Of a stretch of 64,000 nt of DNA, positions 1 through 64,000 are shown in pieces (positions within the stretch are counted from its first letter, which is position 1; every line of letters starts with the position of its first letter). The notes under the pieces were generated by a model, which saw only the letters and a program-made list of their open reading frames with translations, did no database searches and had not been told where the DNA came from. Source of the stretch: Halorubrum aethiopicum (GTDB lineage Archaea; Halobacteriota; Halobacteria; Halobacteriales; Haloferacaceae); NCBI RefSeq assembly GCF_001542905.1, contig NZ_LOAJ01000001.1:1984001-2048000 (forward strand), given 5' to 3'. A program made the translations under genes and the position numbers.

Positions 1-205
1 CGAGGAGAACGGGACGCAGGCCGTGACGATCCCAGAGGCGGACCCACGTCACCACGCCCGCGACCGCGCCGGCGACGACGCCGACGGGAAGTCCGACGAG
101 CGCCGAGAAGGCGATCCTGGCGGAGAGCAGTTCGGTGAGGAGCGCGGCGACGACGAGAAACGTCGTCAGCGCGGTTCCCACTGTCGCGACGGCGCGTCCG
201 GTCAT
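1..205 (-). CDS. Small membrane protein, partial (C-terminus beyond window start)
   Basis: An ATG at 205 opens a reading frame that runs off the left edge after about 68 codons. The visible part has two hydrophobic stretches (about residues 7-24 and 31-52), the second Gly/Val/Ala-rich, followed by a basic WVRLWDRHG segment. An AT-rich box near 231, about 26 bp upstream, fits a leaderless haloarchaeal start. I do not recognise the family. The next gene (254-562) is on the same strand and also encodes a membrane protein, but each seems to have its own promoter. Confidence 0.6.
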   Translation of the reverse strand, partial: MTGRAVATVGTALTTFLVVAALLTELLSARIAFSALVGLPVGVVAGAVAGVVTWVRLWDRHGLRPVLL

Positions 206-253
206 ACCGCCGAGTTCGCCGCGATCGAATATAAACCGTCCCGCCGAGGGCGG

Positions 254-562
254 CTACCGCTCGCGCTCCGTGAGACGGTTCGGCTCCGTCCCGCTCGACG
301 CGTCGCGGTCGGCGGATCGATCCGACTCGCGCTCCTTCGCGTCGGCGACCCGCTGGGCGGCGTCGGCGACGGCATCGAGGACGGCGAACGTCCGGTACGA
401 GAGGTACGCGCCCGCCGTCAGGGATCCGGCGACCAGGACGGCGAGGAGCAGTTCCGCGACGATCAGGACGCCGTACACGAGCACGAGGAGACCCAGGGCG
501 GCGAGGGTCGCCCCGACTCGAGTGCGCAACGCCTCGGAGGGAGAGAGCGGATCGTGGACCAT
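254..562 (-). CDS. Small two-helix membrane protein with charged tail
   Basis: 102 residues: a short N-terminal segment, a hydrophobic region at about residues 16-53 that can form two transmembrane helices, an amphipathic stretch, then a very hydrophilic tail (about 75-102) rich in Asp, Arg and Glu. The ATG lies about 28 bp from a TTTTTAAG-like box at about 585-593, which supports the start. It has no motif that names a function; it looks like one of the many small haloarchaeal envelope proteins. Confidence 0.7.
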   Translation of the reverse strand: MVHDPLSPSEALRTRVGATLAALGLLVLVYGVLIVAELLLAVLVAGSLTAGAYLSYRTFAVLDAVADAAQRVADAKERESDRSADRDASSGTEPNRLTERER

Positions 563-643
563 GCCGGCGGCTACCGCGGCCGGCTACTTAAAAACTGAAG
601 GCGGGTGATCCGTCGCGCGGCGGTCGCCGGATCGCTCGTCGGA

Positions 644-2560
644 TCAGTCGTCGGCGGGTGCCGCCGAGTCGCCGGCGGAGACGCCCGTTCCGGGGCCGAT
701 GTCGATCCCGAGCTCGTCGAGCTTCTCGTCGGGGACGACGCCGTCGACCCAGCCGCGGTGCTCGTAGTACTCCTCCTTCATCAGGTCCAGTTCGGCGAGT
801 TCGCCCTCGCTCGCGCCCTGGCCGGGGATCGCGTCGGGGTGGCCCTCCACGAACCGGCCGGGGAGGCTGTCGTCCTCGCCGTCGAAGCCCGCGAGGTTGT
901 TGAAGTACCGTTCGAGGTTGTAGATCCGCTCGCCCGCCTCGAACAGGTCGTCCTCCGTCACGTCGCGGCCGGTCATGCCGCTGTACTGGAGGACGTACTC
1001 CTCTATCCCCTCCGCGAACGCGTTGAACTTGCAGATGTCGAAGGAGTCGGAGATCGCGTGGAGGTCCTGGAAGGTGGCGGTGAGCTCGCCTTTGCCCTCC
1101 CACTCGTAGGGATCGACCTTCTCCGGGATCCCGAGGATCTCCGCCGCGGGCGTGTACCCGCGGAGGTGACACGCACCGCGGTTCGAGGTGGCGAACGCGA
1201 TCGCCATCCCCTTCATACAGCGCGGGTCGTACGCCGCGATGCTCTGGCCCTTGACCGAGAGCTTGTTGTCGTGGGCGTCCTTGCGCTCGCCGATCCGATC
1301 GGGGCCCTCCGCGAGGAGGTCGCCGAGTTCGGTCGAGCGGTTGCCGATCTCGTCGATGAGGTCGATCATCCGCTCGGAGTCGCCCCAGTCGATGCCGACG
1401 TCGAGTTTGCCCTCCTCGGTCATCTCCATCGCCATCGCCATCGTGTTGCCGACCTCGATGGTGTCGACGCCCACGTCGTTACACCGCTCGAGCATCAGGG
1501 CGATCTCGTCGCGGTCGGTGTGTCCCGAGTTCGGGCCGAGCGCCCACGCGGACTCGTACTCGTACGACTCCGTGCGGACGTTCATGTCCTGGCCCTTGTG
1601 GTGGAGCTGGACCTCGACCTCCTTCTTACACGCCACGGGACAGGAGTGACACGTCGGCTCGTCGACGAGGATGTTCTCGCGGACGTTCTCGCCGGAGACG
1701 CGCTCGGCGTCGACGTCGATCCCCTCGGTGCCGTTGTACGACTCCGTGGAGGTGTACTTCGCGTTCTTGGTGGGGAGTCCGTCCATCTCCTCGGTCGCGT
1801 TCATCAGGACGTTGGTGCCGTACATCGAGAGCCCGCCCTCGTTGGGCGCGGTGACGTCCGACTCCCGGATGACCTCCATCGCCTGCTGGTACCCCTCCTT
1901 GAACGTCTCGGGATCGGCCGGCTTCGGCATGTCCGTGCCGCTCTTCACGACGACCGCCTTCACTCCCTTCGAGCCCATCACCGCGCCGGTGCCGCCGCGG
2001 CCCGAGGCGCGGTCGTCCTCGTTCATCACGCAGGCGTACCGGACGCCGTTCTCGCCGGCCTGCCCGATCGCCATCACCGAGAGGTTCTTGCCGACCGACC
2101 CCTCGACCTCCTCGCCGAGCTCGTCGATGGTGTCGTGGACGCCTTTCCCCCAGACGTGGGAGGCGTCGCGGATCTCCACGTCGCCGTCCTCGACGACGAG
2201 GTAGACGGGGTCGTCGCTCGCGCCGTCGAGCAGGATGCCGTCGAGCCCGGCCCACTTGAGCCGCGCGCCCGACCAGCCGCCGTGATGCGAGTCGGTGACG
2301 GTCCCCGTCAGCGGGGACTTCGTCACCAAGGCGATCCGGCCGCTCATCACGGTCTGGGTGCCCGTCAGCGGCCCGGTCATGAACGCCAGCCGGTTCTCCG
2401 GGCCCATCGGGTCGACGTCGGGGCCGGCGTCGAAGACGTACTTGACGCCCAGCCCGCGCGCGCCGATGTACTTCTCGGCGTCCTCGTCGTCGATCCCGCG
2501 GTACTCGACCGCTCCGTCGGTGAGATCGACCTGTGCAACTCGGTCTCTGTAGCCGCCCAT
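644..2560 (-). CDS. aor: Aldehyde ferredoxin oxidoreductase family protein
   Basis: 638 residues, the usual length for tungsten/molybdopterin AOR-family enzymes, which oxidise aldehydes to acids with ferredoxin as acceptor in the cytoplasm. The N-terminal AOR_N fold is visible (GARGLGVKYVFD; FMTGPLTGT; RIALVTKSPLTG). Pterin-binding-type segments RASGRGGTGAVMGSKGVKA and RGACHLRGYTPAAEILG follow. Three cluster cysteines are in CHSCPVAC (about residues 304-311) and a fourth is probably in DICKFN. The start at 2560 (MGGYRDRV) is preferred over an ATG 9 bp upstream because it lies about 27 bp from the TATA box. The substrate cannot be told from sequence. No molybdopterin or ferredoxin gene is adjacent. 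Confidence 0.95.
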   Translation of the reverse strand: MGGYRDRVAQVDLTDGAVEYRGIDDEDAEKYIGARGLGVKYVFDAGPDVDPMGPENRLAFMTGPLTGTQTVMSGRIALVTKSPLTGTVTDSHHGGWSGARLKWAGLDGILLDGASDDPVYLVVEDGDVEIRDASHVWGKGVHDTIDELGEEVEGSVGKNLSVMAIGQAGENGVRYACVMNEDDRASGRGGTGAVMGSKGVKAVVVKSGTDMPKPADPETFKEGYQQAMEVIRESDVTAPNEGGLSMYGTNVLMNATEEMDGLPTKNAKYTSTESYNGTEGIDVDAERVSGENVRENILVDEPTCHSCPVACKKEVEVQLHHKGQDMNVRTESYEYESAWALGPNSGHTDRDEIALMLERCNDVGVDTIEVGNTMAMAMEMTEEGKLDVGIDWGDSERMIDLIDEIGNRSTELGDLLAEGPDRIGERKDAHDNKLSVKGQSIAAYDPRCMKGMAIAFATSNRGACHLRGYTPAAEILGIPEKVDPYEWEGKGELTATFQDLHAISDSFDICKFNAFAEGIEEYVLQYSGMTGRDVTEDDLFEAGERIYNLERYFNNLAGFDGEDDSLPGRFVEGHPDAIPGQGASEGELAELDLMKEEYYEHRGWVDGVVPDEKLDELGIDIGPGTGVSAGDSAAPADD

Positions 2561-2582
2561 TTCGGTCATGTAATGCTCTTTC

Positions 2583-2590
2583 GTTATATA
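2583..2590 (-). promoter_or_regulatory. TATA box of the aldehyde oxidoreductase gene
   Basis: The run TATATAAC on the minus strand is centred about 27 bp upstream of the ATG at 2560, the typical spacing for a leaderless haloarchaeal transcript. It decides between two in-frame ATGs 9 bp apart. Confidence 0.6.
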
Positions 2591-2772
2591 CGGTCCAGAG
2601 CGTGTTAGGCCTTCACGTGAGACGGAAACCGAAACCGGTTACGCCCGCACGCGAGTCGCCGGCGCGGAGCGGCGCGCGATCCCACCCGCGAACGATCGCT
2701 GACCGACCGACCGCCGAGCGACGGACGGGTCCACCGAAGCACGTAACCGCCCGGGCGGGGAACCACGCCTCC

Positions 2773-3234
2773 GTGAACGCTCCTCGTTCCCCCACGAGCG
2801 ACCCGGTCTCCGACGATCCGCCGGAACGCACCGCGTGGGACCGGTGGCGGCCGGCGGTCTCGTTCGCCGCGCTCGTGGTCGTCGCGTCGGTCGTCCCGGT
2901 TCCCGGAGGCGGGGGCGGCGGTGGTCTCGGAGCCGGCGGGAGCGGCGGCGTCGCGGGCGTCGTCGGCCTCACCGACCCGTTCCACCTCGTCGGCTACGCG
3001 GTCCTCGCGGCGCTGTCGGCGCGCGCGACGGGTCGCGACGGCCGCGGGCTGCTCCTCGCGGCCACGCTCGCCGTCGCGGTCGGTTTCGGCGTCGAACTCC
3101 TCCAGACCGCGGTCCCGTGGCGGACGTTCGCGTGGCGGGACTCGCTCGTCAACGCGGTCGGGGCGGCGGCGGGCGTCGTCGCCGTCGCGGTGCGGTCCGC
3201 GCGCGGCGCGGTCGGGGCCGCCGAGCGTCGATGA
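2773..3234 (+). CDS. VanZ family membrane protein
   Basis: 153 residues from a GTG start. Features of the VanZ-like family are FHLVGYAVLAALSAR (helix with conserved His), then GFGVELLQTAVPWRTFAWRD and LVNAVGAAAG. Four hydrophobic helices are predicted; the loop after helix 1 is glycine-rich (a run of eight glycines). VanZ relatives are membrane proteins best known from teicoplanin resistance, but archaeal members have no established role. The longer open frame upstream (from 2533) crosses the AOR promoter, so the GTG at 2773 is the better start. Confidence 0.8.
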   Translation: MNAPRSPTSDPVSDDPPERTAWDRWRPAVSFAALVVVASVVPVPGGGGGGGLGAGGSGGVAGVVGLTDPFHLVGYAVLAALSARATGRDGRGLLLAATLAVAVGFGVELLQTAVPWRTFAWRDSLVNAVGAAAGVVAVAVRSARGAVGAAERR

Positions 3235-3294
3235 GGCGGATCCAGGGACGCCGATGGAGAGAATATTTGTGACGGGCAGAGAGAAGTCCCGGCC

Positions 3295-3753
3295 ATGGTC
3301 CCCACCCAGCTGACCGTCCTCTCCGCGTTCGCCGCCGTCGTGTTGTTCGCCTGGTCGCCGCTCCTGGCCGTCGAACGGCTCCGCGCGCTGTTCGTCTGGC
3401 CGACGCGCACCCTCCTCGCGAACTACCTCGTCGTCGGGGCGGTCGTGGTCGTGGTTCAGGTCCTCTCGTACTTCGTCGTGGCCCTCCTCGTCGCCGGCAC
3501 CGGCTCCGTCACGGGCGGCGAGGCGGCCGGGATCGTCGCGGGCGTGATCGCCGCGAACGTCCTCGTTCCCGGCGCGGCGGCGGTCGCCTGCCTGCGGTTT
3601 CTCCCCGACCGTGGGGTCTGGACGCCCGACTCGTCCGCCGGCGTCGGTGGCCGCGTCGCGCTCGCGGTCGGCGTGGGCTGGTACGCGGTCGTCGCGTCGG
3701 TCACCTTCCTCGCGTTCGCGCTCGGGATCATGCTCGTGAACCTCCCGACGTGA
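3295..3753 (+). CDS. Four-helix membrane protein, unknown function
   Basis: 152 residues with four predicted transmembrane helices (about 5-23, 45-68, 78-100, 119-147) and little soluble sequence. The ATG lies about 29 bp after GAATATTTG, a good TATA match, so the mRNA is probably leaderless. No motif or conserved charged residue assigns a function. It stands alone between VanZ and RaSEA genes. Confidence 0.75.
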   Translation: MVPTQLTVLSAFAAVVLFAWSPLLAVERLRALFVWPTRTLLANYLVVGAVVVVVQVLSYFVVALLVAGTGSVTGGEAAGIVAGVIAANVLVPGAAAVACLRFLPDRGVWTPDSSAGVGGRVALAVGVGWYAVVASVTFLAFALGIMLVNLPT

Positions 3754-3830
3754 TCGCCGACCCGCCGGCGTGAGCGTCACCCTTCCGACGTGACGACACG
3801 GCTTTACGCGCTCGGCCGCTTCCCCCGCCA

Positions 3831-4925
3831 ATGAGCCAACCGAGCCCCGAGGCCTACGAGCAGGGGCGCGGCATGGACGCGCACAACGCGGTCATGCGCG
3901 ACATCCGCGCCGAGCGCTCGGAGACGTACGACCCGACGGAGCCGACCAGGGTCTGGATCGACGAGGACAACACCCCCGACGGGGTGGTGAACTCGCTCAC
4001 GATCATCTTAAACACCGGCGGCTGCCGCTGGGCCCGCGCCGGCGGCTGTACGATGTGCGGCTACGTCGCCGAGTCCGTCGAGGGCGGCAGCGTGAGCCAC
4101 GAGGACCTGATCACCCAGATCGAGGCCTGCTTGGAACACGAGCGCGAGAACGCCGCGGAGCCCGCCGAGCTGATCAAGATCTACACTTCCGGCTCCTTCC
4201 TCGACGAGCGCGAGGTCCCGGCGGAGACGAGGCGGGCGATCGCGGAGACGTTCGCCGACCGCGACCGGATCGTCGTCGAGTCGCTGCCGGACTTCGTGAG
4301 TCGGGAGAAGATCGGCGACTTCGCCGACCACGGGATCGCGACCGACGTGGCGGTCGGGCTCGAGACCGCGACCGACCGCGTCCGGCGCGACTGCGTCAAC
4401 AAGTATTTCGACTTCGCGGACTTCGAGGACGCCTGCGCCGAGGCGGCCGCCGCGGACGACGCCTTCGACGCCGACGTGGGCGTCAAGGCGTATCTCCTCC
4501 TGAAGCCGCCGTTCCTCGCGGAGCCCGAGGCCGCCGCGGACATGGTCGACTCGATCCGCCGGTGTGCCGCCGTCGAGGGCTGTCACACCGTCTCGATGAA
4601 CCCGACCAACGTCCAGCGGTACACCATGGTCGACGAGCTGTTCTTCGAGGGCGGCTACCGCCCGCCGTGGCTCTGGACGGTCGCGCACGTGCTCGAGGAG
4701 ACCGCCGATGTCGACGCCATCGTCGTCTCCGACCCGGTCGGCCACGGCTCCGACCGCGGCGCGCACAACTGCGGCGAGTGCGACGACCGGGTCCAGACCG
4801 CGATCAAGGACTTCGACAAACGCCAGGACCCGAGCGTCTTCGATCAGGTCTCGTGTGCCTGTGAGGACACCTGGGAGGTCGTCATGGCGGAGGAGACGAG
4901 CTACAACATGCCGCTGGCGCGGTAG
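3831..4925 (+). CDS. raSEA: Archaeosine synthase radical SAM subunit RaSEA
   Basis: 364 residues. Radical SAM protein with an unusual cluster motif: Cys65, Cys73 and Cys76 in GGCRWARAGGCTMCGY (CX7CX2C). IKIYTSGSFLDEREV, LETATDRVR and a Cys-rich C-terminus (NCGECDD; VSCACEDTW) follow. Family knowledge: RaSEA works with ArcS to convert preQ0-lysine-modified tRNA to archaeosine at tRNA position 15. ArcS is not in this window. The ATG lies 27 bp after GCTTTACG. Length and motifs match the archaeal family well. Confidence 0.92.
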   Translation: MSQPSPEAYEQGRGMDAHNAVMRDIRAERSETYDPTEPTRVWIDEDNTPDGVVNSLTIILNTGGCRWARAGGCTMCGYVAESVEGGSVSHEDLITQIEACLEHERENAAEPAELIKIYTSGSFLDEREVPAETRRAIAETFADRDRIVVESLPDFVSREKIGDFADHGIATDVAVGLETATDRVRRDCVNKYFDFADFEDACAEAAAADDAFDADVGVKAYLLLKPPFLAEPEAAADMVDSIRRCAAVEGCHTVSMNPTNVQRYTMVDELFFEGGYRPPWLWTVAHVLEETADVDAIVVSDPVGHGSDRGAHNCGECDDRVQTAIKDFDKRQDPSVFDQVSCACEDTWEVVMAEETSYNMPLAR

Positions 4926-4964
4926 CGGGGCTCAGGGGCCCGTCCGGGCGGAGATCGCCCGAAC

Positions 4965-6359
4965 TCACTCGTCGCCCGTCGGCGTCTCGGTCGCCCCGGA
5001 TTCCGTCGGCGGACTCTCGGTCGGCGACTCCTCGGCCGGGTCGGTCGCGGCCGCCGCGGTCGATTCGGTCGTCGCGGAGTCGGCGTTCCGGCGCACCCGT
5101 CGCCCGAGCAGGTGGACGAGGACCGCGCCGACGAGCACCAGCGCGCCGGAGGCCGCGAAGCCCAGTTCGTAGCTCGCGGCGGCGAGTCGGCCGCCGATCA
5201 CGCTGCCTGCGGCTCCGGCGAGCGCGCTCAACGCGGCGTACACGCCGAGCGCCTCGCCGCGAACGGAGAGCGGCGCGAGCCGGGTCACGAGCGTTCCGGC
5301 GGTGACCGCGATCACGGCCCAGGTGAGTCCGACGAGTCCGAACACGGCCCCCATCCCGAGATAGCCGAGCGTCGAGACCCCGAGCGCAACCCCGACGACG
5401 GCGACGAGCGGGAACGCGATCCCCCGCGCCGTGAGCCCCACGACCTGTATCGACATCGGGTCGCGCCGTCCGGAGAGCTCCCCGACCCGCTCGAAGAACG
5501 CCGCCGAGGCGACGCTGCTGACCAGGTAGAGACCGAACACCCCGTCCGACCCGACGCCGACGTCCGTGAGGTACGCCGGCAGCGGCGCGAAGAAGGCGGC
5601 GAAGCCGGTGAAACACAGCGAAAGCGCGCCGAAGTAGAGCGCGAGCGTCGGGGTGAAGCGGTCGGCGATCCGTTCCGGGTGGAGCCGCCGGAAGTCCGCG
5701 CGACCGACGGCGAACGGGAACGTCGCCGCCCGGACGCTGAAGCGATTCGCCTGCCGGAGCGCGCGTCGGAGCCGCCGGGGCGACACGTCCGCCGACTCGG
5801 CGTCGGGCGGGAGCCACCGGACCGAGGCGAGGAGGCCGACGCCCGCGACGGCGGCCAGCGCGAGGATGAGCCCGTCCACGCCGCTCCCGCCGCCGAGGCG
5901 GGCCGCGACCCCGGTCCACACCGCACCGAGGAGCAGCCCGAGCGCCCAGCCGATCCCCTGGTACTCGTTCAGCTCGCCGATCCGCGCGCTCCACTCGGGT
6001 TCGGGCGCGCCGGCGACCGCGAGCAGGGTGACGACGGGCGTCGCGGACGCGGAGGCGAACCAGACGACGCCGTTGGCGGCGATCACGGCCGGAATCGACT
6101 CGAGGGCGGGGAGGAGCCCGAGCGTCGCCGCGAGGAGCGCGAGCGCGGCGAGCACGAACCCCCGTCGCCGTCCCGTTCGGTCGGCGAGCCGACCGAAGAC
6201 GAGCGCGCCCGGAACCCCGACCGCCGCCGCGACCGCGGCGAGGGTGCCGAGCGTGGCCGCCGACCCGCCGAGTTCGACGACGTACAGCGGAACGACGAGC
6301 GACGCGCCCCCGAAGGCGACCGACGCCAGCCCCCACGCGTACAGCCACGACTTCGACAT
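4965..6359 (-). CDS. MFS transporter
   Basis: 464 residues with about 12 hydrophobic segments. The major facilitator loop 2-3 signature is visible as GRLADRTGRRRG (about residues 56-67), and the central loop (about 185-235) is Arg-rich. The C-terminus is an acidic Thr/Glu-rich tail. The start at 6359 (MSKSWLYAW) is preferred over a GTG 12 bp upstream because it lies 25 bp from a GTTATGTG box. The substrate is not predictable; it converges on RaSEA without an operon link. Confidence 0.85.
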   Translation of the reverse strand: MSKSWLYAWGLASVAFGGASLVVPLYVVELGGSAATLGTLAAVAAAVGVPGALVFGRLADRTGRRRGFVLAALALLAATLGLLPALESIPAVIAANGVVWFASASATPVVTLLAVAGAPEPEWSARIGELNEYQGIGWALGLLLGAVWTGVAARLGGGSGVDGLILALAAVAGVGLLASVRWLPPDAESADVSPRRLRRALRQANRFSVRAATFPFAVGRADFRRLHPERIADRFTPTLALYFGALSLCFTGFAAFFAPLPAYLTDVGVGSDGVFGLYLVSSVASAAFFERVGELSGRRDPMSIQVVGLTARGIAFPLVAVVGVALGVSTLGYLGMGAVFGLVGLTWAVIAVTAGTLVTRLAPLSVRGEALGVYAALSALAGAAGSVIGGRLAAASYELGFAASGALVLVGAVLVHLLGRRVRRNADSATTESTAAAATDPAEESPTESPPTESGATETPTGDE

Positions 6360-6503
6360 ACGTGTCACCACGCGTCCGGGGACACATAACTCGGGCGGGC
6401 GGCGCGGTTCGGGCGGACGGCACGGTTCAGGTGGCGGCGCGGTTCGAGCTGAAGGAACGATCCGGTCGGGAACTTCAAGCCGAGGGGGGACCTACGCCGC
6501 GGT

Positions 6504-6930
6504 ATGGTTCGAGCGCTCGCGGCCGGAACGCACGCAACCGAGGTGGACGGCACCCGTCCCTGAGGTCGTCGGCGTCGACATCAGCGGCCGCCACGAGGAG
6601 GACGGCGAGTACCTGATGGTCGCGGCCGCGGTCCACGCCGCGATCGACTCCAGCCGGATCCGCTCGATCGAGGGGATCGGGTTCGCCAGCGCGCGCGAGG
6701 GACCGACCCTGGAGGCGACCGTCGAACTCGTCGCCCGGGCGGTGGGGAACCTCCCCGAGCCGCCGGCGTGCCCGATCGTCTCCGAGCACGGCGAGTTCTA
6801 CGAGGAACCCGCGGAGCGGATCGGGTTGAGCTTCCAGCCCGAGTTTAAATACGTCGAGAGCATAGGCGAACGCGAAACAGTGCAGGCCGCACACCACGCT
6901 GCGTACGCCGCTCGGGGGCTGCTCCTGTGA
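6504..6930 (+). CDS. DUF2209 family protein; start region probably frameshifted
   Basis: The frame ending at 6930 encodes VDISGRHEEDGEYLMVAAAV and on to the C-terminus, the haloarchaeal DUF2209 family (function unknown). No ATG, GTG or TTG occurs in that frame at the N-terminus. The ATG at 6504, 29 bp after an AACTTCAAG box, is in another frame and meets TGA at 6561-6563 after 19 codons (ending VDGTRP). Removing one base near 6555-6561 would join it directly to EVVGVDISGRH. Either a sequencing error, a real frameshift, or initiation at a non-standard codon explains this. The stop overlaps the hflX GTG by 4 bp (GTGA), which indicates an operon. Confidence 0.7.
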
Positions 6931-8297
6931 CGGGGGACCCCGATCGGCCGAGCCCGACGGACCGAGCGGATCGAGGAGCCGGAGGCGGGGAGCCGGGCGA
7001 CCGCCGGGCGATCGTCGCGAAGCGCGTCGACGCCGGCGACGCCGACCTGACCGAGATATCCCGGCTCGCGGAGGCCGCGGGCTACGAGGTCGTCGGCGGA
7101 CTCACACAGACCCGCACCGAGGACGCCGCGTTCATGTTCGGGGAGGGGAAGGTCGCGGAGCTCCGCGACCTCGTCCGCGAGCGCGACGCCGACTGCGTCG
7201 TGATCGACAACGACGTGGGACCCTACCAGACGTTCAACATCGGCGGGAAACTGCCCGAGGGCGTCGAGGTGATCGACCGCTTCACGCTCATCCTCGAGAT
7301 CTTCGGCCAGCGCGCCAACACGCGGAAGGCGCAGCTCCAGGTCGAGCTGGCGGAGCTGCGGTACGAGCTTCCGCGCGCCGAGGCCAAAGCCAGCCTGGCG
7401 AAACGCGACGAGCGCCCCGGATTCATGGGGCTCGGCGAGTACGACGAGAGCGTCGAGCGCGACATCAAACGCCAGATCTCCGAGATCCGCGACGAGCTGG
7501 AGTCGATCGCGGAGAAGGAGCAGGCCCGCCGCGAGCAGCGCCGCGATTCCGGGTTCGACCTCGTCGCGCTCGCGGGCTACACCAACGCGGGCAAGTCGAC
7601 GCTGATGCGCCAGCTGGCCGCCGAGCTCGACGTCGACGAGAACGAGGACCGCCACCCGGACTTGGCGCGGACCGCCGAGTCCGAGGACATGCTGTTCACC
7701 ACGCTCGGCACGACCACCCGGCGGGCGGAGATGGAGAAGCGGGACGTCCTCTTGACGGACACGGTCGGGTTCATCGCGGACCTCCCTCACTGGCTCGTCG
7801 AGTCGTTCGAGTCGACGCTGGACTCGGTGTACCGCGCGGACCTGGTGTTGCTCGTCGTGGACGCGAGCGAGCCGGTCCCGGAGATGCGCGAGAAGCTCGT
7901 GACGAGCCACGACACGCTCTACGAGCGCAACGAGGCCCCCATCGTCACCGTCTTCAACAAGATCGACCGGCTCGAGCCCGGCGAGCTGGCGGACAAGCGC
8001 GCCGCGCTCTCCGGGCTCGCGCCGGACCCGGTCGCCGTCTCGGCGCGGACGGGTGCGGGCGTCGCGGAGCTTCGCGACCGGGTGGAGGCGGAGCTCCCGG
8101 AGTGGGAGCGCGAGCGCCTGATGTTGCCCGTCTCCGACGACGCGATGAGCCTCGTCTCGTGGGTCCACGACCACGCGCACGTCGACGAGGAGACGTACGC
8201 GGACGAACACGTCACGCTCGCCTTCGAGGCCAAACCGTCCATCGTCTCACGCGCGCGTGCGAAGGCGGCGGAGCTGGCCCCGGCGAGTTCGACGTAG
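6927..8297 (+). CDS. hflX: GTPase HflX
   Basis: 456 residues. N-terminal HflX domain with the Gly-rich signature (TEDAAFMFGEGK; VIDNDVGPYQTFNI; QRANTRKAQLQVELA), a long coiled region at about 175-207, then a G domain: P-loop GYTNAGKS (217-224), switch II DTVGF (278-282) and NKID (344-347). HflX is a ribosome-associated GTPase that in bacteria splits stalled or stressed ribosomes; archaeal members bind the large subunit. The start is a GTG overlapping the DUF2209 stop, so translation is probably coupled. Confidence 0.95.
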   Translation: MTGDPDRPSPTDRADRGAGGGEPGDRRAIVAKRVDAGDADLTEISRLAEAAGYEVVGGLTQTRTEDAAFMFGEGKVAELRDLVRERDADCVVIDNDVGPYQTFNIGGKLPEGVEVIDRFTLILEIFGQRANTRKAQLQVELAELRYELPRAEAKASLAKRDERPGFMGLGEYDESVERDIKRQISEIRDELESIAEKEQARREQRRDSGFDLVALAGYTNAGKSTLMRQLAAELDVDENEDRHPDLARTAESEDMLFTTLGTTTRRAEMEKRDVLLTDTVGFIADLPHWLVESFESTLDSVYRADLVLLVVDASEPVPEMREKLVTSHDTLYERNEAPIVTVFNKIDRLEPGELADKRAALSGLAPDPVAVSARTGAGVAELRDRVEAELPEWERERLMLPVSDDAMSLVSWVHDHAHVDEETYADEHVTLAFEAKPSIVSRARAKAAELAPASST

Positions 8298-8390
8298 CCG
8301 GTTCGGTCGCCGACGCCGCGGTTCGATCGCCGTTCGATTCGGCGGGGGAATCACCACAACACATAATTGCTCGTTATTCCATGCTATCCC

Positions 8391-9155
8391 ATGCCGAACC
8401 CGATCCGGGTCCTGTGTGTCGACGACGACCCGGAGTTCGCGGATCTGACGGCGACGTATCTCGAGCGCAGGAACGACCGGTTCGCCGTCGAGACGGTGAC
8501 GAGTCCCGAACGGGGACTGGACCTGATCGAGGACGACCCGCCCGACTGCGTCGTCTCGGACTACGAGATGCCGGGGATGAACGGGATCGAGTTCCTCCGG
8601 GCGGTCCGGGAGGAGCATCCGGACCTGCCGTTCGTCCTCTACACGGGCAAGGGCAGCGAGGAGGTCGCGAGCGAAGCCATCTCGGCCGGCGTGACCGACT
8701 ACCTCCGAAAGCAGTCCGGCACCCACCAGTACGCCGTCCTGGCCAACCGCGTGAGTAACGCGGTCGACCAGGCCCGCGCCGAGCGCCGACTGCGGGAGGA
8801 GCGCCGGCGGTTTCAGCTCCTGTTCGAGCGGCTCACCCAGCCGACCGTCGAGGTCGAGTACGAGGACGACGAGCCGATCGTCAGACGCGTCAACCCCGCC
8901 TTCGAGGAGGTGTTCGGCTACGAGGCGTCCGAGATCGTCGACGACTCCCTCGACGCCTACATCGTTCCGCCGGGCGGAGAGGAGGGGGCCTCGCGGATCA
9001 ACCGGCGCGTCCAGGCCGGCGGCGGCCTCGAATCGGTGGAGGTCGTGCGCCGCACGGCGGAGGGTGACCGAGAGTTCCTCCTCCAGAACGCGGTGTACGA
9101 CGACGGTTCCGGCGGGTTCGCCATCTACACCCACGTGACCGGTCGGAAGCCGTGA
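8391..9155 (+). CDS. Response regulator with PAS domain
   Basis: 254 residues. An N-terminal receiver domain has the acidic pocket (CVDDDPE), phospho-acceptor Asp57 in VVSDYEMPG, Thr85 and Lys107. A coiled linker (about 118-140) and a PAS domain (about 141-252; RRVNPAFEEVFGYEASEI, IYTHVTGRKP) follow. There is no output DNA-binding or kinase domain, a common haloarchaeal layout. The ATG at 8391 is preferred over an in-frame TTG at 8367, because the AT-rich promoter (ACATAATTG) lies between. Cognate kinase unknown; the histidine kinase at 62775-63677 is far away. Confidence 0.88.
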   Translation: MPNPIRVLCVDDDPEFADLTATYLERRNDRFAVETVTSPERGLDLIEDDPPDCVVSDYEMPGMNGIEFLRAVREEHPDLPFVLYTGKGSEEVASEAISAGVTDYLRKQSGTHQYAVLANRVSNAVDQARAERRLREERRRFQLLFERLTQPTVEVEYEDDEPIVRRVNPAFEEVFGYEASEIVDDSLDAYIVPPGGEEGASRINRRVQAGGGLESVEVVRRTAEGDREFLLQNAVYDDGSGGFAIYTHVTGRKP

Positions 9156-9239
9156 ACGGAGATCGGTCGGCGGGCGGCGGGCCCCGTCCTCGACGCCGGT
9201 CTCGACCGTTTAATACGCCGGGCGGCGTTCGGAGGGACA

Positions 9240-10217
9240 ATGGGAAACGCGGACCTACGCGACCTCGCGTCGATACGGGAGGTCGCCTTCGAGGAACTGG
9301 AGGGGAGCGTCGTCGCCGTCGACGCGCACAACTGGCTGTACCGCTACCTCACGACGACGGTGAAGTGGACGAACGACGCCGCCTACACGACCCCCGACGG
9401 GACCGAGGTCGCCAACCTGATCGGGGTCGTCCAGGGGCTCCCGAAGTTCTTCGAACACGACCTGACGCCGGTGATGGTGTTCGACGGCGAGGTGACCGAG
9501 ATGAAGGCCGACGAGGTGGCCGACCGCCGGGAGAAACGTGAGCGCGCCGAAAAGCGGCAGGCGGCCGCGGCCGAGCGCGGCGACGCCGTCGAGGCCGCCC
9601 GCCTCTCCGCGCGGACCCAGCGGCTCACCGACACGATCCAGGAGACGACCCGGGAGCTGTTCGCGCTGCTCGACGTGCCGGTCGTCGAGGCCCCCGCCGA
9701 GGGGGAGGCGCAGTGCGCCCACATGGCCGCGACGGGGAGCGTCGACCACGCCGGCAGCGAGGACTACGACACCCTGCTGTTCGGCGCGCCGACGACGCTC
9801 CGGCAGCTGACGAGCAAGGGCGACCCGGAGCTGATGGACCTGGAGGCGACGCTCGCGGACCTGGAACTCGACCGCGAGGGGCTCGTCGACGTCGCCATGC
9901 TGTGTGGCACCGACTTCAACGAGGGCGTCCGCGGGATCGGGCCGAAGACGGCGGTGTCGGCGGTGCGCGAACATGGCGACCTGTGGGCCGTCCTCGAGGC
10001 GCGCGACGCCTCGATCCCGAACGCCGAGGCGGTCCGCGAGTTCCTCCTCGACCCGCCCGTCTCGGACGCCGACTTCGATCCGGCGATCGAACCGGACGTC
10101 GAGGCCGCGCGGGCGTACGTCGTCGACGAGTGGGGGGTCGACGCCGACGAGGTCGCCCGCGGGTTCGAGCGCATCCGGGAGTCGCAGGTCCAGACCGGGC
10201 TCGACCGCTGGACGTGA
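9240..10217 (+). CDS. fen: Flap endonuclease FEN1
   Basis: 325 residues, the normal archaeal FEN1 length. The N-terminal XPG domain has metal-ligand region [10 protein letters not shown] (Asp28) and VMVFDGE (Asp82). The XPG-I domain has [12 protein letters not shown], and the helix-hairpin-helix has [17 protein letters not shown]. The last residues, QTGLDRWT, form a PIP box for the PCNA clamp. FEN1 removes 5' flaps during Okazaki fragment maturation and base-excision repair. It is monocistronic, with TTTAATAC about 30 bp before the ATG. Confidence 0.96.
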
Positions 10218-10402
10218 GATCGGGCTCGATGACGGGGTGAGACCGGGCTCGATCGGGCGTGGCGTGATCGGACTCGCCTCCCCGCGTCACCCTCGCGACC
10301 ACGTTTCCGTCGCACCGCGTATCATGCTCCTCGTTGACACGTGTCGTCCGGGCGTCTGACGCCGCGGTAGGTTTACGTTCGTTCCTCGCCAATCGGGAGG
10401 AT

Positions 10403-11299
10403 ATGAAGGTCCTGGTAGCCGGCGGAACCGGTTTCATCGGGTCGTACCTCTGTCGCGCGCTCGCCGAGGACGGCCACGAGGTGACCGCGATGTCGCGGTC
10501 GCCAGCGGAGATCCCTGAGGGGGTCGACTCCGCCGTCGGCGACGTCACGGCGTACGACTCCATCGCGCCCGCGGTCGAGGGTCACGACGCGGTGGTGAAC
10601 CTGGTCGCGCTCTCGCCGCTCTTCGAGCCGAAGGGCGGCAACGTGATGCACGACCGGGTCCACCGTGCCGGGACGGAGAACCTCGTCCGGGCGGCCGAGG
10701 AGGCGGGTGCCGACCGGTTCCTTCAGATGAGCGCGCTCGGGGCCGACCCCGACGGCGACACCGCCTACATCCGGGCGAAGGGAGAGGCGGAGGAGATCGT
10801 CCGGGAGAGCGACCTCGAGTGGACGGTGTTCCGGCCCTCGGTCGTCTTCGGCGAGGGCGGCGAGTTCGTCTCGTTCACGAAGCGGCTCAAGGGGATGTTC
10901 GCGCCGGGCGTCCCGCTGTACCCGCTTCCCGGCGGCGGCAAGACGCGGTTCCAGCCGATCCACGTCGAGGACCTCGTCCCGATGCTCGCGGCCGCCCTGG
11001 AGTCCGACGAGCACGTCGGGGAGGTGTACGAGGTGGGCGGCCCCGAGACGCTGACGCTCCGGGAGGTGACGGACCTCGTCTACGAGGCCGAGCGCAAGGG
11101 AGTCACGATCGTCCCGCTGCCGATGCCGGTGGCGCGACTCGGGCTTGCGGTGTTGGGTGCGGTTCCGGGGTTCCCGATGGGGAGCGACCAGTACCGGTCG
11201 TTGAAGTTCGACAACACGACCGCCGACAACGACGTGGGCGCGTTCGGCGTCGACGCCTCGGAGATGACCACGCTCGCGGCGTATCTGGGGGTCGAATGA
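10403..11299 (+). CDS. NDUFA9-type NAD(P)-binding epimerase-like protein
   Basis: 298 residues. Atypical short-chain/epimerase fold with the nucleotide-binding loop GGTGFIGS (residues 7-14). RFLQMSALGADPDGDTAYIRAKGEAE replaces the usual Tyr-XXX-Lys region with Y-IRAK, and FRPSVVFGEGGEF and RFQPIHVEDL follow. This matches complex I NDUFA9-like proteins, which bind NADPH and may assist quinone or complex I functions. GGGAGG two bases before the ATG and GTAGGTTTACG 30 bp upstream support the start. The 185-bp upstream gap holds a direct repeat of CCGGGCTCGAT-like sequence and nothing coding. Confidence 0.88.
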   Translation: MKVLVAGGTGFIGSYLCRALAEDGHEVTAMSRSPAEIPEGVDSAVGDVTAYDSIAPAVEGHDAVVNLVALSPLFEPKGGNVMHDRVHRAGTENLVRAAEEAGADRFLQMSALGADPDGDTAYIRAKGEAEEIVRESDLEWTVFRPSVVFGEGGEFVSFTKRLKGMFAPGVPLYPLPGGGKTRFQPIHVEDLVPMLAAALESDEHVGEVYEVGGPETLTLREVTDLVYEAERKGVTIVPLPMPVARLGLAVLGAVPGFPMGSDQYRSLKFDNTTADNDVGAFGVDASEMTTLAAYLGVE

Positions 11300-11434
11300 C
11301 CGCGATCCCCTCCCCGAGCGTCGAGACCGCCGCCGCGGCGATCTCACGGGGATCGCCCGACCCGGCGGGGACGTTCGGGAACCGACGACCCGTGTGGATC
11401 TCAGGACTGGTAACGCCATCAGAAGCCTTATGGT

Positions 11435-11450
11435 CCAGATCCCACTCTGG
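11435..11450 (+). promoter_or_regulatory. Inverted repeat at the cetZ transcription start region
   Basis: CCAGA, six bases, TCTGG. It sits just after the TATA-like GCCTTATGG (about 11425-11433) and before the Shine-Dalgarno-like GACGGAGGGAG, so it is near the expected mRNA 5' end of cetZ. It could be an operator or a leader hairpin; both are inference. Confidence 0.35.
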
Positions 11451-11477
11451 TCGTTTCAAAGACGGAGGGAGTTCAAC

Positions 11478-12656
11478 ATGAAACTGGCAATGATCGGATT
11501 CGGACAGGCGGGTGGGAAAGTCGTCGACAAGTTCCTGGAGTACGACAAACGGACGGGTTCGGAGATCGTGCGCGCCGCCGCGGCGGTGAACACGGCCAAG
11601 GCCGACCTCATGGGGCTCGAACACGTCCCCGAGAGCCAGCGCGTGCTCATCGGGCAGTCCCGGGTGAAGGGGCACGGCGTCGGCGCGGACAACGAGCTCG
11701 GCGCGGAGATCGCCGAGGAGGACATCGACGAGGTACAGGGCGCGATCGACTCGATCCCGGTCCACGAGGTGGACGCGTTCCTCGTCGTGGCGGGGCTCGG
11801 CGGCGGCACCGGCTCGGGGGGCGCGCCGGTGCTCGCGAAACACCTCAAGCGGATCTACACGGAGCCCGTCTACGGGCTCGGCGTGTTGCCGGGGAGCGAC
11901 GAGGGTGGCATCTACACCCTGAACGCGGCACGGTCGTTCCAGACGTTCGTCCGCGAGGTGGACAACCTGATGGTGTTCGACAACGACGCCTGGCGGAAGA
12001 CGGGCGAGTCCGTCCAGGGCGGCTACGAGGAGATCAACGAGGAGATCGTCCGGCGCTTCGGGATCCTCTTCGGGGCGGGCGAGATCCAGCAGGGCCAGGA
12101 GGTCGCGGAAAGCGTCGTCGACTCCTCGGAGATCATCAACACGCTCTCGGGCGGCGGCGTCTCCACGGTCGGCTACGCCGAGGAGGAGGTCGAGGAGCGC
12201 AGCTCCGGCGGCCTGCTCTCGCGGCTCCGAAAGGACGACGGCGGCGACGAGCTCGACAGCGCACACACCACCAACCGGATCACGAGCCTCGTCCGCAAGG
12301 CGGCGCTCGGCCGGCTCACGCTCCCCTGTGAGATCGAGGGCGCGGAGCGGGCGCTGCTCGTGCTCGCGGGCCCGCCGGAGTACCTCAACCGGAAGGGCAT
12401 CGAGCGCGGCCGCAAGTGGCTCGAAGAGCAGACCGGCTCGATGGAGGTCCGCGGCGGCGACTACCCGTACCGCGGCGCAGGCTTCGTCGCGACCGTAATC
12501 TTGCTCGCGGGCGTCACGAACGTCCCGCGGATCAAGGAGCTCCAGGAGGTCGCCATCGAGGCGCAGGACAACCTCGACGAGATCCGCGAGGAGAGCGACG
12601 AGAACCTCGACAACCTCGTCAGCGACGACGGCGACGAGCTCGAGTCGCTGTTCTAG
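11478..12656 (+). CDS. cetZ: Tubulin-like cytoskeletal GTPase CetZ
   Basis: 392 residues. FtsZ/tubulin superfamily: [13 protein letters not shown] at the N-terminus, the GTP-binding tubulin signature [10 protein letters not shown] (about 107-115), and the T7-loop region around [15 protein letters not shown], which is CetZ-like. CetZ proteins control cell shape and motility in haloarchaea and are distinct from the division protein FtsZ. A Shine-Dalgarno (GGAGGGAG) lies upstream of the ATG, unusual in this mostly leaderless window. cofC follows 10 bp downstream, an arrangement I recall next to cetZ1 in other haloarchaea. Confidence 0.92.
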
Positions 12657-12666
12657 GCGCGGCCGG

Positions 12667-13323
12667 ATGGAGGTCCTCGTCCCCTTCTCCGCCGACCGAC
12701 CGAAATCGCGGCTCGCGGACGCCCTCTCTCCCTCCGAGCGGGCCGCGTTCGCGCGGGCGATGCTCGCCGACGTGCTGACGGCGGTAGTCGACGCCGGCGG
12801 CGACCCGCGACTCCTCGCCACGGACGCGTTCGACCCGACCGACGAGCCGACGGTCCCTCTCGATCCGCCGGTCGTCGTCGACGACCGACCGCTCACCGAG
12901 GCGGTCAACGCCGTCCTCGAGGAGCGTCGACCGGGCGAGGAAGTCGGCCCGCTCGCGGTCGTGATGGCCGATCTCGCGCTCGCGACCCCCGAGACGCTCG
13001 ACCGGCTGTTCGCGGCCGGCCGCGAGGCCGACGTCGCGATCGCCCCGGGCCGCGGCGGCGGCACGAACGCCCTCGTCGCTTCCCACCCGGAGTTCCGGGT
13101 GGACTACCACGGCGCGTCGTACCTCGACCACCGGCGGATCGCGGCCGATATCGGCGCGGAGCTCGCCGCGGTCGACTCCCACCGGCTCGGTACCGACGTC
13201 GACGAGCCCGGCGACCTCGCGGAGGTGCTGATCCACGGCGAGGGTCGCGCGGCGACGTGGCTCCGAGAGGCCGGCTTCGCGCTCGACGCGTCCGGCGGTC
13301 GCGTGACGGTCGTTCGGGAGTGA
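12667..13323 (+). CDS. cofC: 2-phospho-L-lactate guanylyltransferase CofC
   Basis: 218 residues. N-terminal nucleotide-binding segment [20 protein letters not shown], then [14 protein letters not shown] and [12 protein letters not shown], matching CofC. The enzyme activates 2-phospho-L-lactate with GTP to make lactyl-diphospho-guanosine for coenzyme F420. It follows cetZ by 10 bp, so the two are probably co-transcribed, and cofG lies about 0.9 kb downstream on the same strand. Confidence 0.93.
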
Positions 13324-13394
13324 GTGTCCACGCGCTCGCCGCCGCTCGGCCGATACCGACAAGTGAGCGACGGCCCTTCCACACGCCGGAAGAC

Positions 13395-14132
13395 ATGCCG
13401 GAGAGTGTCGAAGGGACGTCGTCGGACGCGTTCGGGGTCGCACGGGACGACCTCTCCGTCCTCGTCACGCACCTGTTTCTCGTCGTCGGGATCGTGTTCT
13501 TTCGCTGGAACCTCGGCGAGATCGTGCTCGTCTACCTGGTCGACGTTGCGGTCACCCTCGTCCTGTTCGGGACCGCGGCACTCTTCGCGGCACGGCCGAT
13601 CGAGGACGGCGAAGCCGAGAAGTGGCGGGAGGAGCCGACCCCGATCGAGATAGCTCCGTTCCTCCCGCCGCTGTACGGGAGGAACGTCCGACTGGTCGCG
13701 AGCGAACTGTTCAGGGGCGGGTTCTTCCTCTGTTTCTTCGCCGCGATAGCGCTGTCGCTCTTCGATTGGACGCTCTCGTCGCTGCGTTCGACGTCGATCG
13801 GCGTCACGGTACTCGCCGTCTGCGGCTCCCAGCTGGCGCGCGTCTGGCGACAGTGTATCGCGGGCGAGTCGTACCGAGACCGGTCGCCGGCGGACGCGAT
13901 CGGACTCGCGCTACGTCCGATAGGCCGACTGATCGTTATCGCGCTGTACGTCGTCGCGCCGGTCACCGCCGCGCTCGGGGTCACCTTGATCCTCCTGCTC
14001 GACGTCGAGTCGACGGCGGCCCTCCCGTACGGGGACACCATCGTACTGCTGGCGTACGTCGTCCCCGTCGGAGCCGCAAGCGTGTGGCTGCGGAACGACC
14101 GGTTCGAGGTCGGGCTCCAGTATAAGAGCTGA
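13395..14132 (+). CDS. Membrane protein, DUF6498-like
   Basis: 245 residues with about six hydrophobic segments. The first part, VVGIVFFRWNLGEIVLVYLVDV, has the Trp/Glu-containing helix typical of haloarchaeal DUF6498-like proteins; a Pro/Arg-rich soluble loop follows (about 68-100). Function unknown. The chosen ATG at 13395 excludes an upstream extension that overlaps cofC. It separates cofC from cofG on the same strand, which is an insertion into an otherwise F420-related cluster rather than evidence for an F420 role. Confidence 0.7.
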   Translation: MPESVEGTSSDAFGVARDDLSVLVTHLFLVVGIVFFRWNLGEIVLVYLVDVAVTLVLFGTAALFAARPIEDGEAEKWREEPTPIEIAPFLPPLYGRNVRLVASELFRGGFFLCFFAAIALSLFDWTLSSLRSTSIGVTVLAVCGSQLARVWRQCIAGESYRDRSPADAIGLALRPIGRLIVIALYVVAPVTAALGVTLILLLDVESTAALPYGDTIVLLAYVVPVGAASVWLRNDRFEVGLQYKS

Positions 14133-14266
14133 ACCACACGATCGCCGCCGGCGAATCTCGACGGTGCCGGCGAAGCGTAAGCGTCGGACTACGCCGACCA
14201 CCCGTAACCGAATCCGGTATCTTCGAGGGATCCGCAACCGCGATCCTTTTTGAACGCCGACCGCGA

Positions 14267-15448
14267 GTGACGGTCGTGTTCGCCGGAGCGGACGGGTACG
14301 GGATCGACGTCGACGTCGACGATCGGGCGGTCGAGCGGCTGCTCTCGATCGGCCCCGCCGACGTCGACGCCGCGGACCGGCTCACCTTCGCCCGGAACGT
14401 CTTCGTGCCGCTGACGACCGCCTGCCGGTACACCTGTACGTACTGTACCTACTACGACGTGCCGGGCGAGGCGTCGCTGCTCTCGCCCGAGGAGGTGCGC
14501 GAGCGGTGCCGGGTCGGCGCGGACGCGGGCTGTACGGAGGCGCTTTTCACCTTCGGCGACGAGCCGGACGACCGCTACACGGCGATCCACGAGACGCTCG
14601 ACGAGTGGGGGTTCGACTCGATCCACGACTACCTCCACCGGGCCTGCGAGATCGCCTTGGAGGAGGGGCTCCTCCCGCACTCGAACCCCGGCGACCTCAC
14701 CGAGGAGACGTTCCGTGACCTGCGGGAGGTGAACGCGTCGATGGGCGTGATGCTGGAGACGACCGCCGACGTCGACGCTCACAGCGGGGGTCGACGGAAG
14801 ACGCCGGGTCAGCGGCTGAACACGATCCGGGCGGCGGGTCGGCAGGGCGTCCCGTTCACGACCGGGATCCTCGTGGGGATCGGCGAGGGGTGGCGGGACC
14901 GCGCGGAGAGCCTGCTCGCGATCCGGGCGCTCCACGAGCGGCACGGCCACGTCCAGGAGGTCATCGTCCAGAACGTCGTCCCCAACGAGCGGTCGGACTT
15001 CGCGAAGCCGGATCTGGAGACGATGCGGCGGGTCGTCGCGATGGCGCGGGCCGCGTTACCCCCCGAGGTGTCCGTCCAAGTGCCGCCGAACCTCTCGCCC
15101 GCGGCCGACCTCGTCGACTGCGGGATCGACGACCTCGGCGGCGTCTCCCCCGTCACCGACGACTACGTCAACCCGCAGTACGCGTGGCCCGATCTCGACG
15201 GACTCCGGGCGGTCGCCGACGCGGGAGAGATTCCGCTCCGCGAGCGACTCCCGACGTACGCCAGGTACCTTCCCGAGGGCGTTCGGCCTCCCGGCGTCGA
15301 ACCGGCACCCGCCCCGGAGAACCGCGACGCGTGGATCCCGCCCGCGGTCGCGGACCGGATCCGCGCCGACGACGTCCACGGCCGGCGGTTCCGGGCGGTC
15401 GCCCGCGACGACGGGCCGCTCGACCCGCGACCGGCGCGCGGCGACTGA
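14267..15448 (+). CDS. cofG: FO synthase subunit CofG (7,8-didemethyl-8-hydroxy-5-deazariboflavin synthase)
   Basis: 393 residues. Radical SAM cluster motif CRYTCTYC (Cys53, Cys57, Cys60), then TFGDEPDDRY, HSNPGDLTEE, METTADVDAHSGGRRKTPGQRL, ILVGIGEGWRDR and QNVVPNERS, all typical of CofG. With CofH it makes the deazaflavin FO of coenzyme F420; cofH is not in this window. Translation may start at GTG 14267 or a second GTG 9 bp on. CGATCCTTTTTG about 25 bp upstream is a plausible promoter. Confidence 0.95.
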   Translation: MTVVFAGADGYGIDVDVDDRAVERLLSIGPADVDAADRLTFARNVFVPLTTACRYTCTYCTYYDVPGEASLLSPEEVRERCRVGADAGCTEALFTFGDEPDDRYTAIHETLDEWGFDSIHDYLHRACEIALEEGLLPHSNPGDLTEETFRDLREVNASMGVMLETTADVDAHSGGRRKTPGQRLNTIRAAGRQGVPFTTGILVGIGEGWRDRAESLLAIRALHERHGHVQEVIVQNVVPNERSDFAKPDLETMRRVVAMARAALPPEVSVQVPPNLSPAADLVDCGIDDLGGVSPVTDDYVNPQYAWPDLDGLRAVADAGEIPLRERLPTYARYLPEGVRPPGVEPAPAPENRDAWIPPAVADRIRADDVHGRRFRAVARDDGPLDPRPARGD

Positions 15449-15523
15449 GGAGGAGTCGCCGCGAGCGACCGCGATGGCGGATCCCGATCCGGCGGCGATA
15501 AACAACTGCGCTGCCAGTAGCTT

Positions 15524-15547
15524 CTTTAAATACCCATCCGAATGGGT
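15524..15547 (+). promoter_or_regulatory. mscS promoter with perfect inverted repeat
   Basis: TTTAAATA (about 15524-15531) is centred 26 bp before the mscS ATG. It is followed at once by ACCCAT, four bases, ATGGGT (15532-15547), a perfect 6-4-6 inverted repeat between the TATA box and the start codon. This is a natural position for a repressor site. Confidence 0.5.
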
Positions 15548-15552
15548 GGACG

Positions 15553-16413
15553 ATGGTACCACTTCAGTTCGGATTGTCGGGGATCGCGGCGGCGATCGCG
15601 GGGTTCCTGTTCACCGCGTTCCTGTTCGTCGCCGGCTTCGTCGCGGTGTTGTTGCTCGGGAAGGTCCTCTTCGTGCCGGGCGTGGAGCGAACGATCGAGT
15701 CCCGAGGGCTGGACGAGGCGGTGAAGAGCCTGGGCTCGAGCGTCGCGAACGCGGTCGTCTGGGTGGCGGCGGTCGCGATCGGGTTCACGCTCGCGGGGTA
15801 CGGGGCGTTCCTCTCGGCGTTCGCCGTCTTCGGCGGCGCGATCGCGCTCGCGGTCGGGTTCGCCGCACAGGACCTGCTGGGGAACTTCGTCGCCGGCGTC
15901 TTCATCCTGAAGGACAAGCCGTTCGAGGTCGGGGACTGGATCGAGTGGGACGGCAACGCGGGCCGCGTCGAGGACATCGACCTGCGCGTCTCGCGGGTCC
16001 GCACCTTCGACAACGAGCGGGTCACGGTCCCGAACGGGGACCTGGCGAACAACGCCGTCACGAACCCCGTGGCCTACGAGACGCTCCGCCAGAAGTTCGT
16101 CTTCGGCATCGGCTACGACGACGACATCGCCCAGGCGACGGACATCATCGTCGAGAAGGCCGAGGCGCACGCGGAGATACTCGACGACCCCGCCCCGTCG
16201 GTTCGCGTGGTCGAGCTCGGCGACTCCGCCGTGGGGCTCCAGTCGCGCTGGTGGATCGACGAGCCCGACCGCGGCGACTTCGTCCGAGTGCGCTCGGAGT
16301 ACGTCACCGCGGTGAAGGAGGCGTTCGACGAGGCCGGCATCGACATGCCGTACGTCCACCGGCAGCTCACCGGCAGCGTCGAGGTCATCGAGGACGTCGC
16401 GGACGGCGAGTAG
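15553..16413 (+). CDS. Small-conductance mechanosensitive channel MscS family
   Basis: 286 residues. Three transmembrane segments (about 12-38, 60-80, 84-112), with pore-lining TM3 FGGAIALAVGFAAQDLLGNFVAGV. The beta domain has DWIEWDGNAGRVEDIDLRVSRVRTFDNERVTVPNGDL, and a C-terminal vestibule domain follows. MscS channels release osmolytes on hypo-osmotic shock at the cytoplasmic membrane. It is monocistronic with its own promoter; the 3' side is a repeat array, not a gene. Confidence 0.94.
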   Translation: MVPLQFGLSGIAAAIAGFLFTAFLFVAGFVAVLLLGKVLFVPGVERTIESRGLDEAVKSLGSSVANAVVWVAAVAIGFTLAGYGAFLSAFAVFGGAIALAVGFAAQDLLGNFVAGVFILKDKPFEVGDWIEWDGNAGRVEDIDLRVSRVRTFDNERVTVPNGDLANNAVTNPVAYETLRQKFVFGIGYDDDIAQATDIIVEKAEAHAEILDDPAPSVRVVELGDSAVGLQSRWWIDEPDRGDFVRVRSEYVTAVKEAFDEAGIDMPYVHRQLTGSVEVIEDVADGE

Positions 16414-16425
16414 CGTCGTCCGAAC

Positions 16426-16559
16426 CTCGGTCCCCGCCCCCTCCGTCTCGGTCCCCGCCCCCTCCGTCTCGGTCCCCGCTCCCTCCGTCTCGGTCCCCGC
16501 TCCCTCCGTCTCGGTCCCCGCTCCCTCCGTCTCGGTCCCCGCTCCCTCCGTCTCGGTCC
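16426..16559. repeat. 21-bp tandem repeat, six copies plus a partial copy
   Basis: Unit CTCGGTCCCCGCTCCCTCCGT in near-perfect head-to-tail copies from 16426 to 16551, then 8 bp of a seventh. The first two copies have CC where later copies have CT at one position. It begins 13 bp after the mscS stop. The 294-bp gap between mscS and thiE is pyrimidine-rich on the plus strand and holds no credible gene. Confidence 0.9.
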
Positions 16560-16597
16560 CGCGTTCTCCGGTCGGTTTCGCCCTCGGTCCCCGTTCT

Positions 16598-16617
16598 GTT
16601 CCGTTCCGTTCCGTTCC
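16598..16617. repeat. Pentanucleotide GTTCC repeat
   Basis: Four consecutive GTTCC units, with a further GTTCC pair about 12 bp downstream. It lies in the same pyrimidine-rich gap as the 21-bp array and resembles slippage-generated sequence. Confidence 0.8.
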
Positions 16618-16707
16618 CCTCACCCCCATCCCGTTCCGTTCCCGGCGGCACCTTCCTCCCGTCGGCTTCCCGCAATCGTTTTGGGCGACCACCGAAACGT
16701 ACAACCG

Positions 16708-17358
16708 ATGAATACACGCTCGGATCCGTCGTCGTGGCGAACGTATCTCGTGACGGGGGCGGAGCACTCGGCGGGCAGGGAGACGCCGACGATCGTCGCC
16801 GACGCGCTGGCCGGCGGGATCGACGTCGTCCAGCTCCGCGAGAAGGGGACCGACGCGCGGAGTCGCTACCACCTCGGCCGCCGCCTCCGCGAGCTGACCG
16901 CGAACGCGGACGTTCCCCTGATAGTCAACGACCGCGTCGACCTCGCGGCGGCGGTCGACGCCGACGGCGTCCACCTGGGACAGTCCGATCTACCGGTCGA
17001 GGTCGCCCGCGAGCGGTTGGGTTCCGACGCGATCGTCGGCGTCTCGGCGTCGACCGTCGCGGAGGCGACGGCGGCGGTCGACGCGGGCGCGGACTACCTC
17101 GGCGTCGGGGCCGTCTACGGAACGGACTCGAAGGACGTCTCCGGCGACCGCGACGGGATCGGGACCGAGCGGATCGCCGCGGTCGCCGACGCGGTCGACG
17201 TGCCCGCGGTCGGGATCGGCGGGATCGACGCGGGGAACGCGGCGAGCGTCGTCGAGGCCGGCGCGGCCGGCGTGGCGGTCGTCTCGGCGATCACGGCCGC
17301 CGAGGACCCGCAGGCCGCGACCGAGTCGCTCCGGGAGGTGGTCTCCGATGCCCGATGA
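16708..17358 (+). CDS. thiE: Thiamine phosphate synthase ThiE
   Basis: 216 residues, a TIM-barrel phosphosynthase: YLVTGAEHSAGR, DVVQLREKGTDARS (diphosphate binding), PLIVNDRVDLAAAVDADGVH, GVSASTVAEA, YLGVGAVYGTDSK and GIGGI. It joins HMP-diphosphate to thiazole phosphate to give thiamine phosphate. The ATG at 16708 lies 29 bp after ATCGTTTTG; an in-frame TTG upstream is inside that promoter. It overlaps thiM by 11 bp, so the two are an operon. No TPP riboswitch fold is evident upstream. Confidence 0.95.
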   Translation: MNTRSDPSSWRTYLVTGAEHSAGRETPTIVADALAGGIDVVQLREKGTDARSRYHLGRRLRELTANADVPLIVNDRVDLAAAVDADGVHLGQSDLPVEVARERLGSDAIVGVSASTVAEATAAVDAGADYLGVGAVYGTDSKDVSGDRDGIGTERIAAVADAVDVPAVGIGGIDAGNAASVVEAGAAGVAVVSAITAAEDPQAATESLREVVSDAR

Positions 17359-18211
17359 GCAGGACCCGGCTACCGCCCTCGACGCCGACTCCCTCCGCCG
17401 GACGCTGTCCGCGGTCGGCGAGACGGCGCCGCTCGTCCATCACCTCACGAACGACGTGACGACGAGCGAGACGGCGAACGTCACCCTTCACTGGGGCGGA
17501 CTCCCGGTGATGGCCGACGCGCCGGCCGAAGCGGGCGACATGGCCGCCGGCGCGGACGCGGTCGTGGTGAACACCGGCACGGCCGATCGGGCCGACGTCG
17601 ACGCGATGATCGACGCCGGTCGGCGGGCGAACGAGGCGGACGTTCCGGTGGTTCTCGACCCGGTCGGGTACGGCGCGACCCCACACCGCGTCGAGTCCGT
17701 CGGTCGACTGCTCGACGCGGTCGCGTTCGACGTCATCAAGGGGAACGCCGGGGAAGTCCGCGGGCTCGCTGGGGAGGAAGCGACGGTCAGGGGCGTCGAG
17801 TCCGTGGGCGAGGCGTCGGGCGTCGCGGACGCCGCGACCGCGCTCGCGGCCGAAACCGGCGCCGTCGTCGTGGCGTCCGGACCGACGGACGTCGTCGCCG
17901 ACGCGGACGGGAGCGCGTACGAACTCGCGGTCGGCCACGAGCGAATGGGCTCGTTCGTCGGCTCGGGATGTATGCTCGCGAGCACGCTCGGGACGGTCGC
18001 GGCGACGTCCCGCGGGAGCGACGCGCCCGTCGGGACGACGACGGAGGCGGCGCTGGTCGCGACGACGGCGTACGGACTGGCCGGCGAGCGCGCGGCCGAG
18101 ACGAACCCGCCCGGACCGTCGAGCTACCGAACCGCGTTCATGGACGCGGTGGCGGCGACGGCCGCGGACCCGCCGGCGGTCGGCGTCGACGATCGCATGT
18201 CGCGAGTCTGA
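17348..18211 (+). CDS. thiM: Hydroxyethylthiazole kinase ThiM
   Basis: 287 residues. Ribokinase-like fold: PLVHHLTNDVTTSETANV, GGLPVMADAP, VLDPVGYGATPHR, VIKGNAGEVRGLAG, VVASGPTDVVAD and the anion-hole motif VGSGCMLASTLG. It phosphorylates hydroxyethylthiazole to feed ThiE, a thiamine salvage step. The start overlaps the thiE end by 11 bp. Confidence 0.95.
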   Translation: MPDEQDPATALDADSLRRTLSAVGETAPLVHHLTNDVTTSETANVTLHWGGLPVMADAPAEAGDMAAGADAVVVNTGTADRADVDAMIDAGRRANEADVPVVLDPVGYGATPHRVESVGRLLDAVAFDVIKGNAGEVRGLAGEEATVRGVESVGEASGVADAATALAAETGAVVVASGPTDVVADADGSAYELAVGHERMGSFVGSGCMLASTLGTVAATSRGSDAPVGTTTEAALVATTAYGLAGERAAETNPPGPSSYRTAFMDAVAATAADPPAVGVDDRMSRV

Positions 18212-18273
18212 TTCTCGACGCGAGCGGGGCTCTCTACCCGATCGGAACTCCCCATCAGACGCGGGCAGCGGAC

Positions 18274-19056
18274 CTACCGCGTCGCCTTCTTCCACTCGCG
18301 GAGCCCGACGCGCTCGCCGTCGACGTCCTCGGCCGGCGCGTCGGTCGCGGCCCAGACGAAGAGCGGCGCGACGCTGTCGGGGTCGCGGGCGCGCTCCATG
18401 CCCGTGAGGTCGGTGGCGACGAGCCCCGGGTCGACGACGCCGACCGTCGCGTCGAGGTCGGCGGCGAAGCCGCGAGCGACCGCCTCGGCGGCGGCCTTCG
18501 AGACGGCGTACGCGCCCATTCCGGCCTTGGACTCGTGGGCGACCGACCCGGAGGGGACGAGGACGCGCGCGTCGTCGGCGAGGTGCGGGATCGCCTCGCG
18601 TACCGTGGCGAACACGCCGCGGGCGTTCGTCCGAACCGCGTCGTCGAACTCGCGGTAGCCGACCTCGTCGGTCGGCGACTCGCCCGGCGCGCCGTGGAAG
18701 ACGGCCGCGTTGGCGAGGACGACGTCGACGGGGCCGGCCTCGCGGGCGACGCGCTCGAAGAAGCGCTCGAGGTCGAACTCGTCGCGGACGTCGACGCGAG
18801 CGCCCCACGCGGTGCCGGCGGGGTCGGGGTCGGAGGGACCGGCGTCGGCCGCCGCCTCGTCGCCGACCCCGACGGCGTCGTCGGAGGCGGTCGCTCCGTC
18901 CCGGCTCGTCTCCCCGTTCAACTCGGCGACCGTCCGGTCGACGGCCGCGCCGTCGCGGCCGGAGACGGCGACGAACGCGCCCGCGTCGACGAACGCCTCC
19001 GCGACCGCCCGCCCGATCCCGCTCGTTGCCCCGGTGATCGCGACCGTCCGTTCCAT
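18274..19056 (-). CDS. Short-chain dehydrogenase/reductase
   Basis: 260 residues. Classical SDR: cofactor loop TGATSGIGR (8-16), then LANAAVF and catalytic Ser plus Tyr-XXX-Lys in VPSGSVAHESKAGMGAYAVSK. Residues about 47-82 form an acidic insert after the second strand. The substrate is unknown. It is divergent from crtD across 88 bp; a carotenoid role is possible only by proximity. Confidence 0.88.
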   Translation of the reverse strand: MERTVAITGATSGIGRAVAEAFVDAGAFVAVSGRDGAAVDRTVAELNGETSRDGATASDDAVGVGDEAAADAGPSDPDPAGTAWGARVDVRDEFDLERFFERVAREAGPVDVVLANAAVFHGAPGESPTDEVGYREFDDAVRTNARGVFATVREAIPHLADDARVLVPSGSVAHESKAGMGAYAVSKAAAEAVARGFAADLDATVGVVDPGLVATDLTGMERARDPDSVAPLFVWAATDAPAEDVDGERVGLREWKKATR

Positions 19057-19113
19057 CGGGGATCTATAGGGAGGGGTGCGACTTAGTGGTACCCACCGCG
19101 GTCGTCGTGGTGG

Positions 19114-19121
19114 TATTTATA
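19114..19121 (+). promoter_or_regulatory. TATA box of the bacterioruberin operon
   Basis: TATTTATA is centred about 28 bp before the crtD ATG (19145), consistent with a leaderless mRNA covering crtD, lyeJ and cruF. Confidence 0.6.
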
Positions 19122-19144
19122 CCGATCCCGTCCGAGGATCGGAT

Positions 19145-20653
19145 ATGGACGCGGCCCCCGACACCGACGCCGTGGCCGGCGAGTCCGTCGTCGTGATCGG
19201 CGGCGGCTTCGGCGGCCTCTCGACGGCCTGTTACCTCGCCGACGCCGGCGCGGACGTCACCCTCCTCGAGAAGAACGAACAGCTCGGCGGGCGCGCGAGC
19301 CGCCTCGAGGCCGAGGGGTTCCGCTTCGACATGGGGCCCTCGTGGTACCTCATGCCCGACGTCTTCGAGCGCTTCTTCGGCCACTTCGATCGCTCGCCCG
19401 AGGAGTACTACACGCTCACCCACCTCGACCCCCACTACCGCGTGTTCTGGAAGGACGGCGACCGGGTCGACGTGCTCCCCGACATGGAGCACAACCGGGA
19501 GCTGTTCGAGGCGTACGAGCCCGGCGCGGGCGACGCGCTCGACGCCTACCTCGAGGAGGCCGAACGCACCTACGAGATCGGGATGGAACACTTCGTCTAC
19601 GAGGACCGGCCCCGCCTGCGCGACTACGTCGACCGCGACGTGTTGCGCTACTCCTGGGGGCTCTCGCTGCTCGGCAAGATGCAGGGACACGTCGAGGGGT
19701 ACTTCGATCACCCGAAGCTCCAGCAGCTGATGCAGTACACGCTGGTCTTTCTCGGCGGATCGCCGACCAACACGCCCGCGCTGTACAACCTGATGAGCCA
19801 CGTCGATTTCAACATGGGCGTCTACTACCCCGACGGCGGGATCGGCGCGGTCGTCGACGGCATCGTCGAGCTGGCGGAGGAGCTCGGCGTCGAGTTCGCC
19901 GTCGACGCGGAGGTCACGGGGATCGAGGGACGCTACGGCGCGTTCGCGGTCGACACCGCGGGCGGCGACCGCTATCTATCCGACGTCGTCGTCTCGAACG
20001 CGGACTACGCGCACACCGAGCAGGCGCTGTTGCCGGAGCGGAAACGCCAGTACACGGAGGAGTACTGGGAGTCGCGGACGTTCGCGCCCTCGGCGTTCCT
20101 CCTGTACCTCGGCGTCGAGGGCGACGTGCCGGAGCTCGCCCACCACACCCTGGTGTTGCCCACGCGGTGGGAGGAGCACTTCGCGCAGATATTCGACGAC
20201 CCCGCCTGGCCCGAGGACCCCGCCTACTACCTCTGTGTCCCCTCGAAGACCGACGAGACGGTCGCCCCCGACGGGCACAGCAACCTCTTCGCGCTCGTCC
20301 CCATCGCGCCCGGTCTGGAGGACACCCCGGAACTGCGCGAGGAGTACCGCGAGGTCGTGCTCGACGACATCGCGGAGAACACCGGGACGGAGCTGCGCGA
20401 CCGGATCGTCTTCGAGGAGACGTTCTGCGTCGAGGACTTCGCGGACCGCTACAACAGCTACGACGGGAGCGCGCTCGGGCTCGCACACACCCTGCGGCAG
20501 ACGTCGCTGTTCCGACCGCCGCACCGATCGAACGCGGTCGACGGGCTCTACTTCACCGGCGCGACCACGACGCCCGGCATCGGCGTCCCGATGTGTCTGA
20601 TAAGCGGCGGACTGACCGCGGAACGGATCGCGGACACGATCCCGGATCCGTGA
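19145..20653 (+). CDS. crtD: Carotenoid 3,4-desaturase CrtD (phytoene desaturase family)
   Basis: 502 residues. FAD-binding Rossmann motif VVVIGGGFGG (15-24) with LLEKNEQLGGRASRL, RFDMGPSWYLMPDVF, YYPDGGIGAVVDGI, and a C-terminal LYFTGATTTPGIGVPMCLISG carotenoid-desaturase signature. In haloarchaea CrtD of this cluster desaturates C45 and C50 intermediates between lycopene and bacterioruberin. The assignment to CrtD rather than CrtI rests mainly on neighbours lyeJ and cruF, with which it overlaps. Confidence 0.92.
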   Translation: MDAAPDTDAVAGESVVVIGGGFGGLSTACYLADAGADVTLLEKNEQLGGRASRLEAEGFRFDMGPSWYLMPDVFERFFGHFDRSPEEYYTLTHLDPHYRVFWKDGDRVDVLPDMEHNRELFEAYEPGAGDALDAYLEEAERTYEIGMEHFVYEDRPRLRDYVDRDVLRYSWGLSLLGKMQGHVEGYFDHPKLQQLMQYTLVFLGGSPTNTPALYNLMSHVDFNMGVYYPDGGIGAVVDGIVELAEELGVEFAVDAEVTGIEGRYGAFAVDTAGGDRYLSDVVVSNADYAHTEQALLPERKRQYTEEYWESRTFAPSAFLLYLGVEGDVPELAHHTLVLPTRWEEHFAQIFDDPAWPEDPAYYLCVPSKTDETVAPDGHSNLFALVPIAPGLEDTPELREEYREVVLDDIAENTGTELRDRIVFEETFCVEDFADRYNSYDGSALGLAHTLRQTSLFRPPHRSNAVDGLYFTGATTTPGIGVPMCLISGGLTAERIADTIPDP

Positions 20654-21600
20654 CCGGTTCCGACGCCGCGGGCGACGAGGTCGGAGACGACGCCGACAGC
20701 GCCGGCGACGGGACCACCCTCGACCGCGCCGGCGACGGGGCGGCCGACCTCGCCGACCACCTCCGGTACCTGCTCGTGCTCTCGCGGCCGCGCTTCTGGC
20801 TCTACCTCGCCGGCCCCGTCGCGGTCGGGGTCACGTACGGCATCGACGGGGTAGGGGGGTTGTTCACGCCGACGACGGTCGCGCTCGCCGGCTACTTCCT
20901 CGTCCCGGCCAACGTGTTCCTCTACGGCGTCAACGACCTCTTCGACGCCGACGTGGACGAACACAACCCGAAGAAGGACGACCGGGAGGCCCGCTGGCGG
21001 GGGAACCGGCTCGCGCTCGCCGCCGTGGTCGTCTCGGCGGTCCTCGGGGCCGGGACGTTCGCGATCACGCCACGGGTCGCGTGGCCCTTCCTCGCCGGCT
21101 TCCTCGTCCTCGCCGCGGGGTACAGCGCGCCGCCGCTGCGGTTCAAGACGACCCCGTTCGCCGACTCCGTCTCGAACGGGCTCTATATCCTCCCCGGGGC
21201 GGCCGCGTACGCGACGGTCGCCGGGGCGGTCCCGCCGACCGCCGCGCTCGCGGGCGCGTGGCTGTGGACGATGGGGATGCACACGTTCTCCGCGATCCCC
21301 GACATCGAGCCCGACCGCGAGGCCGGGATCCGGACGACCGCGACCCTGCTCGGCGAGTCGCGAACCTACGCCTACTGTCTCGTCTGCTGGGCCGCCGCCG
21401 CGCTCTCGTTCACCGCGGTCGACGCCCGGATCGGCGCGCTTCTCGGGGTCTATCCCGTCTTCGTGGCGTGGGTGTCGGTCTCCGCCGTCCCCGTCGACCG
21501 CGCCTACTGGTGGTTCCCCGCGCTCAACACCGCGGTCGGGACGCTGCTCGCGATGGGCGGGCTCTGGCGGGTGTATCCCGTCTGGGAGGTCCTCGGATGA
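20650..21600 (+). CDS. lyeJ: Lycopene elongase/hydratase LyeJ (UbiA family)
   Basis: 316 residues from a GTG that overlaps the crtD stop by 4 bp. After an acidic N-terminal tail (about 1-36) it has eight or nine membrane helices with both UbiA Asp motifs: NDLFDADVD (95-103) and the later DIEPDREAGIRT. LyeJ adds C5 isoprene units to lycopene and hydrates, the first committed steps to C50 bacterioruberin. Confidence 0.93.
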   Translation: MTGSDAAGDEVGDDADSAGDGTTLDRAGDGAADLADHLRYLLVLSRPRFWLYLAGPVAVGVTYGIDGVGGLFTPTTVALAGYFLVPANVFLYGVNDLFDADVDEHNPKKDDREARWRGNRLALAAVVVSAVLGAGTFAITPRVAWPFLAGFLVLAAGYSAPPLRFKTTPFADSVSNGLYILPGAAAYATVAGAVPPTAALAGAWLWTMGMHTFSAIPDIEPDREAGIRTTATLLGESRTYAYCLVCWAAAALSFTAVDARIGALLGVYPVFVAWVSVSAVPVDRAYWWFPALNTAVGTLLAMGGLWRVYPVWEVLG

Positions 21601-22493
21601 GCGACGACGCTCCCTCGACGACGGACGCGAGCCCGGAGACGTCCGCGGGTTCCGAGTCGGGCACCGTCCGCGACCGGCTACCGAACACCCGCGAGGGGGC
21701 CGAGCGCCTTCTCGACGGGATCGTCCGCGACAACCGGTTCACCATCGCCGTGTTGTTCCCGGCGGTCGGCGCGGTCACGCTCGTCGGGAGCGCGGAGGGG
21801 TGGATCCCCGAGCCGTTCGCCTTCCACCCTTGGTTCGTGCTGTTCGGCGTCTGCGTGATGCGGTCGCCGCTCGCCGTCGGCGTCCTCCCGCTCCTCGACC
21901 GGCGGGCGGCCGGCTGGCTCGGCGTCCTCGTCGCGTACACCTACGCCATCGAGAGCGTCGGGGTCGCGACGGGGTGGCCCTACGGTAGCTTCGAGTACGC
22001 GATCGACCTCGGCCCGATGCTCGGTGGTGTTCCCCTCGCGCTGCCGGTCTTCTTCATCCCGCTCGTGGTCAACGCCTACCTGCTCTGTCTGCTGCTCCTC
22101 GGCGGGCGAGCCTCGAGCACCGCGGTCCGGCTCGTCGCCGTGAGCGCGACCGTGGTCGCGATGGACGTGGTGTTGGACCCCGGCGCGGTCGCCGTCGGCT
22201 TCTGGACGTTCGGCGGCGGCGCGTTCTACGGCGTGCCGCTCTCCAACTACGCCGGCTGGGTGTTGTCGGCGGTCGTCGCCGTGTTCACGCTGGATCGCGC
22301 GTTCGAGACGGACGCCGTCCGCGAGCGGCTGGCGGACTGCGAGTTCATGCTCGACGACATGGTGAGCTTCGTGATCCTCTGGGGCGGGATCAACGTCCGA
22401 TTCGGCAACGTCCTCCCCGCGCTCGTCGCGGTCGCGTTCGGCCTCGGACTCCTCGCGACGGACCGGTTCGACGCCGGCCTGTTGCGGCCGTGA
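21597..22493 (+). CDS. cruF: Bisanhydrobacterioruberin hydratase CruF
   Basis: 298 residues. Hydrophilic tail (about 1-40), then about seven membrane helices with VLVAYTYAIESVGVATGWPYG and MDVVLDPGAVAVGFWTFGGG, typical of the carotenoid hydratase family. It adds water to the C50 end groups, the last step to bacterioruberin. The ATG overlaps the lyeJ stop (ATGA). Gene order crtD-lyeJ-cruF matches the characterised haloarchaeal cluster. Confidence 0.92.
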   Translation: MSDDAPSTTDASPETSAGSESGTVRDRLPNTREGAERLLDGIVRDNRFTIAVLFPAVGAVTLVGSAEGWIPEPFAFHPWFVLFGVCVMRSPLAVGVLPLLDRRAAGWLGVLVAYTYAIESVGVATGWPYGSFEYAIDLGPMLGGVPLALPVFFIPLVVNAYLLCLLLLGGRASSTAVRLVAVSATVVAMDVVLDPGAVAVGFWTFGGGAFYGVPLSNYAGWVLSAVVAVFTLDRAFETDAVRERLADCEFMLDDMVSFVILWGGINVRFGNVLPALVAVAFGLGLLATDRFDAGLLRP

Positions 22494-22573
22494 GCCCGGA
22501 CCGGTCGGGTCGGCGGCGTCGCCCGCGGCTCCGACTCGAAACCCCTTATATGCGGGCCGTCCATCCTTGAGAC

Positions 22574-22627
22574 ATGGAGACGGTCGTCGGCGACGAGACG
22601 GGTTTCGAACGGAGGACCGATGAGTAG
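22574..22627 (+). CDS. Leaderless upstream mini-ORF overlapping the diadenylate cyclase start
   Basis: An ATG 25 bp after the TATA-like CTTATATGC (about 22544-22552) opens 17 codons (METVVGDETGFERRTDE) that end at TAG 22625-22627, 8 bp inside the next gene and in a different frame. Promoter spacing puts the mRNA 5' end at this ATG, so ribosomes would meet it first. The downstream gene then has its own GGAGG four bases before its ATG. Existence is directly visible; translation is inference. Confidence 0.45.
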   Translation: METVVGDETGFERRTDE

Positions 22628-23177
22628 TCTCGCCATCGAGTACGGCACTCACGAGCGCGTTCGGGAGGTGATAGACCGGTTGACGTTCTGTGCGGAACAC
22701 GTGAGCGTCGACTTCGACGGGTGGGGAGAGCCCCACGTGAAGGGGCCGGGGCTGTACTTCGCCGTCGTGGCCGACCGCGAGTACGGCTCGTACGCGGACG
22801 CCATGGGCGACAATCGGTGGCCGCGGGACCGCTGTCGCTCCGTCTTCGAGGAGGACGCGTTCGTCGAGGCGGCGGAGTCGGTGAGCCTCGAGTGTGACGG
22901 CGGGATCGTCGTCGCCGTCGACGGCGAGGTCGAATCGCAGATGGTCCGGTTCCGGGATCTCGGAACCCGAAGCGGGGAGGCCGACCTCGCCGACGACATC
23001 GCCTACGAGCCGTGGATGGGGTCGCGACACATGAGCGCGATCGAGACGTCGGTCCGGCCCGAGGTGATCGCCACCGTCACCCTGAGCGAGGAGACCGGTC
23101 GCGTGAGCGTCTTCAGGGGCGGGGAGGCGGAGTCGTCGACGCGCGAGGAGATCGGCGGTCCCTGGCGGGCGGAGTAG
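22620..23177 (+). CDS. dacZ: Diadenylate cyclase, DacZ-like (DisA_N domain)
   Basis: 185 residues. DisA_N-type signatures: CDGGIVVAVDG (about 92-102; DGG where bacteria have DGA), WMGSRHMSAIETS (about 132-144; RHM where bacteria have RHR), then VIATVTLSEETGRVSVFRGGE. These enzymes condense two ATP to c-di-AMP, which in haloarchaea is essential and linked to osmotic balance. I recall RHM in related haloarchaeal proteins, so it need not mean loss of activity. GGAGG lies four bases before the ATG; the ATG overlaps the end of the 17-codon mini-ORF. Confidence 0.78.
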   Translation: MSSLAIEYGTHERVREVIDRLTFCAEHVSVDFDGWGEPHVKGPGLYFAVVADREYGSYADAMGDNRWPRDRCRSVFEEDAFVEAAESVSLECDGGIVVAVDGEVESQMVRFRDLGTRSGEADLADDIAYEPWMGSRHMSAIETSVRPEVIATVTLSEETGRVSVFRGGEAESSTREEIGGPWRAE

Positions 23178-23276
23178 GGGTCCGACCGGTCGGGAACCGA
23201 CCGATCGACGACGGGAAACCCCACGCGGTGAGGACCCGACCCCATTCTTATTCCCCTCCCCCGCGAACGGTCGCGT

Positions 23277-23702
23277 ATGTACGACGACATCCTGGTTCCG
23301 ACCGACGGCAGCGAGGCGGTCGACCGCGCGCTCGATCACGCGATCCCGCTGGCGAGCGATCACGGCGCGACCGTTCACGCGCTGTACGTCGTGGACCGTC
23401 GGGTGGCGAACGCGAGTTCGAGCGACCTCCACGAGGAGGTGGTCGCGGACCTCGAATCGCAGGGCGAGGCCGCCGTCGAGGCGGTCGCGGAGCGCGCGCG
23501 GGAGGCCGGACTCGCCGTCGAGACGCACGTGGAACACGGGACCCCGGACACAGAGATCGTCGCCTACGCGGAGGAGGCCGGGATCGACGTGATCGTGATG
23601 AGTCCGGAGGGGAAGTCGCCCCGCGAGCGGATCCAGTCGCTCGGGAGCGTCTCCGACCGCGTCACCGACGACTCGACGGTACCCGTGTTCCTGATCAAGT
23701 AG
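23277..23702 (+). CDS. Universal stress protein UspA family
   Basis: 141 residues, one Usp domain. MYDDILVPTDGSEAVDRAL at the N-terminus, VETHVEHGTPDTEIVAYAEEAGIDVIVM in the middle, and the C-terminal ATP-loop region SPEGKSP-X-X-LGSVSDRV-X-VPVFLIK; the usual GXXG-X9-G(S/T) is partly replaced by GKSPRERIQSLGSVS. Monocistronic, TATA-like TCTTATTCC 26 bp before the ATG. Confidence 0.92.
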   Translation: MYDDILVPTDGSEAVDRALDHAIPLASDHGATVHALYVVDRRVANASSSDLHEEVVADLESQGEAAVEAVAERAREAGLAVETHVEHGTPDTEIVAYAEEAGIDVIVMSPEGKSPRERIQSLGSVSDRVTDDSTVPVFLIK

Positions 23703-23750
23703 GCGGTTCCGGTCCTCAACGTATTTGCCCGCGGCGATGAAGGGCCACGC

Positions 23751-24533
23751 ATGGAACTCACCGTCCTCGGCAGCGGGAGCGCGATGCCGGTTCCCGACCG
23801 GGTCCAGTCGGGATACCTCCTCGAGGACTCGGACGGCGACGCCGACCGGTCGCTGCTCGTCGACTGCGGCAGCGGCGTGCTCCAGCGGCTCGCCGACACC
23901 GACCCCGGCTACGAGGGGGTCTCGACCGTCCTCCTGACGCACCACCACCTCGACCACGTCGCCGCGCTCCTCCCGCTCGTGAAGGCGCGGTGGCTGGCGG
24001 GCGAGGAGCACCTCGAGGTCGTCGGTCCGACCGGGACCAAGGCGCTCGTCGACGGTCTGTTCGACGTCCACGACTACCTCGACGGGCGGATCGACCTCTC
24101 GCTCCGGGAGGTGCCGGCCGGCCGGTCCTTTACCGCGGGCGGGTTCGACGTCGTCGGCCGCGAGACGCGCCACTCCATGCGATGTCTCGCGTACCGGTTC
24201 TCGCCGCCGAGTCGCGAGGCCGACCCCGCGGACGGCCCGCTCACGCTCTCGGGCGACTCCGAGGCGTTCGCGGGGCTCGCGCGCTTCGCGGACGGCAGCG
24301 ACGTGCTCGTCCACGACTGCTCGTTCCCGGACGGAACCGAGGTCTCGAACCACCCGACGCCGGCGTCGCTCGGGGAGTCGCTCGCGGACGTCGACGTCGG
24401 GACGCTGCTGCTCTCGCACCTCTACCCGCACACCGGCGGGCGCGAGGCCGAGATGGAAGCGAGCGTCCGGGAGGCGGGCTTCGACGGCGAGGTGCGGGTC
24501 GCCGTCGACGGGCTCACCGTTCGGATCCCGTGA
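23751..24533 (+). CDS. MBL-fold metallohydrolase, RNase Z-like
   Basis: 260 residues. Metallo-beta-lactamase metal site THHHLDHVAAL (His64, His66, Asp68, His69), LGSGSAMPVPDRVQSGYLL at the N-terminus, ETRHSMRCLAYRF, LSGDSEAFAG, VHDCSFPDG and a final LLSHLYPH. The layout is that of RNase Z/arylsulfatase-like hydrolases. The long RNase Z exosite arm is not obvious, so tRNA 3' processing is only one possibility. Confidence 0.88.
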   Translation: MELTVLGSGSAMPVPDRVQSGYLLEDSDGDADRSLLVDCGSGVLQRLADTDPGYEGVSTVLLTHHHLDHVAALLPLVKARWLAGEEHLEVVGPTGTKALVDGLFDVHDYLDGRIDLSLREVPAGRSFTAGGFDVVGRETRHSMRCLAYRFSPPSREADPADGPLTLSGDSEAFAGLARFADGSDVLVHDCSFPDGTEVSNHPTPASLGESLADVDVGTLLLSHLYPHTGGREAEMEASVREAGFDGEVRVAVDGLTVRIP

Positions 24534-24589
24534 CGGCCTCCGCCGCGGCGTCCACGCGTCGGCGCGGTATCGATCGTATAACCAAGTTT

Positions 24590-24608
24590 TACCACAGACT
24601 TATCACAG
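24590..24608 (+). promoter_or_regulatory. Direct octamer repeat at the tenA promoter
   Basis: TACCACAG, three bases, TATCACAG: two octamers with one mismatch, spaced 11 bp so they face the same side of the helix. The second copy overlaps the predicted TATA-like ACTTATCAC about 27 bp before the tenA ATG. It may be a regulator site; a thiamine-responsive one is conjecture. Confidence 0.4.
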
Positions 24609-24627
24609 CTCGCCCGAACGCGATCCC

Positions 24628-25329
24628 ATGGTCTTCAGCGATACGCTCCTCGACGCGGGATCGGAGATCTGGGCGGTACAGTTCGAGCATCCCTTCGTGC
24701 GTGAACTCGCGGCCGGCGACCTCGCGGAGGCCGCGTTTCGACGGTGGCTCGAACAGGACTACCGCTACCTCCTCGATTACGCCAGGGCGTACGCGGTCGC
24801 CGGCGCGAAGGCACGCGAGGAGGCCGCGATGGCGACGCTGCTCGGCGGGGCCGACGCCGTGTTGAACGAGGAGCTCGACCTCCACCGGTCCTTCGCGGCC
24901 GAGTACGGCGTCACGGAGGAGGACCTCCGGGAGACGGCGAAGGCCCCGACCTGCGAGGCGTACACGAGCTTTCTCGTCCGGACGGCCCACGACCGGCCCG
25001 TCCCCGTCGCCGTCGCCGCGCTGTTCCCGTGTATGAAGGGCTACCTCGACGTGGCCGACCACATGGCCGAACTCGCCGAGGGCGACCACCGGTACACGCC
25101 GTTCATCGAGACGTACACGAGCGACGAGTTCCGCGCCGAGACCGCCTCGATGCGCGACCTCCTCGACGGGTACGCCGAGTCGTACCCCGGCCACCGCGAC
25201 GCGATGCGCGAGGCGTTCCTCACGAGCGCCCGCCTCGAGGCGGCGTTCTGGGAGATGGCGTACGCCGGCGAGACGTGGCCGGCCGGCGATCGCGACGGCG
25301 GCCACGACCACGATCGCGGCGGAGCGTAA
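24628..25329 (+). CDS. tenA: TenA family protein (thiaminase II / aminopyrimidine hydrolase-like)
   Basis: 233 residues, all-helical TenA fold: HPFVRELAAGDLAEAAFRRW, QDYRYLLDYARAYAVAGAKA, TCEAYTSFLV (conserved Cys of the TenA active site region), ALFPCMKGY, then EAAFWEMAY near the end. TenA_C proteins salvage the pyrimidine moiety from degraded thiamine. A His/Asp/Gly-rich tail closes it. It is apart from thiE-thiM by 6 kb, so co-regulation would need a shared factor. Confidence 0.92.
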   Translation: MVFSDTLLDAGSEIWAVQFEHPFVRELAAGDLAEAAFRRWLEQDYRYLLDYARAYAVAGAKAREEAAMATLLGGADAVLNEELDLHRSFAAEYGVTEEDLRETAKAPTCEAYTSFLVRTAHDRPVPVAVAALFPCMKGYLDVADHMAELAEGDHRYTPFIETYTSDEFRAETASMRDLLDGYAESYPGHRDAMREAFLTSARLEAAFWEMAYAGETWPAGDRDGGHDHDRGGA

Positions 25330-25396
25330 CGTCGTGAAGTTACGCAGCGGCCGGATCGACCCGGATGTTTAAACGTTCGTGCGGGTATCTGGTGGT

Positions 25397-26401
25397 ATGG
25401 CCGAGCCGCTCGCGGACGACTTCGGACGGGAGGTGACGGGCGTGCGAGTCTCGCTCACCGACCGGTGTAACTTCGACTGTATCTACTGTCACAACGAGGG
25501 TCTCGGCGACACGCGCGGCCCGATGGAGCCCAGCGAGGACGAGATGAGCGCCGACGACGTGGTCCGCTTCCTGGAGGTCGTCGAGGGGTACGGCGTCGAC
25601 TCGGTGAAGTTCACCGGCGGCGAGCCCATGTTGCGCCAGGACCTAGAGGAGATCATCGAGCGCACCCCCGACTCGATGGAGGTCTCGATGACGACGAACG
25701 GGACGTTCCTGCCCGGACGCGTCGAGGACCTGAAGGCGGCGGGGCTCGACCGCGTCAACGTCTCGCAGGACGCGCTCGACCCCGACGACTTCGCGGAGGT
25801 GACGAAGTCGGGCGCGTACGAACGGGTGCTCGAGGGCGTCAAGGCCGCCGTCGACGCCGGACTCGACCCCGTGAAACTCAACATGGTGGTGTTCACCCAT
25901 ACCGCGGGATACGTGGAGGAGATGGTCGAGCACGTCGCCGAAAACGAGGGGCTCCAGCTCCAGCTCATCGAGTACATGCCCGAATTGACGGGCAAGCCCG
26001 AGTGGAACGTCGACATCGGGCGCGTCCACGACTGGCTCGCCGAGACGGCCGACCGGGTCGAGCGCCGCGAGATGCACGACCGGAAGCGGTACTTCGTCGG
26101 CGAGGACGCGCCCGGCGAGGGCGGCGGGATGGTCGAGATCGTCGACCCCGTCGAGAACGAGGAGTTCTGTGCCAACTGCGGGCGCGTCCGCGTCACCCAC
26201 GAGGGGTACCTGAAGGGGTGTCTCAACCGCAACGACGACCTCCGGTCGATGGGCGAGATGAGCCGCGAGGAGATCGCGGAGACGTTCGAGGCGGTCGTCG
26301 CCAACCGCGTCCCCTACTACGGCGAGTACCTGATCGAGAACGACGACGGCGAGTACGAGATCAACGAGGAGTACCTCGGAACCCCGAGCGTCGCGGACTG
26401 A
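25397..26401 (+). CDS. moaA: GTP 3',8-cyclase MoaA
   Basis: 334 residues. Radical SAM cluster CNFDCIYC (Cys24, Cys28, Cys31), SAM motif [13 protein letters not shown], and the C-terminal substrate cluster [19 protein letters not shown]. It catalyses the first step of molybdopterin synthesis; the AOR-family enzyme earlier in the window would need the cofactor. The usual C-terminal GG that activates MoaA in bacteria is absent (ends PSVAD). ATG 28 bp after TGTTTAAAC. Confidence 0.94.
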
Positions 26402-26441
26402 GGCTTTCCTGCCGACACGGATCGCTTCCGCAACGAGACCA

Positions 26442-26496
26442 GTGCGATCAGTGATCAGTGATCAGAGATCAGGTGCGATCAGTGATTGATCAATCA
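26442..26496. repeat. Short direct repeats and 14-bp palindrome in the moaA downstream region
   Basis: GTGCGATCAGTGAT occurs at 26442-26455 and again at 26473-26486, with GATCAGTGATCAGAGATCAG between. A perfect 14-bp palindrome TGATTGATCAATCA covers 26483-26496. It adjoins the structured element at 26497-26680. Confidence 0.8.
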
Positions 26497-26680
26497 GTGC
26501 GGTGGCGTGCGCCTGCGAGCGCCCGCAAGGGCGCGAGCAGACCGCACGAGGGAGTCAGTCGCCGGCGGCGACTGACGAGGCTGGGGAGGCGTGAGGTGCG
26601 GCGCTGTGCTGGGTGGGACTCAAAGGGGCAGTCGCGATTCCCGCTCGCTCACGCTCGCGGGAATCGCGACTGGGGCTTTG
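26497..26680. other. Structured non-coding element with three strong hairpins
   Basis: In the 359-bp gap after moaA. Hairpin A: outer stem GTGCGGT/ACCGCAC (26497-26503, 26541-26547), a one-sided bulge, CTGC/GCAG, tandem G-A mismatches, six-pair stem GCGCCC/GGGCGC and a GCAA tetraloop (26525-26528). Hairpin B: GTCAGTCGCC, GGC, GGCGACTGAC (26554-26576). Hairpin C: 16-bp arms at 26629-26644 and 26657-26672, with outer CAAAG/CTTTG. No credible protein is encoded. It may be a dispersed repeat or an RNA; both strands are possible. The rest to 26760 shows nothing further. Confidence 0.65.
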
Positions 26681-26760
26681 GCGGCGTTCACTGCGCCGGA
26701 AACGACGAGTTTCGATCAGCGTAGTACCGCGTCAACGCTCCGCGATCCCCGATCGATCGC

Positions 26761-27465
26761 CTACACCGACGACGTGATCCCGCCGTCGACGCGGAGGTTC
26801 TGGCCGGTGATATAACTCGACTCCTCCGAGAGCAGGTACGCGACCGCGTCCGCGATCTCCTCGGTTCGGGCGGCCCGCCCCATCGGGATCTCCGCCTTCG
26901 TCTCCTCGTCGACGTCGTAGCTGTCGGCGAAGCCGGGAAGGACGCTGTTCATCCGGATCCCCGCCGACGCGTACCGGTCGGCGTACAGTTTCGTGTAGCT
27001 CCCGAGGCCGGCCCGCAGGACGGAGGAGACGGGGAAGTCGAGCGATGGCTCGAACGCCGAAAAGGTCGAGACGTTCACGATCGCTCCCTCACCCTGCTCC
27101 TCCATGATCGGCGTGACCAGCCGGGCCATCCGGACCGTGTTCATCAACACCAGGTCCATCCCCTCGTACCACTCCTCGTCGGAGATCTCCAGCAGATCGC
27201 CGGAGGGCGGGTGGCCCGTGTTGTTCACCACGGCGTCGATCCGGCCGTAGCGCTCGTGGGTCGTCTCGACGAGCGCCGCCAGGTCGTCGGGCTCGGTCAC
27301 CGACCCCTCGTAGCCGTCGCCGCCGAGGTCGTCCGCGACGTCGACGGCGCTGCCGGAGGGAGAGAGCAACACCGGGAGGTAGCCGTCGTCGTTCAGCCGC
27401 CGCGCGCAGGCCTCGCCGATGCCGCTTCCCGCCGCCGTCACGATCGCGACCGGGGTGTCGTCCAT
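26761..27465 (-). CDS. SDR-fold protein with degenerate active site
   Basis: 234 residues. SDR fold with cofactor loop TAAGSGIGE (about 11-19), NNTGHPPSG, VNVSTFSAF, and C-terminal LRVDGG. The catalytic Tyr-XXX-Lys helix reads PVSSVLRAGLGSYTK, so Tyr and Lys are replaced by Val and Leu. Such divergent SDRs with LRAGL form a known subgroup whose reactions are unclear. The ATG at 27465 sits 27 bp from a TCTTATG box; a longer frame upstream is not needed. Confidence 0.85.
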   Translation of the reverse strand: MDDTPVAIVTAAGSGIGEACARRLNDDGYLPVLLSPSGSAVDVADDLGGDGYEGSVTEPDDLAALVETTHERYGRIDAVVNNTGHPPSGDLLEISDEEWYEGMDLVLMNTVRMARLVTPIMEEQGEGAIVNVSTFSAFEPSLDFPVSSVLRAGLGSYTKLYADRYASAGIRMNSVLPGFADSYDVDEETKAEIPMGRAARTEEIADAVAYLLSEESSYITGQNLRVDGGITSSV

Positions 27466-27615
27466 ACGAGCGATGTCGCGGGTACGGGCATAAGACCACC
27501 GGCGCGCACGGGGCCGGTCCGCTCGACGAATCCGGAACCCACGCCCGCGGACGCAGAGACAAGTCGCCGTTTGAGCCATACCAACGTCTTTACTCGGTCC
27601 GGACGCCCCTCACGT

Positions 27616-28671
27616 ATGGCACGGCAGTCGACGACCAGACGACGATTGTTGGGTGCCGGGTGCGCGACCGCGGCCGTCGCGGCCGCGGGCTGTCTCGGCC
27701 CGTTCGGTTCGGTCGGGGACGGGGCGGGCGAAACCGACGGATCCGGCGATCGCTCGCTCCGTCTCTCCCTGTCTCCCCTGGAGGATTCGCTCCGGGAGCG
27801 ATACGTGATCGACCTCGCCGACGCCCGCCCGCCGGACGCCGAGGAGGCATTCCGGACGACGCTCGAGGGGTCGACGTACACGACGCAGTACCGAAGGCCG
27901 TTCTTCTCGACGCCCGACGACCCCACGTACGTCAGGGAGGAGGGGACCTACCGTCTGCTCGGGTCGGTCGTGGTCGACGAGGCCGTCGAGACCCGTCCCG
28001 TCCTCAGACTCCGGGACGGAACCCGCATCGACGACGGCGACGCCGGGACCGACACCGCCGGTACTGAGACCGCCGATACCGAGACCGACGCGGTCGCGGC
28101 CGAGGAACTTCCCCGAAGCGACCAACGAGCCGTCGAGATCGCACATATGGCCGCCCGAGCCCGCGGCAACGAGGGCGGCGTCCCGTGGGGGCTGGTACGG
28201 CGCGGCGGCTACGTGTACCGCCCCGAGGAGGCCGTCGAAACGAGCCGGATCCTGTCCGATGACGGTCCCGACCGCGTCGTCTACCGCGAGACGGAGTACG
28301 AGATCGAAGTCGCCGAAGAGCGGTTCCACGAGCCGGTGTACCGCGCGACCGTGGAACCCGTCGCGACGAGTCCGGAACGAATGGAGGCGATCCTCCGGGC
28401 CAAGTTCGTCGACGCGCGGATCGCCCGCGACGCGCTCTCCACGGAGGAAACGGAGGTCCTTCGGTCGGCGCGTGGAGAGGGGTACGACGAGACGCATCCG
28501 TACTCCGAGGCGTTCCGGAGCGTGTTGAAAACGCTTCACGAGCGCGCCTACCTCGACGGTAACGTCGAGAAGGACGCCTTCAGCGACGCCGAACGCGGCT
28601 CGGGGACGATACTGTACGCCGACGAGTACTACGAGTATCGACTTCGGTTCACCGCTTCGTCCGGGGCGTAG
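27616..28671 (+). CDS. Tat-exported lipoprotein, unknown function
   Basis: 351 residues. Twin-arginine signal TRRRLLGAG (about 7-15), hydrophobic Ala-rich core and lipobox AAAGC with Cys26, the usual haloarchaeal lipid anchor. The mature part begins Gly/Asp-rich, has an acidic Thr repeat DTAGTETADTETDA at about 155-168, and soluble mixed sequence with no recognised domain. It would sit on the outer face of the membrane. ATG 27 bp after GTCTTTACT. Confidence 0.82.
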   Translation: MARQSTTRRRLLGAGCATAAVAAAGCLGPFGSVGDGAGETDGSGDRSLRLSLSPLEDSLRERYVIDLADARPPDAEEAFRTTLEGSTYTTQYRRPFFSTPDDPTYVREEGTYRLLGSVVVDEAVETRPVLRLRDGTRIDDGDAGTDTAGTETADTETDAVAAEELPRSDQRAVEIAHMAARARGNEGGVPWGLVRRGGYVYRPEEAVETSRILSDDGPDRVVYRETEYEIEVAEERFHEPVYRATVEPVATSPERMEAILRAKFVDARIARDALSTEETEVLRSARGEGYDETHPYSEAFRSVLKTLHERAYLDGNVEKDAFSDAERGSGTILYADEYYEYRLRFTASSGA

Positions 28672-28767
28672 AGCGGAACACCACGGACGTTGGGAGGAAC
28701 GACTACGGCGGATCCGTCGGTCTGGCGGGTCGCGGCGTGGATCCGGGAGTCGTTGATCGGCAGACGG

Positions 28768-29160
28768 CTACCTCGTCTCGACCCAGACCGCCACGGCCAC
28801 CATTCCGCCGGCCAGCGCCAGCGTGATCGGGACGATCGGCACGGGGTACCCCAGGTTTGCCCCGAACACCATCACCTGAACGACGAGAAGCAGGAGCATC
28901 GCCAGCGATCCGACGATCCGCTCGCCGACGTCGGTGCTCGAGACCTCGAACAGCACGCTCATGAACACGACGACCGCCGGCATCGCCAGGATCGCGACCG
29001 GCTTCGAGACGACGTTGTCCGGCTCGCCGGCGGCGTTCCAGTGGATCGCCATCCGGTCCGGAAGGGCTGGGTAGAGGGCGATTCCGAGCGCCAGCAGCGC
29101 GCCGGTCACGAGGACGGCGACCGTCCGCTGTCGGGCGAGGAGTCGTGCTGGAGGGTTCAT
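28768..29160 (-). CDS. DUF1648 membrane protein (SdpI-like)
   Basis: 130 residues with four hydrophobic helices. PALPDRMAIHWNAAGEPDN (about 31-49) is the DUF1648 signature found in SdpI immunity-like membrane proteins; the C-terminal SdpI half is short here. The function in archaea is unknown. The ATG at 29160 is about 30 bp from CGTATTTATC. Confidence 0.82.
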   Translation of the reverse strand: MNPPARLLARQRTVAVLVTGALLALGIALYPALPDRMAIHWNAAGEPDNVVSKPVAILAMPAVVVFMSVLFEVSSTDVGERIVGSLAMLLLLVVQVMVFGANLGYPVPIVPITLALAGGMVAVAVWVETR

Positions 29161-29264
29161 GACGGGCGATGACGCGACCGACCGATAAATACGTTGTTCG
29201 AGTCGGTTCGACGACACTACCCAGGCATAACGAACACGGCGGGATCGTCGTGAAGGAACTGAAC

Positions 29265-29338
29265 GGGCACAGTGGGATTCGAACCCACGACCGTCGGATT
29301 AGAAGTCCGACGCTCTATCCTGGCTGAGCTACGTGCCC
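29265..29338 (-). tRNA. tRNA-Arg (anticodon TCT)
   Basis: Minus-strand cloverleaf: acceptor GGGCACG pairing with GTGCCC, D-arm GCTCAGCCAGGATAGAGC, anticodon stem TCGGA/TCCGA with loop CTTCTAA (anticodon TCT, reading AGA), T-arm GTGGGTTCGAATCCCAC. No intron, and CCA is not encoded. The discriminator base would be the G complementary to 29264. Confidence 0.96.
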
Positions 29339-29364
29339 TCGCCCCGACTATCCGGGCGGGCGGG

Positions 29365-29372
29365 TAAAAACC
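29365..29372 (-). promoter_or_regulatory. TATA box of the tRNA-Arg gene
   Basis: GGTTTTTA on the minus strand lies about 30 bp upstream of the mature 5' end, in the usual place for an archaeal tRNA promoter. Confidence 0.5.
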
Positions 29373-29448
29373 GTCGTGGTTCACGCCGCCGCGCCGGCGT
29401 CGACCCCGCAACAGCAAGCCTAAGTCCGCGACGCCGGTACTCCCGGTA

Positions 29449-30057
29449 ATGAACGTCATCGGAACCGTCGGCCTCCCCGGCAGCGGCAAGGGCGAGGCGG
29501 CGAACGTCGCCGAGGCGGCCGGCGTCCCGGTCGTCGTCATGGGCGACGTGATCCGCGAGGAGTGTCGCGAACGGGGGCTCGACCCGGCCGAACACCACGG
29601 ACGGATCGCCAGACTCCTCCGCGAGGAGGAGGGCGACGACGCCATCGCCGCCCGGACGATCCCCCGGATCCGTGCCGCGGCCGCCGAGAGCGACGCCGAC
29701 ACGGTGCTCGTCGACGGCCTCCGCTCCACGGTCGAACTCGAGCGCTTCCGCGAGGCGTTCGGCGACGGCTTCACGCTCGTGGCGGTCCACGCGCCCTTCG
29801 AACTCCGCGCCGAGCGGCTGGGCGAGCGCGGCCGCGACGACTCCGACTCCGACCTCGAGGCGCTCCGCGAGCGCGACGAGCGCGAGATCGCCCTCGGACT
29901 CGGCGAGACGCTGGAGCGCGCCGACGTCGAGATCGACAACACCGGGACCCTCGAGGCGTTCCGCGAGCGGGTCCGCGAGGTGCTCGACGTGGACGCCGGA
30001 ACGGGGTCGGGAGCGACCGGGTCGAACGCCGAGCCCGCGGGCGGTGGTCGCCGGTGA
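29449..30057 (+). CDS. UPF0200 family P-loop nucleotide kinase-like protein
   Basis: 202 residues. Walker A GLPGSGKGE (8-16), VVVMGDVIREECRERGL, LVDGLRSTVELERF. UPF0200 resembles dephospho-CoA kinase and adenylate kinase folds, but no function is established. The C-terminal tail is Gly/Ala/Glu-rich. The stop overlaps the next GTG by 4 bp (GTGA); the pair UPF0200-UPF0201 is conserved in archaea. Confidence 0.9.
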   Translation: MNVIGTVGLPGSGKGEAANVAEAAGVPVVVMGDVIREECRERGLDPAEHHGRIARLLREEEGDDAIAARTIPRIRAAAAESDADTVLVDGLRSTVELERFREAFGDGFTLVAVHAPFELRAERLGERGRDDSDSDLEALRERDEREIALGLGETLERADVEIDNTGTLEAFRERVREVLDVDAGTGSGATGSNAEPAGGGRR

Positions 30058-30506
30058 TCTACAGCGTCGACGTCCGGATCGTCGCGCCGGTGAACGACAC
30101 CGAGGTGACCGACCGCGTCGCCGACGCGGTGCGGAACGTGTTCCCCGACGCCGAGCCGACCCACGAGGACGGCCGCCTCGTCGCGGAGACGCACACGCTC
30201 GACGCCTTCTCCGACGTGCTCCACGAACAGGAGATCCTCGACACCGCCCGCCGGGTGTTCCTGCGCAACTCGACGGAGGACGGCTTCGACTTCGCGTTGA
30301 AGAAACAGGCGGCCTTCGAGGGAATAGTCAACTTCGCCGTCGGCGACCCCGACGAGCTCGGCGACATCGACGTCGAGGTTCGGGTCCGGGAGCCGGACGT
30401 CGAGTCGTTCATCGACTACGTCGCGCCGGAGACCGACGAGGGGCGGCCCGTCGACCCCGTTCGGGAGTACGGCGACCGGTTCGACCCCGAGGACGGGGCG
30501 TACTGA
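30054..30506 (+). CDS. UPF0201 family RNA-binding-domain protein
   Basis: 150 residues from GTG. IYSVDVRIVAPVNDTEVTDRVADAV at the N-terminus, LRNSTEDGFDFALKKQAAFEGIVNF in the middle. The family has an RL5-like fold and is annotated as an RNA-binding domain without a proven target. Translational overlap with UPF0200 implies linked function. Confidence 0.88.
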   Translation: MIYSVDVRIVAPVNDTEVTDRVADAVRNVFPDAEPTHEDGRLVAETHTLDAFSDVLHEQEILDTARRVFLRNSTEDGFDFALKKQAAFEGIVNFAVGDPDELGDIDVEVRVREPDVESFIDYVAPETDEGRPVDPVREYGDRFDPEDGAY

Positions 30507-30549
30507 CGCCCGAGCGAGCGGTCCGGCTCTCCGGCTCTCTCTTCGACCT

Positions 30550-31131
30550 CTACCCGTCCGCGAGCAGCGTCGCGGCCGCGCCGCCTATGGCACCGAAGAC
30601 CGCGGGATAGACGATCCCCGCGAGCAGACCGGCCGTCGGGAGGATCGGTGCGATGGAGCCATCGCCGATCGAGTAGCCGAAGACGAGCACGCCCGCGAGC
30701 GCGAGCGGGAGGTAGCCGGCCACGACGAATCCCCCGGCCCGGCCTCCCTCGATCGGTTCGGTGACGCCCGCGAGCCGCCCGGCGAGGAGGCCGGCGACGA
30801 GCAGGAGGACGGGCGGAACGAGGTACATCGCCGCGAGCGAGCCGGCGTCCGACTCGGCGATGAAGTTCACCACTTGCGTCCCGCCGAGCGGGGTCGGCAC
30901 CTGCGTGGCGACGACGTGTGCGTTGTAGAACACCCACCCAACCGCCTTCCACGCCGGGATCGGGTCCCCGCCGATCAGCTCGGCGACGAAGTTGATCCCG
31001 CGAAGCGACTCGCCGACCCGCCCGCGCTGTGTCACGAACACGATCAGGTAGCCGAGGACGTACGCCGCGACGCCGCCGGCCGCGCCGACGGCGAGGTCGC
31101 GCGTCGCGTTCGAACGGTCAGTGGTCGACAT
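30550..31131 (-). CDS. Membrane protein, haloarchaeal family of unknown function
   Basis: 193 residues with five hydrophobic segments (about 12-34, 60-78, 98-120, 128-150, 160-188). A soluble loop with VFYNAHVVATQVPTPLGG lies after helix two. There is no transporter motif. The ATG at 31131 is about 26 bp from ACTTACCG. I do not recognise a characterised relative. Confidence 0.72.
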   Translation of the reverse strand: MSTTDRSNATRDLAVGAAGGVAAYVLGYLIVFVTQRGRVGESLRGINFVAELIGGDPIPAWKAVGWVFYNAHVVATQVPTPLGGTQVVNFIAESDAGSLAAMYLVPPVLLLVAGLLAGRLAGVTEPIEGGRAGGFVVAGYLPLALAGVLVFGYSIGDGSIAPILPTAGLLAGIVYPAVFGAIGGAAATLLADG

Positions 31132-31231
31132 GCCCGTCGGTCGTCGGGGACGCGGTAAGTGCTTGGTGGGTCGGAAGCGTCCTCGCTCCGCCGTTTCGCC
31201 GATCGATCGGCCTCACGTCCCGGCCGGGACG

Positions 31232-32047
31232 TCAGTCGTCGCCGGCCACGGCCGTCTCGGCCGGGTCGACGACGGTGCCGTCGAACTCGTCGATCCCGAC
31301 CCGGTCACACAGGTCGTACAGCGGGCACGCCTCGGGGTCATCGAGACAAGCAGGCTTGCGGGCAGTACAATACTCCCGACCGAACTGTATCATCGCCGTA
31401 TGTCCGAAACCGCACTTCTCGGGAGGAACCTCGGCCTCGATCGCCTCGCGGACCGCCTCGTGGTCTGCGTCGGCCGGGGCCAACCCCATCCGTCGGGCGA
31501 TCCGGTGGACGTGGGTGTCGACGGGAAAGACGCCGCCCCGGCCGCCGGCGAAGAGGAGGACGCAGTCCGCCGTCTTCGGGCCGACCCCGTCGACGGACAA
31601 CAGCGTCTCGCGGACCTCGCTCGGGTCGCCGTCGGCGACGAACCGGTCGAACGCCTCGGTTGAGCCGAACTCCCGGAGCGCCCACGCGGCCGCCTCGCCG
31701 ATGACCTCCGACTTCCGGTTGTACAGTCCCGCGGAGGCGATCGTCTCGGCGAGCTCGTCTCGGTCGGCGTCCGCGAGCGCCTCGGCCAGCCGGTCGGCCG
31801 GCCCGTACCGATCCATCAGCGAGTCGTGTGCCGGCTGGCTCGCCTTGTCGGAGGTGTTCTGTGAGAGGATCGTCCGGACGAGACACTCGAAGCCGTCGCG
31901 GCCGCCGTACGCCTTCCGCCAGTACAGCTCGCCGAGCGCGTCCACGACCGCCTCGGCGCGGGAGTCGCCGTCGCCCGGCACGAACTCGTCGGGCTCGCCG
32001 CCGCCGTCCGGACCGCCGCTGATGTTCTCCGCCGGCTCGTCGGACAT
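31232..32047 (-). CDS. nth: Endonuclease III-type DNA glycosylase
   Basis: 271 residues. Helix-hairpin-helix and catalytic Lys in LLSVDGVGPKTADCVLLF, catalytic Asp in VFPVDTHVHRIARR, and a C-terminal iron-sulfur cluster region with CTARKPAC, then LDDPEA, then CPLYDLC. Spacing CX6CX6CX5C differs from the classical CX6CX2CX5C. It removes oxidised pyrimidines in base-excision repair. The ATG at 32047 lies 27 bp from GGCTTTTGA. An acidic, Gly-rich N-terminus precedes the domain. Confidence 0.93.
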   Translation of the reverse strand: MSDEPAENISGGPDGGGEPDEFVPGDGDSRAEAVVDALGELYWRKAYGGRDGFECLVRTILSQNTSDKASQPAHDSLMDRYGPADRLAEALADADRDELAETIASAGLYNRKSEVIGEAAAWALREFGSTEAFDRFVADGDPSEVRETLLSVDGVGPKTADCVLLFAGGRGGVFPVDTHVHRIARRMGLAPADADHEAVREAIEAEVPPEKCGFGHTAMIQFGREYCTARKPACLDDPEACPLYDLCDRVGIDEFDGTVVDPAETAVAGDD

Positions 32048-32175
32048 GGTCGTCCGTTGGACGCGATCGGTCAAAAGCCTCGTGTCCGCGCGGACGGCTC
32101 GTCCCGGAGAGGGCCGGCGGGCGCGCGATCCGCCCGCTCCGGCAGGTTGAAACCGATCGCCCCGTAACGGGAGCC

Positions 32176-32550
32176 ATGAGCGTCGAACAGGCCCCCATCG
32201 AGGAGCTCGGACGCGAACTCGGCAAGCGGATCGCCGCCACCCCCGAATACGAGCGCTTCGAGGAGGCACGCGAGGCGGTTCAACGGGACGAGGACGTCCA
32301 GGAACGGATCGACGAGTTCGAGCGGATCCGCGCCGAGTTCATGCAGGCGCGCCAGACCGGCGACGCGACGCAGTCAGATCTCCACCGCGTCCAGAACGCC
32401 CAGGAGGAGCTTCACTCCATGCCCGCCATGAGCGAGTTCCTCGACGCGCAGGACGCACTCTCCGACCGCCTCGAGTCGGTCAACGAGGCCATCTCGGAGC
32501 CGCTCGCCGTCGACTTCGGCGGCGAGGCGGGCGGCTGCTGTCAGGACTGA
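32176..32550 (+). CDS. YlbF family protein
   Basis: 124 residues, all-helical and strongly acidic: PIEELGRELGKRIAATPEY, then coiled-coil-like QERIDEFERIRAEF and LDAQDALSDRLESV. It belongs to the YlbF/YmcA family (RicF/RicA in Bacillus, where they help RNA processing). It ends GGCCQD, with a Cys pair that might bind metal. The archaeal role is unknown. ATG 28 bp after GGTTGAAAC. Confidence 0.85.
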   Translation: MSVEQAPIEELGRELGKRIAATPEYERFEEAREAVQRDEDVQERIDEFERIRAEFMQARQTGDATQSDLHRVQNAQEELHSMPAMSEFLDAQDALSDRLESVNEAISEPLAVDFGGEAGGCCQD

Positions 32551-32620
32551 TCGCGCCGATCCGCCCGTCGATTCCGACCTCGACCGTCCCTTTATCCCGG
32601 ATAGCGGCACATCCAGTCGC

Positions 32621-33331
32621 GTGATAGCCGTCGCCGGCGGAAAGGGCGGAAGCGGAAAGACGACGACGACCGTGGGGCTCGCGCGGGCGCTCTCGCGGCG
32701 CGGCGCGCCTGTCGTCGCCGCGGACGCGGACTGGGACCTCCCGAACCTGGCGGAACTGGCGGAGGAGACCGGGGAGCCGGCCGCGACCCCCGAGACGAGC
32801 CCGGATCGAGGAGCGCCCGGATCGGGTGACCGCCCGACCGTCACGCGGGTCGCGCGCGGGGAACGCCCGGTCCCGGTCGATCGCCGCGTACCGGTCGTGC
32901 TCGACGCGCCGGAGGAGCCACGAGAACACGACGCGGCGACCGTCCTCGACGACCTCGACGACGTGGTTCCCGAGGACACCCCGCTCCTCCTCGACTGCCC
33001 GGCGGGCGCGTCGCCGGACGTGGCGGCCCCGCTTCGCGCGGCCGACCGGTGCGTGTTGGTGACGTCGCTCCACCGCCCGGCGCTCCGGGACGCGGTGAAG
33101 ACCGCGGCGATCGCTCGGCGGCTCGACTGCCCGCCGCTCGGGATCGTCGTCACCCGCGCACGGTCGGTCCCGGACGCGGTCTCCGACCTGTTCGGCTGTC
33201 CGGTGCTCGGACGCGTCCCGCCGACGTTCCCCGTGCCGCTCGCGGCCGCGTCGGTCGAGGCGGCGTACGACGCGGCCGCGGCGGCGCTCGTCGAGACGTA
33301 CGACCGCGGCGACCGGTGGCGGATCGCGTGA
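32621..33331 (+). CDS. MinD/ParA-like P-loop ATPase
   Basis: 236 residues from GTG. Deviant Walker A GGKGGSGKTTTTVG (6-19) with signature Lys, ADADWDLPNL and Walker B LLLDCPAGAS. The middle (about 45-95) is a Pro/Glu/Asp-rich insert replacing part of the usual fold. MinD-type ATPases position proteins or carry iron-sulfur or DNA cargo; the cargo here is unknown. It is followed by a KaiC-like protein 83 bp downstream. Confidence 0.88.
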   Translation: MIAVAGGKGGSGKTTTTVGLARALSRRGAPVVAADADWDLPNLAELAEETGEPAATPETSPDRGAPGSGDRPTVTRVARGERPVPVDRRVPVVLDAPEEPREHDAATVLDDLDDVVPEDTPLLLDCPAGASPDVAAPLRAADRCVLVTSLHRPALRDAVKTAAIARRLDCPPLGIVVTRARSVPDAVSDLFGCPVLGRVPPTFPVPLAAASVEAAYDAAAAALVETYDRGDRWRIA

Positions 33332-33414
33332 ACCGACGCCGACGCGGGGCGTCGGGCGGCCGTCGCGTCTCCGCCATCGACAGAGCCAAACGTCCACGCG
33401 AGTCAGTTGCGCGC

Positions 33415-34041
33415 ATGGAGCGGCTGCCGACCGGGATCCCGGTGTTGGACAGGGAGCTCGACGGCGGGCTCCCCGCCGGGAGCGTGGTGGCGTTGACGGC
33501 CGACCCGGCCAGCCAGTCCGAGCTGTTCTTGAACACCTTCGCGGGCGTCCGGGAGACGCTGTATCTCACGACCGTCCGGTCGGCCGAAGCGGTCGAGAGC
33601 GGCCTCTCCGAGTCGTCCGTCGAGACCGGCGATCCCGTCGTCGAGGCCGTCGACGGCGAGGACCCGATCGAGGACGCGCGCGGGTTTCTCCCCGCCGTTC
33701 CCGACGACGGAACGCTGATCGTCGACTCCGCGGAGCCGCTCGAGGACGCCTCCCCTCTCAGGTACCGATCGCTGCTTTCGGACCTCGGCGACCGAATCGA
33801 GGAGACGGACGCGACGGCCGTGCTCCACGCGCTCGAGACCGGCGGCGAGCGGTCCCGAAACCGCGTCGTCACGGAGCAGGTCGCGGACGTCGTCTTCGAC
33901 CTCCGGACCGTGGTCACGGGGACCGCCATCGAGAACCGCCTCGCGGTGCCGAAGTTCCGCGGCGGGGCGGCCCTCGAGGAGCCGGTCAAGCTCAAGCTCA
34001 CCGACACCGTCTCCGTCGACACGAGCCGCGACATCGCGTGA
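33415..34041 (+). CDS. KaiC/RecA-like protein lacking Walker A (DUF7125-like)
   Basis: 208 residues. It begins LPTGIPVLDRELDGGLPAGSVV like a KaiC/RadA ATPase, but the P-loop position reads ALTADPASQSELF, without GKT. Walker B-like GTLIVDSAEPL and VADVVFDLRTVV remain. ATP hydrolysis is therefore unlikely, though nucleotide or protein binding is possible. The ATG at 33415 is 27 bp after AGCCAAACG; a GTG at 33328 would add 29 basic residues. Confidence 0.8.
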   Translation: MERLPTGIPVLDRELDGGLPAGSVVALTADPASQSELFLNTFAGVRETLYLTTVRSAEAVESGLSESSVETGDPVVEAVDGEDPIEDARGFLPAVPDDGTLIVDSAEPLEDASPLRYRSLLSDLGDRIEETDATAVLHALETGGERSRNRVVTEQVADVVFDLRTVVTGTAIENRLAVPKFRGGAALEEPVKLKLTDTVSVDTSRDIA

Positions 34042-34164
34042 CGGGTGTCGGTATCGACGGATCCACCCCGAGGAGTCGCCGACGGCGGGGTCGCGTGACG
34101 AGCGTCGCCGGTGACGGGGTCGCGCGAGGAGAGCCGTCGCCCGCGGTCGGGACGGCCGACCCGC

Positions 34165-34431
34165 TCAGATCGCCCCGGTCGCCCCGATCGCGAGCACGAC
34201 GATCCCGACGGCGACCGCGAGGACCGCCCAGTTCCGCGGCGTGTCGATCGATCCGTACGGTCCGCCCTTCCGAGTGAAGAGGTACGCGAGGTAGACGGCG
34301 AGCGGCGCGAGCGCGGGCAGCGTCCCAACGGCGATCCCCGAGACGACCCTCGAGAGGAGGGCGACGGCGACGGTGGAAAGGCCCGCGCTGGCCGCGACGA
34401 GAACGTCCTCGCGTGCCCGTTCGATCTCCAT
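34165..34431 (-). CDS. Small three-helix membrane protein
   Basis: 88 residues: three hydrophobic segments (about 11-32, 35-50, 66-86) separated by a loop FTRKGGPYGSIDTPRNW. Function unknown. The ATG at 34431 lies 27 bp from CCTTTTGCG, which supports a separate leaderless gene. The KaiC-like gene is convergent. Confidence 0.72.
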   Translation of the reverse strand: MEIERAREDVLVAASAGLSTVAVALLSRVVSGIAVGTLPALAPLAVYLAYLFTRKGGPYGSIDTPRNWAVLAVAVGIVVLAIGATGAI

Positions 34432-34536
34432 ACTCGAGCCTGGACGCGGGAGTACGCAAAAGGATCGGTTCGTTCCGCGGGTCGGCCGGTCTCTCGAGAG
34501 CCGAGGGGATCGATTCGACGCGTCGTCGACGGGCGG

Positions 34537-35484
34537 TTACTCCTCGTCGAGTTCGTCGTCGAGTTCGTCCGCGATCTCGTCGGCGTCGACGTCGATGTCC
34601 TCGAGCGCCTCCTCGATGTCGCCGGCACCGCCGCCGCCCATGCCGCCCATCATGCCGCCGAGACCGCCCATGCCGCCGCCCTCGATGACCTCCTCGACGA
34701 CGACGCGGTCGAGGTCGAGACGGCCCATGAGGTCCTGGGCGATCTGCTGTTTCTGGAACATCCACTGCTGGTTCATCTGCATCGCCTGCGTCGCCGTGAC
34801 GTAGAGCACGTCCTTCTCGACCTCCTCGGTCTCGACGACCTCCTCGCCGTCGTCGTCCTCCGTGACGCTCTCCTCCTCCTCGACGACGGTCTCGATCCGG
34901 ACCTCGGGCGCGTCCTGGAGGTACATCCCGAGCATGCCGGCGGCCTTCTGTTCGCGGTCCTCGATGACCTCGAGCACCTCGTACTCGTACTCGAGGTCCT
35001 CGCCGGCCAGCGGGTGGTTGAAGTCGACGCGGGCGCGGCCGCCGATGATCGTCTCGAGGTGGCCCTGGCGGTTGTCGATCTGGACCTGCGCGCCGGGGTA
35101 GCGGCTGTCCTCGGGGATCTTGTCGGCCTTGACCGTCTCGACCTCGTCGGGGTCGTACTCGCCGAAGGCGTCGTCTGCGGGCACGTCGACCGTCCCTTTA
35201 TCGCCCACGGACTTCCCGATCAGTTCCTCCTCGACGGAGGGGAAGACGTGGCCGGCGCCGAGCGCGACGATCCGGGGCTCGAACTCGTACTCCTCAGTGT
35301 CGATCTCGGCCTCCTCGGCGACCGCCTCGTCGGTCGTGTCGATGACGTCGCCGTCGTCGGCCGTCCGAATGGTGTACGCGAGCCGAACGAAGTCGCCGTC
35401 GGCGAGTCCGGCGTCCTCGGTCTCCGGTTCGGCGTCGGCCTCTTCGGCGCTCTCGGCCGCGTCCGCCTGCTCCTGATCGCTCAT
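34537..35484 (-). CDS. slyD: FKBP-type peptidyl-prolyl isomerase (SlyD-like)
   Basis: 315 residues. An acidic N-terminal tail, then the FKBP domain with inserted chaperone flap: FVRLAYTIRTADDGDVIDTT, PRIVALGAGHVFPSVEEELIGKSVGDKG, AFGEYDPDEVE, VDFNHPLAGEDLEYEYEV. A long C-terminal extension (about 190-315) has MQMNQQWMFQKQQI, a Gly/Met-rich run and a final acidic tail. It catalyses prolyl isomerisation and assists folding in the cytoplasm. The ATG lies 25 bp from CCTTAAGAG. Confidence 0.92.
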   Translation of the reverse strand: MSDQEQADAAESAEEADAEPETEDAGLADGDFVRLAYTIRTADDGDVIDTTDEAVAEEAEIDTEEYEFEPRIVALGAGHVFPSVEEELIGKSVGDKGTVDVPADDAFGEYDPDEVETVKADKIPEDSRYPGAQVQIDNRQGHLETIIGGRARVDFNHPLAGEDLEYEYEVLEVIEDREQKAAGMLGMYLQDAPEVRIETVVEEEESVTEDDDGEEVVETEEVEKDVLYVTATQAMQMNQQWMFQKQQIAQDLMGRLDLDRVVVEEVIEGGGMGGLGGMMGGMGGGGAGDIEEALEDIDVDADEIADELDDELDEE

Positions 35485-35574
35485 AGCGGAACATCACCCG
35501 TTACACTCTTAAGGCGCACGGTTCGGGTCGGAACGTCCCGTCGCCCTTTTGACGGCCGCCGGCGACGCGGACGT

Positions 35575-36150
35575 ATGTACGAGGTCGAGATCAAGGTCCC
35601 GGCGGACCTCGAGACCGTCCGAGGTCGGCTCCGCGAGCTCGACGCCGATCCCGGCGAAACCCGCCGACAGCGCGACGTCTACTACGACGCGCCCCACCGG
35701 GAGTTCGCCGAGACCGACGAGGCGCTGCGGGTCCGAAGGGAGACGGTGGTCGAGGGACCGGCTTCGAACGACGAAACGGCGGACGGCGGGGAGTCGATCC
35801 GGCTCACCTACAAGGGGCCCCTGCTGGACGACGGGTCGAAGACCCGCGCGGAACACGAGACCGGCGTGGCGGACGGCGAGGCGATATCGGGGATCCTCGA
35901 CGGTCTCGGGTTCGACCCCGCCGCGACCGTCGAGAAGCGGCGCGAGTACTGGCACTTCGAGGGGTTCACCGTCGCGCTCGACGCCGTCGACCGGGTCGGC
36001 GAGTTCGTGGAGATCGAACGCGAGGTCGACGCCGAGGAGGCGATCGGTCCGACTCGGGAGGCCGCGACCGAGACGCTCGCGAGGCTGGGACTCGACGCGG
36101 ACGACCAGGTCCGTACGTCGTATCTCGGGCTGCTTCTCTCGGACGGTTAG
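35575..36150 (+). CDS. CYTH domain protein (class IV adenylate cyclase/ThTPase-like)
   Basis: 191 residues. Starts MYEVEIKVPADL, giving the EXEXK motif of the triphosphate tunnel fold, followed by RQRDVYYDAP, ALRVRRE, RLTYKGPLLDDG, VEKRREYW, VALDAVDRVGEFVEIE. CYTH enzymes act on nucleoside or inorganic triphosphates, and CyaB relatives are class IV cyclases; the substrate here is open. Its stop overlaps the convergent MaoC stop by 4 bp. Confidence 0.9.
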   Translation: MYEVEIKVPADLETVRGRLRELDADPGETRRQRDVYYDAPHREFAETDEALRVRRETVVEGPASNDETADGGESIRLTYKGPLLDDGSKTRAEHETGVADGEAISGILDGLGFDPAATVEKRREYWHFEGFTVALDAVDRVGEFVEIEREVDAEEAIGPTREAATETLARLGLDADDQVRTSYLGLLLSDG

Positions 36151-36746
36151 GCGTCGACGCTCTCCGCGCCGTCGTCCCCCTCCGGTCGTTTCAACGAGAG
36201 CGCGGTCCGCTCGAACGAACAGACGAGGACGTCGTCGTGGCCGTCGTCGTCACCGTCATCGTCGCCACCATCGTCGTCACCATCGTTTCCGCCGCTGTCT
36301 CCCCCGTCATCGTCCTCCCCCTCTCCTCCCACCTTGAACGCCTCGACGCGCATGGTGACGATCCCGCGTTCGCCGTCGCTCGTCTCGCGTTTGTCGACCA
36401 CCGTCGACCGCGCCCGGATCGTGTCGCCGTGAAAGACGGGATTCGGGTGTTCCACGTCGTCGTACGAGAGGTTGGCGACGATCGTTCCGTCGGTCGTCTC
36501 GGGGATCGAGATCCCGACCGCCAGCGACATCGTGTAGAGGCCGTTGACGAGCCGTTCGCCGAACTGCGTGTCGGCGGCGAACGACGAATCGAGGTGGAGC
36601 GGCTGCTGGTTCATCGTCATGTCACAGAAGCGCTGGTTGTCGGCCTCGCTCACCGTCCGCCGCCGCCGGTGTTCGATCGTCTCGCCGACCTCGAACTCCT
36701 CGTAGTAGCGTCCCGTCATGCCGAACCCCTCCACGGGCGTCCACAT
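36147..36746 (-). CDS. MaoC family acyl-CoA hydratase with acidic insert
   Basis: 199 residues. Hot-dog fold: YYEEFEVGETIEHRRRRTVSEADNQRF with hydratase signature NQQPLHLDSSFAADTQFGERLVNGLY. A run of about 33 residues of Asp and Gly interrupts the sequence before the last strand (DVLVCSFERTALSLKR). The start at 36746 lies 24 bp from the shared TATA element; a second ATG at 36719 would cut nine residues. Divergent CitE suggests a joint CoA-ester pathway (for example mesaconyl/methylmalyl or citramalyl-CoA), but the substrate is inference. Confidence 0.87.
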   Translation of the reverse strand: MWTPVEGFGMTGRYYEEFEVGETIEHRRRRTVSEADNQRFCDMTMNQQPLHLDSSFAADTQFGERLVNGLYTMSLAVGISIPETTDGTIVANLSYDDVEHPNPVFHGDTIRARSTVVDKRETSDGERGIVTMRVEAFKVGGEGEDDDGGDSGGNDGDDDGGDDDGDDDGHDDVLVCSFERTALSLKRPEGDDGAESVDA

Positions 36747-36765
36747 ATCGCTGTCGCCCGCGACC

Positions 36766-36775
36766 GATTTAATGC
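36766..36775. promoter_or_regulatory. Shared TATA element of the divergent MaoC and CitE genes
   Basis: GATTTAATGC is the only AT-rich stretch in the 51-bp gap. It is centred about 24 bp from the MaoC start (36746) and 28 bp from the CitE start (36798), so both leaderless promoters seem to use the same element, read on opposite strands. Confidence 0.55.
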
Positions 36776-36797
36776 GTCCCGGCGAGGAGCGGTCGAC

Positions 36798-37682
36798 ATG
36801 CCTCGACGGAGCCTCCTGTTCTCGCCGGGCGACCGACCGGAACTGCTGCGGAAGGCGGCCGAGACGGACGCGGACGTCCTCTGTTTCGACCTGGAGGACG
36901 CGGTCGCGCCGGCCCGGAAAGGGGAGGCTCGCGCGGCGGTGCGATCGGTCCTCTCTGACCCCGCCTTCGACCCCGACGCGGAGGTGTGCGTGCGCCTGAC
37001 CGCGGACGACCCCGAGGCCGATCTCGACGCGCTCGTCGGTGACGGCGGCGGGTCGAACGGGGGAGGCGAGCTCCGGCTCGACGCGGTCATGCTCCCGAAG
37101 GTCGAGGGCTCCGCCGAGGTCGAGCGCGTCGCCGACCTCTGTGTGGCCCGCGGGCTCGACCCGGTCGTCTTTGCGCTCGTCGAGACCGCCGAGGGCGTTC
37201 TCGCGGCTCGAGAGATCGCGGGTGCGGGGGCGACGACGGCGCTCGTCTTCGGCGCGGAGGACCTCGCCGCCGACCTCGGCGCGACGCGGACCGCCGAGGG
37301 GACCGAGGTGCTCTACGCCCGCGAGCACGTCGTCCTCGCGGCCAGCGCGGCGGGCGTCGACTCGCTCGACACCGTCCACACCGACTTCGCCGACGAGACG
37401 GGCCTCCGCGAGACGACCGAGTTCGCGGCCACGCTCGGGTACGACGGGAAGCTGGCGATCCACCCGGACCAGGTCGCGCCGATCAACGAGGCGTTCACGC
37501 CGGGGAGCGACGAGATCGCGTGGGCCGAGCGAGTGCTCGACGCCCGCGACGCGGCGGCCCGGGAGGACCGCGGCGTCTTCGAGGTCGACGGCGAGATGAT
37601 CGACGCGCCGCTCGTCGCGCAGGCGGAACGCGTGCTCGAGCGCGCCGAGGCGGCCGGACTTCGGGACGACGGGGACCGCTGA
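36798..37682 (+). CDS. citE: HpcH/HpaI aldolase/citrate lyase family protein (CitE-like CoA-ester lyase)
   Basis: 294 residues. PRRSLLFSPGDRPELLRKA, then FDLEDAVAPARKGEAR, VMLPKVEGSAEVERV, VFALVETAEGVL (metal-ligand Glu), LVFGAEDLAADLGA and KLAIHPDQVAPINEAF. Relatives cleave beta-methylmalyl-CoA, malyl-CoA or citramalyl-CoA; in methylaspartate-cycle haloarchaea the methylmalyl enzyme makes glyoxylate. The neighbours MaoC and glutamate dehydrogenase would fit that cycle, but the other cycle genes are not in the window. Confidence 0.88.
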   Translation: MPRRSLLFSPGDRPELLRKAAETDADVLCFDLEDAVAPARKGEARAAVRSVLSDPAFDPDAEVCVRLTADDPEADLDALVGDGGGSNGGGELRLDAVMLPKVEGSAEVERVADLCVARGLDPVVFALVETAEGVLAAREIAGAGATTALVFGAEDLAADLGATRTAEGTEVLYAREHVVLAASAAGVDSLDTVHTDFADETGLRETTEFAATLGYDGKLAIHPDQVAPINEAFTPGSDEIAWAERVLDARDAAAREDRGVFEVDGEMIDAPLVAQAERVLERAEAAGLRDDGDR

Positions 37683-37748
37683 CCGGGGCGCGGTCGCGAC
37701 CGCGGGCGCAGCCGCCACCGTTAACTCACGCGGTAGGGACGTTCGGGT

Positions 37749-39002
37749 ATGAGCGACGAGGCGAACCCCTACGAGAGCCTGAAAGAGCAGATCGACGACG
37801 CGGCAGCGTACATCGACGCCGACGACGGGGTCCTCACGCGCCTGAAGAACCCCGAGCGAGTGCTGGAGACGAACCTGACGTTCGAGCGCGACGACGGCTC
37901 GCTCGAGACCGTGCGCGCCTATCGCTCGCAGTTCAACGGCGACCGCGGCCCCTACAAGGGCGGGATCCGGTATCACCCCGGCGTCACCCGCGACGAGGTG
38001 AAGGCGCTCTCCGGCTGGATGGCGTACAAGTGCGCCGTCGTCGACGTCCCCTACGGCGGGGGGAAGGGCGGCGTCGCGATCGACCCGGCCGACTACTCGG
38101 CCGACGAGCTTGAGCGGCTGACCCGGAGCTTCGCGACGGAGCTCCGCCCGCTCATCGGCGAGGACCGGGACGTGCCCGCGCCCGACGTGAACACCGGCCA
38201 GCGGGAGATGAACTGGATCAAGGACACCTACGAGACGCTGGAGAACACGACCGCCCCCGGCGTGATCACGGGCAAGGCGCTCGACTCCGGCGGCAGCGAG
38301 GGGCGCGTCGAGGCCACCGGTCGCTCGACGATGCTCGCGGCCCGCGAGACGTTCGAGTGGCTCGACCGCGACGTCCGGAACGCGACCGTCGCCGTCCAGG
38401 GGTACGGCAACGCCGGATCGGTCGCGGCCGCGCTCCTCGAGGACCTCGGCGCGGACGTCGTCGCCGTCTCGGACTCGAGCGGCGGGATACACGATCCGGA
38501 CGGGCTCGACGCCCGCGGCGTCAAAGCGCACAAGCGGGAGACGGGATCGGTCTCGGGCTACGGCGACGCGGAGGCGATCACCAACGAGGAGCTGTTGACG
38601 CTCGACGTGGATCTCCTCGTGCCGGCGGCCCTCGAGAACGCGGTCGACGCCGACCTCGCCGCGGACCTCGAGGCCGACGTGGTCGTCGAGGCGGCCAACG
38701 GGCCGCTGACCCCGGGCGCGGACGACGTGCTCACCGAGCGCGGGACGTGGGTCGTCCCCGACGTGTTCGCGAACGCGGGCGGCGTCACCGTCTCGTACTT
38801 CGAGTGGGTCCAGAACCGCCAGCGGTTCCACTGGACCGAGGAACGCGTCAACGAGGAGCTCGAACGCACCATCACGGAGGCGTTCGACGGGATCGTCGAG
38901 GCGTACGAGGGCGAGGACCTCCCGAACCTCCGGACCGCCGCGTACGTCGTCGCGATCCGACGGGTCGTGAACGCCTACGACCAGGGCGGAAACTGGCCCT
39001 GA
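37749..39002 (+). CDS. gdhB: Glu/Leu/Phe/Val dehydrogenase (glutamate dehydrogenase)
   Basis: 417 residues, the normal length. Substrate-binding [14 protein letters not shown], catalytic-Lys region [18 protein letters not shown], and the NAD(P) Rossmann motif [14 protein letters not shown], with WDRD- and [16 protein letters not shown] segments after it. It interconverts glutamate and 2-oxoglutarate plus ammonia. The ATG lies 29 bp after CGTTAACTC. It is transcribed in the same direction as citE 66 bp upstream, with an apparent promoter of its own. Confidence 0.95.
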
Positions 39003-39034
39003 CCGCGGCTTCGACGCCTTCGTCCCGACCGACC

Positions 39035-39499
39035 TCACACGTCGAAGAGCCGTTCGGCGTCCTCGCGCTGTCTCCGATAGATCCCGCGTCCCTTGAGCCG
39101 CGGGACCGGGTGCGTGTGAAGGCGTTCGTTCCCGAGGTCGTACACCAGCGGGAACACGTTCGTTCGGCGCTCGGCGACGGTGTAGGAGGTGGCCGCCGAG
39201 ACGAGGTCGTCGCCGGGCGACCCGACCGCGAACGCGACGTATCCTATCGGCGTCGCGGAGTCCGTTCCGTCGCTCAGTTCGGCGATCAGCTCCCGGAACC
39301 GGTCCGCGGCGGCGACGAGGTCTCCGTCGTCGTCGGTCGTGTCCACGACCGTGGCGAAGACGGAGACGTGTCCCACCGTGGGATCCTCCTCGTTCGCGTG
39401 CCAGACCCGCTCGAAGCCGTCGAACCCCTCATCGACGACCTCGAAGCCGTGTTTCCGTCGGTTCGCAGCGACCGCCTCCCGGTACCGGTCGAAGTCCAT
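39035..39499 (-). CDS. Conserved haloarchaeal-type protein, unknown function
   Basis: 154 residues, soluble, no signal peptide. It begins MDFDRYREAVAANRRKHGF and ends with a basic segment RLKGRGIYRRQREDAERLFDV. I cannot place it in a family. Its ATG lies about 28 bp from an unusually AT-rich run (about 39521-39531), a strong-looking promoter for the minus strand. Confidence 0.7.
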   Translation of the reverse strand: MDFDRYREAVAANRRKHGFEVVDEGFDGFERVWHANEEDPTVGHVSVFATVVDTTDDDGDLVAAADRFRELIAELSDGTDSATPIGYVAFAVGSPGDDLVSAATSYTVAERRTNVFPLVYDLGNERLHTHPVPRLKGRGIYRRQREDAERLFDV

Positions 39500-39597
39500 G
39501 TCACCGACGAAGGAGCCACGTGATAAAAAATGACACACCTGCGGGCGGCGGATCGTCGGTCTCCTCTTCGGTTCCCGACCGGTCCCCGGGGACGGAT

Positions 39598-40311
39598 CTA
39601 CTCGAGCGTCGCGTCCGTCACCTCGAGGCGGCCGCGGTCCCCCTCCCAGACGGCGTCGTACTCGAGGTCGATCCGGCGGTCCATGTGGGGACCGTCGACC
39701 ACGTACGTCTCGAACTCCCCGCCCTCGCCGAGCGGGTGGACGCCGTACTCCTCCCGGAGTTCGAGCAGCTCCGCGAGCGCCTCGGCGTCGTAGCGTCGGC
39801 CGAGCCACGACTCGTCGAGGCCGTAGGCGGCCACCTGGACGATCCGGATCTCGAAGCCGGCCTCGAACATCGCCTCCGCGAGCTCGACCGGGTCCTCGCC
39901 CCAGAGCGGCGCGAAGAGGTCGATCCCGAGGCGGTCGCACATTCCGCGGATCCGGCTCGTCTGGAACTCGCTCTCGACCGCCCCGGCGGTGACGCCCGCG
40001 AGGTCGACCCCGTCCGCCGCGGCCAGTTCGCGGAGCGCGCCCTCCATCGGCTCCAGTTCGGCGTCGCCCTGGGCGCCCGCGTCGTCGACGTCGTCGGCCC
40101 CGAAGTCGTCCGGCTCGACCTCGATCAGGTCGATCCCGACGCTCTCGGCGGCGAGTTCCGCCAGGTGCGTCGCCGGCGTGTGATACATGTAGGAGTCGCC
40201 GGCGGGGTGGACGGTGAGGAGTCGCGAGACGTCCAACCCCTCCTCGAGCGCGCGGTAGAGCGCCCACGAGGAGTCCTTGCCGCCCGAAAAGAGGCTCACC
40301 CAGTCGGTCAT
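39598..40311 (-). CDS. dph6: Diphthine--ammonia ligase (Dph6)
   Basis: 237 residues. Adenine-nucleotide-alpha-hydrolase fold with the PP-loop SGGKDSSWALYRAL (9-22), then DLAGVTAGAVESEFQTSRIRGMCDRLGI, APLWGEDP, and GGEFETYVVDGP near the end. It amidates diphthine on elongation factor 2 to finish diphthamide. ATG 22 bp from CTTTATCGG. Confidence 0.93.
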   Translation of the reverse strand: MTDWVSLFSGGKDSSWALYRALEEGLDVSRLLTVHPAGDSYMYHTPATHLAELAAESVGIDLIEVEPDDFGADDVDDAGAQGDAELEPMEGALRELAAADGVDLAGVTAGAVESEFQTSRIRGMCDRLGIDLFAPLWGEDPVELAEAMFEAGFEIRIVQVAAYGLDESWLGRRYDAEALAELLELREEYGVHPLGEGGEFETYVVDGPHMDRRIDLEYDAVWEGDRGRLEVTDATLE

Positions 40312-40442
40312 ACCCGGGATCGGGTTCGCGCCGATAAAGCGCCGGCGGTTCGCGGCCGGCCGGAGCGCGGGGAGCGACTCGATGCCGGCGTCGCCACTGC
40401 GGGTCGGTCTGCGCCCCAAAAACCGCCACGACACCGCCCGAC

Positions 40443-41012
40443 TCAGTCCGAGATGAACTCGTTGTCGCGCCAGTTCACGCCGCCGTCGCCGTCGCCCGCA
40501 CCCTGCGGGCTCTCGACGACCTCGATGCTCGCGGGGCGGGACTCGCCCTCGACGATCCGGGTCGCCTCGAGGTCGCCGTCGGCCTCCGTGATGGCCGTGA
40601 GCGTCCCCTTCTCGGCGCGCGTGGCGAGCTCCCGGAGCACCAGGAACATCGGGTACTGGAGCGCGGTGTTCTGGAGCACGGTCTCGCGGTCGCCTTTGAA
40701 ACACGCGAACTCGACGAGCTCGGAGGGGATCTCCTCCTCCTCCTCGTCCATCCACTGCGGGCCGCCCGCTCGCGGGGGTTCCTCCTCGTACACGCGGGTC
40801 TCCGTCACCGACGCCTTCAGCTGGGCGGTCGGCGTGTACTTGCTGATCGACTCGTCGTCGGACAGGGCCTTGATGATGAGTGTGTTGTTTCGACGCGTGA
40901 TGTCGATGTCGTCGATCTCCGCGGGGAGGTCGGGGTCTTCGTCGAAGTACGCCTCTACGTCTTCGAGTGGCAGTTCGAGCGTCGAATGGAGTCGGAACAC
41001 GCGGCCTGTCAT
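40443..41012 (-). CDS. DUF7110-like haloarchaeal protein, unknown function
   Basis: 189 residues. VFRLHSTLELPLEDVEAYFDEDPDLP, then DIDITRRNNTLIIKAL, a cluster of six Glu, FACFKGDRETVLQNTALQYPMFLVL, and an acidic C-terminus. I associate this with the uncharacterised haloarchaeal DUF7110 family. It has a long 148-bp upstream gap with a 24-bp dyad, suggesting dedicated regulation. No operon partner: grx is upstream on the same strand but separated by that gap. Confidence 0.78.
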   Translation of the reverse strand: MTGRVFRLHSTLELPLEDVEAYFDEDPDLPAEIDDIDITRRNNTLIIKALSDDESISKYTPTAQLKASVTETRVYEEEPPRAGGPQWMDEEEEEIPSELVEFACFKGDRETVLQNTALQYPMFLVLRELATRAEKGTLTAITEADGDLEATRIVEGESRPASIEVVESPQGAGDGDGGVNWRDNEFISD

Positions 41013-41073
41013 TGTTTACTGGGGTGGGTGTGGGTCGGACCGGTCGTCGCGACGCGGGCGGTAAACGACTGCA

Positions 41074-41097
41074 CCTACCCCACCTAGGTGACGTAGG
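41074..41097 (-). promoter_or_regulatory. 24-bp dyad operator candidate upstream of the DUF7110 gene
   Basis: CCTAC, two bases, CACCTAGGTG, two bases, GTAGG. The central 10 bp and both outer pentamers are perfectly symmetrical about 41085.5. It begins right beside CCATATAAG (41098-41106 region), a TATA box for the minus strand, and lies on its downstream side. The resulting leader to the ATG at 41012 would be about 65 nt. Confidence 0.5.
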
Positions 41098-41160
41098 CTT
41101 ATATGGGCTACTCTTCGAGAGGCGGCGGAAGACGAGCGCCGAGTTCGCCCGACGGCGCGG

Positions 41161-41505
41161 CTACTCGACGCCGAGTTCGGCGGCCAGCTCGCCCCGCTCC
41201 TCGAGCTCCGCGAGCACGTCGCTGCCGCCGACGAACTCGCCGTCGACGAACGTCTGCGGGATCGTCTCCCACCCGCTGTGGTCGGCGAGCGCCTCGCGGT
41301 AGGCCGGGAGCGCGGGCAACACGTCGACCGTCTCGAACTCCTCGACGTGGCCGGAGATCAGCTCGATCGCCCGCTGTGAGTAGCCGCACTGCGGCATCAG
41401 GCGGTTCCCCTTCATGAACAGCACCACGTCGTTCTCGGCTATCGCCTCGTCGACTCGCTCGCGCACCGCGTCCGGGTCCACGTCGCTTTCGGGCTGGAAC
41501 GTCAT
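41161..41505 (-). CDS. Monothiol glutaredoxin (Grx4-like)
   Basis: 114 residues. The active site QCGYSQRA (Cys40) is a CGFS-like monothiol motif, with VVLFMKGNRLMPQ before it and ETIPQTFVDGEFVGGSDVL after it (cis-Pro and GG segments). CGFS glutaredoxins carry [2Fe-2S] clusters. The ATG at 41505 is 27 bp from CCCCTTTGC; an upstream in-frame start would run through this box. Confidence 0.92.
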   Translation of the reverse strand: MTFQPESDVDPDAVRERVDEAIAENDVVLFMKGNRLMPQCGYSQRAIELISGHVEEFETVDVLPALPAYREALADHSGWETIPQTFVDGEFVGGSDVLAELEERGELAAELGVE

Positions 41506-41598
41506 GGGCCCCGATAGGCGGCGACGAGGCAAAGGGGTTCCGGCCGGCCCGGTCGCGGTCGTTCCCGCGACGCGTGATCGGGCTCGCAGTCGACGCCC

Positions 41599-42231
41599 TC
41601 ACTCGCGGTCGACGCTGACGACGTCGACGAGCGAGTAGACCGGGACGCCGTCGATGTCGTCGTAGCCGACCTTGTCGACGAGCACGACGCACGCGACGGG
41701 CTCGCCGCCGTGTTCGCGGATCGCGTCGATCGACTCGCGCATCGTGGTCCCCGAGGTGACGATGTCGTCGACGACGTAGCAGTCGCGGTCCCGGATCGCG
41801 GCGAAGTTCCGGGAGAAGCCCCCGCCGTGGTCGGCGATGTCCCCCTCCTCCCACTGGTGTTTCGCCGGGGCGTACGTCCCGAGGTCGGTGTCGAGCTCGC
41901 GGGCGACCGCGGTCGCGAGCGGCGCGCCGGCCTTCTCGATGCCGACGGTGAGATCGACCGACTCGCCCTCCTTCGCCAGCAGGTCCGCCATCGCCTTCGC
42001 GGCGTAGGTGAGCCGCGTCGAGTCGCGGCCGAGCGCCGACCAGTCCACGTGGATGTCGGCGGTCGTGTCGGCGTCGGTCTCCGCCGCGCTCGAGTCGTTG
42101 CCGCCGGCGCGCTCGACGAGCCAGCTCGCCGTCTCGCGCGAGACGTTCAGCTCGTCGGCGATCTCGCCCTTCGAAAGCCCGTGTTCGGCGAGCTCGGCCG
42201 CGCTGTCGATCAGGTCGTCAACGTTCTTCAT
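41599..42231 (-). CDS. gfcR: Transcriptional regulator GfcR (PRTase-like)
   Basis: 210 residues. N-terminal helix-turn-helix (HGLSKGEIADELNVSRETASWLV), an acidic linker, then an orotate phosphoribosyltransferase-like domain with the PRPP motif CYVVDDIVTSGTTM. In Haloferax, GfcR activates the semi-phosphorylative Entner-Doudoroff genes for glucose and fructose. Here the ATG lies inside the 3' end of glucose dehydrogenase (14-bp overlap), so they are one transcription unit. Confidence 0.9.
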   Translation of the reverse strand: MKNVDDLIDSAAELAEHGLSKGEIADELNVSRETASWLVERAGGNDSSAAETDADTTADIHVDWSALGRDSTRLTYAAKAMADLLAKEGESVDLTVGIEKAGAPLATAVARELDTDLGTYAPAKHQWEEGDIADHGGGFSRNFAAIRDRDCYVVDDIVTSGTTMRESIDAIREHGGEPVACVVLVDKVGYDDIDGVPVYSLVDVVSVDRE

Positions 42232-43288
42232 ACGCGGCGAATTCGACCGCCGTTTTAATAGTCGTGTCGTCATCCACGAAGGCGGCCTCGAACGACTCGA
42301 GGGGGTGGACGCCGGTGACGAGGTCGGCCAAGAACGCCTCGGAGAGCCCCGACAGCGACTCGACGGCCGCCTCGAAGTGCTCGTACCCGGAGTTGACGCT
42401 GCCCACGAGCGCCTTGTTGTGTAAGACGAGCTCGCGGTGGATCCGCCCGCCGTCGACCTCGAACGTCCAGTCGCCCGGGACGCCGAGCAGCGCCGCGGCC
42501 CCGTTGGGCGCGAGCGCCTCGACCGCCTCGAAGGCGTGGGGCGCGTGGCCGGTCGCCTCGTAGACGAAGTCCATCGGCTCGTGTGCCTCCGGAACCGCCG
42601 AGACGGGCGTGTCGTTCGAGTTCACGTACGTCGCCCCGAGCGACTCGATGACGTCGATCGTCGGGTCGGGGCGCTCCCGGCGGCCGAGACAGTAGATCCG
42701 GTCGAACGTCGAGTCCAGCATCGCGACGGTGAGCAGCCCGAGCGACCCGTTGCCCAACACGAGCGCCGAGTCGGGCTCCCAGTGGAACGCCGACCGGCTC
42801 GCGAACGCGTGTTCGACCGCCTTCTCCGTGATCGAGGCGGGCTCGACGAGGAAGCCCCACTCGGCGAGTTCGGGCGGGATCTCGACGAGGAACTCCGCGG
42901 GGCTCGTGAAGTACTCGGCCATGAAGCCGTGTGCGCCCACGATCCCCCGCTCGTGGTACTCGCCGTCCGGGGCCATGTCCGGCTCGCCGCGCGCGAAGTA
43001 CTCGTTCGCGCCGTTCGGGGGCCGGCGGACCGTCGGGACGACTACGTCGCCGACCTCGAAGGGCGTGTCGTTCGGGTCCTCGACGACGCCGACCGCCTCG
43101 TGTCCGAGGACGATGTGGTCCTCGCCGTCCGGCCGTTCGCCGTGGCCGCCGGCGATGACCTCGTGGTCGGTCCCGTCGACGCCGACGCGGAGCGTGCGGA
43201 CGAGCGCCTCGCCCGCCGCCGGCTCCGGACGCGGTTTCTCGATCACGACCGGCTCGGTTCCGTCCTCGTGCGCGGCGATCGCCTTCAT
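42218..43288 (-). CDS. gdh: Glucose 1-dehydrogenase
   Basis: 356 residues. Zinc-dependent medium-chain dehydrogenase with the halophilic ligand set: Asp38 (where others have Cys), His63 and Glu64 in LGHEAVG, and Glu149 in FLVEP. NADP-binding LVLGNGSLGLLTV and LGRRERPD follow. It oxidises glucose to gluconolactone, the entry of the semi-phosphorylative Entner-Doudoroff pathway. It is upstream of and overlaps gfcR. Confidence 0.94.
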   Translation of the reverse strand: MKAIAAHEDGTEPVVIEKPRPEPAAGEALVRTLRVGVDGTDHEVIAGGHGERPDGEDHIVLGHEAVGVVEDPNDTPFEVGDVVVPTVRRPPNGANEYFARGEPDMAPDGEYHERGIVGAHGFMAEYFTSPAEFLVEIPPELAEWGFLVEPASITEKAVEHAFASRSAFHWEPDSALVLGNGSLGLLTVAMLDSTFDRIYCLGRRERPDPTIDVIESLGATYVNSNDTPVSAVPEAHEPMDFVYEATGHAPHAFEAVEALAPNGAAALLGVPGDWTFEVDGGRIHRELVLHNKALVGSVNSGYEHFEAAVESLSGLSEAFLADLVTGVHPLESFEAAFVDDDTTIKTAVEFAAYEER

Positions 43289-43312
43289 ACCGGATCCGAG
43301 AACCCGCGTCAC

Positions 43313-43328
43313 CAAAAGATTTCTTTTG
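43313..43328 (-). promoter_or_regulatory. Perfect inverted repeat in the glucose dehydrogenase promoter
   Basis: CAAAAGA, TT, TCTTTTG: a perfect 7-2-7 palindrome overlapping the probable TATA element, 25-40 bp before the ATG at 43288. It is a candidate binding site for GfcR, encoded in the same operon. Protein identity is inference; the symmetry is directly visible. Confidence 0.55.
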
Positions 43329-43416
43329 TCCCGAGTAAACCTGATCGGCGTCGGCCGACCCGCCCGGCCGTCCTCCCGGCGGCGACTTTTTGGTCCGTCC
43401 GCCCTCACTCGGAGCC

Positions 43417-44190
43417 GTGTGTACGCTCACGCTCGCCTGGCGCGTCTTCCCGGAGGCCCCGGTCGCGCTGGCCGCCAACCGCGACGAGTCGCTCGCGCGC
43501 GCCTCGGAGCCGCCGACCGTCCGCGGCGGCGAGCGACGGTTCCTCGCGCCGCGCGACGCCGAGGCCGGCGGCACCTGGATCGGCGTGAACGACGCCGGCG
43601 TGGTCGTCGCCGTCACGAACCGGTGGCTCGAGAGCGACCGCGAGGGCGACCGCTCTCGCGGTCTGCTCGTTGAGGACTGCCTTCGCGAGCCGTCCGCGGA
43701 GGCGGCCGTGCGCGCGGTCGAACGGGAACTCGCCGACCGCGAGTACGACGGGTTCAACCTCGTCGTCGCCGACGACGCCGCGGCCTTCCTGCTCTCGTAC
43801 GACGGCGGGCTGAACCTCACCCGTCTCGACCCCGGTGTCCACGTCGTCGGCAACGTCGGCGGCGTGGTCAACGGCGAGGCGCGGTTCGCGATACCCGACC
43901 GGCGCGCGGAGTTCGGCGAGGAGCGCGCGTCGAGCGTCCGCCGGATCGCGGGCGTTCTGGTCCCCGAACCGGGCGAGACGGGCGACGCCTGGCTCGACCG
44001 CGCGGGCGACGTCCTCGCCGACCACGCCTACGGCGCGTGTCTCCACGGCGACGGCTACGGGACGCGCTCGCACACCCGGATCCGGACCGGCTCCGACCCG
44101 GCGGTGGCGTTCGCCGACGGCCCGCCCTGTGAGACGCCGACCGAACCGGTCGCGGTTCCGGCGGACTTCCGGACGGAAAGCCAGTTTTAA
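43417..44190 (+). CDS. NRDE family protein
   Basis: 257 residues from GTG. MCTLTLAWRVFPEAPVALAANRDESLARASEPP contains the NRDE signature; Cys2 would become an N-terminal nucleophile after Met removal. RFLAPRDAEAGGTWIGVNDAGVVVAVTNR follows. The family (Ser/Thr-rich T10-like in animals) has Ntn-hydrolase resemblance, but no activity is assigned. GACTTTTTGG 30 bp upstream fixes the GTG at 43417, not the longer frame from 43390. Confidence 0.9.
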   Translation: MCTLTLAWRVFPEAPVALAANRDESLARASEPPTVRGGERRFLAPRDAEAGGTWIGVNDAGVVVAVTNRWLESDREGDRSRGLLVEDCLREPSAEAAVRAVERELADREYDGFNLVVADDAAAFLLSYDGGLNLTRLDPGVHVVGNVGGVVNGEARFAIPDRRAEFGEERASSVRRIAGVLVPEPGETGDAWLDRAGDVLADHAYGACLHGDGYGTRSHTRIRTGSDPAVAFADGPPCETPTEPVAVPADFRTESQF

Positions 44191-44215
44191 GCGACTCGCC
44201 GGCGGCTGTGTGGGT

Positions 44216-44569
44216 ATGAGCGTGTCCGAACTCGAGTCCGAGCTGTCGGCGGACGAGCGCGCCGGCCTCGAGCTCATCCGCGAGACCGGCGGGATCCACC
44301 AGAGCGACTTCTGGAAGCGGCTCGACGTCTCCTCGCGGAAGGGGAGCCGCATCGCGGAGGCGTTACAGGAGTCCGGGCTGATCCAGCGCGAGAACACGGT
44401 GTACGACGGCCACAACACCTACTACCTGGAGCCGGCTCCGCGCGACCTGGACTTCTCGCTGCTGATGGCCGGCGACATGCTCTCGCCGTTCATCGGCGAG
44501 GAGGAGATCGACCCGCAGTCCGACGCGTTCTCGCAGTGGCTGATGAACCTCGCGTACGAGGAGTACTGA
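44216..44569 (+). CDS. Small helix-turn-helix transcriptional regulator
   Basis: 117 residues. A winged-helix-like N-terminal half: ADERAGLELIRETGGIHQSDFWKRLDVSSRKGSRIAEALQESGLIQRE, then a wing and a C-terminal acidic segment (SPFIGEEEIDPQSDAFSQWLMNL) likely for dimerisation. The target is unknown. The TATA-like GTTTTAAGC overlaps the end of the NRDE gene. Confidence 0.82.
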   Translation: MSVSELESELSADERAGLELIRETGGIHQSDFWKRLDVSSRKGSRIAEALQESGLIQRENTVYDGHNTYYLEPAPRDLDFSLLMAGDMLSPFIGEEEIDPQSDAFSQWLMNLAYEEY

Positions 44570-44611
44570 GTCGGTCGGCCGCTTTCTCTCGTCCTCCGTC
44601 TCCCGTCGTCC

Positions 44612-45469
44612 TCACGCCCGCCGGTCGTCGACGACCGCTCTGGCGACCCGAACCGCGTTCTCGAGCCCGATCTCGAGTCCCTCCTCGGTGAGCGATCCCT
44701 CGAACGACTCGCGCGAGGACTCGCCCGGGTCCGGGCGGTCGTGGTTCGAGATCCCCCGGACGCTGAGGTAGCGGTCCGCGAGCCCGAAGCGCCGGAGCGC
44801 CGCGGCCGTCCCGGCGTCCTCCATCTCGGTCGCGCGGTAGGGCCCCCGGTCGAGCGCGTCGAGGAACCGCGAGACGTGCTCGGCGACGGTCCGGCCGTGC
44901 CACAGCTCGTCGGCACAGACGTTGGTTCCCACGGTCACGGTCGGGTCCGCTCCTCCCCCGGCGTTCTCGAGGTCGACGCCGGCCGCCAGGTCGGCCGCGG
45001 CGGAGACGCGGTCGGGATCGAGGTCGACGACGCCCTGGCCCTCCGTGTAGGGGTCGGGCGCGACCGGCACGTCTCCCGGGTTCCCGTCGGCTCCGCCGTC
45101 GCCGTCACCCGGATCGAACCGACACTTGTCGTCCCAGTCGACGATCTCGTCGGCGATCACGACCGACCCGATCGGGCGGTCGGGCGGCGCGCCGGCGATC
45201 CCGACCGAGAGGACGAGGGCGTCGGAGAGGTCCACGGCGTCGTCGGCACAGAGCGCGGCGGTCGTCGTCGCCGCCGCGGCCTTACCGATCCCCGTGGGGA
45301 CGACCCCGAGGCCGGCCCCGTCGTGGCGCAGCGGGACGGGGACGCCCGGAACGTCGACCCGCTCCGCCAGGTCGTAGGCGTCGTGCCACGGCTCCGTCTC
45401 GCCCGCGGCGGGCAGGGGATCGAGCTCCTCGAACGCCGGCAACACGAGCGCGTCGAGCGCGACGGGCAT
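44612..45469 (-). CDS. Phosphorylase-superfamily protein, nucleoside phosphorylase-like
   Basis: 285 residues. VLPAFEELDPLP, LGVVPTGIGKAAAATTTAALC, VLSVGIAGAPPDRPIGSVVIADEIVDWD, TNVCADELWHGRTVAEHV and TEMEDAGTAAALRRFGL resemble the NUP/nucleoside phosphorylase fold (ME-D motif). Not obviously an MTA or purine phosphorylase of known type. It lies 8 bp after the last Mrp subunit and is probably the terminal gene of that operon; why a nucleoside enzyme is there is unknown. Confidence 0.72.
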   Translation of the reverse strand: MPVALDALVLPAFEELDPLPAAGETEPWHDAYDLAERVDVPGVPVPLRHDGAGLGVVPTGIGKAAAATTTAALCADDAVDLSDALVLSVGIAGAPPDRPIGSVVIADEIVDWDDKCRFDPGDGDGGADGNPGDVPVAPDPYTEGQGVVDLDPDRVSAAADLAAGVDLENAGGGADPTVTVGTNVCADELWHGRTVAEHVSRFLDALDRGPYRATEMEDAGTAAALRRFGLADRYLSVRGISNHDRPDPGESSRESFEGSLTEEGLEIGLENAVRVARAVVDDRRA

Positions 45470-45477
45470 CGACCCGT

Positions 45478-47256
45478 TCACCCCAAGAGTAGCGCGAACA
45501 GCGCGACGGCCGCCGTGAGCGTCAACAGCAGCACGCTCCGGCCGATCCCCGCCCGGATCTCGGCGTCGACGCCGGCGTTCGCCAGCAGCCGCCGCGGGTT
45601 CATCGCGACCCACTTCGCGCCCCCGACGACCCGCATCGTCGCGCGGTCGACGGCCGCCCACGACTCCGTGACGCCCCACACCGACCAGCGCCCGGCGTAG
45701 AAGGCGGCCGGGAACAGGACCGCGTCGACGTCGCGCATGTGGTGGGCGAGCCAGCCGAGCGGCCGCTTGAGCGCGAAGAAGCCGACGAAGCCGGCGACGA
45801 GGAGCGCGGCGCTCTCGGTCAGGTGGCTCGTGCTGTACGGCTTGAAGTACACCTCGTCGCTGAGGATGAGCTCCGTAAATGGCATCAGCTCGATCAGCTG
45901 GGTGTAGAAGACGCCGAAGAAGACGCACGCGCCCGCGGCCAGCACCATCCCCGCGGTCTGGAACGCGGTGGCGTCGTCGGGCGACAGCGTCGCCGACCCG
46001 TGGAAGAAGACGTAGTAGCCGAGCTTGATGAACGACATGAACGTCCCGACGCCGCCGAGGACGAGCAGCCACCAGAGCAGTCCGCTATCCAACAGCAGCA
46101 CGTACTCGTGGACCTCGTGGGCGGAGTCGAGCACCATCCCCTTCGAGATGAAGCCGTTGAAGCCGGGGACGGCCGTAATGGAGGCCGCGCCGACGACGTA
46201 GACGAGGAAGGTGACCGGCATCACCCGCCAGAGCCCGCCCATCTCGCGGATGTCCTCCACGCCGGTCCGGTAGATCACGACGCCGACCGCCATGAACAGC
46301 AGGCTCTTGTAGAGGACGTTGTTGAAGAGGTGCGCGAAGCCGCCGACCACCGCGAACTCGCCGACCGCGGTCGCGAGCCCGAAGCCGGCGAGCATGTAGC
46401 CGAGCTGCGCCTGGATGTGGTACGACAGCAGGCGGCGCGGGTCGTACTGGAGCAGCGCGAAGAAGGCCCCGTACACCGCCATGAAGCCGCCGAGGTACGC
46501 GAGCCACATTCCGCCCTCCGGGAAGGCGCGGTACATCACGTACGCCGCGGTCTTCGTCGTGAACACCGAGAGGAACACCGACGCCGCGACGTGCGGCCGC
46601 GGGTAGGTGTCCGGCAGCCAGGAGTGGAGGAAGATGAACCCGCAGTTGATCCCGATCCCGATCGCGGCCAGCACGGTCGCCGCCGGGTGGATCCCGGCCG
46701 TTTCCGAGAACAGGAACGTCCCAGCGTTCGCGAAGTGGACGACCACGGCCGCGAGCAGGATCGTCCCGCCCGTGCCGTGGAAGAGCGCGTAGCGGTAGCC
46801 GGCCCGCACCGCCGCGCCGCCGTGTTGCCAGACGAGAAGCGTCGAGGTGACGGCCGTCAGCTCCCAGAAGAAGATCAGGGTGAGCCAGTCGCCGGCGTAG
46901 ATGGTCCCCAGGGTGGTGGCGACGTAGAGCAGCGCGAACGACGTGACCCACCGCGGCGCGTCGCTGCCGTACGCGTACAGCACCGCCGCCGTCGCGAGGA
47001 AGCCGACGACGACGCCCATCAGAAGCGAGAACGGGTCGACGTTGAAGAAGACCACGTCGAAGCCCAGAAACCGCGTCGCCAGGTGCGCGCCCGTCCCGCC
47101 GTCGCCGAGCAACACCGCCTGCGCGAAGACGAACGCCGTCGCCAGCGCGCCGAGGCCGTGCCCGAGCGCGCGCGGCAGCGCGAGCACGAGCAGCGACGCG
47201 ACGGCGACGACGAGGTACGGCGGGATCGCGGTCAGCGCCGCGGTCGCGCCCGTCAT
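45478..47256 (-). CDS. mnhD: Mrp antiporter D-type (proton-conducting) subunit, third copy
   Basis: 592 residues with about 14-16 membrane helices; NuoL/M/N family. Glu132 in FFWELT is present, the TM8 lysine is present (VFTTKTAAY, Lys235), and GFISKGM is present. But the TM7 lysine is replaced by Asn204 in IGINCGFIFLHSWLP. The C-terminus is long, with extra helices. It overlaps the previous subunit by 4 bp. As part of the Mrp complex it would take part in proton/cation exchange. Confidence 0.9.
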   Translation of the reverse strand: MTGATAALTAIPPYLVVAVASLLVLALPRALGHGLGALATAFVFAQAVLLGDGGTGAHLATRFLGFDVVFFNVDPFSLLMGVVVGFLATAAVLYAYGSDAPRWVTSFALLYVATTLGTIYAGDWLTLIFFWELTAVTSTLLVWQHGGAAVRAGYRYALFHGTGGTILLAAVVVHFANAGTFLFSETAGIHPAATVLAAIGIGINCGFIFLHSWLPDTYPRPHVAASVFLSVFTTKTAAYVMYRAFPEGGMWLAYLGGFMAVYGAFFALLQYDPRRLLSYHIQAQLGYMLAGFGLATAVGEFAVVGGFAHLFNNVLYKSLLFMAVGVVIYRTGVEDIREMGGLWRVMPVTFLVYVVGAASITAVPGFNGFISKGMVLDSAHEVHEYVLLLDSGLLWWLLVLGGVGTFMSFIKLGYYVFFHGSATLSPDDATAFQTAGMVLAAGACVFFGVFYTQLIELMPFTELILSDEVYFKPYSTSHLTESAALLVAGFVGFFALKRPLGWLAHHMRDVDAVLFPAAFYAGRWSVWGVTESWAAVDRATMRVVGGAKWVAMNPRRLLANAGVDAEIRAGIGRSVLLLTLTAAVALFALLLG

Positions 47257-49412
47257 GGGCGAGCCACCTCCTCGGGGAGCCGCGTGTCGACGATGAGCTC
47301 GATCAGCTCCAGGAAGCCCATCTCGTAGGGGATCACGCCGAGCAGCACGGCGAGGGTCATCGCGGTCAGGATCGGCGCGAGCGTGAACCACGTGGACTCG
47401 CTCCCCCGGAGCGCGTCGAGCCCGCGCAGGTGCTCCCAGCCGCCCGGCGGCGGGCCGCCGTGGTGGTCGTGGTGGTCGTGGTCGGCCTCATGGTCGACGG
47501 CAGCGTGATCGCCGTCGTCGACCGCGTGGTCGTCACCGTCGGCCGCGTCGCCGTCGTCGTCGTCGTCGGCCGTCGTTTCCTCCGCCGGGACCGACCCTCC
47601 GCGCCCGACCCCGAACGGTACGTCGACGTCGGAGGGTCGCTGGTCGACCGCGTAGTCGCCGGTGTCGACCCGCTCGGCCGGCTCCGAGAAGTCCCGCTCG
47701 CTCGTGTCGAACTCCGGCCGGACGACGCCCTCCTCGTCGGTCGGCAGGTCGTCGAGTTCGGCGTCGGGGACCTCGGCGTCGTCCGGAACGCCGGGGTCGT
47801 CGTCGACGGTCGCCGACTCCTCTCCGTCGCCCTCGGCGCTCTCGACGATCTCGTCGACGACGTCCTCGTCGTCGTCGGCTGTCTCGTCGTCGGTTGCCTC
47901 CTCCTTCTCGTCGTCACCCGCGCGGCCCCCGTCGGTGGCCGCGTCGTCGCCTGCGCGGCCGCCGTCCGTCGCCGCCAGCGTCGACCGCGACTCGCCGCCC
48001 ATCGGGAAGTCGACGAGCGGCTTCGCGTCGTGAGCGTCCTCGGCCTCGAAGAAGGCGGTGTAGATCACCGGCCAGAAGTACGCGATGTTGAGCACGCCGG
48101 AGAGCAGTAGCGCGCCGACGAGGTAGTAGGCGACCGGGGTCAGTTGGGCCCCCATCCGGATCCCGCCGATCAGCATGTAGTACTTGCTCACGAACCCGGC
48201 CAGAAGCGGGATCCCGGCCATTCCGAGCGAGGCGATCGTGAACGCCCCCATCGTCAGCGGCATCCGCTTTCCGATCCCCGCCATCTCCGAGATGTAGTCG
48301 GTGTGCGTCGAGACGTGGAGGTTCCCCGCACAGAAGAACAGGGTGAGCTTCATGAACGCGTGCGCCGGGATGTGGAGGAGCGCGCCCACGAGTCCGTACC
48401 AGCCGAAGAGGCCGAGCCCGAGCACGATGTAGCTCAGCTGGCTCACCGTCGAGTAGGCGAGCCGCTGTTTCAGGTGGTCCTTCCGGAGGGCGATGAGCGA
48501 GGCCGCGGTCAGCGTGATCGCGCCGATCGTCGAGAGGACGAGCCCGGCGGTGAAGCCGAAGGGTAAGGAGAGGTCGAAGACCAGCTCCGGCCCGAACACG
48601 TCGAGGACGACCCGCGAGACGCCGAACGCGCCGGACTTGACGACCGCAACCGCGTGTAACAGCCCGGAGACGGGCGTCGGTGCGACCATCGCCTCGGGGA
48701 GCCACTGGTGGAGCGGCATGATCCCGGCCTTCACGCCGAAGCCGATCGCGAGGAGGAAGAATGCGAGCATCGCCAACCCGGGGTCGGCGCTCGCCAGCTC
48801 CTCGATGCCGCCGGCGGTGAACGCGACGGTCCCGGTCAGCCAGTACACCATGACCGTCCCGGCGAGGACGAGCACGCCGCCGCCGAACATCGTGTACGCG
48901 AGGTACTTCCGGCCGGCCGAGCGTGCCTCCGGCGTCTCGTCGTGGGCGACGAGCGGGTACGTCGCGATCGACAACAGCTCGTAGAAGACGAAGATCGTCA
49001 CGAGGTTGCCCGCGAACGCGATCCCCATCGTCGCCGACAGCGACACGGCGAACGCGGCGAAGTAGCGGGTCTGGTTGGCCTCGTCGAGCCCGCGCATGTA
49101 GCCGATGCTGTAAAACGAGGTGATGATCCAGAGGCCGGACGCGAGGAAGGCGAACAGCATCCCGAGCGCGTCCGCGCGCAACACGAGCGCGATGTCCGGG
49201 AGGATCTCGACTATCGTCCACTCGAAGACGGTCCCCTCGAGCACGCGCGGCAGCATCGAGGCGACGATCCCGAACTTCGTCACCGCCGCGAGGATCGTCC
49301 ACCCCTCGCGGACGTTCGGCGAGCGGTACGACGCGACGACGAGCGCGGCCGCGACGAGCGAGACGAGAACGGCGAGCAGCGGACGTGGGTCCTGTACGAT
49401 GGCTTCTGTCAT
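47253..49412 (-). CDS. mnhD: Mrp antiporter D-type subunit, second copy, with large acidic/His-rich insert
   Basis: 719 residues, longer than usual. The antiporter core (about 1-455) keeps all key charges: Glu145 (FVFYELLSIATY), Lys229 (FGVKAGIMPLHQWLP), Lys259 (HAVAVVKSGAFG) and Lys410 (GFVSKYY). After the helix ending YTAFFEAEDAHDAKP, residues about 475-660 are soluble and very acidic, with a doubled ATDGGRAGDD and a His run in HEADHDHHDHHGG. A last helix (about 675-700) follows. The start overlaps the previous stop (ATGA). Confidence 0.9.
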   Translation of the reverse strand: MTEAIVQDPRPLLAVLVSLVAAALVVASYRSPNVREGWTILAAVTKFGIVASMLPRVLEGTVFEWTIVEILPDIALVLRADALGMLFAFLASGLWIITSFYSIGYMRGLDEANQTRYFAAFAVSLSATMGIAFAGNLVTIFVFYELLSIATYPLVAHDETPEARSAGRKYLAYTMFGGGVLVLAGTVMVYWLTGTVAFTAGGIEELASADPGLAMLAFFLLAIGFGVKAGIMPLHQWLPEAMVAPTPVSGLLHAVAVVKSGAFGVSRVVLDVFGPELVFDLSLPFGFTAGLVLSTIGAITLTAASLIALRKDHLKQRLAYSTVSQLSYIVLGLGLFGWYGLVGALLHIPAHAFMKLTLFFCAGNLHVSTHTDYISEMAGIGKRMPLTMGAFTIASLGMAGIPLLAGFVSKYYMLIGGIRMGAQLTPVAYYLVGALLLSGVLNIAYFWPVIYTAFFEAEDAHDAKPLVDFPMGGESRSTLAATDGGRAGDDAATDGGRAGDDEKEEATDDETADDDEDVVDEIVESAEGDGEESATVDDDPGVPDDAEVPDAELDDLPTDEEGVVRPEFDTSERDFSEPAERVDTGDYAVDQRPSDVDVPFGVGRGGSVPAEETTADDDDDGDAADGDDHAVDDGDHAAVDHEADHDHHDHHGGPPPGGWEHLRGLDALRGSESTWFTLAPILTAMTLAVLLGVIPYEMGFLELIELIVDTRLPEEVARP

Positions 49413-50989
49413 GCGAACACCTCCGAGAGGTACGGGTCGAGGAGCGTCTCGAACCCGGCCCCCGCGAAGCCGAGTCCGACCGCGACGAGCGCGGCGGCGA
49501 CGAGGACGGCGAGCGGCGCGGTCGGGATCGTCCCGGGGACGGCGTCGCCGCTGCCGCCGTCGGCGACCGCGGTTCCGGCGTCACCGTCCGGTCCGCCGCT
49601 CGTCGTGCCGGCGTGACCGGCGGCACTCCCGCGTTCCGCGTCCTCGCGGTCGACGCCAGCGAAGTAGAGCCGTTCTATCACGCGAGCGACGTACGCCAGC
49701 GTGAACAGCGTGCTGGCGAGGATCACGGCCGCGATCCCGACCCCGACGACGCCGCCCGTCGCGCCGGCGGAGCGGACCGCGCCGAGCGCGATGTACCACT
49801 TGCCGAGGAACCCGATCGACGGGGGAACGCCGACGAGCGCGAGGCCGAGCACGGCGAGCGCGCCCGACGCGAACGGCGCGTCGCGAGCGAGGCTCGCGAG
49901 GTCCTCGACGCGGCGCGCGCCGTAGCCGGCGGCCAGCAGCGCGAGCCCGCAGAAGAGCCCGAACTTCAACAGGCCGTGGCCGACCAGGTGGACGATCCCA
50001 CCCAGAAGCGCCGTCTCGTCGGCGATCCCGACGGCGGCGACGACCATCCCGAACTGCGCGACCGACGAGTACGCGAACATGCGCTTGAGGTCCGACTGCA
50101 TGACCGCGAGCGCCGACCCCGCGAGGATCGAGACGCCGGCGACGAGGAGGAGCGCCGTCACGATGGCGTCGTTGGCCGCGAGGAAGTCGACGGTGAACAC
50201 GGAGTAGGTCACGCGGATCAGCGCGTAGGCGCTCGCGGTCGACACCAGGGCGGCGACGAGCGTCGTCACGGCGTCCGGCGCGCGCTGGTAGGCGTCCGGC
50301 TGCCAGGTGTGGACCGGGAACAGCGCGATCTTCAACGCGAAGCCGGCCGCGATGAAGGCGAATCCCGCCTGTACGAGCGGGTCGGTGTAGCTCGCCCGCT
50401 CGACGATCTGGACGCTCACGTCGGCCATGTTCAGCGTCCCCGTCGCGAGGAAGACGTAGCCGACGCCGACGAGGTACAGCGACGCGCCGACGGTCCCCAC
50501 GACGAGGTACTTCAGCGAGGCGTACGCGCTCGCGCCCGACCGGTCGGCCGCGATGAGCGCGTACGTGGTCAGCCCGACGATCTCGAGGAAGACGAACAGG
50601 TTGAACAGGTCGCCCGTGAGCGAGACGCCGACCAGCCCGCCGGAAAGCAGGAGATACGCGCTGTAGAAGGCGTTCCCGCGCGGTCCGATGACCCGCGAGA
50701 GGACGAGCGTGGCCGCGGAAACGAGCGCGACGAGGAGGAACACCGCCGCCGACAGTTCGTCGGCGACGAGCTCGATCCCGATCGGCGGCGCGAAGCCGCC
50801 CAGCTCGTGGTCGAACGGGCCGCCGGTGTACACCTCGACCGCGACCGCCGCCGCCGACCCGACCAGCCCGAGCGTCGTGACCGCCGCGACCGGCCAGCCG
50901 ACCTCGTCGTACCACAGCCCGAGCGCGAGCGGCAGCGTCGCCGCCACGATGGGGACCGCGATCGAGAGCGGCAACAACACGTCAGTCAT
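49409..50989 (-). CDS. mnhD: Mrp antiporter D-type subunit, first copy
   Basis: 526 residues from the ATG at 50989; a GTG 9 bp upstream is also possible. Keeps Glu136 (FVFLEIVGLTTYAL), Lys220 (GFALKIALFPVHTWQP) and IGFLGKWY, but the TM8 lysine position reads LVAALVSTASAYAL, with Ser-Thr in place of Thr-Lys. A Gly/Asp/Ala-rich loop (about 440-478) precedes the last helix. It overlaps mnhC by 8 bp. Confidence 0.9.
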   Translation of the reverse strand: MTDVLLPLSIAVPIVAATLPLALGLWYDEVGWPVAAVTTLGLVGSAAAVAVEVYTGGPFDHELGGFAPPIGIELVADELSAAVFLLVALVSAATLVLSRVIGPRGNAFYSAYLLLSGGLVGVSLTGDLFNLFVFLEIVGLTTYALIAADRSGASAYASLKYLVVGTVGASLYLVGVGYVFLATGTLNMADVSVQIVERASYTDPLVQAGFAFIAAGFALKIALFPVHTWQPDAYQRAPDAVTTLVAALVSTASAYALIRVTYSVFTVDFLAANDAIVTALLLVAGVSILAGSALAVMQSDLKRMFAYSSVAQFGMVVAAVGIADETALLGGIVHLVGHGLLKFGLFCGLALLAAGYGARRVEDLASLARDAPFASGALAVLGLALVGVPPSIGFLGKWYIALGAVRSAGATGGVVGVGIAAVILASTLFTLAYVARVIERLYFAGVDREDAERGSAAGHAGTTSGGPDGDAGTAVADGGSGDAVPGTIPTAPLAVLVAAALVAVGLGFAGAGFETLLDPYLSEVFA

Positions 50990-51452
50990 CGCCGTCACCC
51001 CCGTCGCTCCCCGGCTCCGAACCGGGGAGGTCCGGTCTCGCGGGCAGCGACCCCTCCTCGCGCAGGAGTTCGCGGAGCGTGTCGACCCGGAGCGTCCCGT
51101 ACTCGTCGTAGATCCGAATACACAGCGCGAGCGCCACCGCCGTGAGGCTCACGCCGACGACGATGGCCGTGAGCACGAGCACGTGCGGGAGCGGGCTGAC
51201 GTACGGTCCGCCCCCGCCGCCCGACGGGACGATGGGGATCGCCCCGCCGTCGACGTACGCCGAGGCGATGAAAAGCAGGAAGATGGCCGTCTGGAACAGG
51301 TTGAGTCCGATCACTTTCTTCACGAGGTTGGGGTTGGCGATCATCATGTAGAGTCCGATACACAACAGCAACGCGAACACCACGTACGCGTGCCGCGTCC
51401 CGAGTACGTCGAGCGCCGACTGTGCGGCGATCACGGTCGACGCCGCCGTCAT
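50982..51452 (-). CDS. mnhC: Mrp antiporter subunit C (NuoK-like)
   Basis: 156 residues. Three transmembrane helices: HAYVVFALLLCIGLYMMI, NLVKKVIGLNLFQTAIFLLFIASAY and LPHVLVLTAIVVGVSLTAVALAL, with the NuoK-type N-X-X-K-K-X-X-G-X-N motif. An acidic tail ends it. Its start overlaps mnhB by 4 bp. Confidence 0.93.
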   Translation of the reverse strand: MTAASTVIAAQSALDVLGTRHAYVVFALLLCIGLYMMIANPNLVKKVIGLNLFQTAIFLLFIASAYVDGGAIPIVPSGGGGGPYVSPLPHVLVLTAIVVGVSLTAVALALCIRIYDEYGTLRVDTLRELLREEGSLPARPDLPGSEPGSDGGDGDD

Positions 51453-52180
51453 CGCGCACCCCCGTCAGTCGCCGGCCGGCCGGCCGATCCGGCGTCGGGG
51501 TCGCTCTCGTCGCTCTCGTCCGTCTCGTCGGATCCTTCGGTCTCATCGGGAGTCGCCGCCGCGGCGTCGCCAGTCGATCCGAGGTAGCCGCGCTCGCCGA
51601 TCGGCGGTCCGGAGCCCTCGCCGTTGAACCCCCGTGCGAGCACGAAGAACAGCCCGACGAGCACGCCGCTCACGATGGGCGCGATGCCGACGATCTCCAC
51701 GGCCTCCATCCCGTACTTCACGGGATCGAGGTACGGCAGCGGGAGGAGATCGTACTGGAGGAACGCGCCGCCGCGGGCGACGGGCACCAGCCCGAGCCCG
51801 GCGAACACGAGCGTCCCGCCGACCGCGAGCGCGACGACGACCGTGTTGGCGAGCCACTGCCGGGTGGACTCGATGCCGAACGCGAAGGCGATCATGAACA
51901 CGACCGCCGCCGCGATCGCGCCGCCCTGGAAGCCGCCGCCGGGCGAGCCGCCGCCGTGGAAGGTGACGAACAGCCCGTAGGTGAACGCGAACGGGGCGAC
52001 CACCTTCACCGTGGACATGATCACCTGACTCTCCGTGTACGGCGGCCCCTGCCGCGACTCCGAGTCGAGCCGGCCCGCGCTCGCGCGGGCGGACCCGTCG
52101 TCGCCGTCGGCCGTCCCCGCGTCGCCGCCCCCGGCGTCGTCGTCGCGGTCGCTCGCGTCGCCGTCGGTCGTGCCGCTCAT
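51449..52180 (-). CDS. mnhB: Mrp antiporter subunit B
   Basis: 243 residues. An acidic N-terminal tail (about 1-45), then MnhB helices with GLFVTFHGGGSPGGGFQGGAI, the family signature, and AGLGLVPVARGGAF. The C-terminal tail is acidic and Asp/Glu/Ser-rich. Overlaps the preceding DUF4040 gene by 4 bp. Confidence 0.92.
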   Translation of the reverse strand: MSGTTDGDASDRDDDAGGGDAGTADGDDGSARASAGRLDSESRQGPPYTESQVIMSTVKVVAPFAFTYGLFVTFHGGGSPGGGFQGGAIAAAVVFMIAFAFGIESTRQWLANTVVVALAVGGTLVFAGLGLVPVARGGAFLQYDLLPLPYLDPVKYGMEAVEIVGIAPIVSGVLVGLFFVLARGFNGEGSGPPIGERGYLGSTGDAAAATPDETEGSDETDESDESDPDAGSAGRPATDGGAR

Positions 52181-52764
52181 GCGAACACCTCCCGTCGGAG
52201 GACGATGAGCGCCGCGATCCCGGCCGCGAAGACGACGACCGCCTCGCCGAAGGTGTCGAACCCGCGGAACGCGGCCAACACCGCCATCACGGTGTTCTCG
52301 ACGCCGGTCCGCGCGTACGTCTCGGCGAGGTACCACTGGCTCACGTCGGGGTTGCTCCACACCGGCGCGTCCGGCGACCCGACGGCGGGAACGTCGACCA
52401 TCGTGACCGCGAGCCCGGCGAACAGCAGGCCGACCGCGCCGGCCGCCGGGTAGTTCACGGACTCGAAGGCGGCCTCGTGGTCGATCCGGGTGGTCTTCGC
52501 GAGCGTCAACAACAGCAGCACCGTCGTCACGCCCGCCGAGACCGCCGCCTCCGTCAGCGCCACATCCGGCGCGCGGTAGAAGGTGTACAGCGCGGCCATC
52601 CCGAGGCTGTACGCCCCGAAGACGATGACCGCGGCGAGCACGTCCCGCGCGAACGCGGTCGCCAGCGCCGTGAGGACGACGAAGGCGAAGAGGCTCGCCT
52701 CGATCGCGGAGATCTCGGCGACGACGGGAGCGGTCCCGTCGACGAGGGGGGTCGCGCCCGTCAT
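52177..52764 (-). CDS. DUF4040 domain subunit of the Mrp complex (MbhD-like)
   Basis: 195 residues: five or six helices with ARDVLAAVIVFGAYSLGMAALYTFYRAPDVALTEAAVSAG, the MbhD/MrpA C-terminal (DUF4040) signature. In bacteria this domain is the C-terminal part of MrpA; here it is a free subunit, as in many archaea. It overlaps mnhG by 4 bp. Confidence 0.88.
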   Translation of the reverse strand: MTGATPLVDGTAPVVAEISAIEASLFAFVVLTALATAFARDVLAAVIVFGAYSLGMAALYTFYRAPDVALTEAAVSAGVTTVLLLLTLAKTTRIDHEAAFESVNYPAAGAVGLLFAGLAVTMVDVPAVGSPDAPVWSNPDVSQWYLAETYARTGVENTVMAVLAAFRGFDTFGEAVVVFAAGIAALIVLRREVFA

Positions 52765-53090
52765 CGGCGCTCGTCCCCCTCGGTCCACGGCACGATCCCC
52801 TCCTCGAAGGCGGCGCGCGCGATGGCGTGTGCCGCCGTCGGGTTCGTCACGAAGATGAAGAACAGCAGGAGGACGGTCTTGAAGCCCGCGCCGTCCCAGC
52901 CCGCCGCGAGCGCGACCGCCGCGAGCGTGAAGCCCGCGCCGAGCGTGTCCGCCTGCGAGGCGGTGTGCGCCCGCGAGTAGACGTCGGGAAGCCGGAGCAC
53001 GCCCGTCATCGACACGAAGGTGAAGAAGAGCCCGCAGAGGCCGAAGACGACGATCAGCGCGAGCCTGACGGGTCCGAGGGCGTCGATCAC
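52761..53090 (-). CDS. mnhG: Mrp antiporter subunit G
   Basis: 109 residues, three helices. FGLCGLFFTFVSMTGVLRLPDVYSRAHTAS is the MnhG signature, with VLLLFFIFVTNPTAAHAI after it. Overlaps mnhF by 4 bp. Confidence 0.93.
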   Translation of the reverse strand: MIDALGPVRLALIVVFGLCGLFFTFVSMTGVLRLPDVYSRAHTASQADTLGAGFTLAAVALAAGWDGAGFKTVLLLFFIFVTNPTAAHAIARAAFEEGIVPWTEGDERR

Positions 53091-53392
53091 AGGACACCAC
53101 CCCGCTCGACGGTGAACTTCGAGATGGCGATCGCCATCAGGAAGTTCAACAGCGCGTACACCAACGCGATGTCGAGGAACGTCGGCTCCCCGAGCGCGGC
53201 CCCGAGGATCGCGAGGATCACCACGGTGTTCGTGCCGAGCACGTTGACCGCGAGCACGCGGTCCTGCATCGTCGGGCCCTTCACCGCCCGGTAGAGCATC
53301 CCGATCGCGAGGACGACGAACCCGGCGGCCACGACGAGCAGGAAGTCCTCGACCGTGTAGCCGGCCGCGAGGGACGCGTCGACGACGCTCAT
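53087..53392 (-). CDS. mnhF: Mrp antiporter subunit F
   Basis: 101 residues, three helices. LYRAVKGPTMQDRVLAVNVLGTNTVVIL is the MnhF signature, followed by TFLDIALVYALLNFL. Overlaps mnhE by 4 bp. Confidence 0.93.
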   Translation of the reverse strand: MSVVDASLAAGYTVEDFLLVVAAGFVVLAIGMLYRAVKGPTMQDRVLAVNVLGTNTVVILAILGAALGEPTFLDIALVYALLNFLMAIAISKFTVERGGVL

Positions 53393-54633
53393 TCCGTCGT
53401 CACCTCCCCGTCGCCGTCGGCGGTCGCGTCCGCGCCGTCGGAGTCGTCGCCGGTCGAGTTTGTGTCGGCGGCCGAACCGTCCGCGTCGGCGACCGAACCG
53501 TCCGCGACGGGAGCGCCCTCCCGCTCCGAGCCGCCGTCGGCCCGCGCGCCGGGGTACTCCTCGGTCGCGTCCGGCCCCTGGAAGATCCCGACGTCGTCGC
53601 GCTCGCGGGGCGTCGGCAGCCGGGCGGCCTCACGGCCGTAGAAGACGAAGCGGGTCCAGCGCTCGAGCGAGCCGTCGAAGAGGCCGTCGCGGGCCCACGG
53701 GATGAGCGAGTGGACGTAGAGGTTCCCGTCGCGCGCCCGGACGGTCAGCGTCCCCGGCGTCAGCGTGATCGAGTTCGCGAGCGTCGTCACCGGGAGCCCG
53801 CTGCCGACGATCACGCGAACCCGGTTGAGCGAGGGCTCGATGGGCATCCGCGGGTCGAGGATCACCCGCGCGACGACGATGTTGGACTTGAGTATCTCGA
53901 AGAGCAGGACGGGGACGTACACCGCGCCGCGGAGCAGCCGCACCGGCGTCCGCGTGAGCGACGGGTCGGCGTCGAGGCTGACCCGCGAGAGCGTGACCGC
54001 GACGACCGTCGCGCTCGCGACCCCGGTCACGACGTCGAACGGGTAGAACGGGTCGCCGAGCGCGAGGTAGAAGGCGAGCGACAGCCCGAATATCGCCGCG
54101 AAGCGGATCCCGGTCGCCTCCTTGCGGAGCCGCTCGCGGCGGGTCGGCCGAGCGACCGGTGCCTCGCGGACGACGAGGTCGGTCCGCGAGAGCGCGAACT
54201 CGAGCGACTGGAGCAGCGTCGTGTTGCCCACGGGCGTGTACTCCGGGTCCAACACGACGTGTTCGATCCCGTGGTCGTCGGCGTACGCGACGAGCTCGCG
54301 GACGTAGTCGTCCGCGCCGAAGAGGTACTCGTCGCCGCCGACGACGGTGGTGACGACCTCCACGTCCCCGACGTCGACCTCGTCGACGTCCGCGAGGTCG
54401 GCCTCCGCCCAGGTCGAGACGCGTTCGAGGAGCCGGTCGACGCTCGCCTCGCGGTCCGCCGCCTCCGGGTCGCCGTCGCGCCACGTGGCGAAGACGACGA
54501 AGTGGATCGCGGAGAACTCGCCGTCGGCCGCGGACTCGACGAGGTGCGTGACCGTCGCGCGCAGCGTCGGCGTCGACTCGATGGGGACGACGACGGAACC
54601 GCCCGTCGGACCGGGACCTCCGCCGTCAGCCAC
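53389..54633 (-). CDS. mnhE: Mrp antiporter subunit E with N-terminal UspA-like domain
   Basis: About 414 residues, much longer than a normal 160-residue MnhE. Residues about 1-150 form a soluble alpha/beta domain like UspA (VVVPIESTPTLRATVTHLVESA; IEHVVLDPEYTP). The MnhE domain (about 165-345) has RFAAIFGLSLAFYLALG, LLRGAVYVPVLLFEILKSNIVVARVIL and ANSITLTPGTLTVR. An acidic tail follows. GTG 54633 is favoured by GGAGGTG six bases upstream; another GTG at 54642 would add three residues. First gene of the operon. Confidence 0.9.
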   Translation of the reverse strand: MADGGGPGPTGGSVVVPIESTPTLRATVTHLVESAADGEFSAIHFVVFATWRDGDPEAADREASVDRLLERVSTWAEADLADVDEVDVGDVEVVTTVVGGDEYLFGADDYVRELVAYADDHGIEHVVLDPEYTPVGNTTLLQSLEFALSRTDLVVREAPVARPTRRERLRKEATGIRFAAIFGLSLAFYLALGDPFYPFDVVTGVASATVVAVTLSRVSLDADPSLTRTPVRLLRGAVYVPVLLFEILKSNIVVARVILDPRMPIEPSLNRVRVIVGSGLPVTTLANSITLTPGTLTVRARDGNLYVHSLIPWARDGLFDGSLERWTRFVFYGREAARLPTPRERDDVGIFQGPDATEEYPGARADGGSEREGAPVADGSVADADGSAADTNSTGDDSDGADATADGDGEVTTE

Positions 54634-54833
54634 CGGATTCACCTCCCGTGGCGTCGGGGATGGCCGTCTGGCTACACATGGATATGTCTACCCGAGGCGT
54701 GGCCCTACCGCCCCAAAACAGTTTGTATCCCGGTCGGATCGCTCCGGGTTCCGTCCCGCGATCCGGCGGCGGTCCCTCGCGCCGCCGTCGGTCGCGGCCG
54801 AGTGTGGTCGTCGTCCGCCGCGCCGATCCGAAC

Positions 54834-56003
54834 TCACTCGTCGCCATCGAGGATCGCCGCCAGCCGGTCCGCGATCCGGCCGGCAACGGCGTCCTTCGAT
54901 CCCGACACCGGCTCGGGGTCGGTTCCCGCCGCGCCGACGAGCAGGACGCGGGTACGGTCCTCGCCCATCACGCTCGCGTCGTTGGCGACGACGAACGCGA
55001 GCCCGACGCGGTCGCGGATGCGCTCCGCCTCTCCGACCATCGTGTCGTCGTCGCCCGAGGTCTCGGCCTTGAAGCCGACGAGCGGAAGGTCCGGGTGCGC
55101 CTCCCGGACGGAATCGAGCAGCTTCGGCGTCGGCCGCAGGTCGACGGAGAGGGGGGAGCCGGACCGGATCTTCTCGTCGACGGCGTCGGCGGTGAAATCG
55201 GAGATGGCCGCCGCCGACACCAGCGCGTCCGCGGTCGTCGCCGCCTCCCGGCAGGCCGCGATCATCTCGTCGGCGGTCTCGACCGGGACGGCGTCGGCGT
55301 AGGGGACCTCGCCGCCGTCGTGGACGAGCGTCACGTCCGCCCCGCGGACGTAACACGCGCGGGCGACCGCCCGGCCCGTCTTGCCGGACGCCCGGTTCGT
55401 GAGGATCCGGATCGGGTCGATCCGCTCCTTGGTCGCGCCCGCCGTGACGACGACGTGTCTCCCCGAGAGGACGTCCGGCGTCGTCGCGCGGGCGACCTCC
55501 GTGAGGACCGTCGACTCCGCGGCGATCTTGGCTTTCCCCTCCTCGATCCGGGGATCGGCGAACGTCACGCCCCACGCCTCGAGCCGGTCGAGCGCCGCCA
55601 GCACGCCCGGATGGTCGTACATCGGCTCGTGCATCGCCGGGGCCATCACGACGGGCACGCCCGCGCCGAGCGCCGTCGTCGCACAGGTGGTGACGGGGGT
55701 GTCGTCGACGGCGGCCGCGACCTTCCCGGCGGTGTTGGCGGTCGCCGGGGCCAGGAGGAGCACGTCCGCCCAGCCGTCGCGCCCGCAGAGCTCGACGTGC
55801 TCGACGTCGCCGGTGATCTCGGTGACGACGGGCTCGTCGGTGGCGAAGTCGACCGCCCACGGGTGGACGATGTCCGTCGCCGCCGGCGTCATCACCGCGC
55901 GAACGCTCGCGCCGTGACGCCGCAGCTCGTGGGCGAGTTCGACCACCTTCACCGCCGCGATGCTGCCCGAGACGCCGAGCGCGACGTTGACCCCCGCTAA
56001 CAT
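54834..56003 (-). CDS. coaBC: Bifunctional CoaBC (phosphopantothenoylcysteine synthetase/decarboxylase)
   Basis: 389 residues. CoaC half: VALGVSGSIAAVKVVEL, LLLAPATANTAGKVA, VVMAPAMHEPMYDHP. CoaB half: VVVTAGATKERIDPIRILTNRASGKTG, VSAAAISDFTADAV, FKAETSG, VANDASVMGEDRTRVLLV. These make 4'-phosphopantetheine from phosphopantothenate and cysteine in CoA synthesis. ATG 28 bp from CCTTATAAG. The 191-bp gap to mnhE holds only promoter-like sequence. Confidence 0.95.
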   Translation of the reverse strand: MLAGVNVALGVSGSIAAVKVVELAHELRRHGASVRAVMTPAATDIVHPWAVDFATDEPVVTEITGDVEHVELCGRDGWADVLLLAPATANTAGKVAAAVDDTPVTTCATTALGAGVPVVMAPAMHEPMYDHPGVLAALDRLEAWGVTFADPRIEEGKAKIAAESTVLTEVARATTPDVLSGRHVVVTAGATKERIDPIRILTNRASGKTGRAVARACYVRGADVTLVHDGGEVPYADAVPVETADEMIAACREAATTADALVSAAAISDFTADAVDEKIRSGSPLSVDLRPTPKLLDSVREAHPDLPLVGFKAETSGDDDTMVGEAERIRDRVGLAFVVANDASVMGEDRTRVLLVGAAGTDPEPVSGSKDAVAGRIADRLAAILDGDE

Positions 56004-56049
56004 TACCGGGCGTTCCCGCCCCGGCGGCTTATAAGGTTACGTTCGACCC

Positions 56050-57135
56050 CTACGCCACGCCCATCTCCTCGAGCCGCTCGGGGAGGTACGTCTCGGTGAC
56101 GAAGTCGAGCCCGCGGCTCGCGAGCGACTGCTGTTCGGACTTCTTGCCGACCTCGAGCTGGAGCTCGATCTGCTCTTCCCAGTAGTCCGTCTGGAACCGC
56201 GGGTCCTCGAGCTCGGACTCGAGGGCGTTGACGTCGGAGTCCGAGAGCGGATCAGACGGGAGGTCGTACTCGACGATGTCCGCCGGCTGGATCCCGATGA
56301 ACCGCGCCTCCGGCGTCGCGAGGTACTTCGAGAGGTGCGCGGACTTGATCGACCCGTACGCGACGGAGCCGTAGATCCGGTACGACCAGGGGTCGCCGTC
56401 GGTGAACACCACCACCGGTAGGTCGAGCTCGTCGTGGAACCGCTTCGTCAGCCGCCGGGTCGCGCGGGCGGGCTGGCCGCCGAGGTGGACGATCAGCGCG
56501 TCGTACGCCTCGTCGAAGCCGTTCTCGACGAGCCGGTCGCGCATCCCGCCGGTCTCGACGCAGAGGACGAACTCGGCGTCGTTCTCGAGGAACTCGATGG
56601 TGTCGGGGTTGTTCGGGATCTGGTAGCCGCCCTGTCCCACGTCGAGCTGGCAGTGGATGTCGCGGTCGCCGCGGTTGGTCTGCTCGCGGAGCCGCAGCGG
56701 GCCCATCACCTTCGCGCCCGACTCCTCCGGGCGCATGTGGAAGTCCTCGCGGGTCGCCCCCGTGACGATCTCGAGGTCCTCGACGAGGTCGTTCGACTCG
56801 TCCTGGCTCGAGAACTGCGCCTCGTCGTTGTTCCACGACTCCGAGAGGTAGTACAGCTCACGCAGCGTGGATGAGCGGTCCTCGTCGAGCTGTTCGGCGA
56901 GGAACTCGATGGTGTAGGCGGCCTTCAACAGCTTCCGCGCGCCGTTGACGGAGTTCGCGCTCCGGACCGACGTGCGGTCGCCGTAGGTCCACACCCCGCT
57001 CTCCTCGTCGTACTCGATGTTGCTCTTCGTCCGGGTCGGCAGCTCCATCTCCGGGATCTCCCCGGCGGCGAACTGGTCGTAGAAGTCGGCGGCCAGGTCG
57101 ATGAGCTGGTCTCGTGCGTCCGTGTTCGTCGTCAT
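56050..57135 (-). CDS. top6A: DNA topoisomerase VI subunit A
   Basis: 361 residues, the usual size. Winged-helix region with catalytic Tyr in [12 protein letters not shown], and the Toprim domain with [14 protein letters not shown] and [22 protein letters not shown] (metal DXD). Top6A is the cleaving subunit, homologous to Spo11. Its ATG overlaps top6B by 4 bp. Confidence 0.96.
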
Positions 57136-59648
57136 TCGTTCACCGTGAGTTTCTCCGTCTCGACGCCGCCGACGCTGATCTCGAAGTCGGCGTCGCCGTC
57201 GACGCTGTATGTCAGTTCCCGCTCGTCGCCCGAGGCCACCTCGGGGTTCCACTGGACGAACCACTCGCCGTCCATGTCCACGACCGTTCCCTCCGAGACG
57301 TCGGTCGGCTCGGCCGAGACGATGTCCGTGATCTCCAACTGCTCGTTCACGTCCGAGTGGTTCTCGACGACGAGCCGGACCGTGCCGTCCTCGCGTTCGC
57401 GCTCGACGCTGACGTTGTTCATGATCCGCGCCAGCGCGCCGTCGATGTCGGGTCGCGGGCGGCCGGTCACCTCCGACACCTTGTCGGCCATCTCCGGGAG
57501 GATGCGGCCGAGCACGTCCTGTTTCTCCCGGCGCTGTTGCATCGAGCGCCGCCTGTTGAGGTACGACTTCAGCTCGCGGGCCGCCTCCCGGACCGCGAGC
57601 TCGATCTCGTCTTCGATCGCGGGGACGTTCGCGATCGCGTCCTTCGACTCGCTCGTGAACGGGACGTTCGTCGACGCGACGTGGATCGATATCACCGCCG
57701 GGCCGTTGGGCATCCCCGAGCCGCCGGGCTGGTCGAGCCCGTAGTTGCGCCAGCCGATGGTGCGGATCACGTCGGTGGTCGCGCACGCCCCGCGCTGGTA
57801 GACGAGCGGGACGCGGTTCGCGAACCGCAGGAGCTCGACGGAGCCGTCCGCGGGGATCTCCCCGCCGTAGGCGATCCCGGCCTCGACGATGAAGGGGTCG
57901 CCGCCGTGGACCTCCGCGTCGCGGGTGGCCGCCGCGTAGAAGTCGGCGTCGTACTCCTTGCGGAGCCCGGCCTCCACCAGTTCGGCCGTGATCGGCGCGA
58001 GACAGTCCGTCGGCGGCGCGAGGATGTCGGTGCCCCGCATCGCCTCGAGGAGGTCGGCCGCGGCGTCGCGGTCCCCCGCCACCTCCCGCACCTTCGGCGG
58101 GTCGTCCGGGACGGTCCGCGCCCGCGACCAGACCGCCTCGACGACGTTCTCGCGGGCGGTCTCGCCGAACGTCGCGTCGTGCTGTTCGGCGACGAAGTTC
58201 GCCGCGTCCGCGACGAGCCGCTCGAGGTCGTCGCGGGCGATCCGGAACGCGTCCCCCTCGAGGTCCGCGACCCGGAAGGCGAGCGCCTCCGCCATCGCCC
58301 GGATCGCCGCGTCGTCCTTCCGCGTCGAGGTGGCCTCGTCGACGAGCGCGTACAGGTCGGCGGCGATCGGGGAGTCGCCGTCGGCGCTCGCGTCCGCCGA
58401 GTCGGGGTCGTCGGTCGCCTCCGCCGAGCCGGCCGAGTCGGCGTCCGCCGGGTCCGCGTCGTCGGCGTCGCCGACGCCGGCGATCACCCGCCACGCCGCC
58501 GTCGTCGCGTTCTCGCGCACCGTCGAGCCGAACGTCCGGCCGGTGTCGTCCTCGACCGCGTCCGCGACGTTGCCGACGATCGCCTCGAGTTCCGAGCGGG
58601 AGAGGCGGTCGTTTTCGGCCACCGTCTCCGCGACCCCCTCCGCGAACGCGCTCGTCGCGGCCGCGCCCTTGTTCGCGACCGCCGCCTCGATCGCGTCCGC
58701 GACGTCGTCGTTCGTCGCGCCCGTCACCGTCGACCGGGACGAGGGCGGCGACCAGGCCAGCTCCCGGCCGTAGTGGCGGTCGCGGAACGCGTCGACGACC
58801 GAGTCGGCGGTCTTCTTGCCGACGCGCGTGAACTCCTCCTGGAGGAACCCGGAGATCGAGTACGACTCCGTCGCCTCCAGCATCTTGATGAGCGCGCCGA
58901 GCTCGACGCCGTGCGGGTGCGGCCGGATCTCCTTCGTCTCGGCCGGCAGCTCGTCGGTCGCGCGCTCGAACTTCCAGGGCTCGTCGAGCCCCGGCTCCCG
59001 CAGCTCGATCCGGGCGTGTGGGTTGACGACCGCGGTGTGTTTCACGTAGTCGTGGAGCTGCGAGCGCGCCCGCATGTTCGCCTCCATCTCCAGCTCGATC
59101 CGCGTGCCGTGCGGGCGGTCCCAGGAGGTCGTCTCGTCGACGCTGATCTCCGGTTCGTTGGTGTCGGTGTCGATGATCAGCTCGAAGTACTGCGCCTCCG
59201 ACTGCCCCTTCGGCCGCGACGTGATCCTCGCGGGCTGGCCGGACGTGAGCTGGGAGTACAGCACGGCCGCGGAGATGCCGATCCCCTGTTGACCGCGGTT
59301 CTGCTCTCGCTTGTGGAACCTCGAACCGTACAGTAGCTTCCCGAACACTTTCGGGAGTTGCTCTTTCGTGATCCCCGGTCCGTTGTCCTCGATCACGAGT
59401 CGGTAGTAGTCGCCGACCTCCGTGATCTCGACGTAGATGTCGGGGAGGATCCCGGCCTCCTCGGTCGCGTCGAGGGCGTTGTCGACCGCCTCCTTGACGG
59501 CGGTGACGAGCCCGCGAGCGCCCGAGTCGAACCCGAGCATGTGTTTGTTCTTCTCGAAGAACTCGGCGATGGAGATCTCGCGCTGGCTCTCGGCCAGCTC
59601 CTCCGCGATCCCCTCGTCCTCGCCGAGGCTCGACTGGAAGGACGTCAT
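57132..59648 (-). CDS. top6B: DNA topoisomerase VI subunit B with internally duplicated insert
   Basis: 838 residues, against about 530 in Sulfolobus. GHKL ATPase: [12 protein letters not shown] (N box), VIEDNGPGI (G1), [32 protein letters not shown]. Then the H2TH region (about 260-295), an acidic helical insert (about 305-540), and the transducer domain starting near DILAPPTDC and ending with [12 protein letters not shown] and KSYLNRRR. Two parts of the insert resemble each other (TFGSTVREN...W and TFGETAREN...W). Large inserts are usual in haloarchaeal Top6B. Confidence 0.95.
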
Positions 59649-59786
59649 TCGGTGCCCGTACCTTTCGCCGATGGGGATAAAAACGAACCGGCAGCGAGGT
59701 GAAAGTGGAGATCCGGTCGATCCCGGGCCGCTCGGGCCGAACGCGGCGGGGAGAGGTTTATCCCCCGGTCCGTCGTGATCCCGACC

Positions 59787-60254
59787 GTGATCGAGTTCAC
59801 CCGGGCGGCCTACGACGCCGTCGTCGACCACGCGGTCCGCGGCGGCGACGCGGAGGTCTGCGGCGTGCTGGCCGGCGAGCGCCTCGACGAGGACGCCGGC
59901 GGCGGGGGCGACGGCGACTTCGCGAACGACGCCCGCGACCGGAGCCTCGTCACCGAGATCCGCCCGACCGAGAACGCCGCGGAGACGCCGGAGACCCGCT
60001 ACCGGATCGACCCCGAGGAGGCGGTCGCGGTCGTCGAGTCGCTCGAGAGCGACGGGTACGAGGTCGTGGGATTCTACCACTCGCATCCCGCGGGACCGGC
60101 GCGGCCGAGCGGGATGGACGTCGCGCGGGCGACGTGGGTCGGGTACTCCTACGCCATCTGCGCGCTGGACGGCCACCCGTTCGTCGGGTCGTGGCGCTGG
60201 CGGGGCGAGGAGTCGGGATTCGACCGGGAGACGGTCGCGATTCGAAGCGAGTGA
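59787..60254 (+). CDS. JAMM/Mov34 metalloprotease, desampylase-like
   Basis: 155 residues from GTG. JAMM motif: Glu in AEVCGVLAG, then [14 protein letters not shown] (His-X-His-X10-Asp). This resembles the haloarchaeal JAMM1 desampylase, which removes ubiquitin-like SAMP proteins from targets. A Gly/Asp-rich insert lies at about 38-55. Leaderless: GGTTTATCC is centred 27 bp before 59787, which favours this GTG over the one at 59775. Function is inferred from family only. Confidence 0.88.
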
Positions 60255-60283
60255 GCGCCGGCGCGAACGTTTAATTGGGGACG

Positions 60284-60430
60284 ATGCGACTGCCTACGGG
60301 AGCCGCACGCTTCGCGGTCCGACACATGACACACCACGCATATCGCACGACCGAGCCCGCCCGCAGCGACGCGAGAACCGACGACGGCAAGGAGACGAGC
60401 GACGACGCCGGGGAGGTCCGACGAGCGTGA
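60284..60430 (+). CDS. Possible small protein (48 residues) overlapping the ureohydrolase start
   Basis: An ATG at 60284 opens 48 codons ([20 protein letters not shown]...GEVRRA) ending at TGA 60428-60430, a 4-bp GTGA overlap with the next gene. It starts only about 12 bp after GTTTAATTG, too close for a leaderless start there; an internal ATG at 60326 is also possible. His/Arg-rich then acidic; no family seen. Weak candidate. Confidence 0.3.
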
Positions 60431-61434
60431 CCGACCCGACGAACCGGGCCGCCGACTTCCGGGAGTCGACGCCGGGTGCGGACGTCGAGATGGCGTACGC
60501 CGGGCTCGACACGTTCCTCAAGGGGGAGCCGCGGGCGGTCGACGACCTCGACGACGTCGACGTCGCGGTCTTCGGCGTCCCGTACGACGGCGCGGTCTCC
60601 AACCGGCCGGGCGCGCGGTACGGACCGGGCGCGATCCGCGAGGCCAGCGCGTGGTGGGCGTACCTCTCCGAGTACAAGGGCGCGCTGACGAACATGCGGA
60701 CCGGCGACCAGGTCGACTTCGACGAGTTCTCCGTCGCGGACGTGGGCGACGCTCCCGTCTTCCCGATGGACCACGAGACCACCGCCGAGAGCGTCACCGC
60801 GCACGCCGCGACGCTCGCCGCGCGGGCGTTCCCGGTCATGCTCGGCGGCGACCACTACTGTACGTTCCCCGCGTTCCGCGGCTTCCTCGAGGGATCCGGC
60901 CACGACAGCGTGGGCTTCGTCCAGATCGACGCCCACACCGACACGGTCTCGGAGAGCCCCGTCTTCGGCACCGACTTCCACGGGTCGAGCACCGCACGGA
61001 TCGCCGAGTTGCCCGGCGTCGAGTACGACTCGGTCAGCCAGGTCGGGATCCGCGGCTACGAGTCGCCCGACTTCTTCGAGTTCGCCGACGAGACCGGGCT
61101 GAACCTGTTCACGATGAACGACGTCGACGAGCGCGGGATCGGTCCCGTCGTCGCCGACGCGGTCGAGGCCGCCGCGGAAGGCACCGACGCGGTGTACGTC
61201 ACGTTCGATGTCGACGCCGTCGACCCGAGCGTCGCGCCCGGAACCGGAACGCCGTGTCCGGGCGGGCTGACCTCGGGGCAGGCCTTGGAGACGATGGAGG
61301 TGCTCGGCGCGCACGACGCGGTCGGGGCCGTCGACCTGATGGAGGTCGCGCCGCGATACGACGCCACCGAGGGGACCGAGCGGCTCGCGGCGTACCTCCT
61401 CGTCACGTTCCTCGAGCGGAAGTTCGCCCGGTGA
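60427..61434 (+). CDS. speB: Ureohydrolase (agmatinase family)
   Basis: 335 residues from GTG. Binuclear manganese site: LGGDHYCTFP, QIDAHTDT, FDVDAVDPSVAPGTGTP. VFGVPYDGAVSNRPGARYGPGAIREAS is typical of agmatinases. The His of the first motif is kept but the following residue is Tyr rather than Ser. The substrate (agmatine, guanidinobutyrate or another guanidino compound) is not certain. The expected haloarchaeal neighbour eIF-5A is not next to it. Confidence 0.88.
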   Translation: MTDPTNRAADFRESTPGADVEMAYAGLDTFLKGEPRAVDDLDDVDVAVFGVPYDGAVSNRPGARYGPGAIREASAWWAYLSEYKGALTNMRTGDQVDFDEFSVADVGDAPVFPMDHETTAESVTAHAATLAARAFPVMLGGDHYCTFPAFRGFLEGSGHDSVGFVQIDAHTDTVSESPVFGTDFHGSSTARIAELPGVEYDSVSQVGIRGYESPDFFEFADETGLNLFTMNDVDERGIGPVVADAVEAAAEGTDAVYVTFDVDAVDPSVAPGTGTPCPGGLTSGQALETMEVLGAHDAVGAVDLMEVAPRYDATEGTERLAAYLLVTFLERKFAR

Positions 61435-61524
61435 GGCGGGGTCGAGGTCGTGGTCGCGGAGGCGGGGACGATCGCCGTCCGCCGCGGCCAGAAGGTATTT
61501 TCCTCCGCGCCGCCGAGTTTGACC

Positions 61525-62226
61525 ATGGTTCTCCCGTTGGAGATGGGGTGGCGACACCTGCTGTTCGAGAGCTGGCCGGTCGACGCGGACCGGCTGGCGG
61601 AGCACCTCCCCGAGGGGTTCGAGCCCGACGAACACGACGGCTCGGCGTGGCTCTCCGTGATCCCCTTCACCAACGTCGACGTGCGCCCGAAGGGGGTCCC
61701 GCGCTCGCTCGGCGTGCGGCTCCCGGAGGTGAACGTCCGGACGTACGTGACCCGCGACGGCGTGCCGAGCGTCTACTTCTTCAGCCTCGACGCGCAGGGG
61801 CTCGCGAGCGTCGCCGGCGCGCGGCTGTTCCACCACCTCCCGTACTACTACGCCCGGATCTCGCTGGAGTGGGCGGACGGCAGGGTGGCCTTCGACGGCC
61901 GCCGGCGACACCCCGGCGACCGCCCCGCCCGCTACGAGGCGACCTACTGGCCGACCGGCGAGCCGTTCGCGGCCGGCGACGACCCGCTCGCCGAGTTCCT
62001 CGTCGAGCGCTACCGCTTCTACACCGAGGCCCCCGACGGGTCGGTCCGGCACACCGACGTGCGCCACGACCCATGGACGCTGTACCCCGCGGAGGCGAGC
62101 GTCGAGACGGACACGCTGCTCCGGGCCAACGGGTTCCGGCGGCCGGAGGCGGAGCCCGTGCGCTACTACAGTCCCGGTCTGGACGTGACCGCCTCGCGGA
62201 GCGAGCGGTCGGGGGAGGTGAACTGA
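61525..62226 (+). CDS. DUF2071 (YqjF-like) protein
   Basis: 233 residues. LPLEMGWRHLLFESWPVDADRLAEHLPEGFEPDEHDGSAWLSVIPF is the DUF2071/YqjF signature, with VNVRTYVTRDGVPSVYFFSLDA and an acetoacetate-decarboxylase-like beta region. Activity unknown. The stop is one base before the ATG of the DCC gene, so they are probably co-transcribed. Confidence 0.87.
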   Translation: MVLPLEMGWRHLLFESWPVDADRLAEHLPEGFEPDEHDGSAWLSVIPFTNVDVRPKGVPRSLGVRLPEVNVRTYVTRDGVPSVYFFSLDAQGLASVAGARLFHHLPYYYARISLEWADGRVAFDGRRRHPGDRPARYEATYWPTGEPFAAGDDPLAEFLVERYRFYTEAPDGSVRHTDVRHDPWTLYPAEASVETDTLLRANGFRRPEAEPVRYYSPGLDVTASRSERSGEVN

Positions 62227-62227
62227 G

Positions 62228-62713
62228 ATGGCCGCGGAACCCGACGAATCCGACGACCCCGCCAACCCCGAGGAGTCCGCCGAGTCCGATGTCCCCGCTG
62301 AACCCGCCGACCCACCCGAGACGCCCGTCGTCCTGTTCGACGGGGTCTGTAACCTCTGTAACGGAGTCATCCAGTTCCTGATCCCGCGCGATCCCGAGGG
62401 CCGCCTCAAGTACGCCGCGCTCCAGTCGGACGCCGGCCAGGCGCTGTTGGAGCGCCACGACTTCCCCACCGAGGAGTTCGACTCGTTCGTCCTCGTGGAG
62501 GGCGAGAGGACCTACACCAAGTCGGGGGCCGCGATCCGGATCGCGGAGATCCTCGGCTGGCCCTACCGGATCGCGGGGGTCGGGCGAGCGATCCCGCGGC
62601 CGATCCGCGACCGGCTGTACGAGTTCGTGGCGGACAACCGGTACGACTGGTTCGGACGGAAGGACCAGTGTATGATCCCCGACGAGGACGTCAGCGACCG
62701 GTTCCTGTCGTAG
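62228..62713 (+). CDS. DCC family thiol-disulfide oxidoreductase-like protein (DUF393)
   Basis: 161 residues. An acidic N-terminal tail (about 1-34), then VVLFDGVCNLCNGVIQFLI with the DXXCXXC motif that names the DCC family, followed by YAALQSDAGQALLERH and a C-terminal RYDWFGRKDQC. Relatives are thought to be thioredoxin-like but their substrates are unknown. It directly follows the DUF2071 gene. Confidence 0.9.
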   Translation: MAAEPDESDDPANPEESAESDVPAEPADPPETPVVLFDGVCNLCNGVIQFLIPRDPEGRLKYAALQSDAGQALLERHDFPTEEFDSFVLVEGERTYTKSGAAIRIAEILGWPYRIAGVGRAIPRPIRDRLYEFVADNRYDWFGRKDQCMIPDEDVSDRFLS

Positions 62714-62774
62714 CCGTCTCGTGCCGACCCCGCCGCGGGCGGGACGGTCGCCTGTGGATGGGTCGATCCGTGGG

Positions 62775-63677
62775 CTACGTCGAGTCGGGTCGTCGAAGCG
62801 TGAGCGTGACGGTCGAACCGACGCCCGGCTCGGTGTCGAACGACGTCTCCCCGCGATACTGGTCACAGACCCACTTGACCAGCCAGAGGCCGATCCCGCT
62901 CCCGTGTGCCAGCGGCGTTTCCCGCCCGCGCTCCAGGGCCTCGAGTTCGGTCTCGGGAATACCGGAGCCGTTGTCTCGTATCTCGATGCGGACGCGATCC
63001 GCCGTTTCGTCGATCGAGACGGTTATCTCCAGCGTCTCCAGGGGATCATCGTAGTGTTCAACCGAGTTCTCCAACACCTCGCTACAGGCGTATCTCAGGG
63101 AGGGACCGGCCATGGCAACGCACCGATCGGGAACGTCCGTCTCGATCGAAACGGGACTCGCGACCTGCTCGATCGCGCCCTCGACGAGGGGGATCACGTC
63201 CACCGGTTCGGGAACCGTCTCGTCCAGCTGGAGCCCGTCGAGCGCCCGCACCTTCTCACTCATCACGAGCAGGTCGTTCGCGGTTTCTTCGGCCGTACGC
63301 AAGCATTTCTTGGCCTCCGTATCCGTGATCGACTCGCTCGCCAGCTCGAGGTTCCCGGAGATGATGTTCAAGTCGTTGCGGATGTTGTGTCTCAGAACCC
63401 GCTGTAACACCTGGCTCTCCTGTGACCTGGCTTCCATCTCGTTTCGGGTTTCGACTAACTGTCGTTCACGGTACCGCAAGAGCACGTAGACCAGCGTTCC
63501 GGAGACGAGAACGAACGCGGCACCTTTGACCGATTGGATGACCGTGGAGACCGGGTCGGGGTCGGCGACGACGGCGACGAGCTGGTCCGACAGCAGTATC
63601 CACAGCATGCCGAAGGCGAGGTAGATGGCCACGATCCGACGGGCTGACAGCCGTGGAATCCGGCTCCGGTCATCCAT
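62775..63677 (-). CDS. Membrane sensor histidine kinase
   Basis: 300 residues. Two transmembrane helices (about 13-33 and 50-68) with a very short external loop, then a coiled linker, a phospho-acceptor H-box with His97 in LRHNIRNDLNIISGN, and HATPase N, G1 and G2 boxes (VLENSVEHYDDP; IRDNGSGIPETE; HGSGIGLWLVKW). The sensor is probably the membrane itself. The ATG at 63677 has GGAGG seven bases upstream, and TATA-like sequence about 40 bp up; no response regulator is adjacent. Confidence 0.9.
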   Translation of the reverse strand: MDDRSRIPRLSARRIVAIYLAFGMLWILLSDQLVAVVADPDPVSTVIQSVKGAAFVLVSGTLVYVLLRYRERQLVETRNEMEARSQESQVLQRVLRHNIRNDLNIISGNLELASESITDTEAKKCLRTAEETANDLLVMSEKVRALDGLQLDETVPEPVDVIPLVEGAIEQVASPVSIETDVPDRCVAMAGPSLRYACSEVLENSVEHYDDPLETLEITVSIDETADRVRIEIRDNGSGIPETELEALERGRETPLAHGSGIGLWLVKWVCDQYRGETSFDTEPGVGSTVTLTLRRPDST

Positions 63678-63798
63678 GACGGAACCTCCGGTACGCGTTT
63701 CTGGAGAAGTGTCATAAAGTATTTTGTCAACGAGTGACAGGGAAGCAGAACGCCGATCGAACCGCCGTGGCGGGCTCACGGGCGCGTTCGCGGTGTCC

Positions 63799-63999
63799 TC
63801 ACTCCGGCGTCTCGATCGCGCCGGCGATCTCGTCGCGTTCGTCCGCGCCGGCCACCAGCCGCTCGAAGTTCTCGAAGACGCGCCCCGGCGTGACGTTCGC
63901 GAAGGAGAACTCGCGTTCGTCCCAGTCGCCCCCCTCCCGGATCGCCTCGCGGTGGTCGGCCTCTATCTCCGGATGGAACTGGACGGTCCACAGCGGCGC
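63799..63999 (-). CDS. Class I glutamine amidotransferase, partial (N-terminus beyond window end)
   Basis: The visible 66 C-terminal residues include LWTVQFHPEIEADH, the conserved His-Pro-Glu of the class I glutaminase triad, then FANVTPGRVFENFERLVAG. The catalytic Cys and start lie past the right edge. Which acceptor domain it serves (GuaA-like or free GATase) cannot be told; the short tail with no synthase domain suggests a free amidotransferase. Confidence 0.75.
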   Translation of the reverse strand, partial: APLWTVQFHPEIEADHREAIREGGDWDEREFSFANVTPGRVFENFERLVAGADERDEIAGAIETPE

Positions 64000-64000
64000 A

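Follow-up and report, generated by a model that had tools for sequence, protein, structure and literature searches.

The 184-bp stretch at positions 26497–26680, in the gap 3' of moaA in the window (the whole 64,000-nucleotide stretch of Halorubrum aethiopicum DNA that was analysed), is probably a member of a family of non-autonomous, interspersed, intergenic haloarchaeal repeats of the BOX/ERIC/REP sort, the plus strand of which folds. Its copies are dispersed over the chromosome, have been gained or lost at individual sites, keep their structure and a strand asymmetry, and show mixing of their hairpins.

The three strong hairpins reported by the initial annotation were found in the window copy (Table 1); in folding, 0 of 200 shuffles did as well on either strand (z −3.46 on the plus strand, −5.80 on the minus strand). 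The layout claimed for the first hairpin, from the 7-bp stem to the GCAA loop, was confirmed base by base, and the 16-bp arms of the third are present. The copy extends beyond 26497–26680, the 3' tail common to copies reaching ca. 26708; the typical 5' leader and the longer tail, found in about 40 copies, are absent from it. Its hairpin C is a short form: the C domain of most copies reaches or exceeds ca. 100 nt and is often zipper-like; short exact C domains like that of the window copy number three in the own genome. One core site was counted in the 64-kb window.

Table 1. Coordinates of the window copy, its parts and its neighbours (window positions), and of the close inward-facing pairs of copies on C1.
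Feature	Position	Strand	Remarks
moaA	25397–26401	+	upstream neighbour, convergent
Hairpin A	26497–26547	+	closing stem, 9-nt bulge, 4-bp stem, tandem GA/GA, 6-bp stem, GCAA loop
Hairpin A, closing stem	26497–26503/26541–26547	+	7 bp
Hairpin A, one-sided bulge	26504–26512	+	9 nt
Hairpin A, 4-bp stem	26513–26516/26537–26540	+	
Hairpin A, GA opposite GA	26517–18, 26535–36	+	
Hairpin A, 6-bp stem	26519–24/26529–34	+	
Hairpin A, GCAA loop	26525–28	+	
Linker GAGGGA	26548–26553	+	conserved; CGCGAGGGA in most copies
Hairpin B	26554–26576	+	perfect 10-bp stem, 3-nt loop in window copy
G-rich core GAGGCTGGGGAGGCGTGAGG	26577–26596	+	best conserved part; 131 sites in own genome, common to Halorussus
Spacer	26597–26616	+	variable, GC-rich (GCGG/GCTG repeats)
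GACTCAAAGGGG	26617–26628	+	CAAAG pairs with CTTTG 26676–26680; GGG left opposite GGG
Hairpin C	26629–26672	+	16-bp arms 26629–26644/26657–26672
3' tail, start	26671–26708	+	common to copies; TGGGGCTTTGG ... CGCCGGAAACGACGA
SDR-family oxidoreductase gene	26761–27465	−	downstream neighbour, convergent; name read off translation
tRNA-Arg (TCT) gene	29264–29338	−	
Inward pairs (C1)	9481/10528, 167997/169549, 290617/291358, 788499/789903, 2439745/2441167, 2939988/2941072		

Used as query against the own genome, the 184-base stretch gave at least 83 matches; a first pass yielded 227 candidates, 40 of which were scored. With the 18-base core GGCTGGGGAGGCGTGAGG (≤2 mismatches) 131 sites were obtained, 69 forward and 62 reverse, and with the reversed control pattern none. 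All 131 copies lie on C1 (3.05 Mb, main chromosome); the remaining 0.28 Mb has none. The set analysed further consisted of 100 copies (99 with flanks and the window copy), the parts of which follow in the order 5' leader, GCGGTGGCGCGCC, hairpin A, CGCGAGGGA, hairpin B, CGAGGCTGGGGAGGCGTGAGGTGCGG, G-rich spacer, GACTCAAAGGGGCAG, hairpin C, CTGGGGCTTTGG, tail. Common to the copies are three modules: hairpin A, GAGGGA, hairpin B, the near-invariant GGNTGGGGAGGYGTGAGG, and usually hairpin C. The leader (GGTCARTACAG...GAGCGATCGCC) is present in about half of the copies; of the 81 in which a C domain was recognised, 40 have a tail that runs ca. 150 bases further, and some copies end after the core, without this domain. 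The element has no ORF of its own, all 81 parsed C domains being too short for an enzyme gene.

Smaller repeats were seen inside and beside the elements. A double-hairpin module around TCGTCATCACGA / TCGTGATGACGA, present in either orientation within elements of two genera (L017, L019, L022, L028, L041, L071, C domain; L093, L099, B domain; L164, Halorussus), has the look of a small mobile repeat in its own right. A second pair of perfect hairpins, GCCGGCGGC...GCCGCCGGC and a partner rich in GCGC, is likewise nested, in the B or C domain and facing either way, its loops sometimes flipped (GGA/TCC); it was observed in L019, L029, L036, L043, L045, L047, L050, L062, L064, L071, L075, L085 and L106. 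The 3' tail (CGAGCGACTGGGGCTTTGG...) occurs a second time, in degenerate form, downstream of L009, L010, L031, L034, L038, L079, L109, L111, L113 and L126.

By a home-made codon-based predictor, 0 of 100 copies lay inside predicted genes; 43 stood between convergent, 17 between divergent and 40 between co-directional genes (16 sense, 24 antisense). Background gaps of ≥30 bp in 104 kb of the own genome (n = 72) were 13 convergent, 17 divergent and 42 co-directional; the convergent enrichment is 43/100 against 18% (p = 9e-9; small background) and would be explained most simply if insertions harmful to promoters had been eliminated. The 43 convergent copies would suit ordinary transcription terminators between convergent genes; such a function for the family is nevertheless barely credible, as 57 of 100 copies lie elsewhere, and the length, the three modules, the invariant core and the absence of a following T-run misfit a terminator.

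Pairing was retained in the hairpins while the sequence of the arms varied. For hairpin A, both anchors were found in 94 of 100 copies, and the 80 of these 94 that had GA/GA and a perfect inner stem were used; 75 of the 80 have all three outer pairs, and outer pairs over the 80 are Watson–Crick in 97.5% against 46.7% with shuffled 3' arms (max 61.7%). Hairpin B (116 copies, 29 different 5' arms): 92.8% of arm positions pair, 54.9% after shuffling (max 61.2%); base of hairpin C (88 copies): 86.8%, 60.9% after shuffling (max 67.6%). Compensatory changes in the stems, proposed earlier as a check, are thus borne out for A, B and C; the outcome that had been named as refuting, copies that keep sequence and not pairing, is the opposite of what was seen. 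Since pairing is retained while hairpin sequence varies, the fold itself seems to be the preserved feature. The covarying base pairs present by the shuffle tests would be given equally by single-stranded DNA.

Distinct stems contain 2449 pairs, of which 2332 are Watson–Crick, 52 G-T and 17 A-C, and the excess of G-T over A-C marks the plus strand as the folding strand. G-T is the milder mismatch in DNA too; the excess fits RNA and also DNA, and a folding RNA stays possible.

The same asymmetry was obtained with the tandem G-A hairpins. The strict zipper form GA-NN-GA-NN-loop-N'N'-GA-N'N'-GA occurs in 38 of 100 copies, 38 times on the plus strand and never on the minus strand, with 0 in 30 element shuffles and 1 in the rest of the 64-kb window (both strands); it was counted 34 times in 31 of the loci L155–L247 (mostly Halorussus). 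Its two-base-pair steps are nearly all purine–pyrimidine (GC 44, GT 16, AC 14, AG 2), and the whole C domain folds into such steps, many in number, between 2 × 2 internal loops. In hairpin A the tandem stands in the context pyrimidine-GA-purine in 150 of 160 cases; the loop is closed by C-G in 80 of 80 copies and is a GNA triloop or GNNA tetraloop in 53 of 80. Hairpin B of Halorussus gave a clear stem in 20 of 59 distinct sequences (simple fold), and GNA loops are not prominent there. DNA hairpins of the GCGAAGC type with a sheared G-A pair are described as extraordinarily stable (PMC6582339); this may be taken as a pointer towards DNA, not as proof. The predicted RNA fold of the core consensus was the same with and without the G-quadruplex option, which speaks neither for nor against a quadruplex.

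It is unlikely that the plus strand acts as RNA (a multi-copy small RNA or 3' UTR), bound by a protein via the tandem GA and the G-rich core. The strand-specific fold with its G-T:A-C ratio of 52:17, the Y-GA-R context of the tandem GA/GA and the strong conservation of pairing in A, B and C would suit such an RNA. Against it, no promoter-like block is conserved 5' in the sequences examined; the TATAAG-like stretch of the tail is ACTAG in many copies; co-directional copies are found in either sense, and 17 copies lie between divergent genes; G-T makes up just 52 of the 2449 pairs and non-GNRA loops dominate; and Rfam gave no match. With the Rfam covariance models the 64-kb window returned tRNA-Arg only, and six element copies (E ≤ 1) returned no credible match. 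A minus-strand RNA started from a promoter in the 3' tail was also considered and rejected, the TATA-like stretch not being conserved. Of the initial annotation's proposal, 'an RNA or a small dispersed element', the second half stands with the 131 copies; the first was not borne out, given copies in either orientation, few GNRA loops and no promoter conservation. The GNRA-type hairpin that it described is real in the window copy and does not hold for the family: GCAA occurs in 1 of 80 hairpins A (the window copy) and any GNRA in 4 of 80, so that this tetraloop was rejected as a family feature.

Comparison of orthologous sites gave both presence–absence differences and exchange of hairpins. Site 955233 (L098) is filled in the own genome, whereas all 6 relatives whose flanks aligned on both sides have an empty site there (ca. 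430 bp difference). At sites 958262 and 966325, elements are present in 6 and 5 genomes, respectively, with different hairpins: entire arms are swapped, while pairing, linker and core are unchanged; G119 has at 958262 both flanks and a longer gap with no recognised element. The gap between moaA and the SDR gene holds an element in 6 of 7 genomes with that gene order, the seventh having a 28-bp gap; all hairpins of the copy in G136 (apparently Halorubrum rubrum) differ from those of the window copy. Among the other 23 moaA loci examined, an element stands at moaA only in G141. As separate observations, some relatives (L125, L126, L131) have an apparent tRNA-Arg directly after moaA; L140 (G136, site 958262) carries an extremely G-rich expansion in hairpin B; and L142 (G119) has at site 947624, where the own genome and G136 have an element, a different insertion of ca. 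1 kb, which may be a degraded transposon gene.

Mixing of cassettes was counted in 72 of the 100 copies: of 10 recurring A types, 9 are combined with more than one B type, and of 9 recurring B types, 8 with more than one A type. The 72 copies contained no four-gamete pair; the mutual information of A and B types was 3.404 (shuffled mean 3.333, max 3.431), a test of low power because most hairpin types are singletons. Hairpin cassettes thus appear to have been exchanged between copies.

The core (≤1 mismatch) was found in 53 of 148 genomes of the same family: in 30 of 30 sampled genomes of Halorubrum (14–193 sites each) and in 13 of 27 further genera, where sites are mostly few. An order-level search with a longer pattern gave 41 of 293 genomes and 6 of 87 genera; in another family 15 of 18 genomes of one genus, apparently Halorussus, were positive with up to 69 sites. 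Plasmids gave two partial matches and phage sequences no core match. Viral carriage was rejected: the 6 core matches in IMG/VR lie in unrelated sequence, with hairpins A and B in 0 of 6.

This distribution bears on a further reading, in which a putative DNA-binding protein organises, insulates or segregates the chromosome via the copies. The restriction of all 131 copies to C1, the core shared across families and present in 30 of 30 genomes of the genus, and the inward orientation of 6 of 6 neighbouring pairs less than 1.6 kb apart (Table 1) would fit such a site system. Its probability is nevertheless low: spacing on C1 is irregular (coefficient of variation 1.10 against 0.98 for uniform placement) with no strand pattern along C1, copy number ranges from 14 to 193 within the genus, and sites are gained and lost. 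Neither a replication-strand bias nor regular spacing, both sought along C1, was seen. In all six close inverted pairs the copies bracket one or two ordinary genes, and composite transposons were thereby rejected. In Halorussus (L155, L158, L170), inverted copy pairs were observed around a short stretch with AGTAGCTAGC...GCTAGCTACTG.

For the preferred reading, a non-autonomous DNA repeat, the following course is proposed. The element would move as DNA, mobilised by machinery acting in trans; its plus strand would fold into tandem G-A hairpins beside a G-rich core that would serve for recognition, the folding taking place most likely in single-stranded or extruded DNA while the element is copied and less likely in read-through RNA; and recombination between copies would swap whole hairpin cassettes. 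Y1 transposases move REP elements and IS605-type PATEs. Y1_Tnp (PF01797) gave 0 matches in the own genome and was positive in 5 of 14 control genomes; hence, if a transposase of the Y1 class mobilised the element, it is gone, or another class was responsible. Neither a transposase nor exact ends or a target duplication came to light, and the flanks at the empty site 955233 have diverged, which obscures the boundaries there. The conservation of the core across families exceeds the need of a simple parasite and counts against this reading, as do the lack of a four-gamete pair, the G-T excess and the low prominence of GNA loops in the few Halorussus hairpins B parsed.

Derivation as a PATE or MITE from a known insertion sequence (IS200/IS605 or terminal-inverted-repeat type) is very unlikely. 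The element is non-coding and hairpin-rich, and its nested double-hairpin modules are as in Haloquadratum PATEs attacked by SMRs (PMC3119063); against this stand the lack of Y1_Tnp matches in the own genome, the absence of consistent terminal inverted repeats among the listed ends, and a three-module body too constant for a deletion derivative. Terminal inverted repeats had been hinted at by the consensus ends and failed in individual copies.

It is possible, though doubtful, that the copies form an undescribed class of single-strand recognition element in Halorubrum and Halorussus, with zipper hairpins, their tandem G-A pairs sheared, beside an invariant G-rich core, read as DNA or RNA by a putative protein, kept at ≥100 chromosomal sites and evolving by cassette exchange, not point mutation. 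Searches of the open-access literature found no description of this repeat family; part of it may already be listed in a supplementary table for lacusprofundi. The family, lying between genes throughout Halorubrum, would rank among the larger families of structured repeats known from archaea, and its unusual hairpins of Watson–Crick and tandem G-A pairs would offer a natural test of the role of the fold in a potassium-rich cytoplasm. Hairpin replacement at orthologous sites would conserve pairing by cassette exchange and could mislead covariation-based discovery of RNAs.

The family resembles the bacterial BOX, ERIC, REP and BIME repeats, which are likewise interspersed, intergenic, present in many copies, ORF-less, hairpin-forming and modular: 131 dispersed copies, 0 of 100 in genes, conserved hairpin potential and no ORF were found here. 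Unlike BOX, ERIC and REP, the element is archaeal, the sequence of its hairpins is largely free while pairing is fixed, and it has tandem-GA zippers and a G-rich core common across families; the Y1/RAYT gene of REP/RAYT systems is absent from the own genome. The C-GAA-G loop with a sheared G-A pair of d(GCGAAGC)-type DNA mini-hairpins (PMC6582339) is common in these elements, although the mini-hairpin is a chemical motif and not a genetic element. In Haloquadratum walsbyi, PATEs, MITEs and SMRs are described as mobile repeats without a transposase that number hundreds in a genome, small ones sitting inside larger hairpins, as in the present family (PMC3119063). According to that source, PATEs have IS605-type ends and MITEs inverted terminal repeats, neither of which was seen here; PATEs, MITEs and SMRs together are the nearest haloarchaeal precedent of the present family (PMC3119063).
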